Shown piece by piece: positions 1-64,000 of a DNA stretch of 64,000 bases. Position numbers and translations under genes: made by a program. The notes below the pieces were generated by a model. It was not told the DNA's origin and searched no databases. It saw nothing but the letters and a program-made list of their open reading frames with translations. How positions within the stretch are numbered: the first letter of the stretch is position 1; the number at the start of each line of letters is the position of its first letter. The DNA comes from Arcobacter sp. F2176 (lineage in GTDB: Bacteria > Campylobacterota > Campylobacteria > Campylobacterales > Arcobacteraceae), in contig NZ_PDJV01000002.1 of NCBI RefSeq assembly GCF_004116465.1, forward strand, positions 62,001-126,000, in the 5' to 3' direction.

Positions 1-447
1 TAATTCCCTATCTAAATTATCCCCTGATGCAACAGACCCACTACCTAATAACTCAGCAATTATCTTATGTGAAATTCCAGGATTACACTCAATTACTATT
101 CTTCCATCTAGTGGTTTGATAGATAAAGTATTTAATGAAGTTAATTGTGGAATTGACAAAATAAACTCACCATAAGTCATCTGTTCAATTGAATATAGTT
201 TTATATCAACAATTTTTCTAAGCATTGCAGAAAGGTCAGTAATAAGATCCCTAAGCATTTTATCATGTAATGTTGAGAATGCTTTAAATTGTTCATTTGA
301 GATACGATTTGGTTTTTTAAAGTCATAAATAGAATAATTTTTTTCTTTTGATATAATAGGTTCATCAGCCGTCTTGTCAATATCTTCACCTTGTTCGGCT
401 ATGTCTAAAAGAGCATCTATTTCATCTTGACTTAAAAATTCTGCCAT
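1..447 (-). CDS. fliM: Flagellar motor switch protein FliM (3' end outside window)
   Basis: My translation of the minus strand from the ATG at 447 gives 149 residues that run off the window edge. Residues 5-13 (LSQDEIDAL) are the N-terminal CheY-P-binding peptide typical of FliM, and the following part (from about residue 45, KAFSTLHDKMLRDL) matches the start of the FliM middle domain, including the GGG-type region rendered here as ELLGSGS. FliM forms the C-ring that sets the direction of flagellar rotation. The start lies 3 bases after the flgI stop codon on the opposite side of the reading direction, so fliM follows flgI in one leftward operon and the GAG before the ATG serves as ribosome site. 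Confidence 0.93.
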   Translation of the reverse strand, partial: MAEFLSQDEIDALLDIAEQGEDIDKTADEPIISKEKNYSIYDFKKPNRISNEQFKAFSTLHDKMLRDLITDLSAMLRKIVDIKLYSIEQMTYGEFILSIPQLTSLNTLSIKPLDGRIVIECNPGISHKIIAELLGSGSVASGDNLDREL

Positions 448-450
448 CTC

Positions 451-1500
451 TTATCCTCTTATCTCAAGTTCTGCATCAAGAGCACCTAACTCTTTTATTA
501 ATTTCAATGTATCTATTATATCATTCATTGGTAATTTCATAACTTTCATAGCTCGTACTAAATCAGAAACTTTAGGTTGTCCTTTAGTATTTACCATAGT
601 ATTATCTAAATCAACAATAGGCTTATCAGCAATTACTATATCATCACCAATATTCATTCCTTTATTTACTTCTATATTATCCCATTGTTCGTTATTTAAA
701 TCTGATTTTTTAATTCTTATAATGAAATTATCTTTTGAAACGGTAACAGGACCAATAGGAACTTCATTTCCTGATATTATCATTTGTCTATTTAAATCAA
801 TTATAATTCTTTTTTTGAATGATGAATCTAAGTTTATAGTTTGAACTTGGGCGATAAATCTAACCATAGAAATATTAGCTGGTTTTTTTACAGTTACAGT
901 TCTTGTATCTTCTGCAAAAGCAATTTTATCACCAAATTTTTCATTTATCTTTCTTTGAATCATATCTGCATCAGTAGCAGATGCTTTTATTAAACTTAGT
1001 GTTAAATCTTTTTCATTTCTTAGTGTAAAAGGAACTTCATTTTCAATCATGGCTCCCTCATAAATCATACCTGTAGTTTCATTATCCCTATCAGCTATAA
1101 TTGTTCCTTGTGCAAGGCCATATACATTACCGTCTACACCTTTTAATTGAGTTAATAAAAGTTCTCCATTATTGATTGATTTTGCATCCCCAATGGCAGA
1201 AATTTTTATTTTTATTTTATCGCCTTGCCTTGCAAAAGGTGGAAGCATAGCTGTAACCATAACAGCTGCTATATTTTTTGATTTAATAGATGAAGTTGGT
1301 ATTTTTATGTATGAATTTCTAAGTAAATTTTGCAAACTTTGCATAGTAAAAGTTGACTTGTCACCAGTCCCCGCAAGTCCTACAACTAGGCCATATCCTA
1401 AGAGTTGATTTTCTCTAATTCCCACAATATTTGTTATATCTTTTATTGTTTGAGCGTAAATTGATGTAAAAAATAAAAATAATAAAAAAATGAATTTCAA
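451..1500 (-). CDS. flgI: Flagellar P-ring protein FlgI
   Basis: A 349-residue protein, the usual FlgI length. It opens with a cleavable signal peptide (about residues 1-16, ending IYA before QTIKD) and then the family hallmark GIRENQLLGYGLVVGLAGTG. FlgI builds the periplasmic P ring around the flagellar rod in the peptidoglycan layer, and works with the L ring protein FlgH encoded at 4552. The gene is transcribed leftward into fliM and is divergent from the gene at 1591, with only 90 bases between them. No flgJ or flgM follows it, unlike the Campylobacter jejuni flgI neighbourhood. Confidence 0.96.
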   Translation of the reverse strand: MKFIFLLFLFFTSIYAQTIKDITNIVGIRENQLLGYGLVVGLAGTGDKSTFTMQSLQNLLRNSYIKIPTSSIKSKNIAAVMVTAMLPPFARQGDKIKIKISAIGDAKSINNGELLLTQLKGVDGNVYGLAQGTIIADRDNETTGMIYEGAMIENEVPFTLRNEKDLTLSLIKASATDADMIQRKINEKFGDKIAFAEDTRTVTVKKPANISMVRFIAQVQTINLDSSFKKRIIIDLNRQMIISGNEVPIGPVTVSKDNFIIRIKKSDLNNEQWDNIEVNKGMNIGDDIVIADKPIVDLDNTMVNTKGQPKVSDLVRAMKVMKLPMNDIIDTLKLIKELGALDAELEIRG

Positions 1501-1590
1501 ATAGTTTACCTCGTATAAATATTGATTTATTTTATCTAAATTTATATAAATTTTAGATATTATAAATGAAAAAATAAATTAGGAATATCT

Positions 1591-2427
1591 TTGAATATTT
1601 ATATTTATGGCAATCAAAACTTTAAAAAAGATATTAAAGGTGAATTAAGTAGAACTTTAATTGATTATAAATTAGAAGGAAAAGGATTGATTCAAGAAGT
1701 TCAATCTTTGAGTACATTAAAAGAACTAATTGAAGATAATAGTGATGATATTTTTTTAATAGATGATGCTAAAATAATAAAAGAAAATTTGATTAATTCA
1801 AAAATAAAGTTTTTAAAACCTAAAGATGGTATTGAACAAGAATATCTTAAAAATAAGGGAATTGAAGATTTTAGTGTTGATTCAATAAGTGATATTTCTA
1901 AATATATTTTAAAAAAAATGAAAGATTTAAATTTAGATGATGAATCTGATGAGGGGACACAAATTCATGACTCAATTACAAACATTGTAAATGATGCTTA
2001 TGAAAGTGAAAATTTAGAGGAAGATTTAGATGAACATTATGAATTAAGTGATGACTTAAAAGAGTTATTATCACAAGATGACAATGAAATTGAAGAAGAA
2101 AATGAAATTATCAATAAAGATGAACAAATGATTGAAAATAATGAAAATCAAATTACCCAAACACAACCAAATGAGTCTATGAAATCATTAGAAGATATTG
2201 AAGAATATATTAATTTGGAAGATATCACATCTTTAGATGAACTAAGTGAAGATGATATTTTAAATGTATTTAGTGGAAAAGAGATTAAGCCAAAAGTTGC
2301 AAAAAAAATCCAAAATAAAGCAAAAGAGATGAGTATTAAACTTGATAATCCTAATGATATAAAAGAGTTCTTATCTAAATTATTAGAGAGCAAAGCCTTA
2401 GAAATCACGGTAAAGATTAAAGAATGA
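1591..2427 (+). CDS. Acidic protein of unknown function heading the fliQ operon
   Basis: A 278-residue soluble protein that I do not recognise. The start is TTG, with AGGA 9 bases upstream. Residues 1-115 read like a degenerate receiver fold (IYIYG strand, FLIDD strand, a final helix SDISKYILKKM), but no phosphorylatable Asp constellation can be assigned with certainty, so this is inference. Residues 115-215 are very acidic and probably unstructured; residues 215-278 form a compact basic and acidic helical tail. The stop overlaps the fliQ start by 4 bases (ATGA), so it is co-translated with an export-gate component and probably acts in flagellar assembly or motor control. Confidence 0.8.
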   Translation: MNIYIYGNQNFKKDIKGELSRTLIDYKLEGKGLIQEVQSLSTLKELIEDNSDDIFLIDDAKIIKENLINSKIKFLKPKDGIEQEYLKNKGIEDFSVDSISDISKYILKKMKDLNLDDESDEGTQIHDSITNIVNDAYESENLEEDLDEHYELSDDLKELLSQDDNEIEEENEIINKDEQMIENNENQITQTQPNESMKSLEDIEEYINLEDITSLDELSEDDILNVFSGKEIKPKVAKKIQNKAKEMSIKLDNPNDIKEFLSKLLESKALEITVKIKE

Positions 2428-2696
2428 ACATGGACTTAATGGGTATTGCTCAAAGTACAGTAAAAATTATTCTTTTACTAGCATTGCCTTCTTTACTTGT
2501 AAGTATGGTAATAGGATTGTTGATTTCTGTATTTCAAGCAGTAACTCAAATCTCTGATGCAGCATTATCTTTTGTACCTAAAGTTATTTTAGTATCTGTT
2601 TTTATATTGATCTCTTTGCCTTGGATTGGTGATAATGTAAGTACATATACTAAAGAGTTATGGAATATGATTTTAATGTATGGAAATAATGGATGA
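2424..2696 (+). CDS. fliQ: Flagellar export gate protein FliQ
   Basis: A 90-residue protein with two membrane helices (about residues 15-38 and 50-72), the exact FliQ size. The stretch VFQAVTQISDAALSFVPK is the FliQ family signature. FliQ forms part of the FliP-FliQ-FliR core of the flagellar type III export gate in the inner membrane. It overlaps the preceding gene by 4 bases and the next by 4 bases, showing tight translational coupling. Neither fliP nor fliR lies in this window. Confidence 0.95.
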   Translation: MNMDLMGIAQSTVKIILLLALPSLLVSMVIGLLISVFQAVTQISDAALSFVPKVILVSVFILISLPWIGDNVSTYTKELWNMILMYGNNG

Positions 2697-3097
2697 TTAA
2701 AAAACTTTTTAATCTCAAAAAATCTCAAACAGATCAAAAATTGATGTTTAAAGCTGAGCTTTTAAATTCAATTTCACTCTTTGAAGAACAAATTGATGAT
2801 TTAAAAAGAAATATAAATACCGCAAGTGTTGATAGATATGGAGCAATTTCAGATTTTATGGTGTTGGAAATTCATAAAGAATCACTCAGAAGAGAAGCTA
2901 AGAAATTAGAATCTCAGAAAAACTTTTTACTTTCAAAATTGACAAAAGTAAACTTAGAAATTGTACAATTACAAAAAGAGTCTGAACAGTACGATTATTT
3001 ACTAAAAGAACAGAAAAAAGAGTTATACAAAAAATTACTTCTTGCTGAAGAAGAACAAGCAAGTGAGTTTATACAAAGTAAATATATTACAGGATGA
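2693..3097 (+). CDS. fliJ: FliJ-like coiled-coil flagellar export protein
   Basis: A 134-residue, nearly all-helical protein with heptad patterning over about residues 20-120 and many Lys and Glu residues. Size, composition and place between fliQ and the motE-like gene fit FliJ, the central stalk of the export ATPase complex. FliJ sequences diverge strongly, so the call rests on architecture and context rather than on conserved residues. It overlaps fliQ by 4 bases. Confidence 0.6.
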   Translation: MIKKLFNLKKSQTDQKLMFKAELLNSISLFEEQIDDLKRNINTASVDRYGAISDFMVLEIHKESLRREAKKLESQKNFLLSKLTKVNLEIVQLQKESEQYDYLLKEQKKELYKKLLLAEEEQASEFIQSKYITG

Positions 3098-3109
3098 CAA
3101 GGACAAAGA

Positions 3110-3604
3110 TTGAATAAATTTTTAATAATAATTTTAATTTTAGGAACACATTTATTAGCAGAAGATACAGCTGGAAGTTTTATAAAAGAGAAAAAAGAGA
3201 TTATTGAGTTAAAAAAAGAGTTAAACCAATTTTATACAATAAAAGAAGCTGAGTATAAAACGAGAAAACAAGAACTAGAAACTTTATTAGCCAAAATAAA
3301 ATCAGAAAAGAAGAATATTCAAGATATATATGATAGAAATCAACTACTTTTAAAAGATATAAAAGGGGAAGTTGTTACAAAAACTTCGAAAATATATAAT
3401 GCAATGAAACCAAAAAATGCAGCTGAAATATTTAACAAATTGATAGATGATGGAAAAATTGAAGATGTTTTTGATATAATCTTGAAATTAAAAGAAGCAA
3501 AAGTCACTCAAATAATGAAATCAATGACTGTAAAAAATGCTTCGAAGATTACTGAAAAGCTTCAAAACTATTCAGTAATTGATGAAAGTAAGAAAGGGAA
3601 ATAA
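3110..3604 (+). CDS. MotE-like periplasmic chaperone/scaffold protein (MgtE N-domain)
   Basis: A 164-residue protein with a signal peptide or anchor (residues 1-17, ILILGTHLLA), a coiled coil (about 25-95), and an MgtE N-terminal-like helical domain (about 98-150) containing the typical MKPKNAAEIFNKL and the repeat MTVKNASKITEKL. This architecture is that of MotE, which acts with MotC in the periplasm of Campylobacterota and Rhizobiales motors. The start is TTG with AAGGA 6 bases before it. It shares one base with fliL (TAATG). Confidence 0.75.
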   Translation: MNKFLIIILILGTHLLAEDTAGSFIKEKKEIIELKKELNQFYTIKEAEYKTRKQELETLLAKIKSEKKNIQDIYDRNQLLLKDIKGEVVTKTSKIYNAMKPKNAAEIFNKLIDDGKIEDVFDIILKLKEAKVTQIMKSMTVKNASKITEKLQNYSVIDESKKGK

Positions 3605-4137
3605 TGGCTGAAGAAGTTGTAGAAGAAAAACCAAAAAGTACTGGTGGAAAAGGTTTGATGATAGTGCTTATTGCACTAATTGTAGTTTTGTTATTAGCTG
3701 TTATTGGAGGTGGATACTTCTTGTATTCACAAGGTGTTTTTAGTCCTCAAGAAGAAAAAGCTATGCAAGAGATGGCTAAAAAAGAAGAGAGTAATTCTAA
3801 AGAGATGTATAAAGCTGCTATTAATGATTTAGTATTAAATATTACTAATGCAAAAGGTAGAGAAAAACTTATGAAACTATCTTTTACCATTAAAAGTAAT
3901 GATCCTGCAATAGAATCAATAGTTGAGTCATATAAAGCAGAAATAGTAGATGTTGTTATTTCTCAAATTAGTGCTAGAAGTTCAGAAGAACTTTTAACAG
4001 TAGGTGGTAAAGCTTTACTAAAAGATGAATTAGTTGATGAAATAAATAAAGTTTTAAATGATGCTACAGCAACAAATTCTGATGTTCAAAAAAATAGTGT
4101 TAAAGAAGTTTTATTTACAACTTTTGTTATTAAGTAA
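3604..4137 (+). CDS. fliL: Flagellar basal body-associated protein FliL
   Basis: A 177-residue protein with a short cytoplasmic tail, one membrane helix (about residues 19-43) and a periplasmic domain (about 65-177) showing the FliL pattern: LVLNITNAKGREKLMKLSF, a long central helix, and the closing VKEVLFTTFVIK. FliL rings surround the stator units and stabilise torque generation. It lies directly after the MotE-like gene, which suits a shared role at the stator interface. Confidence 0.93.
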   Translation: MAEEVVEEKPKSTGGKGLMIVLIALIVVLLLAVIGGGYFLYSQGVFSPQEEKAMQEMAKKEESNSKEMYKAAINDLVLNITNAKGREKLMKLSFTIKSNDPAIESIVESYKAEIVDVVISQISARSSEELLTVGGKALLKDELVDEINKVLNDATATNSDVQKNSVKEVLFTTFVIK

Positions 4138-4142
4138 TAAAA

Positions 4143-4562
4143 ATGATAGTAACAGTAAAAAATAGTGGACCAAAAAATTATGTAATGAAAATAATTTCAG
4201 TAGTTGCATTAGTTGCTATGTTTACTGCTTATTATTTTCATATGAGTGATGAATTCTCTTCAAATAATGGAAAATTAACTTCTAAACAAAGTGTAGAGGA
4301 TATGAAAAAAGAAGACTCAAAAGAAGTTGAAAAATTAATATACAAAGAAGTAGAAACAGCAGTTGAATTGGTTGGACAAGAACATATTCAAGATGTAAAA
4401 ATAGTGAAAAATAAAATACTTTTAGTTTGTGATACAGATACAAATTTAGATGCTTTAAAAGTAAGGTATGGGACTTTGGCTTTGATTAAAAACGATTTAA
4501 ATAATATTAAAATTGCAATAGATATTAAATATATAATTGAGAGTAAATATAATGAAAAGTAA
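4143..4562 (+). CDS. Small bitopic membrane protein in the flagellar operon, unknown
   Basis: A 139-residue protein with one membrane helix (about residues 15-32) and a soluble domain outside the cytoplasm. The domain (about 60-139) alternates helices and strands and ends in a motif-poor IAIDIKYIIESKYNEK. I recognise no family. It starts 5 bases after fliL and its last 11 bases overlap the start of flgH, so it is firmly inside the flagellar operon. A role at the stator or L ring is a guess based only on the neighbours. Confidence 0.75.
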   Translation: MIVTVKNSGPKNYVMKIISVVALVAMFTAYYFHMSDEFSSNNGKLTSKQSVEDMKKEDSKEVEKLIYKEVETAVELVGQEHIQDVKIVKNKILLVCDTDTNLDALKVRYGTLALIKNDLNNIKIAIDIKYIIESKYNEK

Positions 4563-5265
4563 ATATTTTTTAATTTTAGCATGTGCATTTTTTTTAAACT
4601 CTTGTGTTCCAACTGAACAAGAATTAAAATTTGATAAACCTCCGGCTCAAGTATTAAAACCAAAGCCTCAAGTTACATATAACAAAGGCTCTTTATATTC
4701 ACGAAAAGGACCTTCTTTATTTGCTGATAAAAAAGATTTACAAGTTGGGGATATAATTCAAGTAGTTATTGATGAATCTTTAACTTCAAATACAAGTAAT
4801 AAAAGAGAACTTACAAATACAAGTTCTGAGAAAATTGGAGGAGGATTAATTACTCCTGCTACTGGAAATACTCTTCCTTTGAATTCCACAGTACAATCTG
4901 TAGCAAATAAAATTAATAGTTTTGGTGGGGTACAATTTAATTCAAGTAGTGATAGTTCATTTAAAGGAAAAGTAAAAGCAAATGCTGATGAATCTTTTTC
5001 TACGACACTTTCTGTTATAATAGAGGAAACATATCAAAATGGAAACTATTATATAAAAGGTTCCAAAGAGATGTTAATAGATGAACAGAAGCAAGAGATA
5101 ATAATTTCGGGGGTTATTAGGCCTTATGATATAAGCCCAGATAATTCTATAAAGTCATCTCAAGTTGCAAATTTAAAAGTTTTGTATAAAAAAGATGGTG
5201 AAGAACAAGATGTTATGCATCAGCCATGGGGTACAAAACTCCTAAAAATGCTTTGGCCCTTCTGA
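4552..5265 (+). CDS. flgH: Flagellar L-ring lipoprotein FlgH
   Basis: A 237-residue outer-membrane lipoprotein. I choose the ATG at 4552 over an in-frame TTG at 4537 because it gives a clean lipoprotein signal ending at Cys18 (LNSC) and has GAG upstream. Family features are SLFADKKDLQVGDIIQVVI near the N-terminus and the FlgH ending with the VSGxIRP-type stretch (here ISGVIRPYDISPDNSI). FlgH forms the L ring around the rod. It overlaps the previous gene by 11 bases. After its stop a short GGGAT-ATT-ATCCC hairpin (5302-5314) precedes flgK. Confidence 0.94.
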   Translation: MKSKYFLILACAFFLNSCVPTEQELKFDKPPAQVLKPKPQVTYNKGSLYSRKGPSLFADKKDLQVGDIIQVVIDESLTSNTSNKRELTNTSSEKIGGGLITPATGNTLPLNSTVQSVANKINSFGGVQFNSSSDSSFKGKVKANADESFSTTLSVIIEETYQNGNYYIKGSKEMLIDEQKQEIIISGVIRPYDISPDNSIKSSQVANLKVLYKKDGEEQDVMHQPWGTKLLKMLWPF

Positions 5266-5328
5266 TTTAATCTAATTTTAAGAATTGTAATGCAATAATT
5301 AGGGATATTATCCCAAAGGAAGGTACAA

Positions 5329-8070
5329 ATGTTAGATGCGTTAAATGTAGCCCAATCAGGTTTACGAGCAGCACAAATAGCTGTTGAAAATACAATGAAT
5401 AACCTTGCTAATGTAAATACTGAGGGATATAAAAAAAGAGTTGTAGAAACAAGTGAATTAAGTCAAAGTGATAATAGACAGTGGGGAAGAGGTGTATCAG
5501 TTGATAATACATCTAGAATCACTAGTCAATATTTGTATGATAATATTATAAAGCAAAATAGTAAAGATAATTATCAATCAGAAATGTCTTTAATGTTAGG
5601 AAATATCGAAGCAGTATTTAAAGAGACTGATACAGCTGGGTTATCATCAGACTTAGATGCTTATTACCAAACAATTGAAAGTATAAGAGCAAATCCTAAT
5701 AATGAAGTTTACAAAAATCAATTACAAATTACTGGGCAAAAAGTAATTGATGACTTAAATAATCTTTATGATGGAATAGAAGAACAAGAAGCTACTTTCA
5801 AAAAGTCTTTAACAGAAGATGTTGGTCAAATAAACTCAAAACTCGAACAAATTCAAAGAATTAATCTAAAAATAAAAGAGCAGGGTTTTGCTTCTAATGA
5901 CTTACTTGATAAAAGAGATTTATTAGAAAAAGAAATATCTACATATGCTAATATAACTGTTGATAGGGATCCTGATTTTTATGAGTTGAAAATTGGTAAT
6001 CAAACAGTTATTTCAAATACTACAATGTCAAAATTAGAAGTAGGTGAAGAAAAAACTGCGCAAATTGATAGGTATGTTACACAAGAAGGAACTAAAAGTA
6101 GTATTTTAAATCCTTCAGATACTTTTGATGAAGAGGATGTAATTACTTTTGAATTGGACAATGAAAATTCAGTTAGTGTTGAATATGGTGAAACAATGGT
6201 TTTTGACCTTGATGGTGATGGAACTGATGATATTGTAAAGGTTGATGAAACTAACTATGTAAGAGCATTAGTTCATAAAATTAATACATCTGATTTAGCA
6301 GATAAAGTAAAAGCTTATAATGGTACATATGATGTCGATAAAAATGGAAATAAATCGACAATTGATAGTCAAGATAAGTTCTTATTAGTTGAATCAAAAA
6401 CTCCTGGTATTGAAGGTAAATTTGATAGTAGAGTTACTTTTACAGAAGAACCATACTCTATAAATCAAGGTACAGTTACCGTTAGTCCTGTGATTAACAA
6501 TAGTTCAGTCTCAATTGAAAGTAAATTTGCACAAGATGGTTTAAGTTTAACTCATACAGTAAATTTAGGAGCAACTACGACAGCCCCTGAAGTTTTTGAT
6601 ATTGATTTATCTAGTAATCCTTCAACATCAGGAGCTACACCAACTTTTGTTCCTTCAAGTATTACATATAATGCAACTACAAAAAAACTTACAATTCCTG
6701 CAGGTGTTGATTCTTTTACGATAACTATTAACTCAGCTGAAGGTGAAACAAGTACTCCTGAAGAAGCAGCTGCTTTGTTTGGAGTTAATCAAAAGTATAC
6801 TTTATCTTTAACCGAAACTAATGGCTCAGATACTAGTAATATCACTTCTGTACTTAATGTTGTAAATGATGGCAAAGATATAACGCAAGATTTTGAACTT
6901 TCAACAGAAAATACGAATTCAAACCCATTAGTTAGTGCAATTCCTACTGTTAATCCAGTTACAGGTGCTACACAAGCTAGTGGAACAACACAAGTAAGTT
7001 CTATAAAAAGTTTAAGTGCAGTTGATGGAAGTAGTATTAAACATACTGTTGAATTAAAAAATACAACAACAACAGCACAAGTAATGAAAGTATCTTTTAG
7101 TGATGATACAGGTAGTTATTTTGACTTGTCACCTAAATTTACACCTGATTCGATAACTTATGATGCACAAACAGGAGAAATAACTATTCCTCCGGGAGTT
7201 AAGAGTTTTAGTTTTACTACAGATACGAATGAATTGGCACCTGTTAATACGAATCAAACATATAGCTTTTCGATAACAGATAATGCAGCACCTAGTGGTT
7301 CAACACCTGTTACTATGACATCAACTATGGTTATAAATAATAAAGAAGGTGTTGTTTCAAACTCTATTTATAAGAATGAGCAAAGAAGTGATTTAGCAAA
7401 TTCTGCTGTAAGTATAACTTCAAAAGGTGATCCAATATCTTTTTCAAGTGGTAAACTAAAAGCTATAGTAGAAAACTTGACTACAGATTCTGGAAAAAAT
7501 AAATTTCAAGAATACAAAAATGCATTAGATGCTTTTGCTAAAACTTTTGTTGATATGACTTCTAGTTATATCAAAAATGATGATGGTACATACATTAGCG
7601 GTGAAATTGCAACAGATAATAATATCAAAGTCGCAGATGACATAAACTTATTTAGTGGTTCTAGTGTTAGAACAATGACTTTTCATTCAGAAGTTGTTGG
7701 AACTTTAGAACAAAAAGATTATGATTATTTAGCAGGTCATCAATGGAAAGAGGATATTTCATTTTTAGGTTATGGTCAAGATAGCTCAAATGATAAAGTA
7801 TCAAGTGATACTGAACGTATGTCATTTACTGAATATTTGCAAAATCTTAGAACAAATATATCAAGGGACAAAGAGAGTAGTGATTTTACAGTTGAGACTC
7901 AAAAGGCAGTTACTGAATCAATGAATAATTCATATGATTTAATAACAAAAGTTGACAACGATGAAGAGATGATTAATTTAATTAAATTTCAATCAGCATA
8001 TACAGCAAATGCAAAAATGATAACAACTGTTGATGAAATGTTACAAACTCTTCTTGGAATCAAGAGATAA
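5329..8070 (+). CDS. flgK: Flagellar hook-filament junction protein FlgK with inserted adhesin-type repeats
   Basis: A 913-residue FlgK; the family is usually about 450-650 residues. The ends are canonical: residues 1-60 contain the rod/hook signature (ALNVAQSGLRAAQ, NNLANVNTEGYKK) and the C-terminus closes with NLIKFQSAYTANAKMI and a coiled coil that polymerises at the hook tip. Between them lie a calcium-type loop DLDGDGTDD (about residue 293) and two tandem, mutually similar beta-sandwich repeats of about 120-130 residues (about 388-517 and 553-673), each with HTV, SITY and a TIPxGVxSF motif. Such repeats are known from large bacterial adhesins. It caps the hook so that FliD and flagellin can add on. 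Spacing to fliD is 10 bases. Confidence 0.94.
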   Translation: MLDALNVAQSGLRAAQIAVENTMNNLANVNTEGYKKRVVETSELSQSDNRQWGRGVSVDNTSRITSQYLYDNIIKQNSKDNYQSEMSLMLGNIEAVFKETDTAGLSSDLDAYYQTIESIRANPNNEVYKNQLQITGQKVIDDLNNLYDGIEEQEATFKKSLTEDVGQINSKLEQIQRINLKIKEQGFASNDLLDKRDLLEKEISTYANITVDRDPDFYELKIGNQTVISNTTMSKLEVGEEKTAQIDRYVTQEGTKSSILNPSDTFDEEDVITFELDNENSVSVEYGETMVFDLDGDGTDDIVKVDETNYVRALVHKINTSDLADKVKAYNGTYDVDKNGNKSTIDSQDKFLLVESKTPGIEGKFDSRVTFTEEPYSINQGTVTVSPVINNSSVSIESKFAQDGLSLTHTVNLGATTTAPEVFDIDLSSNPSTSGATPTFVPSSITYNATTKKLTIPAGVDSFTITINSAEGETSTPEEAAALFGVNQKYTLSLTETNGSDTSNITSVLNVVNDGKDITQDFELSTENTNSNPLVSAIPTVNPVTGATQASGTTQVSSIKSLSAVDGSSIKHTVELKNTTTTAQVMKVSFSDDTGSYFDLSPKFTPDSITYDAQTGEITIPPGVKSFSFTTDTNELAPVNTNQTYSFSITDNAAPSGSTPVTMTSTMVINNKEGVVSNSIYKNEQRSDLANSAVSITSKGDPISFSSGKLKAIVENLTTDSGKNKFQEYKNALDAFAKTFVDMTSSYIKNDDGTYISGEIATDNNIKVADDINLFSGSSVRTMTFHSEVVGTLEQKDYDYLAGHQWKEDISFLGYGQDSSNDKVSSDTERMSFTEYLQNLRTNISRDKESSDFTVETQKAVTESMNNSYDLITKVDNDEEMINLIKFQSAYTANAKMITTVDEMLQTLLGIKR

Positions 8071-8080
8071 GGAGTAAATT

Positions 8081-9646
8081 ATGGCTGAAGGTGTATTAGG
8101 ATTAGGAGCAGGACAAGCCTCTTCTTTAAATCAAGAGTTAATTGATAAGTTAAAAGCAGCAGAGAGAAAAGCTACAGTTGAACCTATTGAAACAAGTCAA
8201 AAAGATTTGGATGAAGAAGGTGTAAAACTTGCAAATATTAAATTGCAAGTTCAAGATGTACTTGATGCAATTAAACCATTTGACTTATTTGCAGCAGGTG
8301 GTGTAAATGCATTTAATCAAAAATCAGCTACAACTACAGGTGATTCCGTAGTATTTGATGCTGTTGATGCAGGGAATTTAAATACAGGAACAACAAATGT
8401 AAGTGTAAGTCAAATTGCCCAAAGAGATGTTTATCAAACTTCAACATTTAGTGATAAAGATGCAATAATTTCAACTACAGCAGGTTCTATGATAACCGTA
8501 AATGGAGTTGAATACTCAACTTTTAATAAAACATATCAAGAAGTAGCTGATAAGATTAATTTAAGTTCAAAATTAAATGCTTCAATAGAAGCAGTAGGAA
8601 CAAATTCTTATAGAATGGTTATAAAAAGTGAAGATTCAGGTATTGATAATGCTTTAAGTATAACTCAAACTGGTTCTGATTTAGGACTTAATGATTTTAC
8701 TTCAAGTTCAACAATTGCTTCAGGAACAGTTCCAGCTTCTAATTTATCATTAACTTTAAATGGAACAACTTTTACTACCAATGGAACTGAAACAAATAGT
8801 CAATTTATTTCAAGAATTAATGATAATGCTTCATTTGATGCATCAATTGATGCCGATGGTAAAGTGATAATTAAAAAAAGTGATGGAAGTGCGCTTGAAG
8901 TCACAAATGATGATTTAGGCTTAAATTTAACTAATAATAACCACACTTTAACTGCACAAAATCTGAAAGCAAAAATTGATGGTGTTGATTATGATATTTC
9001 TTCAAATGTCGTAACTGTTGATGGAGGATTGAAGATTTCTGCTTCTAAACTTGGAGACTCATCTATTTCTATAGAAAAAGATAAAACACAAATTGGAACA
9101 TTATTTAAAAGTTTTATTGATAAATTTAATACTTTGTCAAAATCAATTAATGATGAACTTTATTCAGGTAATTCAAAAATACAAGATAGATCAGCATTAA
9201 GAGACATAGAATCTCAAATAAAAAATATGATGTTTGGTAATTATGGGACAAACGATGATTTAAATTTATTTAACTATGGATTAGAAGTTGATAAAAATGG
9301 TAATTATTCATTAAAGGATAGTGATTTTAATAAAGCAGTTAGTGATGATTTTGATAATCTAAAAGATTTATTTATTGGAAAAGCTGAAAAAGAAGGATTT
9401 GGTACACAATTAAAAACAATAGTTGATTCTATGGATGCTACGGGTGGTGTTATAACTACATATGAAAATAATATGACATCAAGAAAGACAGAACTTGAGG
9501 AACAGTTGACAAAAGAGACGGAGAGTTTAAATTCAAAGTATTCTCAGCTTGCAAATCAGTTTTCAGCATATGGAGTAATCATAAATCAGTTTGAGTCGCA
9601 ATTTTCTAGTTTGAAAATGATGATTGATCAAAGTTCTTCTAAGTAA
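8081..9646 (+). CDS. fliD: Flagellar filament cap protein FliD
   Basis: A 521-residue protein with the FliD domain order: an N-terminal coiled segment (about 10-75, SLNQELIDKLKAAE), a middle beta-rich region carrying a flagellin-hook IN motif (DFTSSSTIASG to SFDASIDADGK), and a C-terminal FliD domain (about 290-521) with DRSALRDIESQIKNMMF and a final helix ending FSSLKMMIDQ. FliD is exported to the filament tip and guides flagellin folding. No unusual insert is present, in contrast to FlgK just upstream. It is followed by fliS, its usual partner. Confidence 0.95.
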   Translation: MAEGVLGLGAGQASSLNQELIDKLKAAERKATVEPIETSQKDLDEEGVKLANIKLQVQDVLDAIKPFDLFAAGGVNAFNQKSATTTGDSVVFDAVDAGNLNTGTTNVSVSQIAQRDVYQTSTFSDKDAIISTTAGSMITVNGVEYSTFNKTYQEVADKINLSSKLNASIEAVGTNSYRMVIKSEDSGIDNALSITQTGSDLGLNDFTSSSTIASGTVPASNLSLTLNGTTFTTNGTETNSQFISRINDNASFDASIDADGKVIIKKSDGSALEVTNDDLGLNLTNNNHTLTAQNLKAKIDGVDYDISSNVVTVDGGLKISASKLGDSSISIEKDKTQIGTLFKSFIDKFNTLSKSINDELYSGNSKIQDRSALRDIESQIKNMMFGNYGTNDDLNLFNYGLEVDKNGNYSLKDSDFNKAVSDDFDNLKDLFIGKAEKEGFGTQLKTIVDSMDATGGVITTYENNMTSRKTELEEQLTKETESLNSKYSQLANQFSAYGVIINQFESQFSSLKMMIDQSSSK

Positions 9647-9697
9647 TTTAAGTTTGAATATACTATACTCCTATGTATAAATAAATGGAGATGATTT

Positions 9698-10054
9698 GTG
9701 GGAATAGAGGTTTATAATCAACAAAATGCAGTTAGTAATGATCCTTATGTTTTAATACTAAAGCTTTATGAGGGATTATTGAGATATCTATCTTTTGCAG
9801 AAGAAGCAATGGAAAATGGAGATGTTGAAGAAAAATTTATTTATATTAACAAATCTATCGCAATTTTTGATGAACTAAGAAATATATTAGATTTTGATGG
9901 GGGAGATATCGCTCATTATTTAGATGGTTTATATCTTTATCAAATAGAGACACTTTTTACATCAGGTATTAACGATAATGTAAATTTAATACACCAAGTT
10001 AAAAGAGTAACTCAAGGTCTAATTGAAGCATGGAAAGACGAGACTGGTCTTTAG
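9698..10054 (+). CDS. fliS: Flagellin export chaperone FliS
   Basis: A 118-residue all-helical protein of FliS size. The motif VLILKLYEGLLRYL near the N-terminus and NDNVNLIHQVKRVTQGLIEAW near the end are FliS-like. FliS binds the C-terminus of flagellin in the cytoplasm and delivers it to the export gate. The start is GTG at 9698, chosen because GGAG ends 7 bases upstream; an ATG at 9691 is out of frame. The gene overlaps the next one by 25 bases. Confidence 0.9.
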   Translation: MGIEVYNQQNAVSNDPYVLILKLYEGLLRYLSFAEEAMENGDVEEKFIYINKSIAIFDELRNILDFDGGDIAHYLDGLYLYQIETLFTSGINDNVNLIHQVKRVTQGLIEAWKDETGL

Positions 10055-10299
10055 AAGCACTAAAGAGATTGACTTATGTTGATTCTTTAGATGAGGAGCA
10101 AAGGGCTGAGGGCTTAAAGTCTTGGACTGAAACTTATTTAACTACTACAGATATTACTGATTTTGAATTATCACATGAAGAACTTTTAAAATTAAGAGAA
10201 TTACTATTTAAAAATGCTAATTTTTTATTTACTCATAGAGAAAATATTTTAGAAGAGATGAAAAATATAACTACAATGAAAAAATTCTTAAAAAAATAA
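10030..10299 (+). CDS. Small helical protein in the fliT position
   Basis: An 89-residue, strongly charged, helical protein. It overlaps fliS by 25 bases in another frame and so depends on fliS translation. In many bacteria this place is held by FliT, the FliD chaperone, and the size and helical content would fit, but I see no residue pattern that proves it. The ORF is supported by coding bias and the closing helix FKNANFLFTHRENILEEM. The gene ends 12 bases inside the convergent tilS. Confidence 0.65.
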   Translation: MERRDWSLEALKRLTYVDSLDEEQRAEGLKSWTETYLTTTDITDFELSHEELLKLRELLFKNANFLFTHRENILEEMKNITTMKKFLKK

Positions 10300-11262
10300 A
10301 TCTTTTGGTTCAATACTTTTTTCAAAAAGATATGCTCTAATGTTTTTTGGGATTTTAAGTACCCTACAAACTTCTTTAAACTTTTTATCCATTGTATTTT
10401 TAGTTTTTGGGCAGATATAAATATACTCTGTTGAAATACAAATATTTATTTTGTCAGATATTGTTATTTCTTTTTGCTTAATTATTTCATCTCTTTGTGC
10501 TGATGATAAAAGTATTCCTCTTTTTTTTAAAGACTTATCTATTATTTTAATATTTAGATTGTCATCTTTTTTATTTTCAAAAATTTCTAAAGATTCTTTT
10601 TCATATATTGGCTTAAAATTTATATTTAAAGATTGAATATCATTTTTTAAATATGTGAAACTATTTTTAATACCGGTTTTGTATTCTTTTATTAACTCAT
10701 TTACAAAGTTTTTTCTAAAGTAATTTCTTTTATATTTTTCATCGTAATTAGAATCATCAATAAAATACTTATGATTATTCTCTTCTAAAAAGATTAGAAG
10801 TTCTTCTTTTGATAACTCAAGAAGAGGTCTATAAATAGTGTAGTTATCTTTTTTTGTTTTTTCTTCCAATCCAATTAGTTCAACTAATCCAGCACCTTTG
10901 CTTAGCTGCATCATAAACCACTCTAATTTGTCATTTAGTTGATGTGCTGTGAGTAAAGTATCATAATTATATTCTTTGATTATTTCATCAAAAAAAGTAT
11001 ATCTTATATCTCTTGCTTCTTTTTCGAAGTTAGAAGTGTTTTTTAAAACTACTTCTTTAAAAAAACACTTTTTAGTATATTTTTCTGCTAATTCTTTTGC
11101 ATAAGTAACTTCATCTTTTGATTGTTCTCTGATATTATAATTTACAATTGCAATATCAAAAGGAATATTTTGTTCTAGTAGTAAAAAAAATAACGCAGAA
11201 GAATCAATACCACCTGAAAATGCTAAAAGATTTTTAGTGGTATTGATATTAAATTTAATCAT
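10288..11262 (-). CDS. tilS: tRNA(Ile)-lysidine synthase TilS
   Basis: A 324-residue N-type ATP pyrophosphatase. The PP-loop is SGGIDSS at residues 16-22, followed by the family pattern HQLNDKLEWFMMQL and RPLL. The enzyme adds lysine to C34 of the AUA-decoding isoleucine tRNA. The C-terminal substrate domain is short, as is common in Campylobacterota. The start overlaps the rimO stop by one base (TAATG), so both are in one leftward operon. Its 3' end overlaps the fliT-position gene by 12 bases. Confidence 0.94.
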   Translation of the reverse strand: MIKFNINTTKNLLAFSGGIDSSALFFLLLEQNIPFDIAIVNYNIREQSKDEVTYAKELAEKYTKKCFFKEVVLKNTSNFEKEARDIRYTFFDEIIKEYNYDTLLTAHQLNDKLEWFMMQLSKGAGLVELIGLEEKTKKDNYTIYRPLLELSKEELLIFLEENNHKYFIDDSNYDEKYKRNYFRKNFVNELIKEYKTGIKNSFTYLKNDIQSLNINFKPIYEKESLEIFENKKDDNLNIKIIDKSLKKRGILLSSAQRDEIIKQKEITISDKINICISTEYIYICPKTKNTMDKKFKEVCRVLKIPKNIRAYLFEKSIEPKDLFF

Positions 11263-12602
11263 TAAATTTCTTTAATTGCTGTTCCAAGTAATTTATCACC
11301 TGCCAATTCACTTATTTTTACTTGGTATGATTTTCCTACTGTTAACTCTTTTCCTGTTTCATTGTCATTGATATAAATCTCTCCATCAATTTCAGGTGCC
11401 CAAATTGTTTTTCTAGCACTAAGTAAATATTCATGTTCTTCACTTTCTCCATCAATATATACATCTACTATTTGTCCAATCTCTTTTTCTAAAGATTCTA
11501 ACGTTTTTCTTTGAATTATTTCACCCAAAATCTCAGCTCTTTTATCAATAATCTCTTGATCTACTTTTCCATCTAGTTCATATGCAGTAGTTCCATCTTC
11601 ATCAGAATATGAAAATACATTTGCTCTATCAAAACTATACTCTTCTACATAAGAACATAACTCTTCAAAGTCTTCTTGTGTTTCACCTGGATGACCTGCA
11701 ATAAAAGTAGTCCTTACAAAGGAATTAGGAGTGTTTCTCATGGCACTCATAAGTTCCTTAAGCTTTTCTACTCCTTTACCTCTTTTCATGATTTTAAGCA
11801 CCTTAGAGCTTATGTGTTGTAATGGCATATCAAAGTAGTTTTCAAATACTGTAGACTCTTCTATTTTTTTGATAAGTGATAAAGTTGTTGTAGAGGGATA
11901 AAGGTATAAAATTCTGGCACTTTTGATTCCTTCTATTTTTTCAACTTCATTAACAAGTCTTTCTAATCCATCATTGATATTTAAATCTCTTAAAAAAGAT
12001 GAACTATCTTGTGAAACAAAAGAAAAATCACAAAATCCTTGTGACACAAGATTCTTAACCTCTTTAACAAGTGATTCTAAAGTCCTAGAGTGAAGTTTTC
12101 CTTTAAATGAAGGAATAGCACAGAACGAACAAACTTGATTACACCCTTCAGATAATTTGATATAAGCATGGTAATTTGAACCAGTGATAACTCTATCGTT
12201 TGTCTCATTTAATAAAAACACTTCATCTGTAAAACCACTTCTTTTTTCTTTTACAAGTGTGTCGATTTTATCATAATCTCCAACTCCTGTGAAAATATCA
12301 ATTTCTGGTAACTCTTTTTGCAACTCTTCTTTGTATCTTTCACTTAAACATCCAGCCATAACTAAAACAGAATCTTTTTTTCTTAGCCCATGTAATTCAA
12401 GAATTGTATTTATACTTTCCTCTTTTGCACTATCAATAAAACCACATGTGTTTACGATAATTACATCAGAGCTTTTAGCATCATTTGATATTGTATAATC
12501 TTTTAGTTTACCAAGCATGATTTCAGAATCAACTAAATTTTTAGTACAGCCAAGGCTTACTAAGTGTAGTGATTTCTGAGGATTTTGTGTTGAAAATTTC
12601 AT
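11262..12602 (-). CDS. rimO: Ribosomal protein S12 methylthiotransferase RimO
   Basis: A 446-residue radical-SAM methylthiotransferase. Three cysteines of the auxiliary cluster (Cys19 in SLGCTKN, Cys53 in NTCGF, Cys85 in AGCLSERY) precede the radical-SAM triad CNQVCSFC (Cys154, 158, 161), with a TRAM domain at the C-terminus (about 375-446). The SLGCTKN and CAIPSFKG motifs separate RimO from MiaB, whose gene is at 46230. RimO thiomethylates Asp of ribosomal protein S12. The upstream intergenic region is shared with the divergent DUF2892 gene. Confidence 0.95.
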   Translation of the reverse strand: MKFSTQNPQKSLHLVSLGCTKNLVDSEIMLGKLKDYTISNDAKSSDVIIVNTCGFIDSAKEESINTILELHGLRKKDSVLVMAGCLSERYKEELQKELPEIDIFTGVGDYDKIDTLVKEKRSGFTDEVFLLNETNDRVITGSNYHAYIKLSEGCNQVCSFCAIPSFKGKLHSRTLESLVKEVKNLVSQGFCDFSFVSQDSSSFLRDLNINDGLERLVNEVEKIEGIKSARILYLYPSTTTLSLIKKIEESTVFENYFDMPLQHISSKVLKIMKRGKGVEKLKELMSAMRNTPNSFVRTTFIAGHPGETQEDFEELCSYVEEYSFDRANVFSYSDEDGTTAYELDGKVDQEIIDKRAEILGEIIQRKTLESLEKEIGQIVDVYIDGESEEHEYLLSARKTIWAPEIDGEIYINDNETGKELTVGKSYQVKISELAGDKLLGTAIKEI

Positions 12603-12665
12603 ATATAACCTATTAGTTTTTTTGGAATTTTAGCATAATAGTTTGAATTAATCAAAAATAGGAAA

Positions 12666-12701
12666 AATTATAATATTTAATTATAATTAAATATTATAAT
12701 T
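12666..12701. repeat. 36-base perfect AT palindrome
   Basis: Bases 12666-12701 read the same on both strands, with the centre at 12683/12684 (core TTTAATTATAATTAAA). It contains only A and T. It sits between the divergent rimO start and the promoter of the DUF2892 gene, so it is not placed as a terminator. It may be a protein binding site or a cruciform-prone spacer. Confidence 0.75.
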
Positions 12702-12705
12702 AAAT

Positions 12706-12734
12706 TTGACAATTTTATCTTTAATTTGTATAAT
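12706..12734 (+). promoter_or_regulatory. Perfect-consensus sigma70 promoter
   Basis: TTGACA at 12706-12711 and TATAAT at 12729-12734 are separated by exactly 17 bases. Transcription should start near 12741, inside the inverted repeat at 12736-12758, and drives the DUF2892 gene. Confidence 0.85.
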
Positions 12735-12735
12735 T

Positions 12736-12758
12736 CAAGATAAGAAAAACTTATCTTG
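12736..12758 (+). promoter_or_regulatory. Inverted repeat over the transcription start (operator or leader hairpin)
   Basis: CAAGATAAG and CTTATCTTG form a perfect 9-base inverted repeat around AAAAA. It begins one base after the TATAAT box, so it overlaps the predicted start site. That place suits a repressor operator; a 5' hairpin in the mRNA is the alternative. Confidence 0.6.
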
Positions 12759-12771
12759 TAGGAAATGAAAA

Positions 12772-12954
12772 ATGAACAAATTTGATAAAATAAAACTTTT
12801 TTGTAGAAAATTTAGAATAGCTATTGGTATTATTTTAATATTAGTAGGATTTTATACAGGGATTGCTTGGTTTTACTTAGGAATACTGCCTTTATTAGCA
12901 GGACTTACTAACTTTTGTCCTTTATGTATAATAAGCAAAAAATGTACGATATAA
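12772..12954 (+). CDS. DUF2892 (YgaP-like) small membrane protein
   Basis: A 60-residue protein with two closely spaced membrane helices (about residues 14-32 and 33-48) and the DUF2892 pattern RIAIGIILI, a GxxW-F-type turn, and the ending LTNFCPLC. Three cysteines cluster at the C-terminus (FCPLCIISKKC). The family often accompanies rhodanese or redox proteins, but its function is unproven. AGGA lies 8 bases before the ATG. The gene stands alone, and is convergent with panC 14 bases away. Its very strong promoter and operator-like repeat suggest tightly controlled, high expression. Confidence 0.85.
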   Translation: MNKFDKIKLFCRKFRIAIGIILILVGFYTGIAWFYLGILPLLAGLTNFCPLCIISKKCTI

Positions 12955-12968
12955 ACTCTTAAAAGAGT

Positions 12969-13793
12969 TTATATCCACATATTATCAATAAGTCTTGTAG
13001 TTCCAACTTTACATGCAATAAGTATTATTGTATTTTTTACTTCTATTGTTTGAATCTCTTCAAAATTTCTATTTACTATTGCTATATATTCTACATCTAA
13101 GTTTGACATTACTTCTTGCATTTTTGTTTTTATAGTTTGGGCATCTCTTTCACCTTTTGTAACAGCAATAATTGTCATATTTAAAGATTTTGAAATAGCT
13201 AATGCTTCTTTTCTCTCTTCAGATGATAAATATATATTTCTAGAACTCATTGCAAGTCCATCTGCTTCTCTTACAATGTCACATTCAACTATATTTATAG
13301 GTAAAAAAAGATTTTTAACCATTTGAGAGATTAAAGAGAGTTGTTGAGCATCTTTTTTCCCAAAGTATGCATTTGAAGGTTGAACCAAGTTAAATAGTTT
13401 TAAAACAACTTGTAAGACACCATCAAAGTGTCCAGGTCTTTTTTCACCTTCTAAAATAAAGCCAGTTATTTTTGGAGCTTTTAGTGAAACTTCATCATTA
13501 CTTTGATACATAGAAGTTACCTCTGGCATAAATAAATAATCAACTTTACAAAGTTCACAGATTCTTTTATCTGCTGCATCTTTTTTGGGATATTTATCCA
13601 AATCTTCATTTGGTAAGAATTGTGTTGGATTTAGAAAAATAGAAACTATTACAATGTCATTATTTATTCTTGCATTTTTGATTAATGAAATATGTCCTTC
13701 ATGTAAAGCACCCATAGTTGGAACAAATCCAATTGTTCCCTTTAGCTCTTTTCTAATAGCTTGTAACTCTTCAATAGTATTAATTATTTTCAA
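12969..13793 (-). CDS. panC: Pantothenate synthetase PanC
   Basis: A 274-residue enzyme joining pantoate and beta-alanine with ATP in coenzyme A synthesis. The adenylate-forming HIGH-type motif [14 protein letters not shown] (about residues 25-38), the FLNPTQF loop, [10 protein letters not shown]-type KDAQQL, and [12 protein letters not shown] are all present. It follows the permease gene by 23 bases in the same direction, so the two may share a transcript. PanB and panD are not in the window. Confidence 0.95.
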
Positions 13794-13816
13794 TAAATCT
13801 CCTTTAATAACTTTTT

Positions 13817-14776
13817 TTATTTTGTATCAAAATTTGGATTGAGTTTTAGTAGAACTAAATCAGCCAACATATTTCCAAGAAGCGTTAAAAAAGCTCCAAT
13901 AATTAGTATTCCCATAATTACTGGATAATCATGAGCTAGGGCACTATGAAAAAATAGTAAGCCCATTCCATCTATTGAAAATATTGTTTCAAGTATAACA
14001 GAACCACCAATAATCCCTGGAAGTGATAATCCAAGTATTGTAATAACAGGTGGGTATAGATTTGGTAAAATATAGTATCTTAAAATTTGATTTTTACTTA
14101 GTCCTCTAGCTTTTGCAAAAAAGATATAATCACTTTTTAGTATTTCAATTGTAAGTGATCTAATATATAAAGTCAAACTTCCAATTCCACCAAAAACAAT
14201 TATAAAAATCGGTAAAATTAAATGCTTCGCAAAATCTATGTAGTAAGCAAAACTTCCATCATCTTTTACGCTATGCAATCCAGATATTGGCAAAATTTCA
14301 AAATTAACAGCAAAAACTAAAACTCCAAGTAATGCCAAATAAAATGAAGGCATAGAAAAACTTAAAAGTGAAAGTTGACCAGTAAATTTATCAAAAAATG
14401 ATGATTTATTTAAAGCTGATTTAATACCTAAATAAAGTGATAGTATAAATATAAAAATCATTGAAATAATATTTAAAGCAAGGGTAATTGGAATTCTATT
14501 TAAAATCTCATTTTTTACCATTTCTCCTGAGCTAAAAGATATACCAAAATCAAGATGAAGTATTGAAAAAAGCCAAGAAAAGTATTGTACATAAAGAGGT
14601 TTATCTAAGCCATAAATAGACTTTAGGTGTTGAATTGACTCTTCTGTGATATTTGGGTTTAAATCTCCACTTGCAAAAAATGAATTAGGAGCAAGATGTA
14701 TAGCTAAAAAAGATATTAGACTAATAATAAAAAGCATAATTAATAAGTACAAAAGCTTGTTTATTAATAATTTCAA
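13817..14776 (-). CDS. Oligopeptide-type ABC transporter permease (OppB/DppB family), isolated
   Basis: A 319-residue inner-membrane protein with about six helices. The N-terminal part has the family signature (HLAPNSFF, then [15 protein letters not shown]) and the cytoplasmic coupling loop is [23 protein letters not shown], the EAA motif that meets the ATPase. The start is TTG with AGGAG 9 bases upstream. The usual partners (OppC, OppD, OppF, binding protein) are absent: panC follows and acpS is divergent. It must therefore work with subunits encoded elsewhere, or be a remnant; the reading frame is fully intact. Confidence 0.85.
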
Positions 14777-14891
14777 TTCTATTATCTCCTAGGTTTTTTA
14801 AATAAAAAAGTATTTTAGCATTTGTTATATTATTTTCAGTACTAATTACTAACGAAAAGTTTGATACTGTTAACTTTTTATTAAAAAGCTA

Positions 14892-14920
14892 TTTACAAAA
14901 TTAAGATAGAATTATACAAT
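14892..14920 (+). promoter_or_regulatory. Sigma70-type promoter for the acpS-lpoB operon
   Basis: TTTACA at 14892-14897 and TACAAT at 14915-14920 are 17 bases apart, one mismatch each from consensus. A start near 14927 gives a leader of about 25 bases before acpS. Confidence 0.55.
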
Positions 14921-14952
14921 TAATAAATTAAGAATAAATATTTAGGGTAAAA

Positions 14953-15303
14953 ATGATTGGTATAGATGTAGTAAGTATAAAAAGAATTGAAAAAATGTAT
15001 GAAAAGTTTGGGAATAAAGCTTATCAAAGATATTTAAATGATGATGAAATAAAACTTGTCAAAAAAGTAGAAACAGCAGCTGGCTTTTGGGCTGCAAAAG
15101 AGGCTGCAAGTAAAGCTCTTGCTTGTGGGATAGGAGAGGAGTGCGGTTTCCATGATATTATTATCTCTAAAACAGTTAAAAATGCTCCTCTTATAACTTT
15201 CTCACAAAAAGTTTTAGACAACTTTTCAATAAAAAATGCTCATCTTTCTATTACCCATGATACTGGCTTTGCAATAGCAGTTGTTGCTTTAGAGAAAAAC
15301 TAG
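14953..15303 (+). CDS. acpS: Holo-[acyl-carrier-protein] synthase AcpS
   Basis: A 116-residue phosphopantetheinyl transferase that activates acyl carrier protein. The two family motifs are present: IGIDVVSIKRIEKM (Mg-binding Asp5) and FWAAKEAASKAL (catalytic Glu and Lys), and the end HLSITHDTGFAIAVV is typical. It heads a rightward operon: the next gene starts 2 bases after its stop. Confidence 0.95.
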   Translation: MIGIDVVSIKRIEKMYEKFGNKAYQRYLNDDEIKLVKKVETAAGFWAAKEAASKALACGIGEECGFHDIIISKTVKNAPLITFSQKVLDNFSIKNAHLSITHDTGFAIAVVALEKN

Positions 15304-15305
15304 TT

Positions 15306-16640
15306 ATGACTAAAAGAGGATTTGTAAAACTTTTTTTTACTAGCATATTTATATTCTCTTTTTATGGATGTGCTGTTATAAGTGGATATGAAGACTCTTT
15401 GAATAATTTTGATAACAATTTAGAATCAAAAAATTGTGATTACACTCAAATAGAAGAAAAGATAAAAGAGAATGATGATCCAATACTTTGGGGTATTCAA
15501 GGTGGCTCATTGGCTAGAAATTGTTTTGCTTATAAAAAAAGTAATGGCTTTTTTGATGAAGCAGAAGAGAAGTATAAACAAACAGTAGATAAAGATACAA
15601 TTTTTGATAATACCTTAGAAGCTTCAAAAAGTATTTTAGTAAATAATAATGCAAATGAGTATGAGGGAAACACCTATGAAAAAGTGATGGTAAATACTTA
15701 CAAAGCTTTAAATTATGTAAGCTTACATGATAATGTAAATGCAAGAATAGAGTTTAATAGAGCTTTGGATAGACAAAGAAGAGCAAAAGATTATTTTAGA
15801 AGTGAGATAGAAAAAGAACAAGTAAATTTAGAAAAAGAGAATAAAGCAGCCAAAAATACTGTATATAAACAATATGATAGCTTGTTAAATGATTTTAAAG
15901 CATATCCTGATTTTATAAATCCCTTCACAACTTATATGGCTGGAATATATTTTTTATTAGATGGAGATACAATAAAGGCAAGGGATTTATTAAAAGAGTC
16001 TATGGAAATGCAACCCTCAAATGAACAAATAAAAAGTGATTATGAACTTAGTAATAAATATTTTGATTCATCTTTGAGGGAATCAAAAGAAAAATATGCT
16101 TGGATTATTTATGAAAATGGTAAAGGAATGATAAAAGATGAGACAAGAATTGATATTCCACTGTTTATATTTTCAAGAAATGTGATATATACAGGCATTG
16201 CTTTGCCAAAGATTGTTGAAAGAAATAGTTCATATTCTTATTTAGATATCGCTGGAAAAAATACAAAAGAAGTTTGTAATATGGATAATGTAATAAAAAC
16301 AGAATTTAAAAAAAGATTTCCAGCTATTTTAAGTGAAGCCATAGCAAATACAATTACAAAGACAATCACACAAAAACAACTCAATGATACTAGTCCCTTA
16401 GCTGGGTTTTTAGGAGTTTTGTATCAAGCTTTGACAAATAAAACAGATGTCAGGTCTTGGAGTGCTTTGCCTAAAAACTTTCAAAGTTTAAGGATAAAAC
16501 TTGATGGAAAACCAATTGAAATTAAAAATAATGAAGGTAAAATTATAAAGGAAGTTTTTATTCCTAATGATAAAAATGCATTAATTTATGTAAAATCACA
16601 ATCAGTAGGAAATAATATAATTCATAAGATTTTATTTTAA
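15306..16640 (+). CDS. COG3014-type outer-membrane lipoprotein
   Basis: A 444-residue lipoprotein with a signal ending at Cys22 (FYGC). It has a TPR-like helical repeat region (about residues 60-260), with NTYKALNYVSLHDNVNARIEFNRA and AGIYFLLDGDTIKARDLL, and a beta-rich C-terminal part. This matches the COG3014 family, found in a fixed triad with YcfL-like and LpoB-like lipoproteins, as here. In Enterobacteria LpoB activates penicillin-binding protein 1B; the role of the COG3014 member is not known. It starts 2 bases after acpS. Confidence 0.75.
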   Translation: MTKRGFVKLFFTSIFIFSFYGCAVISGYEDSLNNFDNNLESKNCDYTQIEEKIKENDDPILWGIQGGSLARNCFAYKKSNGFFDEAEEKYKQTVDKDTIFDNTLEASKSILVNNNANEYEGNTYEKVMVNTYKALNYVSLHDNVNARIEFNRALDRQRRAKDYFRSEIEKEQVNLEKENKAAKNTVYKQYDSLLNDFKAYPDFINPFTTYMAGIYFLLDGDTIKARDLLKESMEMQPSNEQIKSDYELSNKYFDSSLRESKEKYAWIIYENGKGMIKDETRIDIPLFIFSRNVIYTGIALPKIVERNSSYSYLDIAGKNTKEVCNMDNVIKTEFKKRFPAILSEAIANTITKTITQKQLNDTSPLAGFLGVLYQALTNKTDVRSWSALPKNFQSLRIKLDGKPIEIKNNEGKIIKEVFIPNDKNALIYVKSQSVGNNIIHKILF

Positions 16641-16649
16641 AGGAGATTT

Positions 16650-17093
16650 ATGAAAAAGATATATTTAATTATGACAATAATAAGTGTTATACTTCTTAGC
16701 GGGTGTGCACAAAAAGAAGTAAAAGTTGAGCCTAAGCTAAGTGATGATTCACATATTGTCATTGATAAGACATTGGATACTTGGCTAAAACTTGAGAAAC
16801 TAAACTATTTTCAAAAAAGTGATGGCTTTTGGGTTGTACAAGCTAGATTTAAAAACACAACTTATATGAATAGAAATGTAGCTTACAAAATAGATTGGAT
16901 AGATAAAAATGGTTTTATTGTAAAAACAATTTTGTCTAAATGGAAAATGGCAACAGTGGAAGAGAATAGGGATTTTACTATTAATGGCGTATCCCCTTCA
17001 AATCAAATCAAAGATTTTGTAATAAGAGTGCAAGATACAAGTAGAGATGATGAACAAAGAAAAGATAGTAGCCATTATGAATATCAAAACTAA
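16650..17093 (+). CDS. YcfL-family lipoprotein (DUF1425)
   Basis: A 147-residue lipoprotein: the signal ends at Cys19 (LLSGC), and the mature domain has the beta-sandwich pattern of DUF1425, with QARFKNTTYMNRNVAYKIDW and KMATVEENRDFTINGVSPSN. It lies between the COG3014 gene (9 bases before) and the LpoB gene (8 bases after), the standard order of this triad. Its biochemical role is unknown; by context it belongs to the cell-wall-synthase activation module. Confidence 0.8.
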   Translation: MKKIYLIMTIISVILLSGCAQKEVKVEPKLSDDSHIVIDKTLDTWLKLEKLNYFQKSDGFWVVQARFKNTTYMNRNVAYKIDWIDKNGFIVKTILSKWKMATVEENRDFTINGVSPSNQIKDFVIRVQDTSRDDEQRKDSSHYEYQN

Positions 17094-17101
17094 GGAATAA
17101 A

Positions 17102-17713
17102 ATGAAAAATAAAAAACTAATAATTTCAACACTATTTATAGGAACAATATTTTTTGCAGGTTGTACACATAAACCTGAGTATTTACCAGAAAATTCCCCA
17201 AAATCTTCAGTTGTAACAATGGGAATTGATAGACAAGATTTTGAAAAAGCAGCTAGTGATATGGCTAAATCATTGTTATCAAGTGGTGCTTTAGATAAAA
17301 GAGGTGGTGGAAAAAATGTTGTTATGATGAGTGATATTATAAATGATACTACTCAAAGATTTGATGTCAAGTTCTTAACTAAAAAAATGAGAATATTAAT
17401 ATTAAACTCAGGAAAAGCAATAATCACATCAGCTGTTGGAACTCAAAGAGATGATTTAGCACAAGATAGTAGAAAATTAAGAGATAATGAGGAGTTCAAA
17501 AAAAGCACTACAATCCAAAAAAATACACTTTATGCTCCTAGCCTTTCATTATCAGGAAGTATCTTACAAAGAACAGCAAAAGCAAACAAAGATGATCAAA
17601 TAGTTGAATACTATTTTCAACTCTCACTAACAGATATAAAAACTGGACTTGTAACTTGGGAAGATGAGGTAGTTATAGGAAAAATTGGCTCAAATGATAC
17701 TGTGACTTGGTAG
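17102..17713 (+). CDS. lpoB: Penicillin-binding protein activator LpoB
   Basis: A 203-residue lipoprotein with a signal ending at Cys21 (FFAGC). The LpoB features are MGIDRQDFEKAASDMAKSLL, the stretch VVMMSDIINDTTQRFD, and the end FQLSLTDIKTGLVTWEDE. LpoB is anchored in the outer membrane and reaches through the peptidoglycan to stimulate a bifunctional penicillin-binding protein. The long disordered linker of the Escherichia coli protein is missing, as in most non-enteric members. A strong terminator follows at 17718. Confidence 0.85.
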   Translation: MKNKKLIISTLFIGTIFFAGCTHKPEYLPENSPKSSVVTMGIDRQDFEKAASDMAKSLLSSGALDKRGGGKNVVMMSDIINDTTQRFDVKFLTKKMRILILNSGKAIITSAVGTQRDDLAQDSRKLRDNEEFKKSTTIQKNTLYAPSLSLSGSILQRTAKANKDDQIVEYYFQLSLTDIKTGLVTWEDEVVIGKIGSNDTVTW

Positions 17714-17717
17714 AGTG

Positions 17718-17750
17718 ATTAATTATAGGGAAATCCCTATAATTAATTTT
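17718..17750. terminator. Bidirectional terminator between lpoB and ruvX
   Basis: ATTAATTATAGGGA at 17718-17731 pairs perfectly with 17734-17747, followed by TTTT on the plus strand. The hairpin overlaps the ruvX stop codon and serves both converging genes. Confidence 0.85.
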
Positions 17751-18123
17751 TAGCTAAATATCTCTCAAGTATAATTTTAGCAGCAAGGGAATCAACCCTT
17801 CCATCTCTTTTATATTTTATATCACCTTTCATTAGCTCTTCTGCTTCTATGGAACTCATGTTTTCTTCTTGAAAAATAATTTCACCTTCAAATTTCAGAA
17901 GAGTTACAAAGTGCTTAACTCTTTTTTGCATATCATCACTGGAACTAGGAAATCCTACGATTAATTTATCTATTTCCCACTCTTTTAAAAAGCTATCAAC
18001 ATCATTTGCCGCTTGATTTCTATTCTTTCTTAATATGGCTGTTTGTGGGGTAACTATGGTCTTTGTAAGGCTTAAAGCTACACCAATTCTTTTTAATCCT
18101 ATATCAATAGATGCTAATTTCAA
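17743..18123 (-). CDS. ruvX: Putative Holliday junction resolvase / pre-16S rRNA nuclease RuvX (YqgF)
   Basis: A 126-residue RNase H-fold protein with the family start SIDIGLKRIGVALS, the central VGFPSSSDDMQKRV (GxP motif), and the end DSLAAKIILERYL with the last catalytic Asp. YqgF proteins trim pre-16S rRNA and are also linked to junction resolution. It is a single leftward gene that is divergent from serB and shares its terminator with lpoB. Confidence 0.92.
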   Translation of the reverse strand: MKLASIDIGLKRIGVALSLTKTIVTPQTAILRKNRNQAANDVDSFLKEWEIDKLIVGFPSSSDDMQKRVKHFVTLLKFEGEIIFQEENMSSIEAEELMKGDIKYKRDGRVDSLAAKIILERYLAKN

Positions 18124-18228
18124 TTATTATCCTTATGTTTACTTTGAAACCGTAAAGTAATCATTTTAGTATAATTTTGGTAATATATGTCTTTTTAAAA
18201 TAAGAACAATGATATATAAATAGGGAAA

Positions 18229-18852
18229 ATGATGAAATTAGCTGTATTTGATTTTGATTCAACTTTGATGGATGGAGAGACTATTGATTTTTTAGCAAAA
18301 CCATTAGGTCTTGAAGAAAAAGTTGCAAAAATCACAGAAGAAGCTATGTCAGGAAGACTAGACTTCTTTGAATCTCTTATTGAAAGAGTAGCTTTATTAA
18401 AAGGATTGGAAAATTCTTTGGCTGTGGATATTTGTAAAAATCTACCACTTATGCCAGGTGCAATGGAAACAGTTGCAAAACTAAAAGAAAAAGGTTACAA
18501 AGTTGTATGTTTTTCAGGTGGCTTTAGAATAGGAACAACTCCTGCAAAAGAAAAACTTGGGCTTGATGCAGACTTTTCAAACATCTTACACCACAAAAAT
18601 GGAATTCTAACTGGACTTGTTGGTGGAGATATGATGTTTGGCTTTTCTAAAGGTGATATGATTCAAAGAGTTCAAGCAATGCTAGGAGTTTCTAAAGAGA
18701 ATACACTAGTAGCAGGTGATGGAGCAAATGATGTGTCGATGTTTCCATATGCAGACAAAAGAGTAGCTTTTTGTGCAAAAGATATTTTGAAAAAAGAGGC
18801 AAATATTATTGTTGATACAAAAGATTTGACACAAATCTTGAAGCATATCTAA
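18229..18852 (+). CDS. serB: Phosphoserine phosphatase SerB
   Basis: A 207-residue HAD hydrolase releasing serine from O-phosphoserine. The catalytic motif is DFDSTLMD at residues 8-15 (nucleophile Asp8), followed by GRLDFFESLIERVALLKG, SGGF, and GDGANDVSM. It lacks the N-terminal ACT domain of longer SerB proteins, as usual in this phylum. ATG ATG starts both fit after AGGG; the first is used here. The end of the gene contains a TTGACA (18826-18831) that may start transcription of the leader and tal. Confidence 0.93.
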   Translation: MMKLAVFDFDSTLMDGETIDFLAKPLGLEEKVAKITEEAMSGRLDFFESLIERVALLKGLENSLAVDICKNLPLMPGAMETVAKLKEKGYKVVCFSGGFRIGTTPAKEKLGLDADFSNILHHKNGILTGLVGGDMMFGFSKGDMIQRVQAMLGVSKENTLVAGDGANDVSMFPYADKRVAFCAKDILKKEANIIVDTKDLTQILKHI

Positions 18853-18857
18853 AAAGC

Positions 18858-18974
18858 ATTTTCTCAAAGAGAGTACAAGCACAGGATTCTTTTAATAGGA
18901 ATTTATTTCCTATGCTAAAAAGAAGACATAAAAGAAAAGGTCCCTATTAATAGGGACTATTAAAAGGAATAAAT
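18858..18974 (+). promoter_or_regulatory. Candidate structured leader RNA of tal (copy A of a two-copy family)
   Basis: This leader fills the whole space between serB and tal. It starts with ATTTTCTCAAAGAGA, then CAAGCACA, and shows three hairpins: TTCTC-AAA-GAGAG (18862-18874 region), ATAGGAA-loop-TTCCTAT (18895-18913) flanked by CTTTT and AAAAAG that can extend the stem, and GTCCCTA-TTAA-TAGGGAC (18940-18957). The AAGGA ribosome site follows at 18964-18968. Box to start codon is exactly 120 bases, as in copy B before gatC (23607-23488, minus). I count about 79 of 120 identical bases without gaps, and the second and third stems keep pairing while their bases differ. No known riboswitch class is recognised. 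Confidence 0.7.
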
Positions 18975-19967
18975 ATGAGTTTAAAAGAAGATATAAATTT
19001 TTCGTTATGGTGTGATTTTATTGAAAGAGATTTTTTAGAAAATCAGTTTCAAGACTTGGTAAAAGATGAAGTTATTCAAGGTGCTACATCAAATCCTGCT
19101 ATTTTTGCATCATCAATTTCAAACTCTGTTGCTTATAAACAACAACTAGGAATTTTACAAGTAAATACAGCTAAGACTATTTATGAAGAAGTAGCTATGA
19201 CTGATATTAAAAGAGCAGCTGAAATATTAGAACCTATGAATAAAAATGATAGTGATGATGGATTTATTTCACTAGAAGTTGACCCAACACTTAGTGATGA
19301 TGCAGAGGGCACTATTGAAGAGGGAATTAGACTTTATAAAACAATTGCATATGATAATGTAATGATTAAAGTTCCTGCAACAAAAGCTGGATTCAAAGCT
19401 ATGGAAGAGTTGTCTTCACAAGGTATAAATGTAAATGCAACACTAATCTTTTCACCAGAACAAGCTATTAGCTGTGCAAATGCTTTAAATAGAGGTATGG
19501 AAAAATCAATTACAGAATCAAAAGCTGTTATTTCTATTTTTGTATCTAGATTTGATAGATTGTGTGACAATAGATTTGGGGCAAAAGGTATAGAAAAAGC
19601 CAAATTAGGTATTATAAATGCTGTAAAATGTTATCACGAAATAAACAAATTCCATAATGATAACATTAGAACACTTTTTGCTAGTACTGGTGTAAAAGGT
19701 GATGAATTACCATCTACTTATTATGTGGATAATTTACTTTATCCAAACAGTGTAAATACTGCTCCTTTGGCTACTATTGAAGATTATGTACAAAGTGGTA
19801 GCACTGAACCTAGTAAAATAATTAGTGAAGATGAGTGTGATGAGTTTTTCAAAATGCTTACAAAACATGGTATTGATACAAATGAGATTTATGAGACATT
19901 ATTAAGTGATGGATTAGAAGCATTTAAAGTATCATTTGAAGAACTTTTATCAAAGTTAAAAGTATAA
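18975..19967 (+). CDS. tal: Transaldolase
   Basis: A 330-residue TIM-barrel enzyme of the non-oxidative pentose phosphate pathway, in the larger tal subfamily. Family motifs are IQGATSNPAIFASSI near the start, VMIKVPATKAG with the Schiff-base Lys at about residue 132, GINVNATLIFSPEQA, and FVSRFDRLCD. It starts directly after the structured leader at 18858 and is followed by the DAHP synthase 27 bases later, a sensible pair because both handle erythrose 4-phosphate. Confidence 0.95.
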   Translation: MSLKEDINFSLWCDFIERDFLENQFQDLVKDEVIQGATSNPAIFASSISNSVAYKQQLGILQVNTAKTIYEEVAMTDIKRAAEILEPMNKNDSDDGFISLEVDPTLSDDAEGTIEEGIRLYKTIAYDNVMIKVPATKAGFKAMEELSSQGINVNATLIFSPEQAISCANALNRGMEKSITESKAVISIFVSRFDRLCDNRFGAKGIEKAKLGIINAVKCYHEINKFHNDNIRTLFASTGVKGDELPSTYYVDNLLYPNSVNTAPLATIEDYVQSGSTEPSKIISEDECDEFFKMLTKHGIDTNEIYETLLSDGLEAFKVSFEELLSKLKV

Positions 19968-19994
19968 TAATTAAAATAAAAAAAGGCAAAGAGT

Positions 19995-21347
19995 ATGAAT
20001 AACTGGAACCCAACTACTTGGAGAGACTTTCCAATAAAGCAACAACCAACTTATAATGATTTAGAAAAACTTACTAAAGTAGAAAAAGAGTTAGCTTCCT
20101 ATCCTCCTTTAATTTTTGCAGGTGAAGCAAGAAATTTGAAAAGTAAATTAGCAGATGTTGTTGAAGGGAAGGCTTTTTTACTTCAAGGTGGTGATTGTGC
20201 TGAATCATTTGATGCATTTAATGCAAATAACATCAAAGATTTATTTAAAGTAATGATGCAAATGGCAGTTGTTCTAACTTTCTCAGGTGGGTGCCCAGTT
20301 GTAAAAGTAGGAAGAATTGCGGGACAATTTGCAAAACCAAGAAGTTCTGATTTTGAAAATATAAATGGAATTGATTTACCTTCATATAGAGGAGATATTG
20401 TAAATTCTGTAAAGTTTGATGAAAAATCAAGATTACCAAAACCTAAAAAACTTTTAAAAGCATATAATCAAAGTGCCGCAACATTAAACCTTTTAAGAGC
20501 ATTTTCAAGGGGTGGAATGGCAGATTTACAACAAGTTCATTCTTGGAATTTAGATTTTATTAAAGATCATGCTTTAGGTGTAAAATATGATGAGTTGGCA
20601 AATAAGATTTCTGAAACTTTAGCATTTATGAGTGCCTGTGGAATAACATCAGAAAATACGCAACAACTAAATCAAACTACACTTTATACTTCCCATGAAG
20701 CACTTTTACTTAACTATGAAGAAGCCCTTACTAGAAGAGATTCTTTAACTGGTGATTGGTATGATTGTTCTGCTCATATGTTATGGATAGGAGATAGAAC
20801 AAGAGAATTAGATGGGGCACATTTAGAGTACTTTAGAGGTATCAAAAATCCAATAGGATGTAAAGTAGGACCTTCAATGAAAGAGGATGAATTAATAAAA
20901 TTAATTGATGCTTTAAATCCTGAAAATGAAGCTGGAAGATTAAATCTTATTGTTAGAATGGGTGCCCAAAAGATAGGTGATATCTATCCAAACTTACTAA
21001 AAAGAGTAAAAGCTGAAGGTAAAAATGTATTATGGTCAAGTGATCCTATGCATGGAAATACAATCAAAACTGATAATGGATACAAAACAAGAGATTTTGA
21101 ATCTATTTTAAATGAAGTAAAACAATTCTTCCAAATACATAGTGCCCAAGGTACAATTGCAGGTGGAATTCACCTTGAAATGACAGGTCAAAATGTAACT
21201 GAGTGTACAGGAAGTACAAGTTCTGCTATTACTCAAGAGGGACTTGCAAGTAGATATCATACACAATGTGATCCAAGATTAAATGCTGACCAAGCCTTAG
21301 AGTTATCATTTATGATTGCTGAGACTTTAAAGGAAGCTAGAAAATAA
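19995..21347 (+). CDS. aroG: Type II 3-deoxy-7-phosphoheptulonate (DAHP) synthase
   Basis: A 450-residue class II (plant/Mycobacterium-like) DAHP synthase, the first enzyme of aromatic synthesis. Signatures are [17 protein letters not shown] at the start, [12 protein letters not shown] (metal Cys), [34 protein letters not shown], and DPMHGNTI. Class II enzymes are usual in Campylobacterota. It lies 27 bases after tal, whose product supplies erythrose 4-phosphate, so it is probably on the same transcript. Confidence 0.95.
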
Positions 21348-21366
21348 AACTTCAAAAGGGAAGACT

Positions 21367-22395
21367 ATGTACAAAGAGATTATTAAAAGAACTTTAGACC
21401 TGCTTTTTGAAAAGAAGTATATTTTAATGAGAGCTTTGTTTATACCTTTTCTTATATTATGTGTTATTGAGTATTTTAGTACGCATATAATGATAAGTAA
21501 AAGCACTTTTTATATCTTAACTGCATTATCTTTTTTAGTGACAATTATTATGTCTATAAATGTACATAGGATATTACTTTTAAGTGAAGAAGATACCCCA
21601 AAATGGGGTGTTTATAAATTTGGTCAAAGAGAAATAAGTTTTATCTTAAAAGGTATTGGCTTAGGTTTACTTATGGCTTTGGTATTTTTCTCAATATATT
21701 TTATTTCACTATTTATTGGCAAGTTTATTCAAGGTTTCTTTGGCTCTAATGTTGCATATTTTTACAATATATTAGTTGTTGTAATTCTTGTAGGTTTTAT
21801 AGGAATGATTACTTCAAGAATATCTTTAATCTTCCCTTCTATTGCTATTGATAAACCCTTAGATTTTGGTGATGCACTTGTTTTATCAAAAAACTATAAA
21901 TTATTAGTGTTTATGATGGTGATTGTTTTTCCTATTGTTTTTGCCTTAGTTGTTAATTTTGTTTATGGATTAGCTATTAAGTTTCTTATGGCTTTAATTT
22001 CTCCTGATTTAAGTATTTTGTATTCATTATTAAATATTTTTATTACAGTATTCTCTATTGGTTTTTTATCTGTAACTTATGAATATATAATTTCCAAACA
22101 ACCTATTATTGAAACCCAAGAGAAGTTAAATGAAATAGAATTTATTGACAATGAAAATAGTTTTAAAATGATTATCGATGATAGATATGACACCACTTAT
22201 GAACAGCTCAAAGATGATTTATTTAAACAATATACCCCATTAGGGTTTGATGAAATTGTAGTTGATAAAGATACATCTTTTATGCTAAAAAATAAAGATA
22301 ATCCAAAATCATATATTTTAGTAACTCATATGAACAATGAGTTTATAGTAGAGACTTTTAATGTAAAAGATAAACCAATTTTGAGTATAGATTAA
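21367..22395 (+). CDS. Six-helix membrane protein with soluble C-terminal domain, unknown
   Basis: A 342-residue protein. Six membrane helices can be seen (about residues 22-40, 48-68, 96-118, 128-150, 175-198, 208-232), a layout like YciC-type membrane proteins, followed by a soluble domain (about 250-342) with several beta strands (SFKMIIDDRYDT, GFDEIVVDKDTSFML). I cannot assign a function. It starts 19 bases after the DAHP synthase with GGGAAG before the ATG and may be the last gene of the tal operon. Confidence 0.75.
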   Translation: MYKEIIKRTLDLLFEKKYILMRALFIPFLILCVIEYFSTHIMISKSTFYILTALSFLVTIIMSINVHRILLLSEEDTPKWGVYKFGQREISFILKGIGLGLLMALVFFSIYFISLFIGKFIQGFFGSNVAYFYNILVVVILVGFIGMITSRISLIFPSIAIDKPLDFGDALVLSKNYKLLVFMMVIVFPIVFALVVNFVYGLAIKFLMALISPDLSILYSLLNIFITVFSIGFLSVTYEYIISKQPIIETQEKLNEIEFIDNENSFKMIIDDRYDTTYEQLKDDLFKQYTPLGFDEIVVDKDTSFMLKNKDNPKSYILVTHMNNEFIVETFNVKDKPILSID

Positions 22396-22491
22396 CTATT
22401 TAAAATATAGAAACTGAAAACAAATAAGTACTTATAATATTTTCATTTCTTTAAGTTTATTGGATTACAATAAAGAAAAAGGAGATATATT

Positions 22492-22830
22492 ATGGAACTA
22501 TGGGGTATAACATTAGATTTTAAAGATATGAAAACTTGTGGATTATTACCTGACTTATGTTTACATTGGGATATTAAATATGATGAACTCGGTGATAATG
22601 AGGAACTCTTAGAATATTGGCAAAAACACATAGATAATATTTTTAAACAAACAAAAAATGTTGTTTATGTAAATAATGATAAGGGTAGGTCTTTAATATA
22701 TTCAGCAGATTATGTGGCTATTGATATAATTTCAAAAGAGTTTAAAGATTTGAAACTAGAAAAAGTAATGTATGATGATATTATCTCTTGTGAGACTTGT
22801 ATAGGGCATGATTATTTAGCTTCTTCTTAA
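22492..22830 (+). CDS. Hypothetical cytoplasmic protein
   Basis: A 112-residue soluble protein with no signal or membrane segment, starting 7 bases after AAAGGAGA. It has four cysteines, two of them close together near the C-terminus (ISCETCIG), and two aromatic patches. I recognise no family. It stands alone, with a 96-base gap before it and a strong bidirectional terminator after it. Confidence 0.65.
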   Translation: MELWGITLDFKDMKTCGLLPDLCLHWDIKYDELGDNEELLEYWQKHIDNIFKQTKNVVYVNNDKGRSLIYSADYVAIDIISKEFKDLKLEKVMYDDIISCETCIGHDYLASS

Positions 22831-22835
22831 ACCTT

Positions 22836-22871
22836 TGTATAAAAAGACTTAAAGAAAAGTCTTTTTATACA
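22836..22871. terminator. Bidirectional terminator with 15-base perfect stem
   Basis: TGTATAAAAAGACTT (22836-22850) pairs perfectly with 22857-22871 around AAAGAA. A- and T-runs lie inside the stem on both strands. It covers the last codons of the leftward ArsC-like gene, so that gene's C-terminal KKTFL is encoded by the hairpin. Confidence 0.85.
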
Positions 22872-23190
22872 TCTCTTCATCAAAAGCAACAACAACTTTA
22901 TCATCAAACTCTATTACAGGTCTTTTGAAAAGCATTGGTTCTTTACATAACCATTCATATTTACCATTTTCATCTAAATTTAACTCTTTTAATTGAAGGG
23001 TTTTATACTTTGTGCCTTTTGAATTAAAAAGTATATTTATATCTGATTTCGCAGTCCAATCTTTCACTTTTTCAGCACTTGGTGTATCTTTTTTAAAATC
23101 AAAAAAATCAACTTCTATGTTGTTTTCTTTGAAAAATTTTAGTGCTTTTTGTACACTTCCACAAGTTTTTATTCCATAAACAGTAATCAT
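22849..23190 (-). CDS. ArsC/Spx-family thioredoxin-fold protein (YffB-like)
   Basis: A 113-residue protein with the ArsC-family start ITVYGIKTCGSVQKALKFF, where the single Cys (CGSVQKA) takes the redox place, and the closing pattern PMLFKRPVIEFDDKVVVAF (the KRP motif). The lack of further conserved Arg residues of true arsenate reductases points to the YffB/Spx-like branch, whose function is poorly known. It follows gatC by 9 bases in the same direction and ends within the terminator at 22836. Confidence 0.88.
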   Translation of the reverse strand: MITVYGIKTCGSVQKALKFFKENNIEVDFFDFKKDTPSAEKVKDWTAKSDINILFNSKGTKYKTLQLKELNLDENGKYEWLCKEPMLFKRPVIEFDDKVVVAFDEEMYKKTFL

Positions 23191-23199
23191 TTAAGAGCT

Positions 23200-23490
23200 C
23201 TATTCTATGATTTTTGGAACTATAAAGTATCCATTTTCACTTTTTGGAGCATGTGAAAGTATATGTTTTGACATCTCTAAATCTTGACTAGCAACATCTT
23301 CTCTAAGTGGTGTTCCACCTTCAACTGTTGTGAATGTTGCATCGATATGGCTTACATCAATTTCATTTAAATTTTCAACGAAATTAATAATATCACCTAG
23401 TTCATTTTTTAGTGATTCTCTTTTATTTTCATCAATTTCCAAACTAGAAAGTTTTGCTAATTTATCAATTGTATTATCATCAATAGTCAT
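23200..23490 (-). CDS. gatC: Aspartyl/glutamyl-tRNA amidotransferase subunit C
   Basis: A 96-residue GatC: IDKLAKLSSLEIDENKRESL at the start, the middle NLNEIDVSHIDATFTTVEGG, and the closing REDVA and FIVPKIIE are family traits. GatC braces the GatA-GatB complex that converts Glu-tRNA(Gln) and Asp-tRNA(Asn). gatA and gatB are not nearby, as often seen in this phylum. The gene carries a 120-base structured leader (23491-23607) ending in a hairpin with a T-tail just before its ribosome site GAGG. Confidence 0.94.
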   Translation of the reverse strand: MTIDDNTIDKLAKLSSLEIDENKRESLKNELGDIINFVENLNEIDVSHIDATFTTVEGGTPLREDVASQDLEMSKHILSHAPKSENGYFIVPKIIE

Positions 23491-23607
23491 TTCTTTTCCT
23501 CTAAAAGGTGCCCTTTAAAAGGGCACCTGAAATATTTGTCTGCTTTTTAACAGGATTTATAAAAATCCTTAAAAGTAGTTTTGTGCTTGCATTCTCTTTG
23601 AGAAAAT
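23491..23607 (-). promoter_or_regulatory. Candidate structured leader RNA of gatC (copy B of a two-copy family)
   Basis: Read on the minus strand, it opens with ATTTTCTCAAAGAGA then TGCAAGCACA, the same box as copy A before tal. Hairpins: TTCTC-AAA-GAGAA; AGGATTT-TTAT-AAATCCT flanked by CTTTTA and TAAAAAG; and GGTGCCC-TTTTAAA-GGGCACC (23508-23529 region) followed by TTTT, which looks like an intrinsic terminator only about 6 bases before the gatC ribosome site. The second and third stems differ in sequence from copy A but still pair. Because gatC has no other promoter room, read-through or alternative folding would decide its expression; a short separate RNA is the alternative reading. Confidence 0.7.
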
Positions 23608-23613
23608 TCTAAG

Positions 23614-23633
23614 AAGAGCAAGCAGTTGCTCTT
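23614..23633 (-). promoter_or_regulatory. Upstream hairpin of the gatC leader with a competing pairing
   Basis: AAGAGCAA and TTGCTCTT (8-base stem, loop CTGC on the minus strand) form a hairpin before the conserved box. Its TGCTTGC (23624-23618) can instead pair with GCAAGCA (23590-23584) inside the box region. The two folds exclude each other, as expected of a switch, although this part is missing from copy A. Confidence 0.45.
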
Positions 23634-23645
23634 TTAATTTTTTGG

Positions 23646-23651
23646 ATTATA
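23646..23651 (-). promoter_or_regulatory. TATAAT box upstream of the gatC leader
   Basis: The minus strand reads AGATATAAT here, a perfect -10 hexamer, giving a start near 23639. The possible -35 CAGACA is only 14 bases upstream, so the promoter would lean on the -10. It lies just past the tgt 3' end. Confidence 0.45.
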
Positions 23652-23683
23652 TCTAAAAAGAGTTTTGTCTGGGGTTAAGCCAC

Positions 23684-24814
23684 TTAAATCTCAATGCCTC
23701 TTTTTTTATAAAACTCTTTTTTAAACTCCACCCAATTATCAGCTAAAATGGCTTCTCTAGCTTCTCTCATAAGAGTTAAGTAGTAGTGAATATTATGTAA
23801 TGTTGCAAGTCTATAGTATGTTATTTCACCTGCTCTAAATAGGTGATTTAGATATGCTTTTGAAAAGTTTTTACATGTGTAACATTCACAATCTGGATCT
23901 ATAGGTTCAGAATCTTCTTTAAATCCTGCATTTTTAATCGCTATTTTTCCATATGTTGTAAAGATTGAGCCATTTCTTGCATTTCTTGTTGGCATTACAC
24001 AATCAAACATATCAACACCACGCTCAATATTTTCTATTAAGTCTTCAGGTGTTCCAACTCCCATAAGGTATCTTGGTTTATCTTCAGGCATAAAATTAGT
24101 TGTCCACTCAACTGTTTCATACATATCAGCATTTGGTTCACCAACACTTAATCCACCAATTGCATAACCATCAAAGTCAGTCAAAGAACATAATTGTTCG
24201 GCACTTAGTTTTCTAAACTCTTTATCTGTTCCACCTTGGATAATAGCAAAGATATTTTGATTTAAGCCTATACCTTTTTCTTGTTGGCTTTTATGATATG
24301 TAATAGCTTTTTTTGCCCAATGGGTAGTTCTTTCAATTGATTTTTTGATTCGCTCTTTTGTATTTGGAAGAGCTACTAAATCATCTAATATCATCATGAT
24401 ATCACTTCCAAGTTCATATTGCGTATCAAGTACACTTTCAGGTGTAAAGTAGTGTTTGCTACCATCAAGGTGTGATTTAAACATAATTCCATCTTCATCA
24501 GGTTTCGAATTATCACTTAATGAAAAAGCTTGAAAGCCACCAGAGTCAGTTAAAAAAGAGTTTGGAAATTTTGAAAAGCCATGAAGACCTCCAAATTTTT
24601 TAATTAGTTTACTTCCTGGTCTTAAATACAAGTGATAGGTATTACCTAGAATAATTTTTGCACCAAGGCTTAGCATATCATTTGCATCTAAAGCTTTTAC
24701 AGTAGCTTGTGTTCCTACTGGCATAAATACTGGAGTTTGTATTGCACTGTGAGCTGTTTTTATTGTACAAGCTCTTGTTTTGTGAAAAGATTTTCCATCT
24801 ATGTTAAATTGCAT
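23684..24814 (-). CDS. tgt: Queuine tRNA-ribosyltransferase Tgt
   Basis: A 376-residue enzyme that swaps guanine 34 for the queuosine precursor preQ1 in GU(N) anticodon tRNAs. It shows [13 protein letters not shown] with the general-base Asp, GGLSVGEP, the nucleophile region [15 protein letters not shown], and the zinc site [17 protein letters not shown] (CxCxxC...H). It is a single leftward gene, divergent from the K+ regulator at 24923. Confidence 0.96.
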
Positions 24815-24922
24815 TAATAAATTTCCTTTAAAAGTTGGGATTATATCATTTAAATTTATATTTATAAATTAAAAGCAATTTGGTAAAACACACTATCAGT
24901 AAGAAAAAGGTATAATACCTTA

Positions 24923-26347
24923 ATGAAAAAGATATTAATTATATTAGATGGTATTGTTGCTAAAAAACTTCTTCAAAGAGTCATTGAGACAAATACTGGT
25001 GATAACTCATATGATGTTGTTTACATGAATGAAGCTATCATTCCTGAGAAAAGACCTTCAAATTTTACATTTTTTAAGTTTGACCCAACTTCTAAATCAA
25101 AACTTGCGATGGTATTAGATAAAGATATCCATGCCCAAGCTCTTATTGCACTTAACTCAAAAGATGAGATGTTAAATGTAATAAAAAACATAAAAGAAGA
25201 AAAACCGAAAATGCAAATGAGTATTTTGGATTATTGGGGAATTGACCTTTCTGACCAACACATAAATATTTATAAAGGAATAGATGTTCTTGCAAATGGA
25301 ATGGTTGAAAGACTCCCAAATATTCCAGTTGTTGCACAAAATATAGGTTTAAAGCAAGGTGAAATAATGGAAATTAGAATTCCATTTGGTAGTTCATATG
25401 CTTATAGATATATAGGTTCAATTGAACAGCGAGAGTGGAAAATTTTTGGTTTGTATAGAAAACAACAAATGATAAAAATCAAGCCTTCTCTTATAATAAA
25501 ACCAAATGATGTGATTTTGGTAATTGGAAAACCTGAAGTTTTGATGCAAGTGTATAATGCAATTGGTAAAACACAAGGTCAGTTTCCTATGCCATTTGGA
25601 CATAATTTATATTTATATTTAGATTTGTATTTACAATCAGAGCAAACAGTTAAAAAGTGTGTTACAGATGTAAAATATCTGAATCAAGTAATAAAAAACC
25701 AAAAACTTATATTAAGAATAACAAGACCTACAACTGTTGATTTGATGGGGTTTATTAAAAATGAATTAGGCGAAGTTAATAATCTTACTATAGAAATAGA
25801 TTATGGAAATTTAGGTTTTGATGCACTATTGAAAAAAGATTTAAGAACATTTGATATTGGTCTTATGATGATTTCTTATGAGCTATTTAAAAATAAAGAG
25901 GGAATCTCTAAACTTGTTGATCTTAGAATTCCTATTTTAAAAGCTGGATTAGGTGATATAACAACGATAAAAAATAGTATAATTTTATTAAATGATACAA
26001 AATCATATGAACAAATTTCTCCAATAATATTTGATGTTTCAAGTCAGTTAAAACTAAAAACAAAAATATTTAATATGGACCCAACAGGACAATCTGATAA
26101 ATCATATATTTTAGATCACTTTGAAAATTTGGCAAAAATATTTGGGCAAAAAGTTGAGATTATTTCTAAAGAAAAAAATCCTATAAGAGAGCTAAAAAAT
26201 CAAAAAAATATACTTCAGATTTTGCCTTTAAAAAAAGATATGTTTTTAAGAAGAAAACTTAATAAACTTTTTTATACAAATTCTGATTTATTATCTTTTG
26301 ACATAAAAGAAAATAATCAACTATTAATCCCAGTAATAGAAAACTAA
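24923..26347 (+). CDS. COG3400-type TrkA-C domain protein (K+ transport regulator)
   Basis: A 474-residue cytoplasmic protein. The N-terminus (KKILIILDGIVAKKLLQRV) resembles a TrkA-N Rossmann start but lacks the GxGxxG nucleotide loop. Residues about 135-220 form a TrkA-C/RCK-C domain (IMEIRIPFGSSYAYRYIGSI, IKPNDVILVIGKPEVL), and the C-terminal half (about 235-474) resembles a second nucleotide-sensing module. This order is typical of COG3400 proteins of Campylobacterota. No potassium transporter lies next to it. TATAAT at 24911-24916 is only 7 bases before the ATG, so the mRNA may be leaderless. Confidence 0.75.
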   Translation: MKKILIILDGIVAKKLLQRVIETNTGDNSYDVVYMNEAIIPEKRPSNFTFFKFDPTSKSKLAMVLDKDIHAQALIALNSKDEMLNVIKNIKEEKPKMQMSILDYWGIDLSDQHINIYKGIDVLANGMVERLPNIPVVAQNIGLKQGEIMEIRIPFGSSYAYRYIGSIEQREWKIFGLYRKQQMIKIKPSLIIKPNDVILVIGKPEVLMQVYNAIGKTQGQFPMPFGHNLYLYLDLYLQSEQTVKKCVTDVKYLNQVIKNQKLILRITRPTTVDLMGFIKNELGEVNNLTIEIDYGNLGFDALLKKDLRTFDIGLMMISYELFKNKEGISKLVDLRIPILKAGLGDITTIKNSIILLNDTKSYEQISPIIFDVSSQLKLKTKIFNMDPTGQSDKSYILDHFENLAKIFGQKVEIISKEKNPIRELKNQKNILQILPLKKDMFLRRKLNKLFYTNSDLLSFDIKENNQLLIPVIEN

Positions 26348-26360
26348 AAAAAGGTAAGAG

Positions 26361-27491
26361 ATGGTATTTGAAAAATATCCTTTTGAGAAATTAAATGAAT
26401 TATTAGATGGAATTGAGCCAAATAGCTCATACGAAGCAAGTGCTTTAACTATTGGTGAACCTCAGTTTGAAACACCACAATTTATTCAAGATAGTTTAGC
26501 TAATCATACTAAATTTTTAAGAAATTATCCAAAGACTGCTGGTGAAAGTTTTTTAACAAATGCAATGATAGAGTTTGTAGATAAAAGATTTGATGTAAAA
26601 TTAGAGGAAAATCAGATTATTCCTTGTTTTGGTACAAGAGAAGTTTTATTTAACTTTCCACAGTTTTATTTGTTTGATAAATCTAACCCAACAATTGCTT
26701 TTACAAATCCCTTTTATCAAATATATGAAGGTGCAGCAATTGCTAGTAGAGCAGAAGTTGTTCATATAAATTTAACTAAAGAGAATGATTATAAAGCTTT
26801 TTTAGATGATGAAACACTTAAAAAATGTGATTTAGTAGTACTAAATTATCCAAATAATCCAACAGCTGCAAATATGAGTAAAGAAGAACTATCTTTATGG
26901 GTTAAAAAAGCACTAGAGTTTGATTTTGTTTTGATAAATGATGAGTGTTATTCTGAAATATATTTTGATGAAAAAAACAAACCTTGTTCACTTTTAGAAG
27001 CTAGTATATTTGCTGGAAATAGTGAGTTTAAAAATGTACTTGTTCTTAACTCTATTTCAAAAAGAAGTAGTGCACCAGGTCTAAGAAGTGGATTTATAGC
27101 AGGTGATGCAGATATTTTAAAAGATTATATGAAGTATAGAACATATATAGGGTGTGCAGCACCTATTCCTTTACAGTATGCAGCTGCAACTGCTTGGAGT
27201 GATCAAAATCATGTGCAAGTTTTTAGAGATACTTATAAAAAGAATTTTGAATTAACCAAAGAAATTTTGGGACTTGATATGCCACAAGCGACTTTTTATA
27301 TTTGGCTAAAAGTTGGTGATGAATTGGAATTTACTAAAAGATTATATAAAGAAAAAAACATAAAAGTATTACCTGGAAGTTTTTTAGGAAGAAATGGTAT
27401 AGGACAAGGTTATGTAAGAATTGCCTTAGTTGAAAATGCACAAAAAACAAAAGAGGTATTAAATAGATTGAAGGATTTTATGAATGACTAA
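26361..27491 (+). CDS. dapC: Succinyldiaminopimelate transaminase (DapC-type aminotransferase)
   Basis: A 376-residue fold-type I PLP enzyme. Visible elements are NYPKTAGESFL, NYPNNPTAANMSKEEL (binding Asn), INDECYSEIYFDE (Asp-x-x-Tyr), and the PLP lysine in SISKRSSAPGLRSGF. This subgroup in Campylobacterota is annotated as the N-succinyl-LL-diaminopimelate aminotransferase of lysine and peptidoglycan synthesis, which suits the murC two genes downstream. Substrate specificity cannot be read from sequence alone. AAAAGG precedes the ATG. Confidence 0.8.
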   Translation: MVFEKYPFEKLNELLDGIEPNSSYEASALTIGEPQFETPQFIQDSLANHTKFLRNYPKTAGESFLTNAMIEFVDKRFDVKLEENQIIPCFGTREVLFNFPQFYLFDKSNPTIAFTNPFYQIYEGAAIASRAEVVHINLTKENDYKAFLDDETLKKCDLVVLNYPNNPTAANMSKEELSLWVKKALEFDFVLINDECYSEIYFDEKNKPCSLLEASIFAGNSEFKNVLVLNSISKRSSAPGLRSGFIAGDADILKDYMKYRTYIGCAAPIPLQYAAATAWSDQNHVQVFRDTYKKNFELTKEILGLDMPQATFYIWLKVGDELEFTKRLYKEKNIKVLPGSFLGRNGIGQGYVRIALVENAQKTKEVLNRLKDFMND

Positions 27492-28062
27492 TGAAGAATT
27501 ACATGAAGCTAGAACGAACCCAGAGTTTTTAAGCTATTTAGAAAAAACAAAAGATGATGCAATTGAGAGTAAAAATATCTCTGCCCTTTATGAAGTTTTA
27601 GATTCTTTATTGATTTTAGACTTAGAAGAAGAAAAAATAAATACAGTTTATGAAAATATATTAAAAATATCTTTTGAAAATGTAGAAAATATAGTAAATA
27701 ATGGAAAAAAGATAGCTTTAGAAAGTGATGGACTTTATTACACAAGAGCTTTTTATGAACATGCTATTGAGAAATGGAGTTATAATGATCTAAAAGGTGC
27801 CAAAGAATTATTTTTTGTTTTGGCAAACATAATTGAAGATGAACTTTTATGCAATGCTTTAAATGTGCACTTGATTGCTTGTTCTAAAGATTTTGATTTA
27901 GATAAGTTTTATGATGAAAATGTAAATACTTCAACTCCTGCTGTAGATGAAAAATATGGTTATTTTATTGTTTCTTTTAATTTTAAAACAAAAGAATTTT
28001 TAGAACAAAATAGGGCAGTTTTAGAGACAGAATATACAAATTTAAAACATTTACTGGATTAA
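27484..28062 (+). CDS. Hypothetical helical protein between dapC and murC
   Basis: A 192-residue soluble, mainly helical acidic protein. A TPR-like helical pair can be guessed around residues 85-115 (YTRAFYEHAIEKWSYNDLKGAKELFFVLANI), but no firm motif supports it. Its start overlaps dapC by 8 bases and murC begins one base after its stop, so all three are co-translated. A cell-wall-related role is inferred from position only. Confidence 0.8.
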   Translation: MTNEELHEARTNPEFLSYLEKTKDDAIESKNISALYEVLDSLLILDLEEEKINTVYENILKISFENVENIVNNGKKIALESDGLYYTRAFYEHAIEKWSYNDLKGAKELFFVLANIIEDELLCNALNVHLIACSKDFDLDKFYDENVNTSTPAVDEKYGYFIVSFNFKTKEFLEQNRAVLETEYTNLKHLLD

Positions 28063-28063
28063 G

Positions 28064-29374
28064 ATGAAAATACATTTTATAGGAATTGGTGGAATTGGTC
28101 TTTCTGCCTTAGCAAGATTTTTAAAACATAGTGGTCATGAAGTTAGTGGTTCAGACATGAAAGAAACACCAATAACAGATGAATTAAAAAAAGAAGGAAT
28201 AAAAGTTTATTCTCCTCAAAGTGCTTCAAATATAAAAGATCCAGAGATAGTTATATATTCAGCAGCAGTAACCGATGAAAATCCTGAATTAATAGAATCA
28301 AGAATCAGACAAATAAGAACATTATCAAGAAAAGAGGCTTTGCCAATAGTTCTTGGAGATAGAAAAAATTATTGTGTTGCAGGAGCTCATGGAAAGTCAA
28401 CTACCACATCTATTTTGGCTTCAATTTTAGATTGTACAGCTATTATTGGAGCTATATCAAAAGATTTTGGTTCAAACTTTAGATACAAAAATGGAATAGT
28501 TGCTTTTGAAGCTGATGAGAGCGATGCTAGTTTTATACTTTCAAATCCTTATTGTTCAATTGTTACAAATGCAGAACCTGAACATATGGAGTATTATAAC
28601 TATGATTATGAGAAATTTTTTGATACATATAAAAAATTTGTAAATCTTGGTACAAAAAAAGTTATAAATGCAGAAGATGAGTATGTAAAAAAACTTGAAA
28701 TAGAAGATGCAACTGAACTTTATCCAAGTGTTGATATAAAAAACATCTCTTATATTTTACAAGATGATGAACCTTATACAAAATTTGAGTTAAAAGATTT
28801 GGGTTATTTTGAAGTTTGGGGTTTTGGTTATCATATTGCTGTTAATACTTCTTTGGCTGTATTAGCTGCTTTAAATGAGCTTGACGTTGAGCAAATAAGA
28901 GTAAATCTTAAAAACTATAAAGGTATCAAAAAAAGATTTGATATTTTACAAAAGTGTGAAAAATTTGTCTTAATAGATGATTATGCACACCATCCAACAG
29001 AAATAGAAGCTACTATAAAATCAGTTGAGCTTTATGATAATCTTAAAAATCTTAAAAAAAGAGTAATTATTTGGCAACCACATAAATATAGCCGAACATT
29101 TGATAATCTTGAAGGTTTTAAAAGATGTTTTAAAGGATGTGATGAATTGGTAATATTACCAATTTGGACTATTCCAGGAGAACATGTTTTAGAAATAGAT
29201 TTTGCTGAAACTTTTAAACAATATAATCCAATCTTTGCTGATAAAATACTTGCAAAAAATTGTGCAATTGATATTATAAAAGACAATAAAGTTTTAAAAA
29301 CATATAATGAAGGCATAGTAGTTGGTGTTGGTGCAGGAGACATAACTTATCAATTAAGGAAAATAGTTAAATAA
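28064..29374 (+). CDS. murC: UDP-N-acetylmuramate--L-alanine ligase MurC
   Basis: A 436-residue Mur ligase. The N-terminal UDP-binding domain has HFIGIGGIGLSALARFL (residues 3-19), the ATP P-loop is AGAHGKSTTTSIL (about 105-117), followed by EADESDASF and the C-terminal DDYAHHPTEIEAT and QPHKYSRT motifs. It adds the first amino acid of the peptidoglycan stem peptide. It follows the helical unknown by one base and precedes nhaA by 15 bases. Confidence 0.96.
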   Translation: MKIHFIGIGGIGLSALARFLKHSGHEVSGSDMKETPITDELKKEGIKVYSPQSASNIKDPEIVIYSAAVTDENPELIESRIRQIRTLSRKEALPIVLGDRKNYCVAGAHGKSTTTSILASILDCTAIIGAISKDFGSNFRYKNGIVAFEADESDASFILSNPYCSIVTNAEPEHMEYYNYDYEKFFDTYKKFVNLGTKKVINAEDEYVKKLEIEDATELYPSVDIKNISYILQDDEPYTKFELKDLGYFEVWGFGYHIAVNTSLAVLAALNELDVEQIRVNLKNYKGIKKRFDILQKCEKFVLIDDYAHHPTEIEATIKSVELYDNLKNLKKRVIIWQPHKYSRTFDNLEGFKRCFKGCDELVILPIWTIPGEHVLEIDFAETFKQYNPIFADKILAKNCAIDIIKDNKVLKTYNEGIVVGVGAGDITYQLRKIVK

Positions 29375-29389
29375 TTTAAAAGGATAGAT

Positions 29390-30571
29390 ATGAAGATTTT
29401 AGTAAATAATTTTATGAAAAGTGAGACATCATCGGGAATTATTCTTATCTTTGTAACTATCTTTGCCTTGGTTTTAAGAAACTCTTTTCTTTCTGAATAT
29501 TACTACAGCTTTTTACATGTCCCTATTCATTTCTCGGTTAATGATTTAGTTATAGATAAGCCACTTTATTTGTGGATAAATGATGGTTTGATGGCTCTAT
29601 TTTTTTTAGTTGTTGGGTTAGAAATTAAAAGGGAGTTACTACAAGGACATCTCTCCTCTTGGTCTAAAATATCTCTTCCTGCTTTTGCCGCTCTTGGTGG
29701 GATGCTTTGTCCTGCTTTAATATACTTTTTTTTTAATCAAAATGATTCTAATGCATTAAATGGGTGGGCAATACCCACAGCTACTGATATTGCATTTTCT
29801 CTTGGGATATTATCACTACTTGGAAAAAGAGTGCCTGTTTCTTTAAAAATATTTTTAATGGCTTTAGCAATTATTGATGATATTGGTGCAATTGTAATCA
29901 TAGCTTTATTTTATACCTCAAATTTATCAGTTGAAGTTTTATATGTATCTTTATTTATAATTTTTGTTTTATTTGTGATGAATCGTATGGGTATTGCAAC
30001 TATTTCTTTATATTTTATTGTTGGAATTATATTATGGGTTACTGTTTTAAAATCAGGAGTTCATGCAACATTAGCAGGGATTATCTTAGCTTTTGCTATT
30101 CCTCTTAAAACAAAAATTGATGATAAAGTAAATTCTCCTGTTAGACATATGGAACACAATTTACATAATTGGGTTGCTTTTTTCATTTTACCTTTATTTG
30201 CTTTTGTAAATGCAGGTGTAGATTTAAGGGAAATTGATTTTACAAAAATGACTCATGGTGTTCCTCTTGGTATTATGTTGGGACTTTTTTTTGGGAAACA
30301 ATTAGGTGTTTTTATTTTTAGTTTTGTAGCTGTAAAACTAAAACTTGCACATATTCCAAAGTGTACAAGTTGGCTTCAAATCTATGGAATAGCAGTTTTA
30401 ACAGGTATTGGATTTACTATGAGTTTGTTTATTGACTCATTAGCCTTTGCAGATGATACAAGATATTTTTACACTGATAGACTAGCAATTTTAATTGGTT
30501 CACTTTTTTCTGGCATTTTAGGTTATTTAATTTTACGATTTGCAAAATCAAAAAAAGCTTGCAGTGCATAA
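29390..30571 (+). CDS. nhaA: Na+/H+ antiporter NhaA
   Basis: A 393-residue inner-membrane antiporter with about 12 helices. Hallmarks: PLYLWINDGLMALFFLVVGLEIKREL near the N-terminus, the PTATDIAFSLG helix, and the ion-binding Asp pair in IIDDIGAIVIIALFY (about residues 164-165). It exports sodium in exchange for protons, useful in saline habitats. It ends 1 base before the convergent dprA, with no hairpin terminator between them. Confidence 0.95.
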   Translation: MKILVNNFMKSETSSGIILIFVTIFALVLRNSFLSEYYYSFLHVPIHFSVNDLVIDKPLYLWINDGLMALFFLVVGLEIKRELLQGHLSSWSKISLPAFAALGGMLCPALIYFFFNQNDSNALNGWAIPTATDIAFSLGILSLLGKRVPVSLKIFLMALAIIDDIGAIVIIALFYTSNLSVEVLYVSLFIIFVLFVMNRMGIATISLYFIVGIILWVTVLKSGVHATLAGIILAFAIPLKTKIDDKVNSPVRHMEHNLHNWVAFFILPLFAFVNAGVDLREIDFTKMTHGVPLGIMLGLFFGKQLGVFIFSFVAVKLKLAHIPKCTSWLQIYGIAVLTGIGFTMSLFIDSLAFADDTRYFYTDRLAILIGSLFSGILGYLILRFAKSKKACSA

Positions 30572-30572
30572 T

Positions 30573-31349
30573 TTATGGAAGAGTTATAAAACCATTTTTA
30601 ATTTTAATCTTTCCAGTTAGTTCATACTCATATACTAAAGAATCATATTTTATAATTGCTTCTTCATAAGCTGGGTTCTTTTTACAATACTCTAAAAAGG
30701 AATCTTCCTTTTCTTCTTTTAAAGGAGTTTTTGCATATTGTTCTACAAACTCATCTATATCATAGATAACTTTTGCCAAACCATTTTTTGCTAATAGAGT
30801 TGTTCCTTGACTTTCATTTATTCTATGGGGTAACACAAAAATCTCTTTACCCATTTTCAAAGCATATTCAACACTTCTTAGACTTCCACTGTTTAAATCA
30901 GCCTGTGTTACTATTAAAATATCACCCAAGGCAACAACTATCTCATTTCTAAGCACAAAGCTGTATCTTGTAGATTTAAAGTCTTCATCAAAAGAACTAA
31001 GTATTAAACCTTGTTGTTCTATCTCTTCTATGAGCTTTTTGTTTATTGCAGGATATCTATGATTTAATCCACAAGGACTTACTAAAATAGTATTATTTGT
31101 TCCTGCAGCTTTATGGGATATGGCATCAACTCCAATTGCTCCACCACTTACTATACAATTTCCTGCGAAGGAGAGTTTTGATGCTAATTGATGTGTTGCA
31201 AATTGTGTATAGTTTAATGCTCTTCTCGTGCCTACAATGGATATCTTTGGTTTTTTTAATAGTTTAATATTACCTTTATAAAACAATTTTTTTATAGGTT
31301 TTTTTAAGTTTCGTAATTCAGGTATTTCAAAATCAATAGTAGAAATCAT
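30573..31349 (-). CDS. dprA: DNA-processing protein DprA
   Basis: A 258-residue Rossmann-fold protein loading RecA on incoming single-stranded DNA in natural transformation. It shows ISIVGTRRALNYTQ, VSGGAIGVDAISHKAA, ILVSPCGLNHRYPAIN, and SLRSVEYALKMGKEIFVLPHR. The SAM domain found at the N-terminus of many DprA proteins is absent and the DML1-like tail is short, as in Helicobacter. Other competence genes are not in the window. It is the last gene of the leftward block after the ABC permease, 62 bases away. Confidence 0.93.
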   Translation of the reverse strand: MISTIDFEIPELRNLKKPIKKLFYKGNIKLLKKPKISIVGTRRALNYTQFATHQLASKLSFAGNCIVSGGAIGVDAISHKAAGTNNTILVSPCGLNHRYPAINKKLIEEIEQQGLILSSFDEDFKSTRYSFVLRNEIVVALGDILIVTQADLNSGSLRSVEYALKMGKEIFVLPHRINESQGTTLLAKNGLAKVIYDIDEFVEQYAKTPLKEEKEDSFLEYCKKNPAYEEAIIKYDSLVYEYELTGKIKIKNGFITLP

Positions 31350-31411
31350 TTTACTCCCAAAAAAAAGTAGGTTTAAAATTATATATTAATTTCCTTTAAA
31401 TTACATAATTA

Positions 31412-32203
31412 CTATTTTTTTATATTATTCTCAAGTCTTTTTGTGTAATAAGAAATGGGGTAAGTAAGTAACAAATAACCTATAGCTAAAGGGATATAGC
31501 TTTCAAATGTTGAATAAGTGTACGCATTTACTTCTTGTGCATTCATAGTAAACTCGCTTATAGAGATAATAGAAAGAAGAGATGAGTCTTTTATTATAGA
31601 AGCAAATTGTCCTGTTAGTGCGGGTATCATTCTCGTAAATGCTTGGGGGAAGATAATATATCTATACATTTGGTAATTAGTCATTCCTAAACTAATACTT
31701 GTTTCATATTGTGCAATATCAATTGACTCAATTGCTCCTCTTATTATTTCACATACATAAGCTCCTGCAAATAATGCTAAAATAAAGATTCCAACAATAT
31801 ATCTATTTTCAAAACCTAAATTATTTGCAAATACATAAAAAAAGATTAGAATCTGAACTAAAAGAGGAGTTCCTCTTATGATTTCAATGTAAAATCTAGA
31901 GAAAAATCGTAGCATTAAAAGTCTTGAGTTTTGTGCATATGTAAAAAAAAGACCTATTGCAAAGCTTAATATAAGAGCAAAAAAAGATATTATTATGGTC
32001 ATAATAAAACCATCAATAAATTTTTGTTTATATTCGAAAACACTATCCCAATTAAAAGTGTAAGAGACATTTTTAAACATGAAATAAAATATTATGACAA
32101 TGAAAACTATAAGAAGAACTAGATTAAAAAGATAAATTAATGGATTTAATTTTTTCTTTCTTTTATAACCTAGTTCATGTATAAATAAATCTTTTAGTTT
32201 AAT
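31412..32203 (-). CDS. Polar amino-acid ABC transporter permease (apparent ATT start)
   Basis: A HisM/GlnP-type permease. The family core runs from FIDGFIMTIIISFFALIL to YETSISLGMTNYQMYRYIIFPQ (the EAA loop) and ends in about five helices. The first ATG in frame is at 32080 (222 residues) but has no ribosome site, and the upstream codons are clearly coding: 41 further residues give a basic stretch (KRKKKLNP) and a full membrane helix. With AGGA at 32214-32211 and a 7-base gap, the ATT at 32203 (then AAACTAAAAG) is the best start, giving 263 residues. The frame is the same as the upstream binding protein, divided from it by one TAG. No ATPase gene is nearby. Confidence 0.8.
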   Translation of the reverse strand: MKLKDLFIHELGYKRKKKLNPLIYLFNLVLLIVFIVIIFYFMFKNVSYTFNWDSVFEYKQKFIDGFIMTIIISFFALILSFAIGLFFTYAQNSRLLMLRFFSRFYIEIIRGTPLLVQILIFFYVFANNLGFENRYIVGIFILALFAGAYVCEIIRGAIESIDIAQYETSISLGMTNYQMYRYIIFPQAFTRMIPALTGQFASIIKDSSLLSIISISEFTMNAQEVNAYTYSTFESYIPLAIGYLLLTYPISYYTKRLENNIKK

Positions 32204-32212
32204 AATAATTTC

Positions 32213-33019
32213 CTAAAAAAAGAATGGAATATTTAATTTATCAAAAGTCTTTTTTGCATCACTTAAATATTTATCTGCAAGATTGTCAAAAGTACCATCT
32301 TCCTTTGCTTTTTTAATAAATGCATCTACATCAGATTTTAAAGGACTTCCTTTTTTTAGCGCAACTCCCCAATACTCAAAATCTTTTTGAAAAGGTTGTA
32401 ATAAAGGAACAGTTGTATTCATATTCTTTGCATAGTTTTTATAAATAGTTAATTGGTCATAAATAAAACCATCTGCTTTACCTTGAACAACTTCAAGTAC
32501 ACAAGCGGCCTCTTTATCAAATACTAGAACTTGTGCATTTTGTAGATTATCTTTTGCATAAATATGTCCTGTAGAACCTTTTTTAACTGCTATAGTTTTT
32601 CCTTTTTCATTTAAATCATCAATTGATTTAATACCAGAATCTTTATTTGCCAAAATTGCTAAAGATGATTGTGCATAAGGAATAGAAAAATCAATTGATT
32701 TTTTTCTTTCATCTGTAATTGTCATTGAAGAGATTATTAAGTCGATTTTCCCAGTTTTCAATGAAGGTATTAATCCATCCCATGCAATGTTTTCAATAAT
32801 AACATCTCTTCCAAGATATTTACCTAATGCTTTTGCAAAGTCAACAGAAACACCAGAAGGATTTCCCTCTTTATCGCTCATTTCAAAAGGAGGATAAGCT
32901 AATTCCATACCAACTTTTAAAACTTTTTTTTCACTTTTTTGTTCTTTTTCATTTTCTCCACAGCCTGCTAAAATAAATACAAGTAATGATGATAATAGTA
33001 CATATATAAGTTTTTTCAT
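32213..33019 (-). CDS. Polar amino-acid ABC transporter substrate-binding lipoprotein
   Basis: A 268-residue family 3 solute-binding protein. The signal ends at Cys20 (ILAGC), so it is probably a lipoprotein. The fold marks are LKVGMELAYPPFEMSDKEG, GVSVDFAKALGKYLG, and GLIPSLKTGKIDLIISSMTITDERKKSIDFS. The ligand is a polar amino acid or similar, not predictable further. It is the first gene of a two-gene leftward unit with the permease, is divergent from the chemoreceptor at 33209, and may feed it a signal, though that is speculation. Confidence 0.9.
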   Translation of the reverse strand: MKKLIYVLLSSLLVFILAGCGENEKEQKSEKKVLKVGMELAYPPFEMSDKEGNPSGVSVDFAKALGKYLGRDVIIENIAWDGLIPSLKTGKIDLIISSMTITDERKKSIDFSIPYAQSSLAILANKDSGIKSIDDLNEKGKTIAVKKGSTGHIYAKDNLQNAQVLVFDKEAACVLEVVQGKADGFIYDQLTIYKNYAKNMNTTVPLLQPFQKDFEYWGVALKKGSPLKSDVDAFIKKAKEDGTFDNLADKYLSDAKKTFDKLNIPFFF

Positions 33020-33208
33020 ATGATTACCTTTTAAGTTTTAATATATTATCTCTATAAATAACTTATTTTATGATTAGATATTGTTTTAATAAGCTTATGC
33101 TAGTTATTACTTTATAGACAAATAATTATTTTTAAATATAAATTAAGAGAAAGTGTATATAATTCGACATATTTTATTAAAAGAAAAAAATTATTATCTG
33201 GAGGATAT

Positions 33209-35077
33209 ATGTTTAAAAATATGACTATTTCAAAAAAACTTTATTCAGGTTTTTTATTTATGATAGCAATTATTATCATTATAACTATAATTGGCATTTT
33301 CAAAGTGAATTTTATTGATAATACTTTGAATCAAATTGTAGAAGTAAATTCTGTAAAACAAAGATATGCCATAAACTTTAGGGGAAGTGTTCATGATAGA
33401 GCAATAGCAATTAGAGATTTGGTATTAGCAAAAAATAAAGATGATGAATTATTTAAAACATCACATGCCAATATAAAAAGATTGCAAGCTTATTATATAG
33501 AATCAGCAAAACCATTAAAAAAGATATTTGATGAAGGTTTAAATGTAGATGACAAAGAGAAAGAGATTTTGAAAAAGATAAACGAAACAGAAGCCAAAAC
33601 TCTTCCTATAATATCAAAAATTATTGAATTAAAAAGTAATAATAAAAATGAAGAAGCAAAAGATTTATTGATTACACAAGCAAAAGGCAATTTAAGAATT
33701 TGGTTAAATGAAATAAATGAGTTTATAGATTATGAAGAGAATAAAAATCAAATTGCAACACCAAAAGCTAGAGCAGTCGCAAGTAGTTTCTCATATGTGA
33801 TGATTTCTGTATTAATTGTCTCTTTGATAATTGGAGTATTAATAGCCTTTTTAATATCTAATCAAATTGTTAAATCAGTAAATAAAGTTAGAATTGGGCT
33901 TCAAGACTTTTTTGATTTTTTAAATAAAAAAACTACTAATTCATCAACGATAGATTTAGATAGCAAAGATGAATTTGGGCAAATGGCACAAACTATCAAT
34001 ACAAATATTCACCTAATAGAAGTATCAATTAAAGAAGATGAAGAGTTTGTAAAAGATATTGCAAGATTTGCAAAAGAGATTGGTGATGGTAATCTTGTAG
34101 CTAAAATAAATAAAAATACTCAGACAAAATCATTGATAGAATTAAAAGAGATTTTAACTAATATGCAAAATGACTTAGACAAAACAATTGCAAAAAATAT
34201 TCCTATGCTTTTAGATGTTTTAGAGAGTTTTAAAAATCATGATTTTAGAGCAAAATTTCCAGATGCATATTCAAAAGTCTCTATTGCAATAAATAAATTA
34301 GGTGAAGTTATTTCAACTTTATTAAATCAATCATTAAGTGTAGGAAAAACATTAGAAAGTTCTTCAGCATCTTTAATTCAAAATGTTAATGATTTAAATA
34401 TAAGTTCTAACGAAGCAGCAGCTTCACTAGAAGAAACAGCAGCAGCTCTTGAACAGATAACAGGAACAGTTAAAAGTAATTCAAATAATGTTATACAAAT
34501 GTCTAATTATGCAAAAGAAGTTAACACTTCAGCAAAAGAAGGGCAAAAATTAGCAAAAAATACAAGTTCTGCTATGACAGAAATATCTGAACAAGTAAAT
34601 ACTATAAATGAATCAATAGGAGTAATTGATCAAATAGCATTTCAAACAAATATTTTAAGCCTAAATGCAGCAGTTGAAGCTGCAACAGCAGGAGAAGCAG
34701 GGAAGGGGTTTGCAGTAGTTGCGCAAGAAGTAAGAAATTTAGCAAATAGAAGTGCAGAAGCAGCTAAAGAGATAAAAAATATAGTTGAATTGGCAACATC
34801 AAAAGCAAATTATGGAAAGTCTATAAGTGATAAAATGAGTATAGGATATGAAGAATTATTACTAAATATTGGAAAAACAACTGACACCATTCAAGATATT
34901 GCAAAAGCTTCAAAAGAACAAGAACAAGGTATCTTGCAAATAAATGACGCAGTTAATTTATTGGATAAACAAACGCAAAAGAATGCAAGTATTGCAGCGC
35001 AGACTAAAAGTATTGCATTAAAGACTGATTCAATAGCAAAAGATATGGTTTCAGATTTAAGCAATAAAAAGTTTTAA
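33209..35077 (+). CDS. Methyl-accepting chemotaxis protein
   Basis: A 622-residue transmembrane receptor. Order: membrane helix (about 11-30), periplasmic four-helix-bundle sensor (about 31-190), second helix (about 195-217), HAMP-like region (about 218-275), a spacer with a second HAMP-like helix pair, and the signalling domain (about 380-610) with the hairpin tip [20 protein letters not shown] and [18 protein letters not shown]. The sensor type (4HB) often detects amino acids or organic acids. No C-terminal pentapeptide for CheR is visible. GGAGG precedes the ATG; TATAAT at 33158-33163 may be its promoter. Confidence 0.94.
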
Positions 35078-35105
35078 GAAGTAGGATTATTTCCTATTTC
35101 TTTTA
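35077..35105 (+). terminator. Intrinsic terminator after the chemoreceptor gene
   Basis: GAAGTAGGA-TTAT-TTCCTATTTC (stem with one G-T pair) is followed by TTTT directly after the stop codon. Confidence 0.7.
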
Positions 35106-35209
35106 ATATACTCATTTAAACATAAATATAATAATCAAAAAATAATAATTCACTTAAATCTTTAAAACTATTGATAGTACAATTAAAGTACCATTTAAAA
35201 GGAGATATT

Positions 35210-35692
35210 TTGAGAAAGATTATTTTTAACATTGGATTATTATGTATTATTACTTTTTTTACTGGTTGTTATAATAGTTTAGAGAATACTACTATTTCAT
35301 CCATGAATAAAAAAATCGAAAATACAAACCAACCATATGAATTTGTAAAGTACAAAGAGACTAATAGTGCAAGATACTATTCTAACACAAAAATAAGAGG
35401 TGAAAAGGCTAAAAGTATAGTTCAATCAGAAGTATTATTTAATGATATTATGAGAAATATTTACCTTAAGTGCGATTATACAGAGTTTGATTTAGTTGAG
35501 AAAAGGGTAGTGTTTCATAAAATTCCTTATTTTTTTGAAGTATGGATTTTTACAGACCAAAAATCTAAAACAAAAGATAAAACTACAGCTTTAGGAATTA
35601 GCATGAACCAATTGCCAAATGGCAATGGAGTTGATTTTTCTATAATTGGTAATTGTCCTGCTATCCCAAAGAGTTTTGTATTTACAAAATAG
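35210..35692 (+). CDS. Hypothetical lipoprotein
   Basis: A 160-residue lipoprotein. I take the TTG at 35210 rather than an upstream in-frame start (35171) because GGAG is 5 bases before it and the resulting N-terminus is a clean lipoprotein signal (RKII... FFTGC, Cys20). The mature part contains CDYTEFDLVEKR and two further cysteines but no family I know. It stands alone, convergent with the deacetylase 10 bases downstream. Confidence 0.7.
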   Translation: MRKIIFNIGLLCIITFFTGCYNSLENTTISSMNKKIENTNQPYEFVKYKETNSARYYSNTKIRGEKAKSIVQSEVLFNDIMRNIYLKCDYTEFDLVEKRVVFHKIPYFFEVWIFTDQKSKTKDKTTALGISMNQLPNGNGVDFSIIGNCPAIPKSFVFTK

Positions 35693-35702
35693 GAAAAAAT
35701 AT

Positions 35703-36869
35703 TTAGTGAACGGGTAATTTATTTATATATACTAAATCTAAATCTTTTAGTAAATATTTAGATTTTTTTAATACTTCCATTGTGATAGGATATGGATGCC
35801 CAATTGCTATTGCAGAACCTGTTTTTTTAGCTATTCTTATAGCTTTTTTTAGTTGATTTTGAATATAGTTAAAGTCTTTGTTATTATCCAAAAATATATT
35901 TCTAGCAATATAAGGTACTCCAAACTCTTTACTTACTTCTTTAACTACACTATGAGCAGTTGTTCTACTATCTATAAATTGGAAATTATATTTTTTAAGG
36001 GCTTTTATTAAATATTCCATTGATGTTTTATCAGAAGTAAAAACACTTCCTGTATGATTATTTGTATATTTTATTTTTGGATACCATTTTCTAATTTGTG
36101 CAACTCTTTTTTCAATTTTTTCATAAGAATCTCCCACTTTTAATGTATTGTCTTCTTCAAATCTAATACTATTCTTTCCTGCTTGTAGGGGAAAATGAAC
36201 TAGAGCAAACGGTAAATTTCGTGCAATACGAGCAGAGTTTTTATGGCCTTTTGTTGGAGGCATTAAAGATATATTAACAATATATCCAATATCTTTAATA
36301 TGATTTATTTGGGATTGAAGTGTAACATCATCAATCACAATAGAGAGTTTTGGTTTATTAGAAGTTTTAGTTATTATTTTTTCTTTTTTATTTTCAACTT
36401 CTTTATGCATTTTCCCATCTTCTAAGGCTGGTAGAAGTGGTTTTCCTTGTGCATTTTGTTTTTCTAAGGTTTGTTTATTTTCTGGGAAAACTTTTTGTTC
36501 TATTGATTGTATTTCTTCATTTTTTTCTTTTAAATTAGGTTCTTTTTTTTGAGAATCTATTGGATGAATGTATTCATTTTCAAACTCTTTATTGTACTCT
36601 TCAAATTTATCGGCTTTGGTATCTTTAGAAGTTTTATTATACTCTTCAATAATATTATCAATATTATTTTCTTTTGCATGCTTTATTTTTTCTTTTTGTA
36701 TTTTTGTTGATTCATTTATTTTATCATTATGATTTTTTAAAAGAATAAAATATGCTGCTAAGGTTATAAGTAAAGAAGATAGTAATAATGCTAAAAACTT
36801 ATTTACAGTAGAAATTTTATAGGTTTTTTTACTAGGTTTTTTACGTCTTTGAGGTTTTCTTTTCGCCAT
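35703..36869 (-). CDS. Divergent polysaccharide deacetylase family protein
   Basis: A 388-residue protein: a basic cytoplasmic start (KRKPQRRKKPSKK), one membrane helix (about residues 25-46), a long charged linker (about 50-165), and a C-terminal NodB-like barrel (about 170-388) of the divergent (YibQ/DUF610) type, with LSIVIDDV, ALVHFPLQA, YTNNHTGSVFTSD, and IAIGHPYPITMEVL. Such proteins act in the periplasm on an unknown glycan. The gene follows ilvC by 43 bases, separated by a hairpin, so it may be a separate unit. Confidence 0.85.
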   Translation of the reverse strand: MAKRKPQRRKKPSKKTYKISTVNKFLALLLSSLLITLAAYFILLKNHNDKINESTKIQKEKIKHAKENNIDNIIEEYNKTSKDTKADKFEEYNKEFENEYIHPIDSQKKEPNLKEKNEEIQSIEQKVFPENKQTLEKQNAQGKPLLPALEDGKMHKEVENKKEKIITKTSNKPKLSIVIDDVTLQSQINHIKDIGYIVNISLMPPTKGHKNSARIARNLPFALVHFPLQAGKNSIRFEEDNTLKVGDSYEKIEKRVAQIRKWYPKIKYTNNHTGSVFTSDKTSMEYLIKALKKYNFQFIDSRTTAHSVVKEVSKEFGVPYIARNIFLDNNKDFNYIQNQLKKAIRIAKKTGSAIAIGHPYPITMEVLKKSKYLLKDLDLVYINKLPVH

Positions 36870-36883
36870 TAAGTTAGAATATC

Positions 36884-36908
36884 AAAGTAAGGTATTAAAC
36901 CTTACTTT
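36884..36908 (-). terminator. Hairpin after ilvC
   Basis: AAAGTAAGG pairs with CCTTACTTT around a 7-base loop, between the ilvC stop and the deacetylase start. The T-tail is short (TTTGAT), so termination may be partial. Confidence 0.6.
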
Positions 36909-36912
36909 AAAA

Positions 36913-37965
<1,053 letters not shown>

Positions 37966-38042
37966 TTATATCAAAAGTAACCTAAATGTAAATAAAAGAG
38001 TTATATAATGTATACTTAAATAAAAGAAAATTAGGATAAGTT

Positions 38043-39899
38043 TTGATTCAAACTATTTTTAGAAAAGTTATATCTGGCAGTGAAGATTTTGCAGAAAATG
38101 AAAAAGAGTATTTAGTGCCATTTATAAAAGATGATATTGTAAGTTATGAAGATGGCATTTATAAACTTAATTCAAAGTATAGAGTGGGAATTGTAAAAAT
38201 AAAAAATAAATTTGCTTTTTTGAGTGACTTGGATAATGAGCACAAAAATTTAAAACTGGATATAGATGATTTGAAAGGTGCTTATAATAATGACTTAATT
38301 TTGGTAAAAAGAGTATTTAATCCAAGATCTTCATTTAAAGCAAAAGTTGAAAAAGTATTATATACCCATGCAACTTCACTATTAGTTTATGTAAATGAAG
38401 GTGAAGTATTTAGTGTAAAAGAGGGAATAAAGTTAGAACTTAAAATAGATTTTAGCTCTTTTACAAATGGAAATATTTATGTGATAAATAGTAAAACATT
38501 TGAAATAGAAAAAGATGTTGGAAATATACAAGATCCAAAAGTTGATCAATTTATTTCACTGTTTTTATATGATGAACTTATAAGATTAGAAAAGCATTTA
38601 GATGTTGATGCAAAGATGAATGATACAAATGAAAGAGTTGATTTAACAGCTTTGCCATTTACAACTATAGATCCTGCAAGTGCAAAAGACCATGATGATG
38701 CTATTTATTTTGATGTAAAAGAAAATACACTTTATGTGGCTATTGCTGATGTTTCATACTTCGTAAAAGAGAATAGCGAACTTGATAAACAAGCCTTACA
38801 AAAATCAACTTCTATTTATCTTCCAAATAAAGTTTTACCTATGCTTCCTCCAAGTTTAAGTGAAGAGATGTGTTCACTTAAAGAGAATGTTGACAGATAT
38901 TCTTATGTTTTTAAAATATATTTAGACAAAGATTATGAAATAATCAAATCAGAACTTTTTGAAGCCATTATTAAATCACATAAGAAATTCTCTTATGGAA
39001 GGATTGATAGGGTAATAGAAGGACACTTGGATAAATATAGCGAAACAGAAAAAGAGATTTTTGATTATTTGATTCCTTTGTATGATATTACTAAAAAAAT
39101 TAGAGCAAAAAGATTACAAAAAGGTTATGATTTTATAAGTAAAGAGTATAGACAAAAATTAAATCACAATTTAGAATTAGAAGGAATCTCTGTAGAAGAA
39201 TCAACGGCCTCTCACCAACTAATAGAAGAGTGTATGTTAATGGCCAATATTGAAGCAAGTAAAAAACTAAGCAATGTGGGAATTTTTAGAATTCATGAAG
39301 AACCATCTTTTCAATCTTTATCAAAACTAGTTGATGAGGTAAATTTACTTGGAATAAAAGCAGAAGTAAAATCATCTGTTCATGAGACAATTACTGATAT
39401 TCAAGCAAGAGCAAAAAATAGTGTTTTGATAGAAGAGATAAATGATTTGATAATAAAGTCCCAATCACAAGCAAAATATTCATCTAAAAACTTAGGTCAC
39501 TTTGGTTTGGGCTTTGATTCTTATTCACACTTTACAAGTCCTATTAGAAGATATTCAGATTTAGTTCTTCATCGAATGTTAAAAACTAAAAAAGCACCTG
39601 CAATTATTGATGATATATGTGAACACATATCTGCAAATGAGAGAAAAGTAGATCAACTTGTTTGGGATTATGAAGATAGAAAATATGCTAGATGGGCAAA
39701 AAATCATATTGGAGAAGAGTTCAAAGCTCAAATAGTAGATATAGAAAGAGGAATTGCTAAATTTTATAAAGATATGCCAGGACTTAGAATTCATCTAGAT
39801 AACTACAGAGGTGAAAAACTTTTTCTTAAAATAAAAATAACAATAAAATCAAGTGATTTGATTAGTAAAAATATAGTTGGAACAATAAAAAATGTATAA
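38043..39899 (+). CDS. rnr: Ribonuclease R/II family exoribonuclease
   Basis: A 618-residue RNB exonuclease. The catalytic motif is TIDPASAKDHDDAIYFD (about residues 213-229, Mg-binding Asp cluster), followed by YLPNKVLPMLPPSLSEEMCSL and the HFTSPIRRYSDLVLHR block. It has a reduced N-terminal cold-shock part and a short C-terminal S1-like end, like the compact Helicobacter enzyme. The start is TTG with AGGA 8 bases before it. Its end overlaps holA by 8 bases. Confidence 0.93.
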   Translation: MIQTIFRKVISGSEDFAENEKEYLVPFIKDDIVSYEDGIYKLNSKYRVGIVKIKNKFAFLSDLDNEHKNLKLDIDDLKGAYNNDLILVKRVFNPRSSFKAKVEKVLYTHATSLLVYVNEGEVFSVKEGIKLELKIDFSSFTNGNIYVINSKTFEIEKDVGNIQDPKVDQFISLFLYDELIRLEKHLDVDAKMNDTNERVDLTALPFTTIDPASAKDHDDAIYFDVKENTLYVAIADVSYFVKENSELDKQALQKSTSIYLPNKVLPMLPPSLSEEMCSLKENVDRYSYVFKIYLDKDYEIIKSELFEAIIKSHKKFSYGRIDRVIEGHLDKYSETEKEIFDYLIPLYDITKKIRAKRLQKGYDFISKEYRQKLNHNLELEGISVEESTASHQLIEECMLMANIEASKKLSNVGIFRIHEEPSFQSLSKLVDEVNLLGIKAEVKSSVHETITDIQARAKNSVLIEEINDLIIKSQSQAKYSSKNLGHFGLGFDSYSHFTSPIRRYSDLVLHRMLKTKKAPAIIDDICEHISANERKVDQLVWDYEDRKYARWAKNHIGEEFKAQIVDIERGIAKFYKDMPGLRIHLDNYRGEKLFLKIKITIKSSDLISKNIVGTIKNV

Positions 39900-40875
39900 A
39901 AATGAGTTTGATGGATTGTTAAGAGCAAATAAAGAATTCTCTGCATATATGTTTTATGGGCAAAGTGATTATTTAGTAGAAAAGTATGCAAATCTTGTAG
40001 CAACAGGTGTTTCAGCTGGAGAAGAGATAGAAAAAGTCTATTTTGATGATTTTGATTTTAAATATGTAAAAAATAAACTTTTACAATCATCTCTTTTTGC
40101 AAGTAGAAATATCTTGCTTATAAAATTAAATAAAAAATTAAATAAAAATGAGACTACAGAATTAATAGAGGCTTGTAATATAAATAAAGATTCAAAAGTG
40201 ATATTTGCTTGTATGGGAGATGGTGATTTTAAAACAATGGGTGGATATTTTACAAGTAAAAATAATAGTGTAAGTGTAAGAATGTTTACTCCATATCCAG
40301 GAGAAGCTATTCAAATACTTGAAAGTGAAGCTAGAGCATTAGGTTTGAAGTATGAAGTATCTGCATTAAACCATTTGTATTTTATGCACAGAAATGATTT
40401 AAATTTGAGTGTAAACGATTTAAAGAAATTATCTATATTAAACGAAGAATCTATCTCTTCAAAACTTGTAGAGCTACACTGTTTTGGAATAGGGTCTGTT
40501 TCTTTAGAAGATTTTTTGTTTAATTTATTAAGTGGACAATTAATAAAAAGAGATTTGCACTTTTTACTTGAAGAGGGAATGAATGAAATAAATTTATTAA
40601 CTCAAATTGGAGCTTTTTTACATCAACTTTTTATGATAAGTTCATATTCAAGGACAATTGGAACTCCAAATGCAAAAGAGATACTAGGATATATTCCTCC
40701 ACAAAATATTTGGGAAAAGAAGACAAAACTAGCCATAAAAATAAAACCAGAACTCTTTTTAGAGTTGTTTAATTTCTTAAATGATTTGGAATTAGATTTA
40801 AAAAGTTCAAAAATTCCAGACCATAATGCATATATTCAAGCAAGTCTAAGAAAATTTTCAGACAAACTTAGATAA
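39892..40875 (+). CDS. holA: DNA polymerase III subunit delta HolA
   Basis: A 327-residue protein of the clamp loader. It shows the holA pattern: FYGQSDYLVEKYANLV at the N-terminus, FASRNILLIKLNKKLNK, the central acidic-aromatic IQILESEARALGL, and the helical collar domain ending KSSKIPDHNAYIQASLRKFSDKL. It is translated from a start inside rnr, and the rpsF operon follows after 68 bases. Confidence 0.9.
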   Translation: MYKNEFDGLLRANKEFSAYMFYGQSDYLVEKYANLVATGVSAGEEIEKVYFDDFDFKYVKNKLLQSSLFASRNILLIKLNKKLNKNETTELIEACNINKDSKVIFACMGDGDFKTMGGYFTSKNNSVSVRMFTPYPGEAIQILESEARALGLKYEVSALNHLYFMHRNDLNLSVNDLKKLSILNEESISSKLVELHCFGIGSVSLEDFLFNLLSGQLIKRDLHFLLEEGMNEINLLTQIGAFLHQLFMISSYSRTIGTPNAKEILGYIPPQNIWEKKTKLAIKIKPELFLELFNFLNDLELDLKSSKIPDHNAYIQASLRKFSDKLR

Positions 40876-40943
40876 AATCTCAGACTTTACAAAAACCTTG
40901 CTGATATTTTTAATAATACCGGCGAAAACTAAAAGGAGAATGA

Positions 40944-41297
40944 ATGTCAAGAATAAAACATTATGAAACAATGTTTATTGTAAAGCCTACAATGACTGAA
41001 GAAGAAACTGTAGCACAGATTGAGTTGGTGAAAGCTAACATTGAGAAAAATGGTGGAGAAATTGTATCTTTTGATGATATGGGAACTAGACAACTAGCTT
41101 ACGAAATTGAAAAACATAAAAGAGGTCATTACTATGTAATGTACTTTAAAGCACCAACAACTTCTATCTTAGAATTAGAAAGAAATTATAGAATTAATGA
41201 AAACATCATCAGATTTATTTTCATTAAATATGAGAGTAAAAAAGAAGTTACTGCTTGGACAAAACTAAGTGATGAAGCAGCTAAAAAGTCTGCTTAA
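40944..41297 (+). CDS. rpsF: 30S ribosomal protein S6
   Basis: A 117-residue S6 with the family ends [16 protein letters not shown] and [25 protein letters not shown], and FIKYESKK near the end. It heads the conserved rpsF-ssb-rpsR operon, preceded by AAAAGGAGAATGA. In other bacteria S6-S18 binds its own leader; the 68-base leader here contains a possible TTTACA/TAATAAT promoter but no clear S6 hairpin. Confidence 0.97.
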
Positions 41298-41324
41298 GGC
41301 ATAATTTTATAAAAGGAGCCGTAA

Positions 41325-41852
41325 ATGTATAATAAAGTAGTTATGATAGGAAATCTTACACGAGATATTGAATTGAGATATTTACCAAGTGGTGCAGCAA
41401 TAGCAAAAGGTGCAATTGCAACATCTTATAATTATAAGACTAGTACTGGTGAAAAGAAAGATGAAGTTTGTTTTTTAGATTTCAATATTTTCAATAGAAG
41501 TGCTGAGGTTGCCAATCAATATTTACGAAAAGGCTCTAAAGTATTATTAGAAGGAAGACTTGTTTTTGAGCAATGGACTGCACAAGATGGAACTAACAGA
41601 AGTAGACACTCTTTAAGAGTTGATAATATGAAAATGTTAGATTCAAAATCTGATTCACAAAATGGTGCTAATACTGGGTATGAAGGTGAGTATTCTCAAC
41701 CACAAACTCAACAACCATCTAGTAATCAGTATAATCAACCGCAACAACCAGCTCAAAACAACTATGCTCAAGGTGGTATTAAAACTACAACTGAAAATAG
41801 TAGTTATAAAATACCAGAAATCGATATAGACGAAGACGAAATACCGTTCTAG
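41325..41852 (+). CDS. ssb: Single-stranded DNA-binding protein Ssb
   Basis: A 175-residue SSB. Residues 1-108 are the OB fold (YNKVVMIGNLTRDIELRYLPSG, KVLLEGRLVFEQW), 109-165 a Gln/Asn-rich flexible linker, and 166-175 the acidic tip DEDEIPF that recruits partner proteins. It lies between rpsF (27 bases) and rpsR (15 bases), the standard place. Confidence 0.97.
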   Translation: MYNKVVMIGNLTRDIELRYLPSGAAIAKGAIATSYNYKTSTGEKKDEVCFLDFNIFNRSAEVANQYLRKGSKVLLEGRLVFEQWTAQDGTNRSRHSLRVDNMKMLDSKSDSQNGANTGYEGEYSQPQTQQPSSNQYNQPQQPAQNNYAQGGIKTTTENSSYKIPEIDIDEDEIPF

Positions 41853-41867
41853 AAAGAGGATAATAAA

Positions 41868-42125
41868 ATGGCTGAGAGAAGAAAATACGGAAAAAAATAT
41901 TGTAAATATACTGAGATGAAAATTGATTTCATTGATTATAAAAACACTGAAATTTTAAAAATTTCTATGAGTGAAAGAGGTAAAATCATGCCTAGAAGAC
42001 TTACAGGAAATTCTAAAAGAGCTCAAGAGATGGTAGAATTAGCAATCAAAAGAGCAAGACATATGGCATTAGTTCCATATATCGTTGATACTAAAAACCT
42101 TACAGATGCTGCATACGCAAGATAA
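41868..42125 (+). CDS. rpsR: 30S ribosomal protein S18
   Basis: An 85-residue S18. [23 protein letters not shown] and [19 protein letters not shown] are the family signatures. It ends the rpsF operon and is followed by a very strong terminator at 42143. Confidence 0.97.
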
Positions 42126-42142
42126 GTTTTAGTTATTACTTT

Positions 42143-42178
42143 AAAAAAGGAAAGAAGATTATCTTCTTTCCTTTTTTT
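42143..42178 (+). terminator. Strong intrinsic terminator of the rpsF-ssb-rpsR operon
   Basis: AAAAAAGGAAAGAAGA (42143-42158) pairs perfectly over 16 bases with 42162-42177 around TTA, ending in a run of seven T. Confidence 0.93.
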
Positions 42179-42273
42179 ATGCCTAAAAATCTATATAAAA
42201 CTAAATTTTGTTTTTAACAATATCTTAATGAAACCCACTGTACAATTCTTAAATATAGATAAAAGGATTGAAT

Positions 42274-43233
42274 ATGAAAATAGATTCTTATGAAGTAAAT
42301 TTACAAGCAAATAGTAGCTTTGTTCAAAAATACGAAAAAAATACAAACGCTAGTTCTTTTACAAAAACAGAAAATCCAGATGAGAATAAAGATTTGTCAG
42401 TAAATATTGACCCTAAAAAACTGGTCTTTAGTAGTGAATCAGACTTATCAGTTGTAGATACAATTAAAAAAAGAATAATAGAACAATTACTCAATCATTT
42501 GTTTCAGGGGAATCAAAAAATCAATTTATATCCAAATGATTCTTCAAGTAAAGCTCAAGTGCCAGATAATCCTTACACTACAGGTAATAATCAAGAATGG
42601 GGTTTTTCATATGAAAGCACAGAAGAATATTATGAAAAAACAACTATAGATTTTAGTTCCCAAGCTACTATTAAAACATCAAATGGTGAGTTTAAAATAA
42701 ATCTTAGTCTTTCTTATTCAAATGAGTTTTATAGAAGAAATGAAACCAAGATAAATGCCTATGGAAAAGGGGATAACCCATTTTCTATTGATATGAAAAA
42801 AGATGGGAGAGATACAAGTGAAGTGCCAAGAGATATGGGCTTTGAATTTGATGTAAATAAAGATAAAAATAATAGTGATATATCAAAATTACAGAATAAT
42901 GCAAGCTATTTAGCAATAGATAAAAATGGAAATAATAAAGTTGATGATGGGAATGAGCTTTTTGGTGTAAACACAAATGATGGCTTCAAAGAATTAAGTA
43001 AATATGATGAAGATGGAAATGGTTGGATTGATGAAAATGATTCTGTTTTCAATGACTTAAGAGTTTGGGAAAAGAAAGCAAATGGTGAAAGCTCACTAGT
43101 AACTTTGGCTGATTCTGGAATTGGAGCAATTTACTTAGCAAATGTATCTTCAGTAAATGGAGGACAAAGTTCAATGTTTTTGAAAGAAAATGGTGAAGCG
43201 GGAGTTATTAGTAGTGTAGATTATAGGGTTTAG
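42274..43233 (+). CDS. RTX-related calcium-loop protein without signal peptide
   Basis: A 319-residue protein. I use the ATG at 42274, 6 bases after AAAAGGA, rather than a TTG at 42268. There is no signal peptide. The C-terminal half has two calcium-type loops, DKNGNNKVDDGNELFG and DEDGNGWIDENDSVF, followed by LRVWEKKANGESSLVTLADSGIGAIYL. This block recurs in large secreted RTX-type proteins and in small stand-alone proteins of Vibrio, Pseudomonas and others. The N-terminal half (residues 1-190) is Ser/Asn-rich and unassigned. It has its own leader and converges with cysS. Confidence 0.8.
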   Translation: MKIDSYEVNLQANSSFVQKYEKNTNASSFTKTENPDENKDLSVNIDPKKLVFSSESDLSVVDTIKKRIIEQLLNHLFQGNQKINLYPNDSSSKAQVPDNPYTTGNNQEWGFSYESTEEYYEKTTIDFSSQATIKTSNGEFKINLSLSYSNEFYRRNETKINAYGKGDNPFSIDMKKDGRDTSEVPRDMGFEFDVNKDKNNSDISKLQNNASYLAIDKNGNNKVDDGNELFGVNTNDGFKELSKYDEDGNGWIDENDSVFNDLRVWEKKANGESSLVTLADSGIGAIYLANVSSVNGGQSSMFLKENGEAGVISSVDYRV

Positions 43234-43240
43234 AAGAAGT

Positions 43241-44644
43241 TTATAACTTCTCCCAAACTACACCGTTTGGTGTATCCATAACAGATATTCCTAAAGCTAT
43301 TAGTTCATCTCTTACACTATCAGCAGTGGCGAAATCTTTTTCTTTTTTAGCTTCAGTTCGTTTTTCAATTAATTTTTCTATTTTATTTTTTGTATCTTCA
43401 TTTATTCCAAATTGGAAGTATTCATATGCATCATTAAAACATATTCCTAAAATCTCATTTATAAATTCAAAGTTTGCAATTAACTCTTTTTTTAGGTTTT
43501 TGTCTTTTGGATTTTTGTCTAATTTATCATTTGCATTATTTATCATATCATCAACTATAGAGATAGCTTTTGAGCTATTTATATCATCATTTAGGGCACT
43601 TAAAACTTTTGCTTTAAATTCACTGTTTACAGCTGAGGCAGTGCTTCCATAAACTCTTTTTTTCACTCTATAATATTTATCAAGTCTTTTTTTAGATGAG
43701 ATTAAATCCTCTTCATTGAAGTTAAAATCTGTTCTATAATGGGCTGTTAATAAATAAAATCTTACAACTTCACCACTATAAGATTTTAAAATATCTTTTA
43801 AGAAAAATGAATTCCCAAGTGATTTACTCATCTTTTCACCATCAATAGTTACAAAACCATTGTGCATCCAATATTTTGCCAACTCTTTATGGGAAGAACA
43901 TCTAGTTTGTGCAGCTTCATTCTCATGGTGTGGGAAAAGTAAATCAGCTCCTCCTCCATGAATATCTATTTGAAAATCTTTATCTTTGTATGCTAAGTGT
44001 TTTTGAATCATAGCACTACACTCTATGTGCCAACCTGGACGACCTTTTCCAAAGTTAGCTTCATATGACACATCATTTGCTTTTTCAAACTTCCATAGGG
44101 CAAAATCAGATGAATTTCTTTTTTGAGTATTTACTTCAACTCTAGCAATTGAGTTTTCATCACTTGCTCTTTTTGAGATATTTCCATAAGATTTATCTTT
44201 TGAAACATCAAAATAAACACCATCTTCGATTATATAAGCGATATCTTTTGAAAGTAAATCATTTATCATCTCTATCATGGCTTCTAGATTTTGTGTTGCT
44301 TTTGGTTCAATTGTATTATCTAAGATATTAAGTGAATGCATATCAGCTTTGTAAGCATTTATGTATTGAGTTGTGATATCTTCTAAAGATCTTGATGATT
44401 CGTTCATTTTTTTTATGATTTTATCATCAATATCTGTAAAATTTTTTGTCATAGTCACATTTATATTATTCATTTTTAAGACTCTATGTAACATGTCAAA
44501 AGCAATGGCACTTCTGGCATGACCAAGATGAGAATCATCATATACTGTTGGTCCACAAACATATATCTTTGCTTGGTTTTCAACTATTGGTTCAAATAAA
44601 ACTTTCTCTTTTTTTACAGAGTCATAAATGAATACCTTTTCCAT
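43241..44644 (-). CDS. cysS: Cysteinyl-tRNA synthetase
   Basis: A 467-residue class I synthetase. HIGH appears as HLGH in YVCGPTVYDDSHLGHARSA (about residues 30-48); GRPGWHIECSAM and GGADLLFPHHENEAAQ carry the zinc ligands; KMSKSLGN is the KMSKS loop. It charges tRNA(Cys). It shares one base with the nusA stop region (both at 44644), so the two form a leftward operon. Confidence 0.96.
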   Translation of the reverse strand: MEKVFIYDSVKKEKVLFEPIVENQAKIYVCGPTVYDDSHLGHARSAIAFDMLHRVLKMNNINVTMTKNFTDIDDKIIKKMNESSRSLEDITTQYINAYKADMHSLNILDNTIEPKATQNLEAMIEMINDLLSKDIAYIIEDGVYFDVSKDKSYGNISKRASDENSIARVEVNTQKRNSSDFALWKFEKANDVSYEANFGKGRPGWHIECSAMIQKHLAYKDKDFQIDIHGGGADLLFPHHENEAAQTRCSSHKELAKYWMHNGFVTIDGEKMSKSLGNSFFLKDILKSYSGEVVRFYLLTAHYRTDFNFNEEDLISSKKRLDKYYRVKKRVYGSTASAVNSEFKAKVLSALNDDINSSKAISIVDDMINNANDKLDKNPKDKNLKKELIANFEFINEILGICFNDAYEYFQFGINEDTKNKIEKLIEKRTEAKKEKDFATADSVRDELIALGISVMDTPNGVVWEKL

Positions 44645-45819
44645 TATTTAAATAAAGCCTCTAATTCTGAAGTATCTTTTCTTCTTTCATCATTTGGAAT
44701 TTCTGTTGAACCTTCACTGCTTTGCGTATTATCTCCAACTTCCACAAGTTCAATTTCACATTTTGTAAGCATTGAAGCTAGTCTAATATTTAAACCTGAT
44801 TTTCCAATTGCTTTTGATTTTTGGTCACTTGAAATTGTAACAATTGCTTTATCTTTTTCATCATATTTTTCAGATTTCATAATTTGAACACTTTTGATAA
44901 TAGCTGGACTTAAAGCTCTTGCTACAAACATTTCAGGAATAGTTGAATATTCAACACAATCAATATTCTCTCCATGCAATTGTTGACTAACTGCTGTAAT
45001 TCTAACACCTTTAACTCCAACAACAGAACCAATAGGATCTATTTGTGGATCCATAGTTGAAAGTGCTATTTTAGCACGACTACCTGGGATTCTTGCACTT
45101 GCTTCTATTGTGATTCTTTCATCTTTTAGTTCAGGAACTTCTAATGCTAAAAGAGATTCAAGAAATTTAGGGCTTGTTCTTGATAATTCAATTATTAAAC
45201 CATTTGTTTTATCAATATTAACAGCTTTTACTACAGCTTTTAAGTTATCTCCTACTTTAAAAGTTTCACCTTTTATTCTACTTTTTCTAGTAAGCATACC
45301 TTTTACTTCACCAATTTCAACAAAAGTGTTCTCAGCTCTATCAACTCTTGTTACAGAACCATTTATGATTTTTCCGATTTTAGATTTGTATTTTGATACA
45401 AGATTTTCTTCTATATATCTTTGAAGTCTATATTCAAAATTGTTATGAAGAATTGTTGCGGCATTTCTTCCCATATTTTCAAACTCTAAATCATAATCTA
45501 AAAAGTCTCCAATATCTAAATCTGCATCAATCTCTTTTGCTTCACTTAAAGGAATAAAATTTTCAGGGTTTATAATGTTGTCATATTGATCAACTTCTTC
45601 ACCTTGAAGTCTTTTATCATCATCTTTTACAACTTCAATTTTTTGAAAAAGTTTTAATCTTTTATTTTTTCTATCAATCTCTGCATCAAAAATTAAAGTA
45701 TGATCAACCATCTTTTCACCAGTTTTAATTAGTGCTTCTTTCAACGCAGTTTCAACATGCTCAGATTTAATTCCTTTTTCATAAGCAATAGAATCTAATA
45801 TATCAATTATTTTATCCAT
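44644..45819 (-). CDS. nusA: Transcription elongation factor NusA
   Basis: A 391-residue NusA: N-terminal polymerase-binding domain (1-130), S1 domain (about 135-205, GKIINGSVTRVDRAENTFVEIG), then two KH domains (about 210-350) with IPGSRAKIALSTMDPQIDPIGSVVGVKG and IGKSGLNIRLASML. There are no C-terminal acidic repeats, as expected outside gamma-proteobacteria. It precedes cysS directly; rimP and infB are not adjacent. Confidence 0.96.
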   Translation of the reverse strand: MDKIIDILDSIAYEKGIKSEHVETALKEALIKTGEKMVDHTLIFDAEIDRKNKRLKLFQKIEVVKDDDKRLQGEEVDQYDNIINPENFIPLSEAKEIDADLDIGDFLDYDLEFENMGRNAATILHNNFEYRLQRYIEENLVSKYKSKIGKIINGSVTRVDRAENTFVEIGEVKGMLTRKSRIKGETFKVGDNLKAVVKAVNIDKTNGLIIELSRTSPKFLESLLALEVPELKDERITIEASARIPGSRAKIALSTMDPQIDPIGSVVGVKGVRITAVSQQLHGENIDCVEYSTIPEMFVARALSPAIIKSVQIMKSEKYDEKDKAIVTISSDQKSKAIGKSGLNIRLASMLTKCEIELVEVGDNTQSSEGSTEIPNDERRKDTSELEALFK

Positions 45820-45969
45820 TTATAACCTTTTTTTTAACATTGAACTATGATTTTTGTGATTTTCAATGTGAATGTAGAACAATATTATATCTAAAACTTC
45901 TTTTATAAAAATAAAAGTAACTTTAAGATAAAATATATAGTTAAATTTAAACATAAAAGGCTTATAGAG

Positions 45970-46212
45970 ATGGAATTATTGTTCGCAAGAAACGAATTGA
46001 ATGAAAAACCAAAAAAAGTAAAAATTGATAAGATAGTTGAAGAGCTAAAAGAACTTGGACAAAAAATATTTTATTTTGATAAAGATAATTCACATAAAGA
46101 TATGATGGCATTAGTAGATGGCTTAGAAGGTGAAGGGTTTAATGTATATTTTAGAGAAGTAAAATATGGTTTAGCTGAGGATGAGTATATGTATGAGGTA
46201 CATGCACTTTAA
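45970..46212 (+). CDS. HP0268-family protein (putative Smr-like nuclease)
   Basis: An 80-residue protein resembling Helicobacter pylori HP0268 in length, sequence (LFARNELNEKP, IFYFDKDNSHKDMM, YEVHAL) and place before miaB. HP0268 was described as an Smr-fold protein with nicking endonuclease and RNase activity; whether that applies here is inference. It is separated from miaB by 17 bases and is divergent from nusA across 150 bases. Confidence 0.8.
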   Translation: MELLFARNELNEKPKKVKIDKIVEELKELGQKIFYFDKDNSHKDMMALVDGLEGEGFNVYFREVKYGLAEDEYMYEVHAL

Positions 46213-46229
46213 TTTAAAGTGAAATTATA

Positions 46230-47549
46230 ATGAGTAGAGAAGAATCTAAAAAATTATTTATACAAACGCTTGGTTGTCAGATGAATGATACTGACAGTCA
46301 ACACATAATTGCTGAACTAGAAAAGTATAAAGATTATAAAACAACTGATAATATGGAAGATGCAGATCTTATTATTATCAACACTTGTTCAGTACGAGAA
46401 AAGCCAGTTCAAAAACTTTTTTCAGAAATAGGGCAGTTTAATGCAAAGAAAAAAGATGGAGCTAAAATTGGTGTTTGTGGTTGTACTGCCTCACATTTAG
46501 GAAAAGATATTATTAAAAGAGCGCCTTATGTTGATTTTGTTGTAGGTGCTAGAAATATTTCAAAAATAAAAGATATTATTGATGTAAAGGGTGCTGTTGA
46601 AATTTCAATAGAAAATGATGATAGTACTTATGAATTTGCTAGAAGTGAAACTTCTATGTACAAAACTTCTGTAAACATTTCAATTGGGTGTGATAAAGAG
46701 TGTACATATTGTATTGTTCCTGCAACAAGGGGTGATGAGATATCTATCCCACCTGAAATGATTGTTCAACAAATCCAAAAAGATGTGGACAAAGGTGCAG
46801 TAGAAGTTATGCTTTTAGGGCAAAATGTTAACTCTTATGGAAGAAGATTCTCAGATAAAAGAGCAAAAACAACTTTTACTAAACTTTTGCAAGAGATATC
46901 TAAAATAGAGGGTTTAAGAAGAATAAGATTTACATCTCCCCATCCTTTACATATGGATGATGAGTTTATTGAAGAGTTTTCTTCTAACCCAAAAATTAGT
47001 AAATGTATCCATATGCCACTTCAAAGTGGTTCTACTTCTATTTTAAAAGCTATGAAAAGAGGATACACAAAAGAGTGGTTCTTAAATAGAGCAGAAAAAA
47101 TTAGAAGACTTGTACCAAATGTTAGAATTACAACTGATATTATTGTTGGTTTTCCAGGGGAAACACAAGAGGATTTTGAAGATACTATGGATGTAATAGA
47201 AAAGGTTAAATTTGATCAAATATTTAACTTCAAATATTCTCCTCGTCCAAATACAGCAGCCTTAGCTTTAAAAGATCAAGAGATAGATGATGAAATTGCA
47301 GGTGCTAGATTAATAAAAGTAATCGACTTGCATAAAGAACATTTAGTTGAACACATGAATTCATATGTTGGAAAAACTGTTGAAATTTTAGTTGAGAATC
47401 TAAAATCTGATGGTGAAGTTTGTGGATTTACAGATAATTGGTGTCAGGTTTTTGTAAAAGGAAGTGATGAACTTCTTGGAAAATTTGTAAAAGTAAAAAT
47501 AAATGATGCAAGCAGAACAGCATTAAAAGGTGAAGTAATAAGCGAATGA
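46230..47549 (+). CDS. miaB: tRNA-2-methylthio-N6-dimethylallyladenosine synthase MiaB
   Basis: A 439-residue methylthiotransferase. Auxiliary cluster Cys16 (TLGCQMN), Cys53 (NTCSVRE) and a CGC near residue 83-85, radical-SAM motif CDKECTYC with IVPATRGDE, and a TRAM domain at the end. It adds the 2-methylthio group to A37 of tRNAs reading UNN codons. The QMN and TRG motifs separate it from RimO at 11262. Its stop overlaps the next start by 4 bases. Confidence 0.96.
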
Positions 47550-48160
47550 AGCTTTTTTTTATAACACGAATTGTGCCATTTTTTTTGCAATTATTTGTAA
47601 GATTTGTATATTTAACAAATAAAAAGAATTTTCACCATCCAAAAGAGTTAAAAGATGATGTTTACATCGTCTCTTTTTGGCATGGTGAACTTTTAATGCA
47701 ACCATTTAATTATCAAAAACTTAAACCAAAAGGTAAAGTAAGTGCTATGATAAGTGACCACAAAGATGGAGAAGCAATTACTAAAACTGTTGAGTATTTG
47801 GGAATTTATTCTATTAGAGGATCAAGTACTAGGGGTGGAACTAAAGCTTTAATTGGTGCAATAAAAGAGTTAAAAGGTGGAGATGATATTGCAATCACTC
47901 CTGATGGTCCAAAAGGGCCTAGATTTTCTGTTGCTGATGGAATAGTAGCAATTCATAAGAAAACTGATGCTAAAATTTTAGCATTCAATTGTAAGCCAAG
48001 TAAATATTGGCAATTTAATTCTTGGGATAAGTTTATTATTCCAAAACCATTTGGTGTGATAGATTTTTATGTGAGTGAGCCGTTTAGTGTATCGAATTTA
48101 GATATGCCCCAAGCTAAAGAGTTTATACAAAATAAACTTTTAGTTAATGCAATGAAATAA
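47546..48160 (+). CDS. DUF374 lysophospholipid acyltransferase-like protein
   Basis: A 204-residue membrane-associated protein with an N-terminal hydrophobic helix (about residues 3-22), then [15 protein letters not shown] (the HX4D region is reduced to a WH motif), [49 protein letters not shown]. That last block is the DUF374 signature. The family is thought to acylate lipid A or related lipids, unproven here. It is translationally coupled to miaB. Confidence 0.85.
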
Positions 48161-48171
48161 AAGAGGTTTTT

Positions 48172-49758
48172 ATGTTTGCAAAAAATTCTCAATATATAAG
48201 TATTTTAAAATATGATACACAATTAAAAATTGACTTTAAAAAACTTAAAAATGAAGATTTAGATAAAACAGAAGAATCAACTTTTATAATCCATGATGAA
48301 ATACTTTCAAGGGATATCGCACAAAAAATAAATCAATGGCAAGAAGCAATTCCTAAAACTTTTATTTCAACTTTGTGTTTATGCCAAGATGAAAAGATAA
48401 TCAATAAAACCAATAAAAAGCTATTAGAATACTCAAAGGTTCAATTAAATAATAGTTTTGATGTGGTTGTTAAAAAAGAGAAACTTTTTGAAGTAGAGCA
48501 CTATTTTGAGTTTACTGGATTAGATTATGTATTTTCTCCTTTTCAAGTTTTAAATCTTCATTTAGAACAAAATCCAACTTCTAATACACTAGTTGTTTTA
48601 ACAGTTAGCGATTATATTTATATTGTAATTGTAAATGAGTTAAATAAGATTGTTTTTAATAAAATACAAAAAGTTCCTGAGTTCAAAGATATAAAAAGCT
48701 CTAGATTTTATGAATCAGAAGTATTGGGTCAAAAACTTTATGATGAAGTTTATTTTTTAGAATTACAAAATTTTATTTCTAAAACACTTAAAGAATTTTA
48801 TACTAATAAAAGCGAGTGTTTTGTAGATAAAATAGATATTTTGTATACAATTAAACAATTAAGTGATGAACAAATTCAGCAATTAGAAGACGATATAATG
48901 ATAAGTACGCATTATCACTATATTTCATTAAAAGATTCTATTTATGAACTTTCAAGAGGTCCTAATAGATTATTACAAACTTATGTAAAACCAAGAGTTA
49001 AAAAAGGCAAGTCTTCAACTAAATGGATTATATTACTATTGATATTTTTATTAGCAATAACTGGTAGTGGGATTTATTATAAAGATAAAGTTGTACAGAT
49101 TGTTCAAAAAATTAAAACAATTAAAAAAGAAGAACCTAAAAAAATAACTATTGAAAAACAATATACTTTGCCAAATCATATAAATGCAAATAATCAAATA
49201 AGAGATGATATAGTAGTTTTATTAAATGCAGTTCCTTATGATATGGTGGTAGACACTTTAGAAGTTAAAAGTGATAATTCTACAATTACTGGTAAAATGC
49301 TAACTCCTGATTCTTATATTAAAGATATACAGCCTAAACTTTTAAAATTTTATAAATACTCAAATATACAAGTAAAAGATTCAAAAAATATTGCTCTTGA
49401 TGTAAGTATATATAATAGTGATCCCGTTGAAATTGATACAAGTAAGATATATAATGAGGCACTTCCAAAATATATAAATGATGGATTTATGCCTGTAAAA
49501 AGAGTAAGTGATCAGTTGAAAATTATATTGCCAAAAAGTGCAGTGTTAGTGTATGATTCAACATTTAATTTAAATATTTCAACATACAATTATAGAGTAA
49601 ATATGATAATAAATTCACCTATAGAGTTTTTTAATTTATTGAGTAACTTAAATAAAGAGTTATACTCAATAAATGTATCTTATCCAATAATATTCTTGAA
49701 AAATCAAGATTTAAGTATTGAAGTAGATTTTGGACTTCAATTTAATCAGAACAGATAG
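48172..49758 (+). CDS. Bitopic membrane protein of secretion-platform-like architecture, unknown
   Basis: A 528-residue protein with a cytoplasmic region (1-285) that has alternating strands and helices, a basic patch (KPRVKKGKSSTK), one membrane helix (about 286-304), a coiled coil (about 305-330) and a periplasmic region (about 335-528) with two ferredoxin-like halves. This order resembles GspL-GspM or PilM-PilN-PilO fused into one chain, but I see no signature to prove it. Its homologues occur after miaB in other Campylobacterota. It starts 11 bases after the DUF374 gene. Confidence 0.7.
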   Translation: MFAKNSQYISILKYDTQLKIDFKKLKNEDLDKTEESTFIIHDEILSRDIAQKINQWQEAIPKTFISTLCLCQDEKIINKTNKKLLEYSKVQLNNSFDVVVKKEKLFEVEHYFEFTGLDYVFSPFQVLNLHLEQNPTSNTLVVLTVSDYIYIVIVNELNKIVFNKIQKVPEFKDIKSSRFYESEVLGQKLYDEVYFLELQNFISKTLKEFYTNKSECFVDKIDILYTIKQLSDEQIQQLEDDIMISTHYHYISLKDSIYELSRGPNRLLQTYVKPRVKKGKSSTKWIILLLIFLLAITGSGIYYKDKVVQIVQKIKTIKKEEPKKITIEKQYTLPNHINANNQIRDDIVVLLNAVPYDMVVDTLEVKSDNSTITGKMLTPDSYIKDIQPKLLKFYKYSNIQVKDSKNIALDVSIYNSDPVEIDTSKIYNEALPKYINDGFMPVKRVSDQLKIILPKSAVLVYDSTFNLNISTYNYRVNMIINSPIEFFNLLSNLNKELYSINVSYPIIFLKNQDLSIEVDFGLQFNQNR

Positions 49759-49759
49759 T

Positions 49760-50821
49760 TTACCAAACTTTTAGTTCCTTATAAACTGAGTCTCTTTCAA
49801 CTGGAATAAATCCAGAATTTTTAATCAAATCAACAAATGAACTAATAGGTAGACCATTTGCACTTGCAGCTCCTGCTGCACTTTGAATTGATTCTTTTTC
49901 TATTGTTCCATCTAAATCATTTGCTCCAAATTCTTGTGCTACAAGAGCTAGTTTAACAGTAGAAGTTACCCAATAAGCTTTTATATTAGGAATGTTATCC
50001 AGTAAAATTCTTGAGATTGCCATAGTTTTTAGTATCTCTTGTCCTGTTAGGAAATCTTTTACTTTTAAGAAATTATTTTCTTTTTGATAAACAAGAGGAA
50101 TAAAGGCATTAAATCCACCACTTTTGTCTTGTAAGTCTCTTAATCTTAATATATGGTCAATTCTATGCTCTCTTGTTTCTATATGTCCAAAAAGCATAGT
50201 AGCATTACTCTTTTTGCCTTTTTTATGCCAAAGTTCATGGATATCAAGCCATTGTTGTGAAGTGACTTTCCCTCCACAGATTCTTTTTCTCACCTTTTCA
50301 TCAAAGATTTCAGCTCCACCACCTGGCATTGAATCAACACCATATTCAACCATCAAATCAATTATCTCTTCATAACTTTTATTATACTGCTCACTCAAAA
50401 AATGAATTTCTGCTGCTGTTAAGGCTTTTATGTGGATATGTGGATAAGCAGTTTTTATTTTTTTGAAAATTTCTAAATACCATTCCAATCCAGTTTCTGG
50501 ATTATGGGCAGATACTATATGGACTTCTTTTATGCCATTTAATGAAGAGTTTTTAACAACTTCCATAATCTCTTCATGTTTTAAAGTATAAGGTTTTGGA
50601 TTTTTTCTACTTGCACTATATGCACAAAATTGGCATACATCTTTACAAATATTTGTAGGATTTATGTGTCTATTTATGTTAAAATAACTTTTTTTGCCAT
50701 GTTTTTCTTCTCTTAGTTTATTTGCATATTTACCTAAAACAAATAAATCTAAATCATAAAGCTCTAAAGCTTCTTCATAATTTAATCTTTCATTTTTCTC
50801 TAACTTCTCTATAATACTCAT
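49760..50821 (-). CDS. mqnE: Aminofutalosine synthase MqnE
   Basis: A 353-residue radical-SAM enzyme of the futalosine route to menaquinone. The cluster motif CKDVCQFCAYSASR sits at about residues 58-71, followed by EVHIVSAHNPETGLEWY and DSMPGGGAEIF, which mark MqnE rather than MqnC. It starts a few bases downstream of the small membrane-protein gene, ending the leftward bioF-can-mqnE run. The other mqn genes are not in the window. Confidence 0.92.
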   Translation of the reverse strand: MSIIEKLEKNERLNYEEALELYDLDLFVLGKYANKLREEKHGKKSYFNINRHINPTNICKDVCQFCAYSASRKNPKPYTLKHEEIMEVVKNSSLNGIKEVHIVSAHNPETGLEWYLEIFKKIKTAYPHIHIKALTAAEIHFLSEQYNKSYEEIIDLMVEYGVDSMPGGGAEIFDEKVRKRICGGKVTSQQWLDIHELWHKKGKKSNATMLFGHIETREHRIDHILRLRDLQDKSGGFNAFIPLVYQKENNFLKVKDFLTGQEILKTMAISRILLDNIPNIKAYWVTSTVKLALVAQEFGANDLDGTIEKESIQSAAGAASANGLPISSFVDLIKNSGFIPVERDSVYKELKVW

Positions 50822-50822
50822 T

Positions 50823-51140
50823 TTATTTACACTCTATTTCTTTTTTAAATTTTCCATTATGTTCATTTATAAATCCATAACACTCTTGTTTGGTTTCTTC
50901 ATTAGTAAAACCAACTTTAAATAATTTACTTCTTATTCTAGTTTCTTCATCTTCTACTTGTGAAACATTATATACCGTCACATTACTTACATTTTTATAG
51001 CCAAGTGAACTTAAAACTTCTGTTATTTTAGCGTCCCTTGATAGTGTGATTAATAAATATCCAACAATAGCTAAAATAATTAAAACTACTATAATAATTA
51101 TACTTTTTCTAGGTATTTTTCTAACTTCTGTTTTACTCAT
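50823..51140 (-). CDS. Small single-helix membrane protein, unknown
   Basis: A 105-residue protein with a basic start (KTEVRKIPRKS), one membrane helix (about residues 13-31) and a periplasmic domain holding two cysteines (QECYGF and the final IECK). No family is recognised. It overlaps the carbonic anhydrase by 4 bases and mqnE starts 1 base after its stop, so it is co-translated with both. Confidence 0.75.
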   Translation of the reverse strand: MSKTEVRKIPRKSIIIIVVLIILAIVGYLLITLSRDAKITEVLSSLGYKNVSNVTVYNVSQVEDEETRIRSKLFKVGFTNEETKQECYGFINEHNGKFKKEIECK

Positions 51141-51784
51141 ATTGTAAATTCCTTTAATGGCTTAAAATTATCTTCACTTTTATCATAAAAATCAATATTC
51201 CCAGTTTCTATATCATAATACCATCCATGAATTAAAACTTCACCATTGTCAAATCTTTTTTTTACTTCAGGATAAGTTAATAAATTTTCAAGTTGATTTC
51301 TAATAGAGTTTCGCTCTGTTGCTCTATATTTCTCTTCTAGTGTTGTAAATTTTTGGCTTTTTAAAGTTCTTTGTTTAGCTTCTTCACCAAGTTTAAGCCA
51401 AACTTTTACATGTACCATTTTAGGATCATCTGAAATGTCATCATATAAAGCTTTACATGCACCACAGTGAGAATGCCCACAAATAATAATATTCTTAACA
51501 TTTAGAACAGAAACTGCAAACTCAATAGCAGCAGCACTTCCATGGAAGTCTTCATCTTGTTTATATGGTGGCACAAAGTTACCAACATTTCTTAAAATAA
51601 ACATATCACCTGGCTGAGTATCTAACATCAATTCAGGAGTAACTCTACTATCTGAACAACCAATAAATAGAACCTCTGGTCTTTGTCCTAATTGAACACT
51701 CTCTTTTAAATCTTTTTCAAAGTAAGGGAAATATTCTTTTTTGAACTTTTCGTTCCCTTTTATCAATCTTTTAATAGTATTCAT
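51137..51784 (-). CDS. can: Beta-carbonic anhydrase
   Basis: A 215-residue zinc enzyme interconverting CO2 and bicarbonate. Zinc ligands are in CSDSRV (Cys43, Asp45 region) and HSHCGAC, the standard beta-class set, with the GDMFILRNVGNFVPPY loop. It gives bicarbonate for biosynthesis in a capnophilic organism. It lies in the leftward bioF-can-mqnE run. Confidence 0.95.
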   Translation of the reverse strand: MNTIKRLIKGNEKFKKEYFPYFEKDLKESVQLGQRPEVLFIGCSDSRVTPELMLDTQPGDMFILRNVGNFVPPYKQDEDFHGSAAAIEFAVSVLNVKNIIICGHSHCGACKALYDDISDDPKMVHVKVWLKLGEEAKQRTLKSQKFTTLEEKYRATERNSIRNQLENLLTYPEVKKRFDNGEVLIHGWYYDIETGNIDFYDKSEDNFKPLKEFTI

Positions 51785-51797
51785 AATTTCCTTCCAA

Positions 51798-52886
51798 TTA
51801 TTTTTTAATTAGTTTACAAACTTTTTGTAAATCATTTATTGAAACATCTATTTTAGAAATAAGTCTAATGATAGCACTTTTTACTGTTGGTTGCCTAATC
51901 GCACCTACTATATAACCTTTTTCTAAAACTTTTTTTTGTATTTCTAAAACTTTTTTGTTTTCACCAATGTCATAAGCTATGATTAAAGACTTTGCTTCAA
52001 TTCCTAACTCATCTTTTACAACTTCTTGTCTATTTTTAATTTTCGTTTTTATTTCATTTGTATTTGTTAATATATATTTCAAAGATTCATTAGCTAAGGC
52101 TATGTCAAATAAAGATGGAGCAGTTGTGTAAATAACAGCTTTTGCTCTATTTATCAAAAAATCAATTATATTCTTTGATGATAAAATATATGCTCCATAG
52201 CTTCCATAAGCTTTTCCAAGAGTTCCCATTTTTATGTGATTTTTTTGTGGTTTGATATTGTAATAATCAAATATTCCTAAAAGATTCTCTCCAATAACTC
52301 CTGAACTATGTGCTTCATCAACTATTAATAAAGCATCATATTTATTTGATATATCGAAGAACTCTTTATGGGGAATATTTCCACTCATTGAATAAACACC
52401 CTCAATGGCAATAATGAATCTACCTTTTAATTCTCTAGTTTTAATTTTATTTTCTAAATCTTGGTAATCATTATGTGAAAAAAGAATTACTTGTTCTTTT
52501 TTTAACAGTTTTGTAGCAAGTATTCCACTTGCATGATACTCTTCATCTATAAAAAGTGTATCACCTTTTCGAACTAATGCTTCTATCATAGAGACATTTG
52601 CCAAAAATCCACTTCCCACCACCAAAGCTTCTTCAAATTTGTTTGCTTTTTTTAAATCATCTTCAAATTTTTTGTGAATTTGACTATATCCATTTACTAA
52701 GATTGAGGCTTTTGGGGATTTGTATTTTTGTTTTAACACATTTTCATAGGCATTTTTGAAAAGTGTTTCATTACTTGAAAGACCTAAGTAGTCATTTGAA
52801 GCTAAATCTATTAGCTTTTCATCAAATATCTTTCTTTGTCTATATAAGTTAGATTTTTTTATAGCATTAAGTTCTTTTTCGTACAA
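51798..52886 (-). CDS. bioF: BioF-like alpha-oxoamine synthase
   Basis: A 362-residue PLP enzyme: LASNDYLGLSSNETLFKNAY, VVGSGFLANVSMIEAL, VDEAHSSGVIG, and the PLP lysine in GTLGKAYGSYGAYI. These mark 8-amino-7-oxononanoate synthase (biotin) or 2-amino-3-ketobutyrate ligase; the short length and organism favour biotin synthesis. The start is TTG at 52886, preceded by GGGAG that lies inside a hairpin (52894-52913). No other bio genes are nearby. Confidence 0.82.
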   Translation of the reverse strand: MYEKELNAIKKSNLYRQRKIFDEKLIDLASNDYLGLSSNETLFKNAYENVLKQKYKSPKASILVNGYSQIHKKFEDDLKKANKFEEALVVGSGFLANVSMIEALVRKGDTLFIDEEYHASGILATKLLKKEQVILFSHNDYQDLENKIKTRELKGRFIIAIEGVYSMSGNIPHKEFFDISNKYDALLIVDEAHSSGVIGENLLGIFDYYNIKPQKNHIKMGTLGKAYGSYGAYILSSKNIIDFLINRAKAVIYTTAPSLFDIALANESLKYILTNTNEIKTKIKNRQEVVKDELGIEAKSLIIAYDIGENKKVLEIQKKVLEKGYIVGAIRQPTVKSAIIRLISKIDVSINDLQKVCKLIKK

Positions 52887-52893
52887 AAGAATC

Positions 52894-52913
52894 TCCCTAA
52901 ATTTAGTTAGGGA
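52894..52913 (-). promoter_or_regulatory. Hairpin covering the bioF ribosome binding site
   Basis: On the minus strand TCCCTAA pairs with TTAGGGA around CTAAAT-type loop bases. The GGGA(G) of the ribosome site, 8-10 bases before the TTG start, is the 3' arm. It may limit translation until opened. Confidence 0.5.
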
Positions 52914-53070
52914 TTATAGTTAATTATTCATTAAATACGATTTAAGCCTTTTGGCTATGTTTTTGCTATTTTTATAAGTTAGTATTCAATATTAATTTTT
53001 TATATACAAGTCTTAAATTTACAATCTTTATAATTGACATTCACAAAAATAGTCAAATATTAAAGATTGT

Positions 53071-54675
53071 TTATTGAACTTCCAAACTCTCTTTTACAAG
53101 CAGTTCAGCAACCTCTTGATAAGCATATACAAATTTTTTGATATTTAATTCTTTTAGCATTTTTTTCTCTTCTATACTATCAACTTTTACAACCAAATTT
53201 GCATCTTTATAAAATGATAAAACAGCAGTACAAATAAGACTTATTTTATTTATATTATCAAGTGTTATTATGATACTTGAAGTTTCATCCGCTTTCAATG
53301 ACTCCAATACTGGAAGTTTATCTAAGTGTCCAAAGTATGCTTTAAAGCCCCTTTTTCTAGCAAGTAAAACATGTCTTAAGTCATCTGAAATAATTACAAA
53401 AGGCACTTTTTTTTCTTCCAAAGTATTTGCAATCATTCTTCCAAGCATTGAATATCCACAAACAATAGTATGGTTTTTTTGATCAATTGGTGTAATTTTA
53501 TCTGACTCATAAAACTCAACTACAAAATAAGAAGCTAATTTATAGATATTATTTACAATAAAAGGTGTAATTATCATAGATAAAACAGTAACTAAAATCA
53601 AAAATTTACTTAATTCTTCTGATATAATATTATTACTTGCAGCAAGGGCGAAAACTGCAAAAGAGAATTCTCCCACTTGACAAAGGGCAATCGCTGATTT
53701 TACCGAGTCACTTTTATTTTCTTTGAACTTAATAATAAAATAAATTACAGCCGCTTTTATAGCCATAACAGCTACAAAAATTAGTAATACATAATGAATA
53801 TTTGAAAGTAAAAAACTAACATCTATTTTTGTCCCAACTGAAAAGAAAAATGTACCTAAAAGTAAATCTTTATAAGATGAAATATCTGATTCAACTTTTA
53901 CATGAAAAGAACTATCCGCAATAATCATACCAGCAATAAAAGCTCCAAGGGAATATGTAAATCCTAAACTATGAGCTAAAATAGAAGTTCCAATTACTAT
54001 TGATAAAACAGAAGCTAAAAATAACTCTTCAAGTTTTGTTTGAGTAGAAAGTCTTAAAAGCAATGAAATAAGTCTTTTCCCAATTATAAACATAAAAGCT
54101 ATAATACCAACAGCTGAAACTACTGTTTTCAAAAGTACTTCTTGCAAACTTAATGTATCATTTGATAAAAAGCTAATAAGTAAGAGTATTGGAATTACTG
54201 CTAAATCTTGAAATATCAAAATTGCAGTTGCTCTTTGTCCATATGGTGTATATATATCTTTTGATTGTTTTAAATAAGTTAAAACAATCGCAGTTGAAGA
54301 TAATGAAAATGCAAGTGAGATTATTAAAGATGAATTCGTGTCAATTGAAAAAACATATTTAGAAATAACAAATATAATAACGGCACTAATAAATACTTGC
54401 GATAAGCCATCAAAAATTAGAGCATTTTTCATTCTTTTTAGTTTTTCTATAGGCATTTCTAATCCTATAGAAAACATCAAAAATACTATACCAAATTCAG
54501 CGATTAAATTTAGAGCATCAAGATCTTCTTCACCATTAAAGTTAAACAAAGTACTTATTAGTGTACCAGTTATGATATATCCTAAAATATGGGATATAGA
54601 TAACTTTTTAAATATGATATTTAAAATGGTTGAAATTGATAATGATATAAATAAAATAAATAGTATTGATTCCAT
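53071..54675 (-). CDS. Kef-type cation:proton antiporter (CPA2) with TrkA-N domain
   Basis: A 534-residue protein when started at the ATG at 54675; an in-frame TTG at 54735 would add 20 unlikely residues. Residues 1-370 form about 12 helices with the CPA2 motifs FLMFSIGLEMP and GAFIAGMIIADS; residues about 395-534 are a TrkA-N domain with HTIVCGYSMLGRMIANTLEEK. It exchanges K+ or Na+ for protons under nucleotide control. It is divergent from the DUF502 gene, with overlapping promoter space. Confidence 0.88.
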   Translation of the reverse strand: MESILFILFISLSISTILNIIFKKLSISHILGYIITGTLISTLFNFNGEEDLDALNLIAEFGIVFLMFSIGLEMPIEKLKRMKNALIFDGLSQVFISAVIIFVISKYVFSIDTNSSLIISLAFSLSSTAIVLTYLKQSKDIYTPYGQRATAILIFQDLAVIPILLLISFLSNDTLSLQEVLLKTVVSAVGIIAFMFIIGKRLISLLLRLSTQTKLEELFLASVLSIVIGTSILAHSLGFTYSLGAFIAGMIIADSSFHVKVESDISSYKDLLLGTFFFSVGTKIDVSFLLSNIHYVLLIFVAVMAIKAAVIYFIIKFKENKSDSVKSAIALCQVGEFSFAVFALAASNNIISEELSKFLILVTVLSMIITPFIVNNIYKLASYFVVEFYESDKITPIDQKNHTIVCGYSMLGRMIANTLEEKKVPFVIISDDLRHVLLARKRGFKAYFGHLDKLPVLESLKADETSSIIITLDNINKISLICTAVLSFYKDANLVVKVDSIEEKKMLKELNIKKFVYAYQEVAELLVKESLEVQ

Positions 54676-54764
54676 ACGATATATTATCAAAAGAAATGAA
54701 ACAATAGAAAAATTATTTGTATATAAAATATCCAAATAATGATATAATTTTTCAAAGGATGAAT

Positions 54765-55442
54765 ATGTTAAATAAGTTTAAAATTTTTTTAAGTCATGGT
54801 AAAACTCACATTTTCGAAATAATATTAAAAGGTCTTTTTTGGTTAGCCCCAATTGTTGCTATTACTGTCATCATTAACTGGATATATGGAAAAATAGATG
54901 CAATAACAGGATATCTATTTAAAACTATTGGGATAAATCCTGAACATTTTCCTTTTATTTGGACGATTGTTGGTGTTTGTTTACTTTTATTTATTGCATA
55001 TATTGTTGGAATCTTTGTAGAAACAAGACTTGGAGATTTTGTTCAAAAGATATATTCTAAAGTACCTGGATATGAGACAGTTAAAGAGCTTATAAATATA
55101 TTTAATACTTCAAAATCTGGTGAAAAGAAAGTATTAGTTGTATTAATAAGAGGATTTTCTAAAGAAGATTACAATATTGGACTTATGTACTCTACTAGTG
55201 AAAGTATTATTAAAGACCATTATACCGTTACTCTTTCAATGACTCCAATTCCAAATGGTGGATTTATGTTTGAAGTACATAAAGATAAAATTTTAGTAAT
55301 AGAAGAAGCAACTTTTGATACCAATTTACAATATTTATTATCAATGGGTGTAAAATCAATGGCAGATATTTTAAAAATAGAACCAAAAGCTATTGATGAG
55401 TTTAAAACTATTGTAGAATATTTGGAAAATAAAAAATCTTAA
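54765..55442 (+). CDS. DUF502 membrane protein
   Basis: A 225-residue protein of the DUF502 family: two membrane helices (about residues 18-40 and 55-80), FVETRLGDFVQKIYSKVPGYETVKELI, and the region TVTLSMTPIPNGGFMFEV. The start is the ATG at 54765, placed 5 bases after AAAGGA; upstream in-frame codons are not needed. Plant relatives (LAZ1-like/COV) suggest membrane traffic, but the bacterial function is unknown. A channel gene follows, 93 bases away. Confidence 0.82.
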   Translation: MLNKFKIFLSHGKTHIFEIILKGLFWLAPIVAITVIINWIYGKIDAITGYLFKTIGINPEHFPFIWTIVGVCLLLFIAYIVGIFVETRLGDFVQKIYSKVPGYETVKELINIFNTSKSGEKKVLVVLIRGFSKEDYNIGLMYSTSESIIKDHYTVTLSMTPIPNGGFMFEVHKDKILVIEEATFDTNLQYLLSMGVKSMADILKIEPKAIDEFKTIVEYLENKKS

Positions 55443-55490
55443 AAATCTTTGGTTTTTAGGGTTTATTCAAACTAAATATTATTTTTTTTC

Positions 55491-55499
55491 TGATATAAT
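55491..55499 (+). promoter_or_regulatory. Extended -10 promoter of the ClC gene
   Basis: TGATATAAT is an extended -10 (TGn plus TATAAT). A start near 55506 leaves a leader of about 30 bases. No good -35 is needed or seen. Confidence 0.5.
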
Positions 55500-55535
55500 C
55501 GCTTACTAATAAAACACTTTTTTAAAGTAGCTATC

Positions 55536-56948
55536 ATGACAAATAAAAACTTAAATAAACACCTTGCTGAACAAACAGTAATGTTCGCAAGTATCACAAA
55601 ATGGATATTAATTTCTTCTTTAATTGGTGCAATAGTTGGTGCAATCGTATCTTTATTTTTAAAGCTTCTAGAATATTGTGAAAACTCAAGAGAGCTACTT
55701 CCCTTTAATTATTATTATACCTTACCCTTTGCCCTTGTTATTACAGTATTTTTAATAAAAAAGTTTGCCCCAAGTGCACAAGGACATGGAACAGAAAAAG
55801 TTATTGAAGCTGTGCATAAAAAATCTGGTGAAATGGATATAAAAGTAATACCAGTAAAATTATTTGCAACTGTATTAACCATATTTGCAGGTGGTTCAGT
55901 TGGTAAAGAGGGGCCAGGGGCACAAATAGGTGCTGCTGCTGCTTCTTTTATAGCAAATTTATTTAAGTTTTCAAGACGAGATAAAAAGAAGATGGTTATT
56001 TGTGGTATTAGTGCTGGATTTGCTTCTGTATTTGGAACTCCATTAGCAGGTGCTATATTTGGTGTTGAGATACTAATTGTTGGTGCCTTGATGTATGATA
56101 TTTTACTTCCATCTATTGTTGCTGGATTTTCTGCTTTTTTTGTAGCAAAAATGTTATTTGGTATTAGTTATACCTATTTTGATATTGCTTTTTATACGGT
56201 TTTTGATTTTAATTATGCACTAATAGCTAAAATCTTAATTGGTGGGATATTTTTTGGATTAGTAGCAGATTTTATTATTACTACTATGTCTGCAGTTGAA
56301 AAGTTTGCAAGTAGCTTAAAAATGAATTATATGTTAAAAGCTTTTTTAGGTGGAGTTGTAATTGTAATTCTTACAATGATTTTTGGAACTGAGTATTTAG
56401 GATTGGGATTTGAGACTATTAAAAGCTCACTGTCTTCTAGCTTTGAGCTTCACGAAAATGTGCCTTGGTATGCCTTTATCTTTAAAACTGTCTTTACTGC
56501 ACTTACTTTAGGTTTTGGTGGAAGTGGAGGAGTTATTACTCCTGTGTTTTATATCGGGGCTACTAGTGGAAACTTCTTTGGTTGGCTAGTTGATGGATAT
56601 ATTCCACTATTTGCTGCGTTAGGGTTTGTAAGTGTTCTTGCAGGTGCTACTAGTGCTCCAATTGCAGCTATGATTATGGCAGTTGAACTTTTTGGTATGA
56701 ATGTTGCCCACTATGCAGCTTTATCAATTATAATCGCCTTTTTAATGACAGGACATAGAAGTGTTTTCCCTTCTCAACTTTTAGCTATGAAAAAATCAGA
56801 AGCACTAGATGTGAATTTAGGGGAAGAGATTAATAATACCCATGCAACTTATACAACTAAGTTTTTTGAAAATATAACAAAAATAGGAAAACTAATTTAT
56901 AGAAAACTAAAAGAGCAAAGAGCTAGAAATAAGGATGAAGACCTATAG
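55536..56948 (+). CDS. ClC-family chloride channel/transporter
   Basis: A 470-residue ClC protein. The anion-path motifs are GGSVGKEGPGAQIGAA (gating Glu in GKEGP) and GGSGGVITPVFYIGAT, with GTPLAGAIFGVE between. There is no CBS domain. Whether it is a channel or a Cl-/H+ exchanger is not settled; the proton-Glu site is not obvious to me. It is convergent with yraN, overlapping by 6 bases. Confidence 0.93.
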   Translation: MTNKNLNKHLAEQTVMFASITKWILISSLIGAIVGAIVSLFLKLLEYCENSRELLPFNYYYTLPFALVITVFLIKKFAPSAQGHGTEKVIEAVHKKSGEMDIKVIPVKLFATVLTIFAGGSVGKEGPGAQIGAAAASFIANLFKFSRRDKKKMVICGISAGFASVFGTPLAGAIFGVEILIVGALMYDILLPSIVAGFSAFFVAKMLFGISYTYFDIAFYTVFDFNYALIAKILIGGIFFGLVADFIITTMSAVEKFASSLKMNYMLKAFLGGVVIVILTMIFGTEYLGLGFETIKSSLSSSFELHENVPWYAFIFKTVFTALTLGFGGSGGVITPVFYIGATSGNFFGWLVDGYIPLFAALGFVSVLAGATSAPIAAMIMAVELFGMNVAHYAALSIIIAFLMTGHRSVFPSQLLAMKKSEALDVNLGEEINNTHATYTTKFFENITKIGKLIYRKLKEQRARNKDEDL

Positions 56949-57278
56949 AGTTATATTTTCTAAAAACTCTAGTTCTTCATTTACAACAATAATTGCATCT
57001 ATACAAAATGCAACATTTAGTTTTTTAGTTTGTAAATAATAATCGGCACTTCTTTTTATTTTTGATAGTTTTGATTTAGTTATATTATTTACAGCTGCTT
57101 CATATTCAAGACCAGATTTTACTTCTACAAAATGATAAGTTTCATTTTTTGAAGCAATAATGTCAATTTCACCTATTTTTTTTGCAAAAAAGTTTTGCTC
57201 AACTATTTTAAAGCCCTGTTCGTTTAAGTACTCACAAGCTTTTGTTTCTGCATATTTCCCTTTATGCTGAGTAGACAT
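56943..57278 (-). CDS. YraN-family nuclease-like protein (UPF0102)
   Basis: A 111-residue PD-(D/E)XK-type protein: GKYAETKACEYLNEQGFKIVEQNF, GEIDIIASKNETYHFVEVK (the E-D-EVK catalytic set). The family is everywhere in bacteria and probably cuts or binds DNA, function unclear. It follows thiS by 6 bases in the same direction. Confidence 0.9.
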   Translation of the reverse strand: MSTQHKGKYAETKACEYLNEQGFKIVEQNFFAKKIGEIDIIASKNETYHFVEVKSGLEYEAAVNNITKSKLSKIKRSADYYLQTKKLNVAFCIDAIIVVNEELEFLENITL

Positions 57279-57284
57279 ATTTTA

Positions 57285-57485
57285 TCAACCACCACCAACA
57301 AATTGTAACAATTCTAGTTTATCATCATTTTGTGGTTTATAATTTGTCCACTCATCTTTTTTAACAATTTCCATATTTACCGCTGCTGCCATAACTTTAT
57401 CTTCGATTTTTAGTGAAGTAATAATTTCTTGCAAAGAGATTCCCTCTTGAAAGTTCTTCTCTTCGCCGTTTATAATAAGATTCAT
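57285..57485 (-). CDS. thiS: Sulfur carrier protein ThiS
   Basis: A 66-residue ubiquitin-fold protein ending in GGG, whose C-terminal Gly is thiocarboxylated to donate sulfur for the thiazole of thiamine. The pattern IINGEEKNFQEGISLQEII and AVNMEIVKKDEW fits. No thiG, thiF or thiH is adjacent; yraN follows. Confidence 0.9.
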   Translation of the reverse strand: MNLIINGEEKNFQEGISLQEIITSLKIEDKVMAAAVNMEIVKKDEWTNYKPQNDDKLELLQFVGGG

Positions 57486-57562
57486 TACACTTTTCCCTCA
57501 TGTAGGTTTATTTTAGTAATGATTTTATCAAAAATATCTTTATGTTAAGTCAAATAAAAATA

Positions 57563-58672
57563 TTAAGATTTAAGAGCTTGGGCAATTATTTTTATACCTT
57601 TTGTAATATCTTCTAAACTAGAGTTTGTAAAATTAAATCTAATCTCATTTTTATTTTTATTTTTTACATAAAATTCGCAACCAGGTACAAATACAACTTT
57701 TCTTTTCATACATTTATTTAAAAGTTCAAAGCTATCAACATCTTTAAATTCACCATAGACAAACATCCCACCTTTTGGTTTTTCATAAACAAATTCAGGA
57801 AGATATTTATCTAATTGTTCACAAAAGTATTCTGATTTTTCTTTGTAGTATTTTCTTAAAATATTTAAGTGGTTTTGATATTTTTTATCATTTTTTAAAT
57901 ACTCATTTAAAAGATGTTGAGATAAACCACAACTATGTAAATCAATACTCTCTTTTATTACTAAAAGTTCATCGATTAATTTTTTATTTGCTCTTATCCA
58001 ACCAATTCGAAGTGAGGGACAAAGTGTTTTTGAAAAAGAACCTAAATGAAAACTATTATTTGGAATAAGTGAGCTTATACTTTTGTTTTTTTCATCAAAA
58101 TATAGTTCAGTATAAGGGCTATCTTCTATTAATAATCCATTATTCTTTTCAACTATTTTTGCTACTTCTTCTCTTTTGTATTTAGAATAAGTTCTAGTTG
58201 ATGGGTTTTGAAAATCTGGAATCAAATAACTTAATTTTGATTTTTCAAAAGCTTTTTTAAAAGATTTTAACTCTATACCATCACTTTCTAATGGAGCAGT
58301 TTTCATTTTCAAATCATTTAATTTAAAAGTATTAATTGCACCTAAATAAGAAGGATCTTCTAAAACTATAGATTTATTTTGGAAGTGTCTTGCTAAGATG
58401 TATAAAGCTTGTTGGCTTCCTGTAGTAATAAGTATATTTTCAGCTTCAGTTTCAAAGCCCTCATTACAATATTGTTTTGCAATTTTTTTTCTTAGGCTTT
58501 TAATTCCATTACTTAAACTATATTGCCAAACATCTCTTTTTTTTAAGATGTTATTTGCTGATAATTTTAAATCATCAACTGGAAATAATAAGCTATTTGG
58601 TAAACCACCTGCAAATGATATTGTCTCTTCATCTATTGCTTCAAGTATCTCTCTTATAAATGAGCGTTTCAT
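57563..58672 (-). CDS. PLP-dependent aminotransferase of the LysN/2-aminoadipate type
   Basis: A 369-residue class I/II aminotransferase: SFAGGLPNSLLFP at the start, ITTGSQQALYILARHF, IEDSPYTELYF, and the PLP lysine in GSFSKTLCPSLRIGWI. The SFAGGLP start marks the MocR-related catalytic subgroup, here without the GntR DNA-binding domain. The amino acid substrate is uncertain. It is divergent from the AraC gene and may be controlled by it. Confidence 0.85.
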   Translation of the reverse strand: MKRSFIREILEAIDEETISFAGGLPNSLLFPVDDLKLSANNILKKRDVWQYSLSNGIKSLRKKIAKQYCNEGFETEAENILITTGSQQALYILARHFQNKSIVLEDPSYLGAINTFKLNDLKMKTAPLESDGIELKSFKKAFEKSKLSYLIPDFQNPSTRTYSKYKREEVAKIVEKNNGLLIEDSPYTELYFDEKNKSISSLIPNNSFHLGSFSKTLCPSLRIGWIRANKKLIDELLVIKESIDLHSCGLSQHLLNEYLKNDKKYQNHLNILRKYYKEKSEYFCEQLDKYLPEFVYEKPKGGMFVYGEFKDVDSFELLNKCMKRKVVFVPGCEFYVKNKNKNEIRFNFTNSSLEDITKGIKIIAQALKS

Positions 58673-58777
58673 TTAATCCTCTTTTTAGTGAAATGATATA
58701 TGAATAAAATTTTTTATTCTTTACACTTTTTGCTATAAAAACTATCTATTCTTGCTAAAAATATAATATAATATTTT

Positions 58778-59656
58778 ATGAAAAAAGAGACTTTAGAAAA
58801 ACGAGCAAAAATCACTAATTACATTATGTACTATATTTACAAATATATTGATACCGATATAAATATAGATACTCTAAGTATGGATTTAAATATAAGTAAA
58901 TTTCATATGCACCGTATATTTAAAGAAGAGTTTGGGAAAAATATTTATGAAGCAATTAAATCAATAAGATTACAAAAAGCCTCTACTTTACTTATTACAA
59001 ATAAGTACTCAACTATTACCCAAATAGCTTCTATGTGTGGATATAGCTCACAAACTTCTTTTATAAGAGCATTTAAACAAAGATTTAATTGTACTCCTAA
59101 AAAATGGAAAAATGATGGTTATAAAGAGTACTCTAAAGAGATTTTAAAAGATTCAATTGATTCTTTGGATTTAAATATTCCTGAATTTAATATTGAAGCA
59201 AAAATTGTAAAAATGCCCAAATTAAGAGCTTATTATATAAGACATGAAGGTTATGATAATAGTATAAAAAATATTTGGCAAAAACTTTATACTTGGACAC
59301 TTACAAAAAATATAAAAAATTATAAACAAATAGGTATTCATCACGATAATCCAGTAATTACACCCCTTGATAAGTGTCAATATATAGCTTGTATAGTTTT
59401 AGAAGATGAGGTTGAAATAGAAGACTCTTCTCTTCCAACATTTTTAATTCCAGATGGGATATATGCAAAATTTCACTTAGAAGGTTTTTCTGGAGATACT
59501 TTAAAATTTATGCGATGGCTTTATCACACTTGGTTATTAAATAGTGGTTATGAGACTAAAACAGCACCTTCTTATTCAATATATGAAAAGAATCATTTTT
59601 TAGAAGATGATGAAAAATTTATTTTAGATTATTATTTACCTATTACATATGTATAA
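58778..59656 (+). CDS. AraC-family regulator with GyrI-like effector domain
   Basis: A 292-residue regulator. Residues 10-110 are the AraC DNA-binding part with two helix-turn-helix units (LSMDLNISKFHMHRIFKEEFG and IASMCGYSSQTSFIRAFK); residues about 135-292 form a GyrI-like small-molecule domain (MPKLRAYYIRHEGYD, LPTFLIPDGIYAKFHLEG, APSYSIYEKN). This Rob-like order suggests sensing of hydrophobic compounds. There is no ribosome site, and TATAAT at 58767-58772 lies 5 bases before the ATG, so the mRNA may be leaderless. It may control the divergent aminotransferase or the next gene. Confidence 0.9.
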   Translation: MKKETLEKRAKITNYIMYYIYKYIDTDINIDTLSMDLNISKFHMHRIFKEEFGKNIYEAIKSIRLQKASTLLITNKYSTITQIASMCGYSSQTSFIRAFKQRFNCTPKKWKNDGYKEYSKEILKDSIDSLDLNIPEFNIEAKIVKMPKLRAYYIRHEGYDNSIKNIWQKLYTWTLTKNIKNYKQIGIHHDNPVITPLDKCQYIACIVLEDEVEIEDSSLPTFLIPDGIYAKFHLEGFSGDTLKFMRWLYHTWLLNSGYETKTAPSYSIYEKNHFLEDDEKFILDYYLPITYV

Positions 59657-59709
59657 ATAGTACTTAATATAAAATTGGTATAATCGCAAAAAATTTTACT
59701 AGGAAAAAT

Positions 59710-60555
59710 ATGAAGAAAAAAGATTTGTTAAACTATTTATATGTTTTATTAGGAACTATGTCTTTGTCTTTTGGTGCTGTAACTTTATTATCTCCAAATG
59801 AGATAATAACAGGTGGAGGAATAGGTATTGCTTTACTTGTTCATTATGTATTTCCTAATCTTACTTTAGGTACATATATTATACTTGTCAGTGCTCCTTT
59901 TATAATTGTGGGATATATTTATTATGGTAAAAAATATACGATTAAAACACTAATTACAATGTTATTACTTTCATTCTTTACAGATTTTTTCAAAGAAGTT
60001 TTAGAATTAAAACCTTTAGTAAATGATATTCTTTTAGGAGCTGTATTTGGTGGTATATTTGTAGGATTTGGTGTTGGATTTATTATGAAAGGTAAATCAT
60101 CAACAGGTAGTACTTCTATTTCAGGAGAATTAATAGCTTCAAAAACGAAGTTTAAAGTATCTGAAATATTATTAGCTCAAGATGCAGTGATTTTAATTAG
60201 TTCAATATTTGTATATGGAGATATTAAAAAATCATTTTATAGTCTTATTGGAGTTTATATTACTTCAAAAATTGTTGATATGGTATTAACAGGAAGACCA
60301 TCTAAAAAAGTTGTTCATATAATCTCAAATAAGGTTGAAGATTTAACTGTACACATAAGAGAAAGAATTGAAGAGCATGGAGCTGTGATTACAGGAGTTG
60401 GTTTACATAAAGGGCAAGATAAGAATATAATCTTTGTAGCTGTTGAAACAAATAAAATACAATTATTAAGAGATATTATTTCAAAGCATGACCCAGAAGC
60501 ATTTTTAATCATTTCAGAAGCTTCTGAAATACTAGGAAGAGGAACTAAAATATGA
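59710..60555 (+). CDS. YitT-family membrane protein (DUF2179)
   Basis: A 281-residue protein with about five helices (residues 8-190), including the YitT marks LLSPNEIITGGGIGIALL and GKSSTGSTSISGELI, and a C-terminal cytoplasmic DUF2179 domain (about 195-281) with VVHIISNKVEDLTVHIRERIEEHGAVITG. Function is unknown. The start of pepA overlaps its end by 4 bases. Confidence 0.88.
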   Translation: MKKKDLLNYLYVLLGTMSLSFGAVTLLSPNEIITGGGIGIALLVHYVFPNLTLGTYIILVSAPFIIVGYIYYGKKYTIKTLITMLLLSFFTDFFKEVLELKPLVNDILLGAVFGGIFVGFGVGFIMKGKSSTGSTSISGELIASKTKFKVSEILLAQDAVILISSIFVYGDIKKSFYSLIGVYITSKIVDMVLTGRPSKKVVHIISNKVEDLTVHIRERIEEHGAVITGVGLHKGQDKNIIFVAVETNKIQLLRDIISKHDPEAFLIISEASEILGRGTKI

Positions 60556-61964
60556 AAATAAAATTAAAAGAAATAGAAAAATTTGATATAGAGATTATTA
60601 TTTTAAAAAGTTTAAAAGAGTGCAAAAAAGAAGAAAAAGAGTTATTAAAACAAAGTGGTTTCAATGCAAATGAAGGTGAAGTTCTATTTCATGGGAAAAA
60701 GTTATATGTTGGTACAAACAAACTAAAAGGCGAAGATCTAAAAATCGCTTTTTCAAATGCTATAAAAGCTATTTTAAAAACAAAATATAAAAATGTAAAA
60801 ATCTCCCTTGTAAATAAAGATAAGGAATTAAATCTAAAAAATATCGTAGAAGGTTTAGTTTTAGGAGCATATTCTTTTGATAAATATAAATCAAAAAAAG
60901 AAGAAAAAGAGTTAAATGTTTTTATTGATAGCAAAGATTCAAAATACAAAAAAACTGATTTGCAAAATGAGTTAAATGAAGTAGTAGCTATTTGTGAAAG
61001 CGTTAATTTAGTTCGAAATATTGTTAATACTACACCTGAAGATTTTACTCCAATTACAATGGCACAAAAGGCAAAAGAGATATCTTTTTCAAATGGATTA
61101 GAGTGTAAAATCCAAGGGGAAGAGTATTTAGAAAAACATGGCATGAATGCTATGCTTGCTGTTGGACGTGCTTCAAGACATGAAAGCCAACTTATACATT
61201 TAACATATAAACCCAAAAATCCAAAGGGAAAAATTGTTCTTGTGGGAAAAGGTTTAACTTATGATTGTGGAGGATTGAGTTTAAAATCAGGTGAGGGTAT
61301 GGTTTCTATGAAATGTGATAAAAGTGGAGCAAGTGCAGTCTTAGGAGTAATGAATTCTCTAAATGCTATTTCTTGTGAATATGAAGTTCATGGAATCTTA
61401 GGTGCTGTAGAAAATATGATTGGTGGAGATGCTTATAAACCAGATGATGTATTAGTGGCTCGTAATGGCAAAACCATAGAAGTGAGAAATACAGATGCGG
61501 AAGGAAGACTTGTACTTGCTGATTGTTTATGTTATGCCCAAGATGAGATTAAAGATATAGATTATATCTTTGATTTGGCAACACTGACAGGTGCTTGTAT
61601 TATCGCTTTAGGTGAATATACAACTGGTGTAATGGGACATAATAAAAAACTAAAAGAAAAAATCAATAAAGCCTCAGAAAAATCAGGAGAATTAGTTGGA
61701 TTCTTACCTTTTAATAGATATTTACCACCTATGATAAAAAGTGGTGTTGCTGATATTGTAAACTCAGTTGGTTCAAAAGCTGGAGGAGCAATAACTGCTG
61801 CATTATTTTTAGATAATTTTATAAAAGATGAGAATAAAAAGAAATGGCTACATTTTGATATAGCAGGAGCAGCTTATAGAGAAAAAGTATGGGGTTATAA
61901 TCCTTATGGAGCAAGTGGAGCAGGGGTTAGACTTCTTTTAGAATTTATGCAAAATCAAAAATAG
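60552..61964 (+). CDS. pepA: Leucyl aminopeptidase (M17 family)
   Basis: A 470-residue M17 metallopeptidase. Metal and active-site motifs are VGKGLTYDCGGLSLK (Lys and Asp), SMKCDKSGASAVLG, and NTDAEGRLVLADCL. It forms cytosolic hexamers that trim N-terminal residues; in Enterobacteria it also binds DNA at cer sites. It overlaps the YitT gene by 4 bases, and its stop codon lies in the terminator at 61955. Confidence 0.94.
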   Translation: MKIKLKEIEKFDIEIIILKSLKECKKEEKELLKQSGFNANEGEVLFHGKKLYVGTNKLKGEDLKIAFSNAIKAILKTKYKNVKISLVNKDKELNLKNIVEGLVLGAYSFDKYKSKKEEKELNVFIDSKDSKYKKTDLQNELNEVVAICESVNLVRNIVNTTPEDFTPITMAQKAKEISFSNGLECKIQGEEYLEKHGMNAMLAVGRASRHESQLIHLTYKPKNPKGKIVLVGKGLTYDCGGLSLKSGEGMVSMKCDKSGASAVLGVMNSLNAISCEYEVHGILGAVENMIGGDAYKPDDVLVARNGKTIEVRNTDAEGRLVLADCLCYAQDEIKDIDYIFDLATLTGACIIALGEYTTGVMGHNKKLKEKINKASEKSGELVGFLPFNRYLPPMIKSGVADIVNSVGSKAGGAITAALFLDNFIKDENKKKWLHFDIAGAAYREKVWGYNPYGASGAGVRLLLEFMQNQK

Positions 61965-61983
61965 CTAAAAAAGCTATTTTTGA
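61955..61983. terminator. Bidirectional terminator between pepA and the metallo-hydrolase gene
   Basis: TCAAAAATAGCT pairs perfectly with AGCTATTTTTGA (12 bases, loop AAAAA). It starts inside the last pepA codons and works from both sides. Confidence 0.82.
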
Positions 61984-61989
61984 TAATAC

Positions 61990-62904
61990 TTAATTTTTCA
62001 TTCTTCTTTTTTCATATTTTGGATAAAGATTTATAATACTTCTTTCAAACTCTTCTTTAAACATTGTAAAACTTTCAAACTCTTTAGGAATTGGTCTAGC
62101 AAGAATTTCGAAGATATCAAAACCATTTCTAGCACTATTTTTTAAAGTATTATCTAAATAGTGTAAATAAGCTATATCTTCATTTATAGCATTTTTAGTT
62201 CTATCAATTTTTCCATGTCCTGGGACTAAGATTTTATAATTTATTTTTTTTAATTTTTCTAGGGATTTTATCCAATCTGGAATATTTGCATGTGGTGTAG
62301 CAAGGGTTCTTTTATTAAAAACTAAATCAGCTGCATAAAGTATTTTAGTATTTTCATCATAAATTACTAAATCACTTTTTGTATGACCATCTAAATAAAA
62401 AAGTTTTAATTTATATCCATCTAGATTTAACTCATTTGATTTTAGTATTTCATTTGGAACTTTTATTTTAGTACCATTCATAGCACCTTGCACTAGATTA
62501 TTTAGATTTGCAATATATAAATCTCCATTTTTTGCTATTTCATTTTTTGTAAATTCTGTTGAAAAGATTTCACTATTAGAAAAAGCATTATTCCCTAAGA
62601 AATGATCAGGATGGTGGTGAGTATTGATTACATATTTTATTGGCTTATTTGTGATTTGTTTTATTTTCTTTTTTACTTCTTCTCCATACTCATATGAACT
62701 ACCAGTATCTATTAAAATAACACTATTTTTTGTGATAATAAAAGCAGTATTTGAAATATCTCCACCATTTTTAACAGAAAAATACTCCTCTTTTCCATAA
62801 AAATAGTAGCTATTGTTAGATAGTTTTATGGCTTTTAGTTCAAAATTAAAACTAGTAGAATATAAGAATGTTGAATAAAAAATAAATATATAAAAATATT
62901 TCAT
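61990..62904 (-). CDS. Metallo-beta-lactamase-fold hydrolase of the quinoprotein relay/SoxH type
   Basis: A 304-residue secreted protein with a signal peptide (about residues 1-17) and the MBL metal motif THHHPDH (about residues 96-102), with further ligands in DGHTKSD and VPGHGKID. Proteins of this type travel with SoxYZ-like carriers in PQQ-dehydrogenase and sulfur-oxidation clusters, as the next gene shows. Its substrate is not known. It overlaps the SoxYZ-like gene by one base (TAATG). Confidence 0.85.
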   Translation of the reverse strand: MKYFYIFIFYSTFLYSTSFNFELKAIKLSNNSYYFYGKEEYFSVKNGGDISNTAFIITKNSVILIDTGSSYEYGEEVKKKIKQITNKPIKYVINTHHHPDHFLGNNAFSNSEIFSTEFTKNEIAKNGDLYIANLNNLVQGAMNGTKIKVPNEILKSNELNLDGYKLKLFYLDGHTKSDLVIYDENTKILYAADLVFNKRTLATPHANIPDWIKSLEKLKKINYKILVPGHGKIDRTKNAINEDIAYLHYLDNTLKNSARNGFDIFEILARPIPKEFESFTMFKEEFERSIINLYPKYEKRRMKN

Positions 62905-63641
62905 TATAATTCCAGTTTAAAATCGTTTCCTTCATTATCAAAGAAATGAATATTTAGATTTTTTACTTTCTTATTTATCTCAAAAATAAATCTAGGATTT
63001 TCACTAATTGCAGAAGTTGTTTTGATTGTTGATAATATTTTATTTGAATCTTGGATTGTGATTTTTTCTATATAAAATTCTAAGCTACCAAATATTAAAC
63101 CTGTTTCCATGGGATGGAAGATTGAAGCTTTAATTCTTTTATTATTATTTTTTATAAATATCTTTCCTTTTGTTATACCTAATTTTTTTGCAAATGATTT
63201 ATCTTTTGATGCAAGACTTGAAACATCACAACCTCCACCTAAACTTTTAATAAGTGCATTGTTTACATGCCATATATTTTTATTATCAAGAACCAATATT
63301 CTTAGTGGTGTTTCATTGGCAACTTTTATATTGGTAGAGAATACGGGAAGTATCTCTTTTATATCCATATCTATTATTATAGGGATTGGATTATAATCTG
63401 CAAATATAAGCATTCTTTTTGCATTCATTATTTTTGAAGCATCAATATAAATAGGAACTTGCAAGGAATTATCAGCAAACTTTGGAACTTGTATTTTGAT
63501 ATTTTTATTATCAAAGACATATTTATTTTCACCCATAATGGGTTTAGTAATATCTAAAAATGATGATGAATCAATTATTTCATCTGCACTTAAATTAATA
63601 TTTACTATTAGAAATATAATTGTAAAAACAAACTTTTTCAT
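62904..63641 (-). CDS. SoxYZ-like fused sulfur carrier protein
   Basis: A 245-residue periplasmic protein with a signal peptide (about residues 1-18). The N-terminal half is SoxY-like, with the carrier cysteine Cys138 in LGGGCDVSS; the C-terminal half is SoxZ-like, with ASIFHPMETGL. In the fused version the cysteine is internal rather than at the SoxY tip GGCGG. It sits between the DUF302 gene and the hydrolase; neither a PQQ dehydrogenase nor soxABCD is visible here. Confidence 0.88.
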   Translation of the reverse strand: MKKFVFTIIFLIVNINLSADEIIDSSSFLDITKPIMGENKYVFDNKNIKIQVPKFADNSLQVPIYIDASKIMNAKRMLIFADYNPIPIIIDMDIKEILPVFSTNIKVANETPLRILVLDNKNIWHVNNALIKSLGGGCDVSSLASKDKSFAKKLGITKGKIFIKNNNKRIKASIFHPMETGLIFGSLEFYIEKITIQDSNKILSTIKTTSAISENPRFIFEINKKVKNLNIHFFDNEGNDFKLEL

Positions 63642-63664
63642 TATTTTATTCCTTTTATACCTTC

Positions 63665-64000
63665 TTAATTATCTAAGCTTCTTAAAATTAAATCTTTTAA
63701 TTTATTATTGATTATTATTGAAATATTATTAGCTTTTTCAAAACTATGAAATTTTTTATATGAGATATATAGATAAGTGTCTTTTTTATATATTGAGATG
63801 GAAAGAGGGCAAAATGTAATATTATGAATATTTTCCTCAATCATTTTTAAAGCAAAGCTTCTTTTACAAATTAATAAATTTTTACCTTTTTCTAGTGGAA
63901 TACTTTTTTTTAAAGCTTTAGCAAGAGTGTTTATTGACTTTGCTAAATCAAGCTCATGGATTATTACATATCCTTGATATGAGAGTTCACTTTTTAAGTT
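63665..64000 (-). CDS. DUF302 domain protein (5' end outside window)
   Basis: My minus-strand translation gives the last 111 residues of a DUF302 protein: SYQGYVIIHELDLAKSIN, the LLICKRSFALKMIEEN stretch (usually CNPxLA) and TFCPLSISIYKKDTYLYISY (usually LPCNVVVxE). DUF302 binds an unknown small ligand and occurs with Sox-type and heme proteins. The gene precedes the SoxYZ-like gene in the same direction, 23 bases away, as first known gene of that operon. Confidence 0.8.
   Translation of the reverse strand, partial: NLKSELSYQGYVIIHELDLAKSINTLAKALKKSIPLEKGKNLLICKRSFALKMIEENIHNITFCPLSISIYKKDTYLYISYKKFHSFEKANNISIIINNKLKDLILRSLDN

Follow-up and report, generated by a model that had tools for sequence, protein, structure and literature searches.

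In the 64,000-nucleotide stretch of the Arcobacter sp. F2176 genome analyzed here (the window), two genes on opposite strands are preceded by closely similar sequences of 120 nucleotides. These genes are tal, encoding transaldolase (18975..19967, + strand; an ORF matching Pfam TAL_FSA), and gatC, encoding Glu-tRNA(Gln) amidotransferase subunit C (23200..23490, - strand; an ORF matching Pfam GatC). The locus therefore raises the question of what the repeated sequence is and what it does in front of two such different genes. The original prediction proposed either a cis-regulatory RNA or a mobile leader cassette; a recurring structured leader is indeed present, and both of these readings still stand. 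We show that the two sequences are members of a family of structured intercistronic leaders of about 120 nt. The family is new, being covered by no Rfam model, and the near-identical block at the start of both sequences is not a part of the leader but a separate 23-bp insert nested within it.

Two leader copies in the window

Aligned without gaps, positions 18858-18977 (+) and 23607-23488 (-) are identical at 79 of 120 positions, precisely the figure that had been estimated, and the runner-up ungapped placement in the whole window, on either strand, yields 59 identities. The box pattern TTTCTCAAAGAGANNRCAAGCACA has two sites in the window, the tal and gatC copies, with none expected from shuffled sequences. 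The identity is uneven (24/27 in the opening positions, 55/93 in the remainder) because the first block is the separate insert, found at 18863-18885 and 23602-23580. The gapless match is real, and the two copies owe their equal length in part to the chance presence of the insert. A covariance model of the whole leader (R2, which like the alignment A5 represents the leader with inserts removed) gave the tal and gatC copies as its sole matches in the 64-kb window. Scores, with E-values that are rough, were 63.6 bits and E 4.3e-11 (cmsearch) for the whole match before tal (18851..18972, +) and 51.9 bits and E 1.2e-8 for that before gatC, insert included (23493..23637, -).

The hairpins initially named were confirmed in both copies, but the extent of the leader had been drawn too short: the gatC copy reaches further 5' and holds an extra hairpin, AGAGCAACTGCTTGCTCT, within 23635-23612. 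This hairpin 0 (23612..23635, -; covarying helix 1 of A5) appears terminator-like to a terminator scan when seen on the + strand. It is gone from the tal leader, where the insert CTCAAAGAGAGTACAAGCACAGG (18863..18885, +), a pattern with copies throughout the phylum, follows TTTT and stands in its place. The gatC insert, CTCAAAGAGAATGCAAGCACAAA, occupies 23580..23602 (-), and the gatC leader of the sister species G002 (L008) is likewise filled. Hairpin 1 spans 18887..18924 (+) before tal, comprising covarying helices 2 and 3 of A5 with inner arms ATAGGAA (18895-18901) and TTCCTAT (18907-18913). Before gatC it spans 23540..23578 (-), also placed by A5 covariation, with inner arms AGGATTT (23569-23563) and AAATCCT (23558-23552). 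Hairpin 2, in the form that leaves the Shine-Dalgarno (SD) sequence open, pairs GTCCCTA with TAGGGAC before tal (18940..18957, +), the most stable local fold, and GGTGCCC with GGGCACC before gatC (23507..23527, -), as indicated by pair counts and folds. The tal SD sequence, AAAAGGA (18962..18968, +), doubles as the 3' arm of an alternative, SD-masking helix (helix 4 of A5); the SD sequence of gatC, recognized from sequence and folds, is GAGGA (23497..23501, -).

The most conserved block is a mobile insert

The best-conserved block, originally taken as the heart of the RNA, proved instead to be a mobile 23-bp insert that is missing from most leaders. Its consensus is CTC[AG][AC]AGAGAGTGCAAGCACA(AG). 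Unfilled leaders read CTTTAGGATTTGCTTCTTT and filled ones CTTTAGGATTT[23 bp]GCTTCTTT; in the window's genome the filled leaders include those of tal, gatC and cysD, all with the insertion site TTT^GCTTC. Across 175 distinct sites, TTT precedes the insert in 96-98% and no base is duplicated. Within the insert, positions 14 and 17 are linked (CG in 153 and TA in 7 of the 175), and two small palindromes are found.

The 24-base box occurs in six copies in the window's genome, in eight and three in two congeners, and in 53 of 104 Arcobacteraceae genomes overall, at 1-13 copies each. Scanning 84,980 species genomes for exact matches yielded 118 stretches; the titles listed belong almost entirely to Campylobacterota (Sulfurovum, Sulfurimonas, Arcobacter, Campylobacter and others), and two archaeal titles may reflect misbinning or chance. 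Leaders account for a minority of the copies; the majority occupy transposase genes (IS256-like and others), the loops of palindromic repeats and other intergenic repeats. For instance, a repeat loop in genome G102 reads CCAGATTT[insert]ATCTGG when filled and CCAGATTTATCTGG when empty. This genome (L095-L103) carries 13 inserts, many of them in the loop of a REP-like palindrome, GGAACGCCAGATTTATCTGG...CCCAGTC-GACTGGGGTTCC. A second, longer intergenic repeat, GCAGGGCAGAAAAGA...AATAAGYGAGGG...TTACTTTT-hairpin...AGAGGTTTACCTCTTCAAGAGA, has at least two fixed insert sites and was seen in congeners and in the window's genome (L009, L011, L013-L015, L017, L003, L004).

Filled and empty versions of the same site are also found among leaders. 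The folA leader is filled in G001 and empty in G002, with near-identical flanks, and the tal leader carries the insert in the window's genome but lacks it in both sister species, although at tal hairpin 0 has been lost as well. Many genes broken by the insert regain their reading frame, or gain a longer one, once the 23 bases are taken out. A single IS256-like gene (L310) holds four inserts in both orientations, while an insert-free relative (L309) has an open frame of 421 codons. Removal at the RNA level, as a bypassing element or intron, was rejected because of the two orientations within one gene, the other lesions in the transposase genes and the intact insert-free relative. In G014, two 1377-bp IS256-like copies (L308 and L313) are 99% identical and share the same three inserts; either the element multiplied after its transposase gene broke, or the segment was copied.

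These distributions bear on whether the box could be a functional RNA motif of the tal and gatC leaders. It is the most conserved block, with two small palindromes and linked positions, yet most leaders, the tal leaders of the sister species among them, do without it, and most of its copies reside elsewhere, in both orientations within transposase genes. We regard such a role as scarcely credible, and the box as a defining part of the leader is already refuted. With respect to what moves the insert, a Y1 transposase (REP/RAYT, IS200/IS605) was rejected: it is present in 20/53 genomes with inserts and 16/51 without, which is no association (Fisher p = 0.54), and it is absent from the insert-carrying G000, G014, G007 and G025. 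Reverse transcriptase, considered as the mark of a group II intron or a related element, was found in 23/53 genomes with inserts and 14/51 without (p = 0.10).

Covariation supports the predicted leader structure

With inserts removed, the predicted leader consists of hairpin 0, the linker CUUUAGNNUUUG, hairpin 1, an A-rich spacer and the SD hairpin. The linker between hairpins 0 and 1 is invariant, CTTTAG-NN-TTTG. Three hairpins covary, according to RNAalifold and pair counts. The A5 structure comprises 29 pairs, which are 89.9% paired; 22 of them show double changes, with 186 cells changed on both sides. None of 500 shuffles was as good, and slid versions fell far below, so that the covariation claimed for the leader stems finds strong support.

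Since relatedness can inflate covariation counts, arms were also permuted among 33 dissimilar copies (<88% similar). For none of the three covarying elements did any of 2000 permutations reach the observed pairing (0/2000 each): z was 6.1 for hairpin 0, 8.3 for hairpin 1 and 5.6 for the SD-masking helix. The SD-masking arms, helix 4 of A5 with double changes in 6/9 pairs, were paired at 0.883 in these non-redundant copies versus 0.741 when permuted. The SD-open helix, GGUCCC/GGGACC, was below permutation significance (z 1.7) because it varies little: its one variable pair, the third, is CG in 22 copies, TA in 9, TG in 3 and GC in 1. The hairpin-2 loop of L026, L038 and L254 contains longer foreign sequences (e.g. 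...GGTATCCTTAAAAAATCATTTTTTAAGGCACC...), a further dispersed element.

Distribution, genomic position and target genes

At the gathering score, Rfam 15 gives no match in the window, and the leaders obtain only weak, chance-level matches at permissive thresholds. Our first covariance model, built solely from the part of the leader after the insert, found 19, 12 and 20 copies in the genus's three genomes. An R2-type model of the whole leader extended the family to at least 76 of 104 Arcobacteraceae genomes, with up to 25 copies each and E-values, again rough, down to 4e-23; owing to the filters applied, these census figures are lower bounds. Further copies in relatives, which the original prediction implied, are thus numerous both in the genus and in the family. 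We found no literature report on such repeats in Arcobacter. The genome of Arcobacter sp. L has been analyzed for novel intergenic motifs, most of the remaining ones being left unnamed in the accessible portion of that report (PMC6429828), and a partial overlap of our leaders with these motifs is possible.

The position of the leader is remarkably uniform. Every one of the 68 copies read in context has the sense orientation, and in 65 of them an open frame starts between -3 and +9 nt from the end of the model, bearing out the constant distance noted from the two copies alone; two of the three others have an ATG at that place in a short frame. On the upstream side, 59/67 leaders follow a stop-free frame of 150 codons or more on the same strand that ends no further than 200 nt away, at a median of about 0 nt. 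Taken together, the two boundaries imply that the leader usually fills the gap between co-directional genes. The leader thereby shows the features that characterize cis-regulatory structured RNAs in general, a conserved covarying structure combined with a fixed position relative to the start codon.

The genes that follow are diverse. They encode transaldolase, GatC, HypA, rubredoxin, tRNA thiouridylase (mnmA), dihydrofolate reductase (folA), IspH/LytB, a PAPS-reductase-domain protein (read as CysD), ferredoxin, peroxiredoxin, glutamine amidotransferase, an RND pump, a CobW/HypB GTPase, DnaJ, threonine synthase (thrC), a HIT protein, GMP synthase (guaA), P-II, urease alpha (ureC) and a nitrogenase-type protein. 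That the controlled genes share no pathway, as first remarked for tal and gatC, holds across the targets of the family; no pathway or transport function is common to them, as a metabolite riboswitch would require. The same genes keep their leader across species and, in the case of tal, rubredoxin and ispH, across genera. Clusters of at least four leaders within a few kb were observed in G000 (contig C5, 107361-119278) and G043 (contig C16, 83454-130657), in apparent nitrogen-fixation gene clusters (ferredoxin, NifT-like and nitrogenase-type proteins).

The leader core in other Campylobacterales

A core model (R3) limited to hairpin 0, the linker and hairpin 1 matches in other Campylobacterales, where the SD hairpin is missing. 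In G145 and G158 the core forms dispersed repeats; in G242, G164 and G256 it lies directly 5' of 16S rRNA, and it also occurs antisense, adjoining the 3' end of 23S. Cores with the CTTTAGNNTTTG linker were noted by 16S/23S in some genera (L341, L345, L354, L369, L389). In the 16S leader of the window's own genome, no core was found. At L346 (G246) the core abuts the ATG, and the 3' arm of hairpin 1, AAAAGGAG, is itself the SD sequence, masked by GCTCCTTT; this is a second way of joining the core to a ribosome site.

The rRNA-flanking copies, along with a boxA-like TTCTTTA, invite the explanation that the leader is a boxA-type element at which CTTTAG/TTCTTTAA binds NusB/S10 and thereby controls the downstream gene. 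The rRNA leaders that we read, however, possess another boxA-like stretch more than 100 nt upstream of 16S, also in genomes without the core, which means that the core is not simply boxA. In the leaders themselves, the bases resembling boxA belong to the stem of hairpin 1, where they undergo compensatory changes (GCTTCTTT/AAAAGAAG to GCTACTTT/AAAAGTAG). We therefore judge a Nus-factor element to be very improbable.

A weightier alternative is that the leader is primarily a mobile palindromic DNA repeat, whose hairpins serve transposition or recombination and whose copies survive by supplying an SD sequence. Its many dispersed copies would fit, as would the tandem pairs in G045 and G081, the core held in common with dispersed and rRNA-flanking repeats elsewhere, and the invasion of the hairpin-2 loop of L026 and L254 by other sequences. 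Copies of a mobile repeat would, however, be expected in antisense and between convergent genes too, and 0/68 copies were so placed. Moreover, tal, rubredoxin, ispH, folA and hypA retain their leader across species and genera, and both helices of the SD hairpin covary. On this evidence we consider a primarily mobile repeat rather unlikely, but the leader may have been derived from a mobile repeat later put to use before genes.

A proposed translational switch

The explanation that we favor, and think probable without being confident of it, is that the leader controls how the downstream cistron is translated by masking and unmasking its SD sequence, the insert being a separate passenger. The last hairpin is predicted to adopt two forms: GGUCCC/GGGACC, with the SD sequence open, and UCC-UUUUAAAAU/AUUUUAAAAGGA, with the SD sequence masked. 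The two helices are mutually exclusive, as the CCC arm is common to both. The open hairpin, whose 3' arm is transcribed before the SD sequence, can be the first to fold, and the longer A/U masking helix could displace it later if no ribosomes load. Timing, the loading of ribosomes or the binding of a factor would then govern initiation. Hairpins 0 and 1 with their invariant linker would shield this ribosome site from the gene upstream and could be recognized by a common factor, whereas the 23-bp insert would be tolerated in non-coding DNA outside the switch.

Calculated mean energies of the two forms are close (-8.9 open, -9.4 masked). The tal leader favors the open form by about 4 kcal/mol (P 0.98), and gatC is mixed (0.31-0.45); given the preference of tal, these two copies may be poor, worn switches. 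In simple folds, SD openness averaged 0.32 for leaders versus 0.42 for ordinary genes of the window, a difference that is not significant (p = 0.12). The response predicted for an RNA thermometer is weak: in silico, the mean probability of an open SD sequence is 0.25 at 4 C and 0.40 at 42 C, and shuffled controls rise alike. A CsrA site was dismissed, the GGA in the linker not being conserved (AGGA, AGAA, AGAG, AGGG).

The leader could instead act on the transcript, weakly as a terminator/antiterminator or as a place where an RNase separates the two cistrons. In many copies AUUUU comes directly after a GC-rich hairpin 2, the U run would be paired in the alternative helix, and the intercistronic position suits processing; yet the run has few U residues, sense-strand scans at tal and gatC called nothing resembling a terminator, and the alternative helix is anchored on the SD sequence in most copies. 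Action on the transcript thus seems improbable to us. Extending the preferred translational switch to the whole family, we tentatively envisage an Arcobacteraceae regulon of some 10-25 unrelated genes with bistable leaders answering to one trans signal, into which the 23-bp element has repeatedly landed; this is a possibility that we would not yet bet on.

Comparison with known systems

A leader with a ribosome site and two competing covarying helices before about 20 unrelated genes points to a layer of post-transcriptional control in Arcobacteraceae, where such control is little known. Among described systems, the leader resembles SD-masking leaders (translational riboswitches, ribosomal-protein leaders and RNA thermometers) in its exclusive helices, one of them over the SD sequence, but differs in serving some 10-25 unrelated genes per genome. 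The TAACTGA repeats of Beggiatoaceae (PMC4679880) are likewise dispersed immediately before start codons, for the most part in forward orientation and with no pattern in gene function, and a translational role has been proposed for them; they are, however, heptamer direct repeats that mostly replace the SD sequence, whereas the leader is structured, about 120 nt long and contains one. The boxA-mediated Nus-factor control of E. coli suhB (PMC5725501) offers a parallel in placing an rRNA-leader-type element before protein genes, but in our leaders there is no GYTCTTTAANA unpaired within 50 nt of the start, the corresponding stretch being variable and paired.

For the insert, REP/REPIN sequences with RAYT transposases (PMC3116915) are similarly short, hairpin-bearing dispersed elements, but neither the window's genome nor several insert-rich genomes contain a Y1 transposase. 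The closest described kind is the cyanobacterial small dispersed repeats, or SDRs (Elhai et al. 2008, cited in PMC3116915, PMC2884548 and PMC4390886), which these sources describe as dispersed and thought to be mobile; SDR5, according to PMC4390886, inserts precisely between nt 3 and 4 of HIP1. The insert behaves in the same manner: its 23 bp fall within the 21-27 bp of such repeats, it has many dispersed copies, and it shows precise filled and empty sites in folA, transposase frames and repeat loops. Both are dispersed elements of about 20-25 bp that insert precisely and nest in other repeats, although the organisms are unrelated, the target here is TTT^R, and the likeness is one of description. 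The insert would accordingly provide a second clean system for the precise insertion of sequences far below the size of a transposon end, with its mobility testable owing to the filled and empty sites, the fixed target after TTT and the phylum-restricted spread. If this holds true, the 23-bp insert would rank among the smallest known mobile DNA elements.
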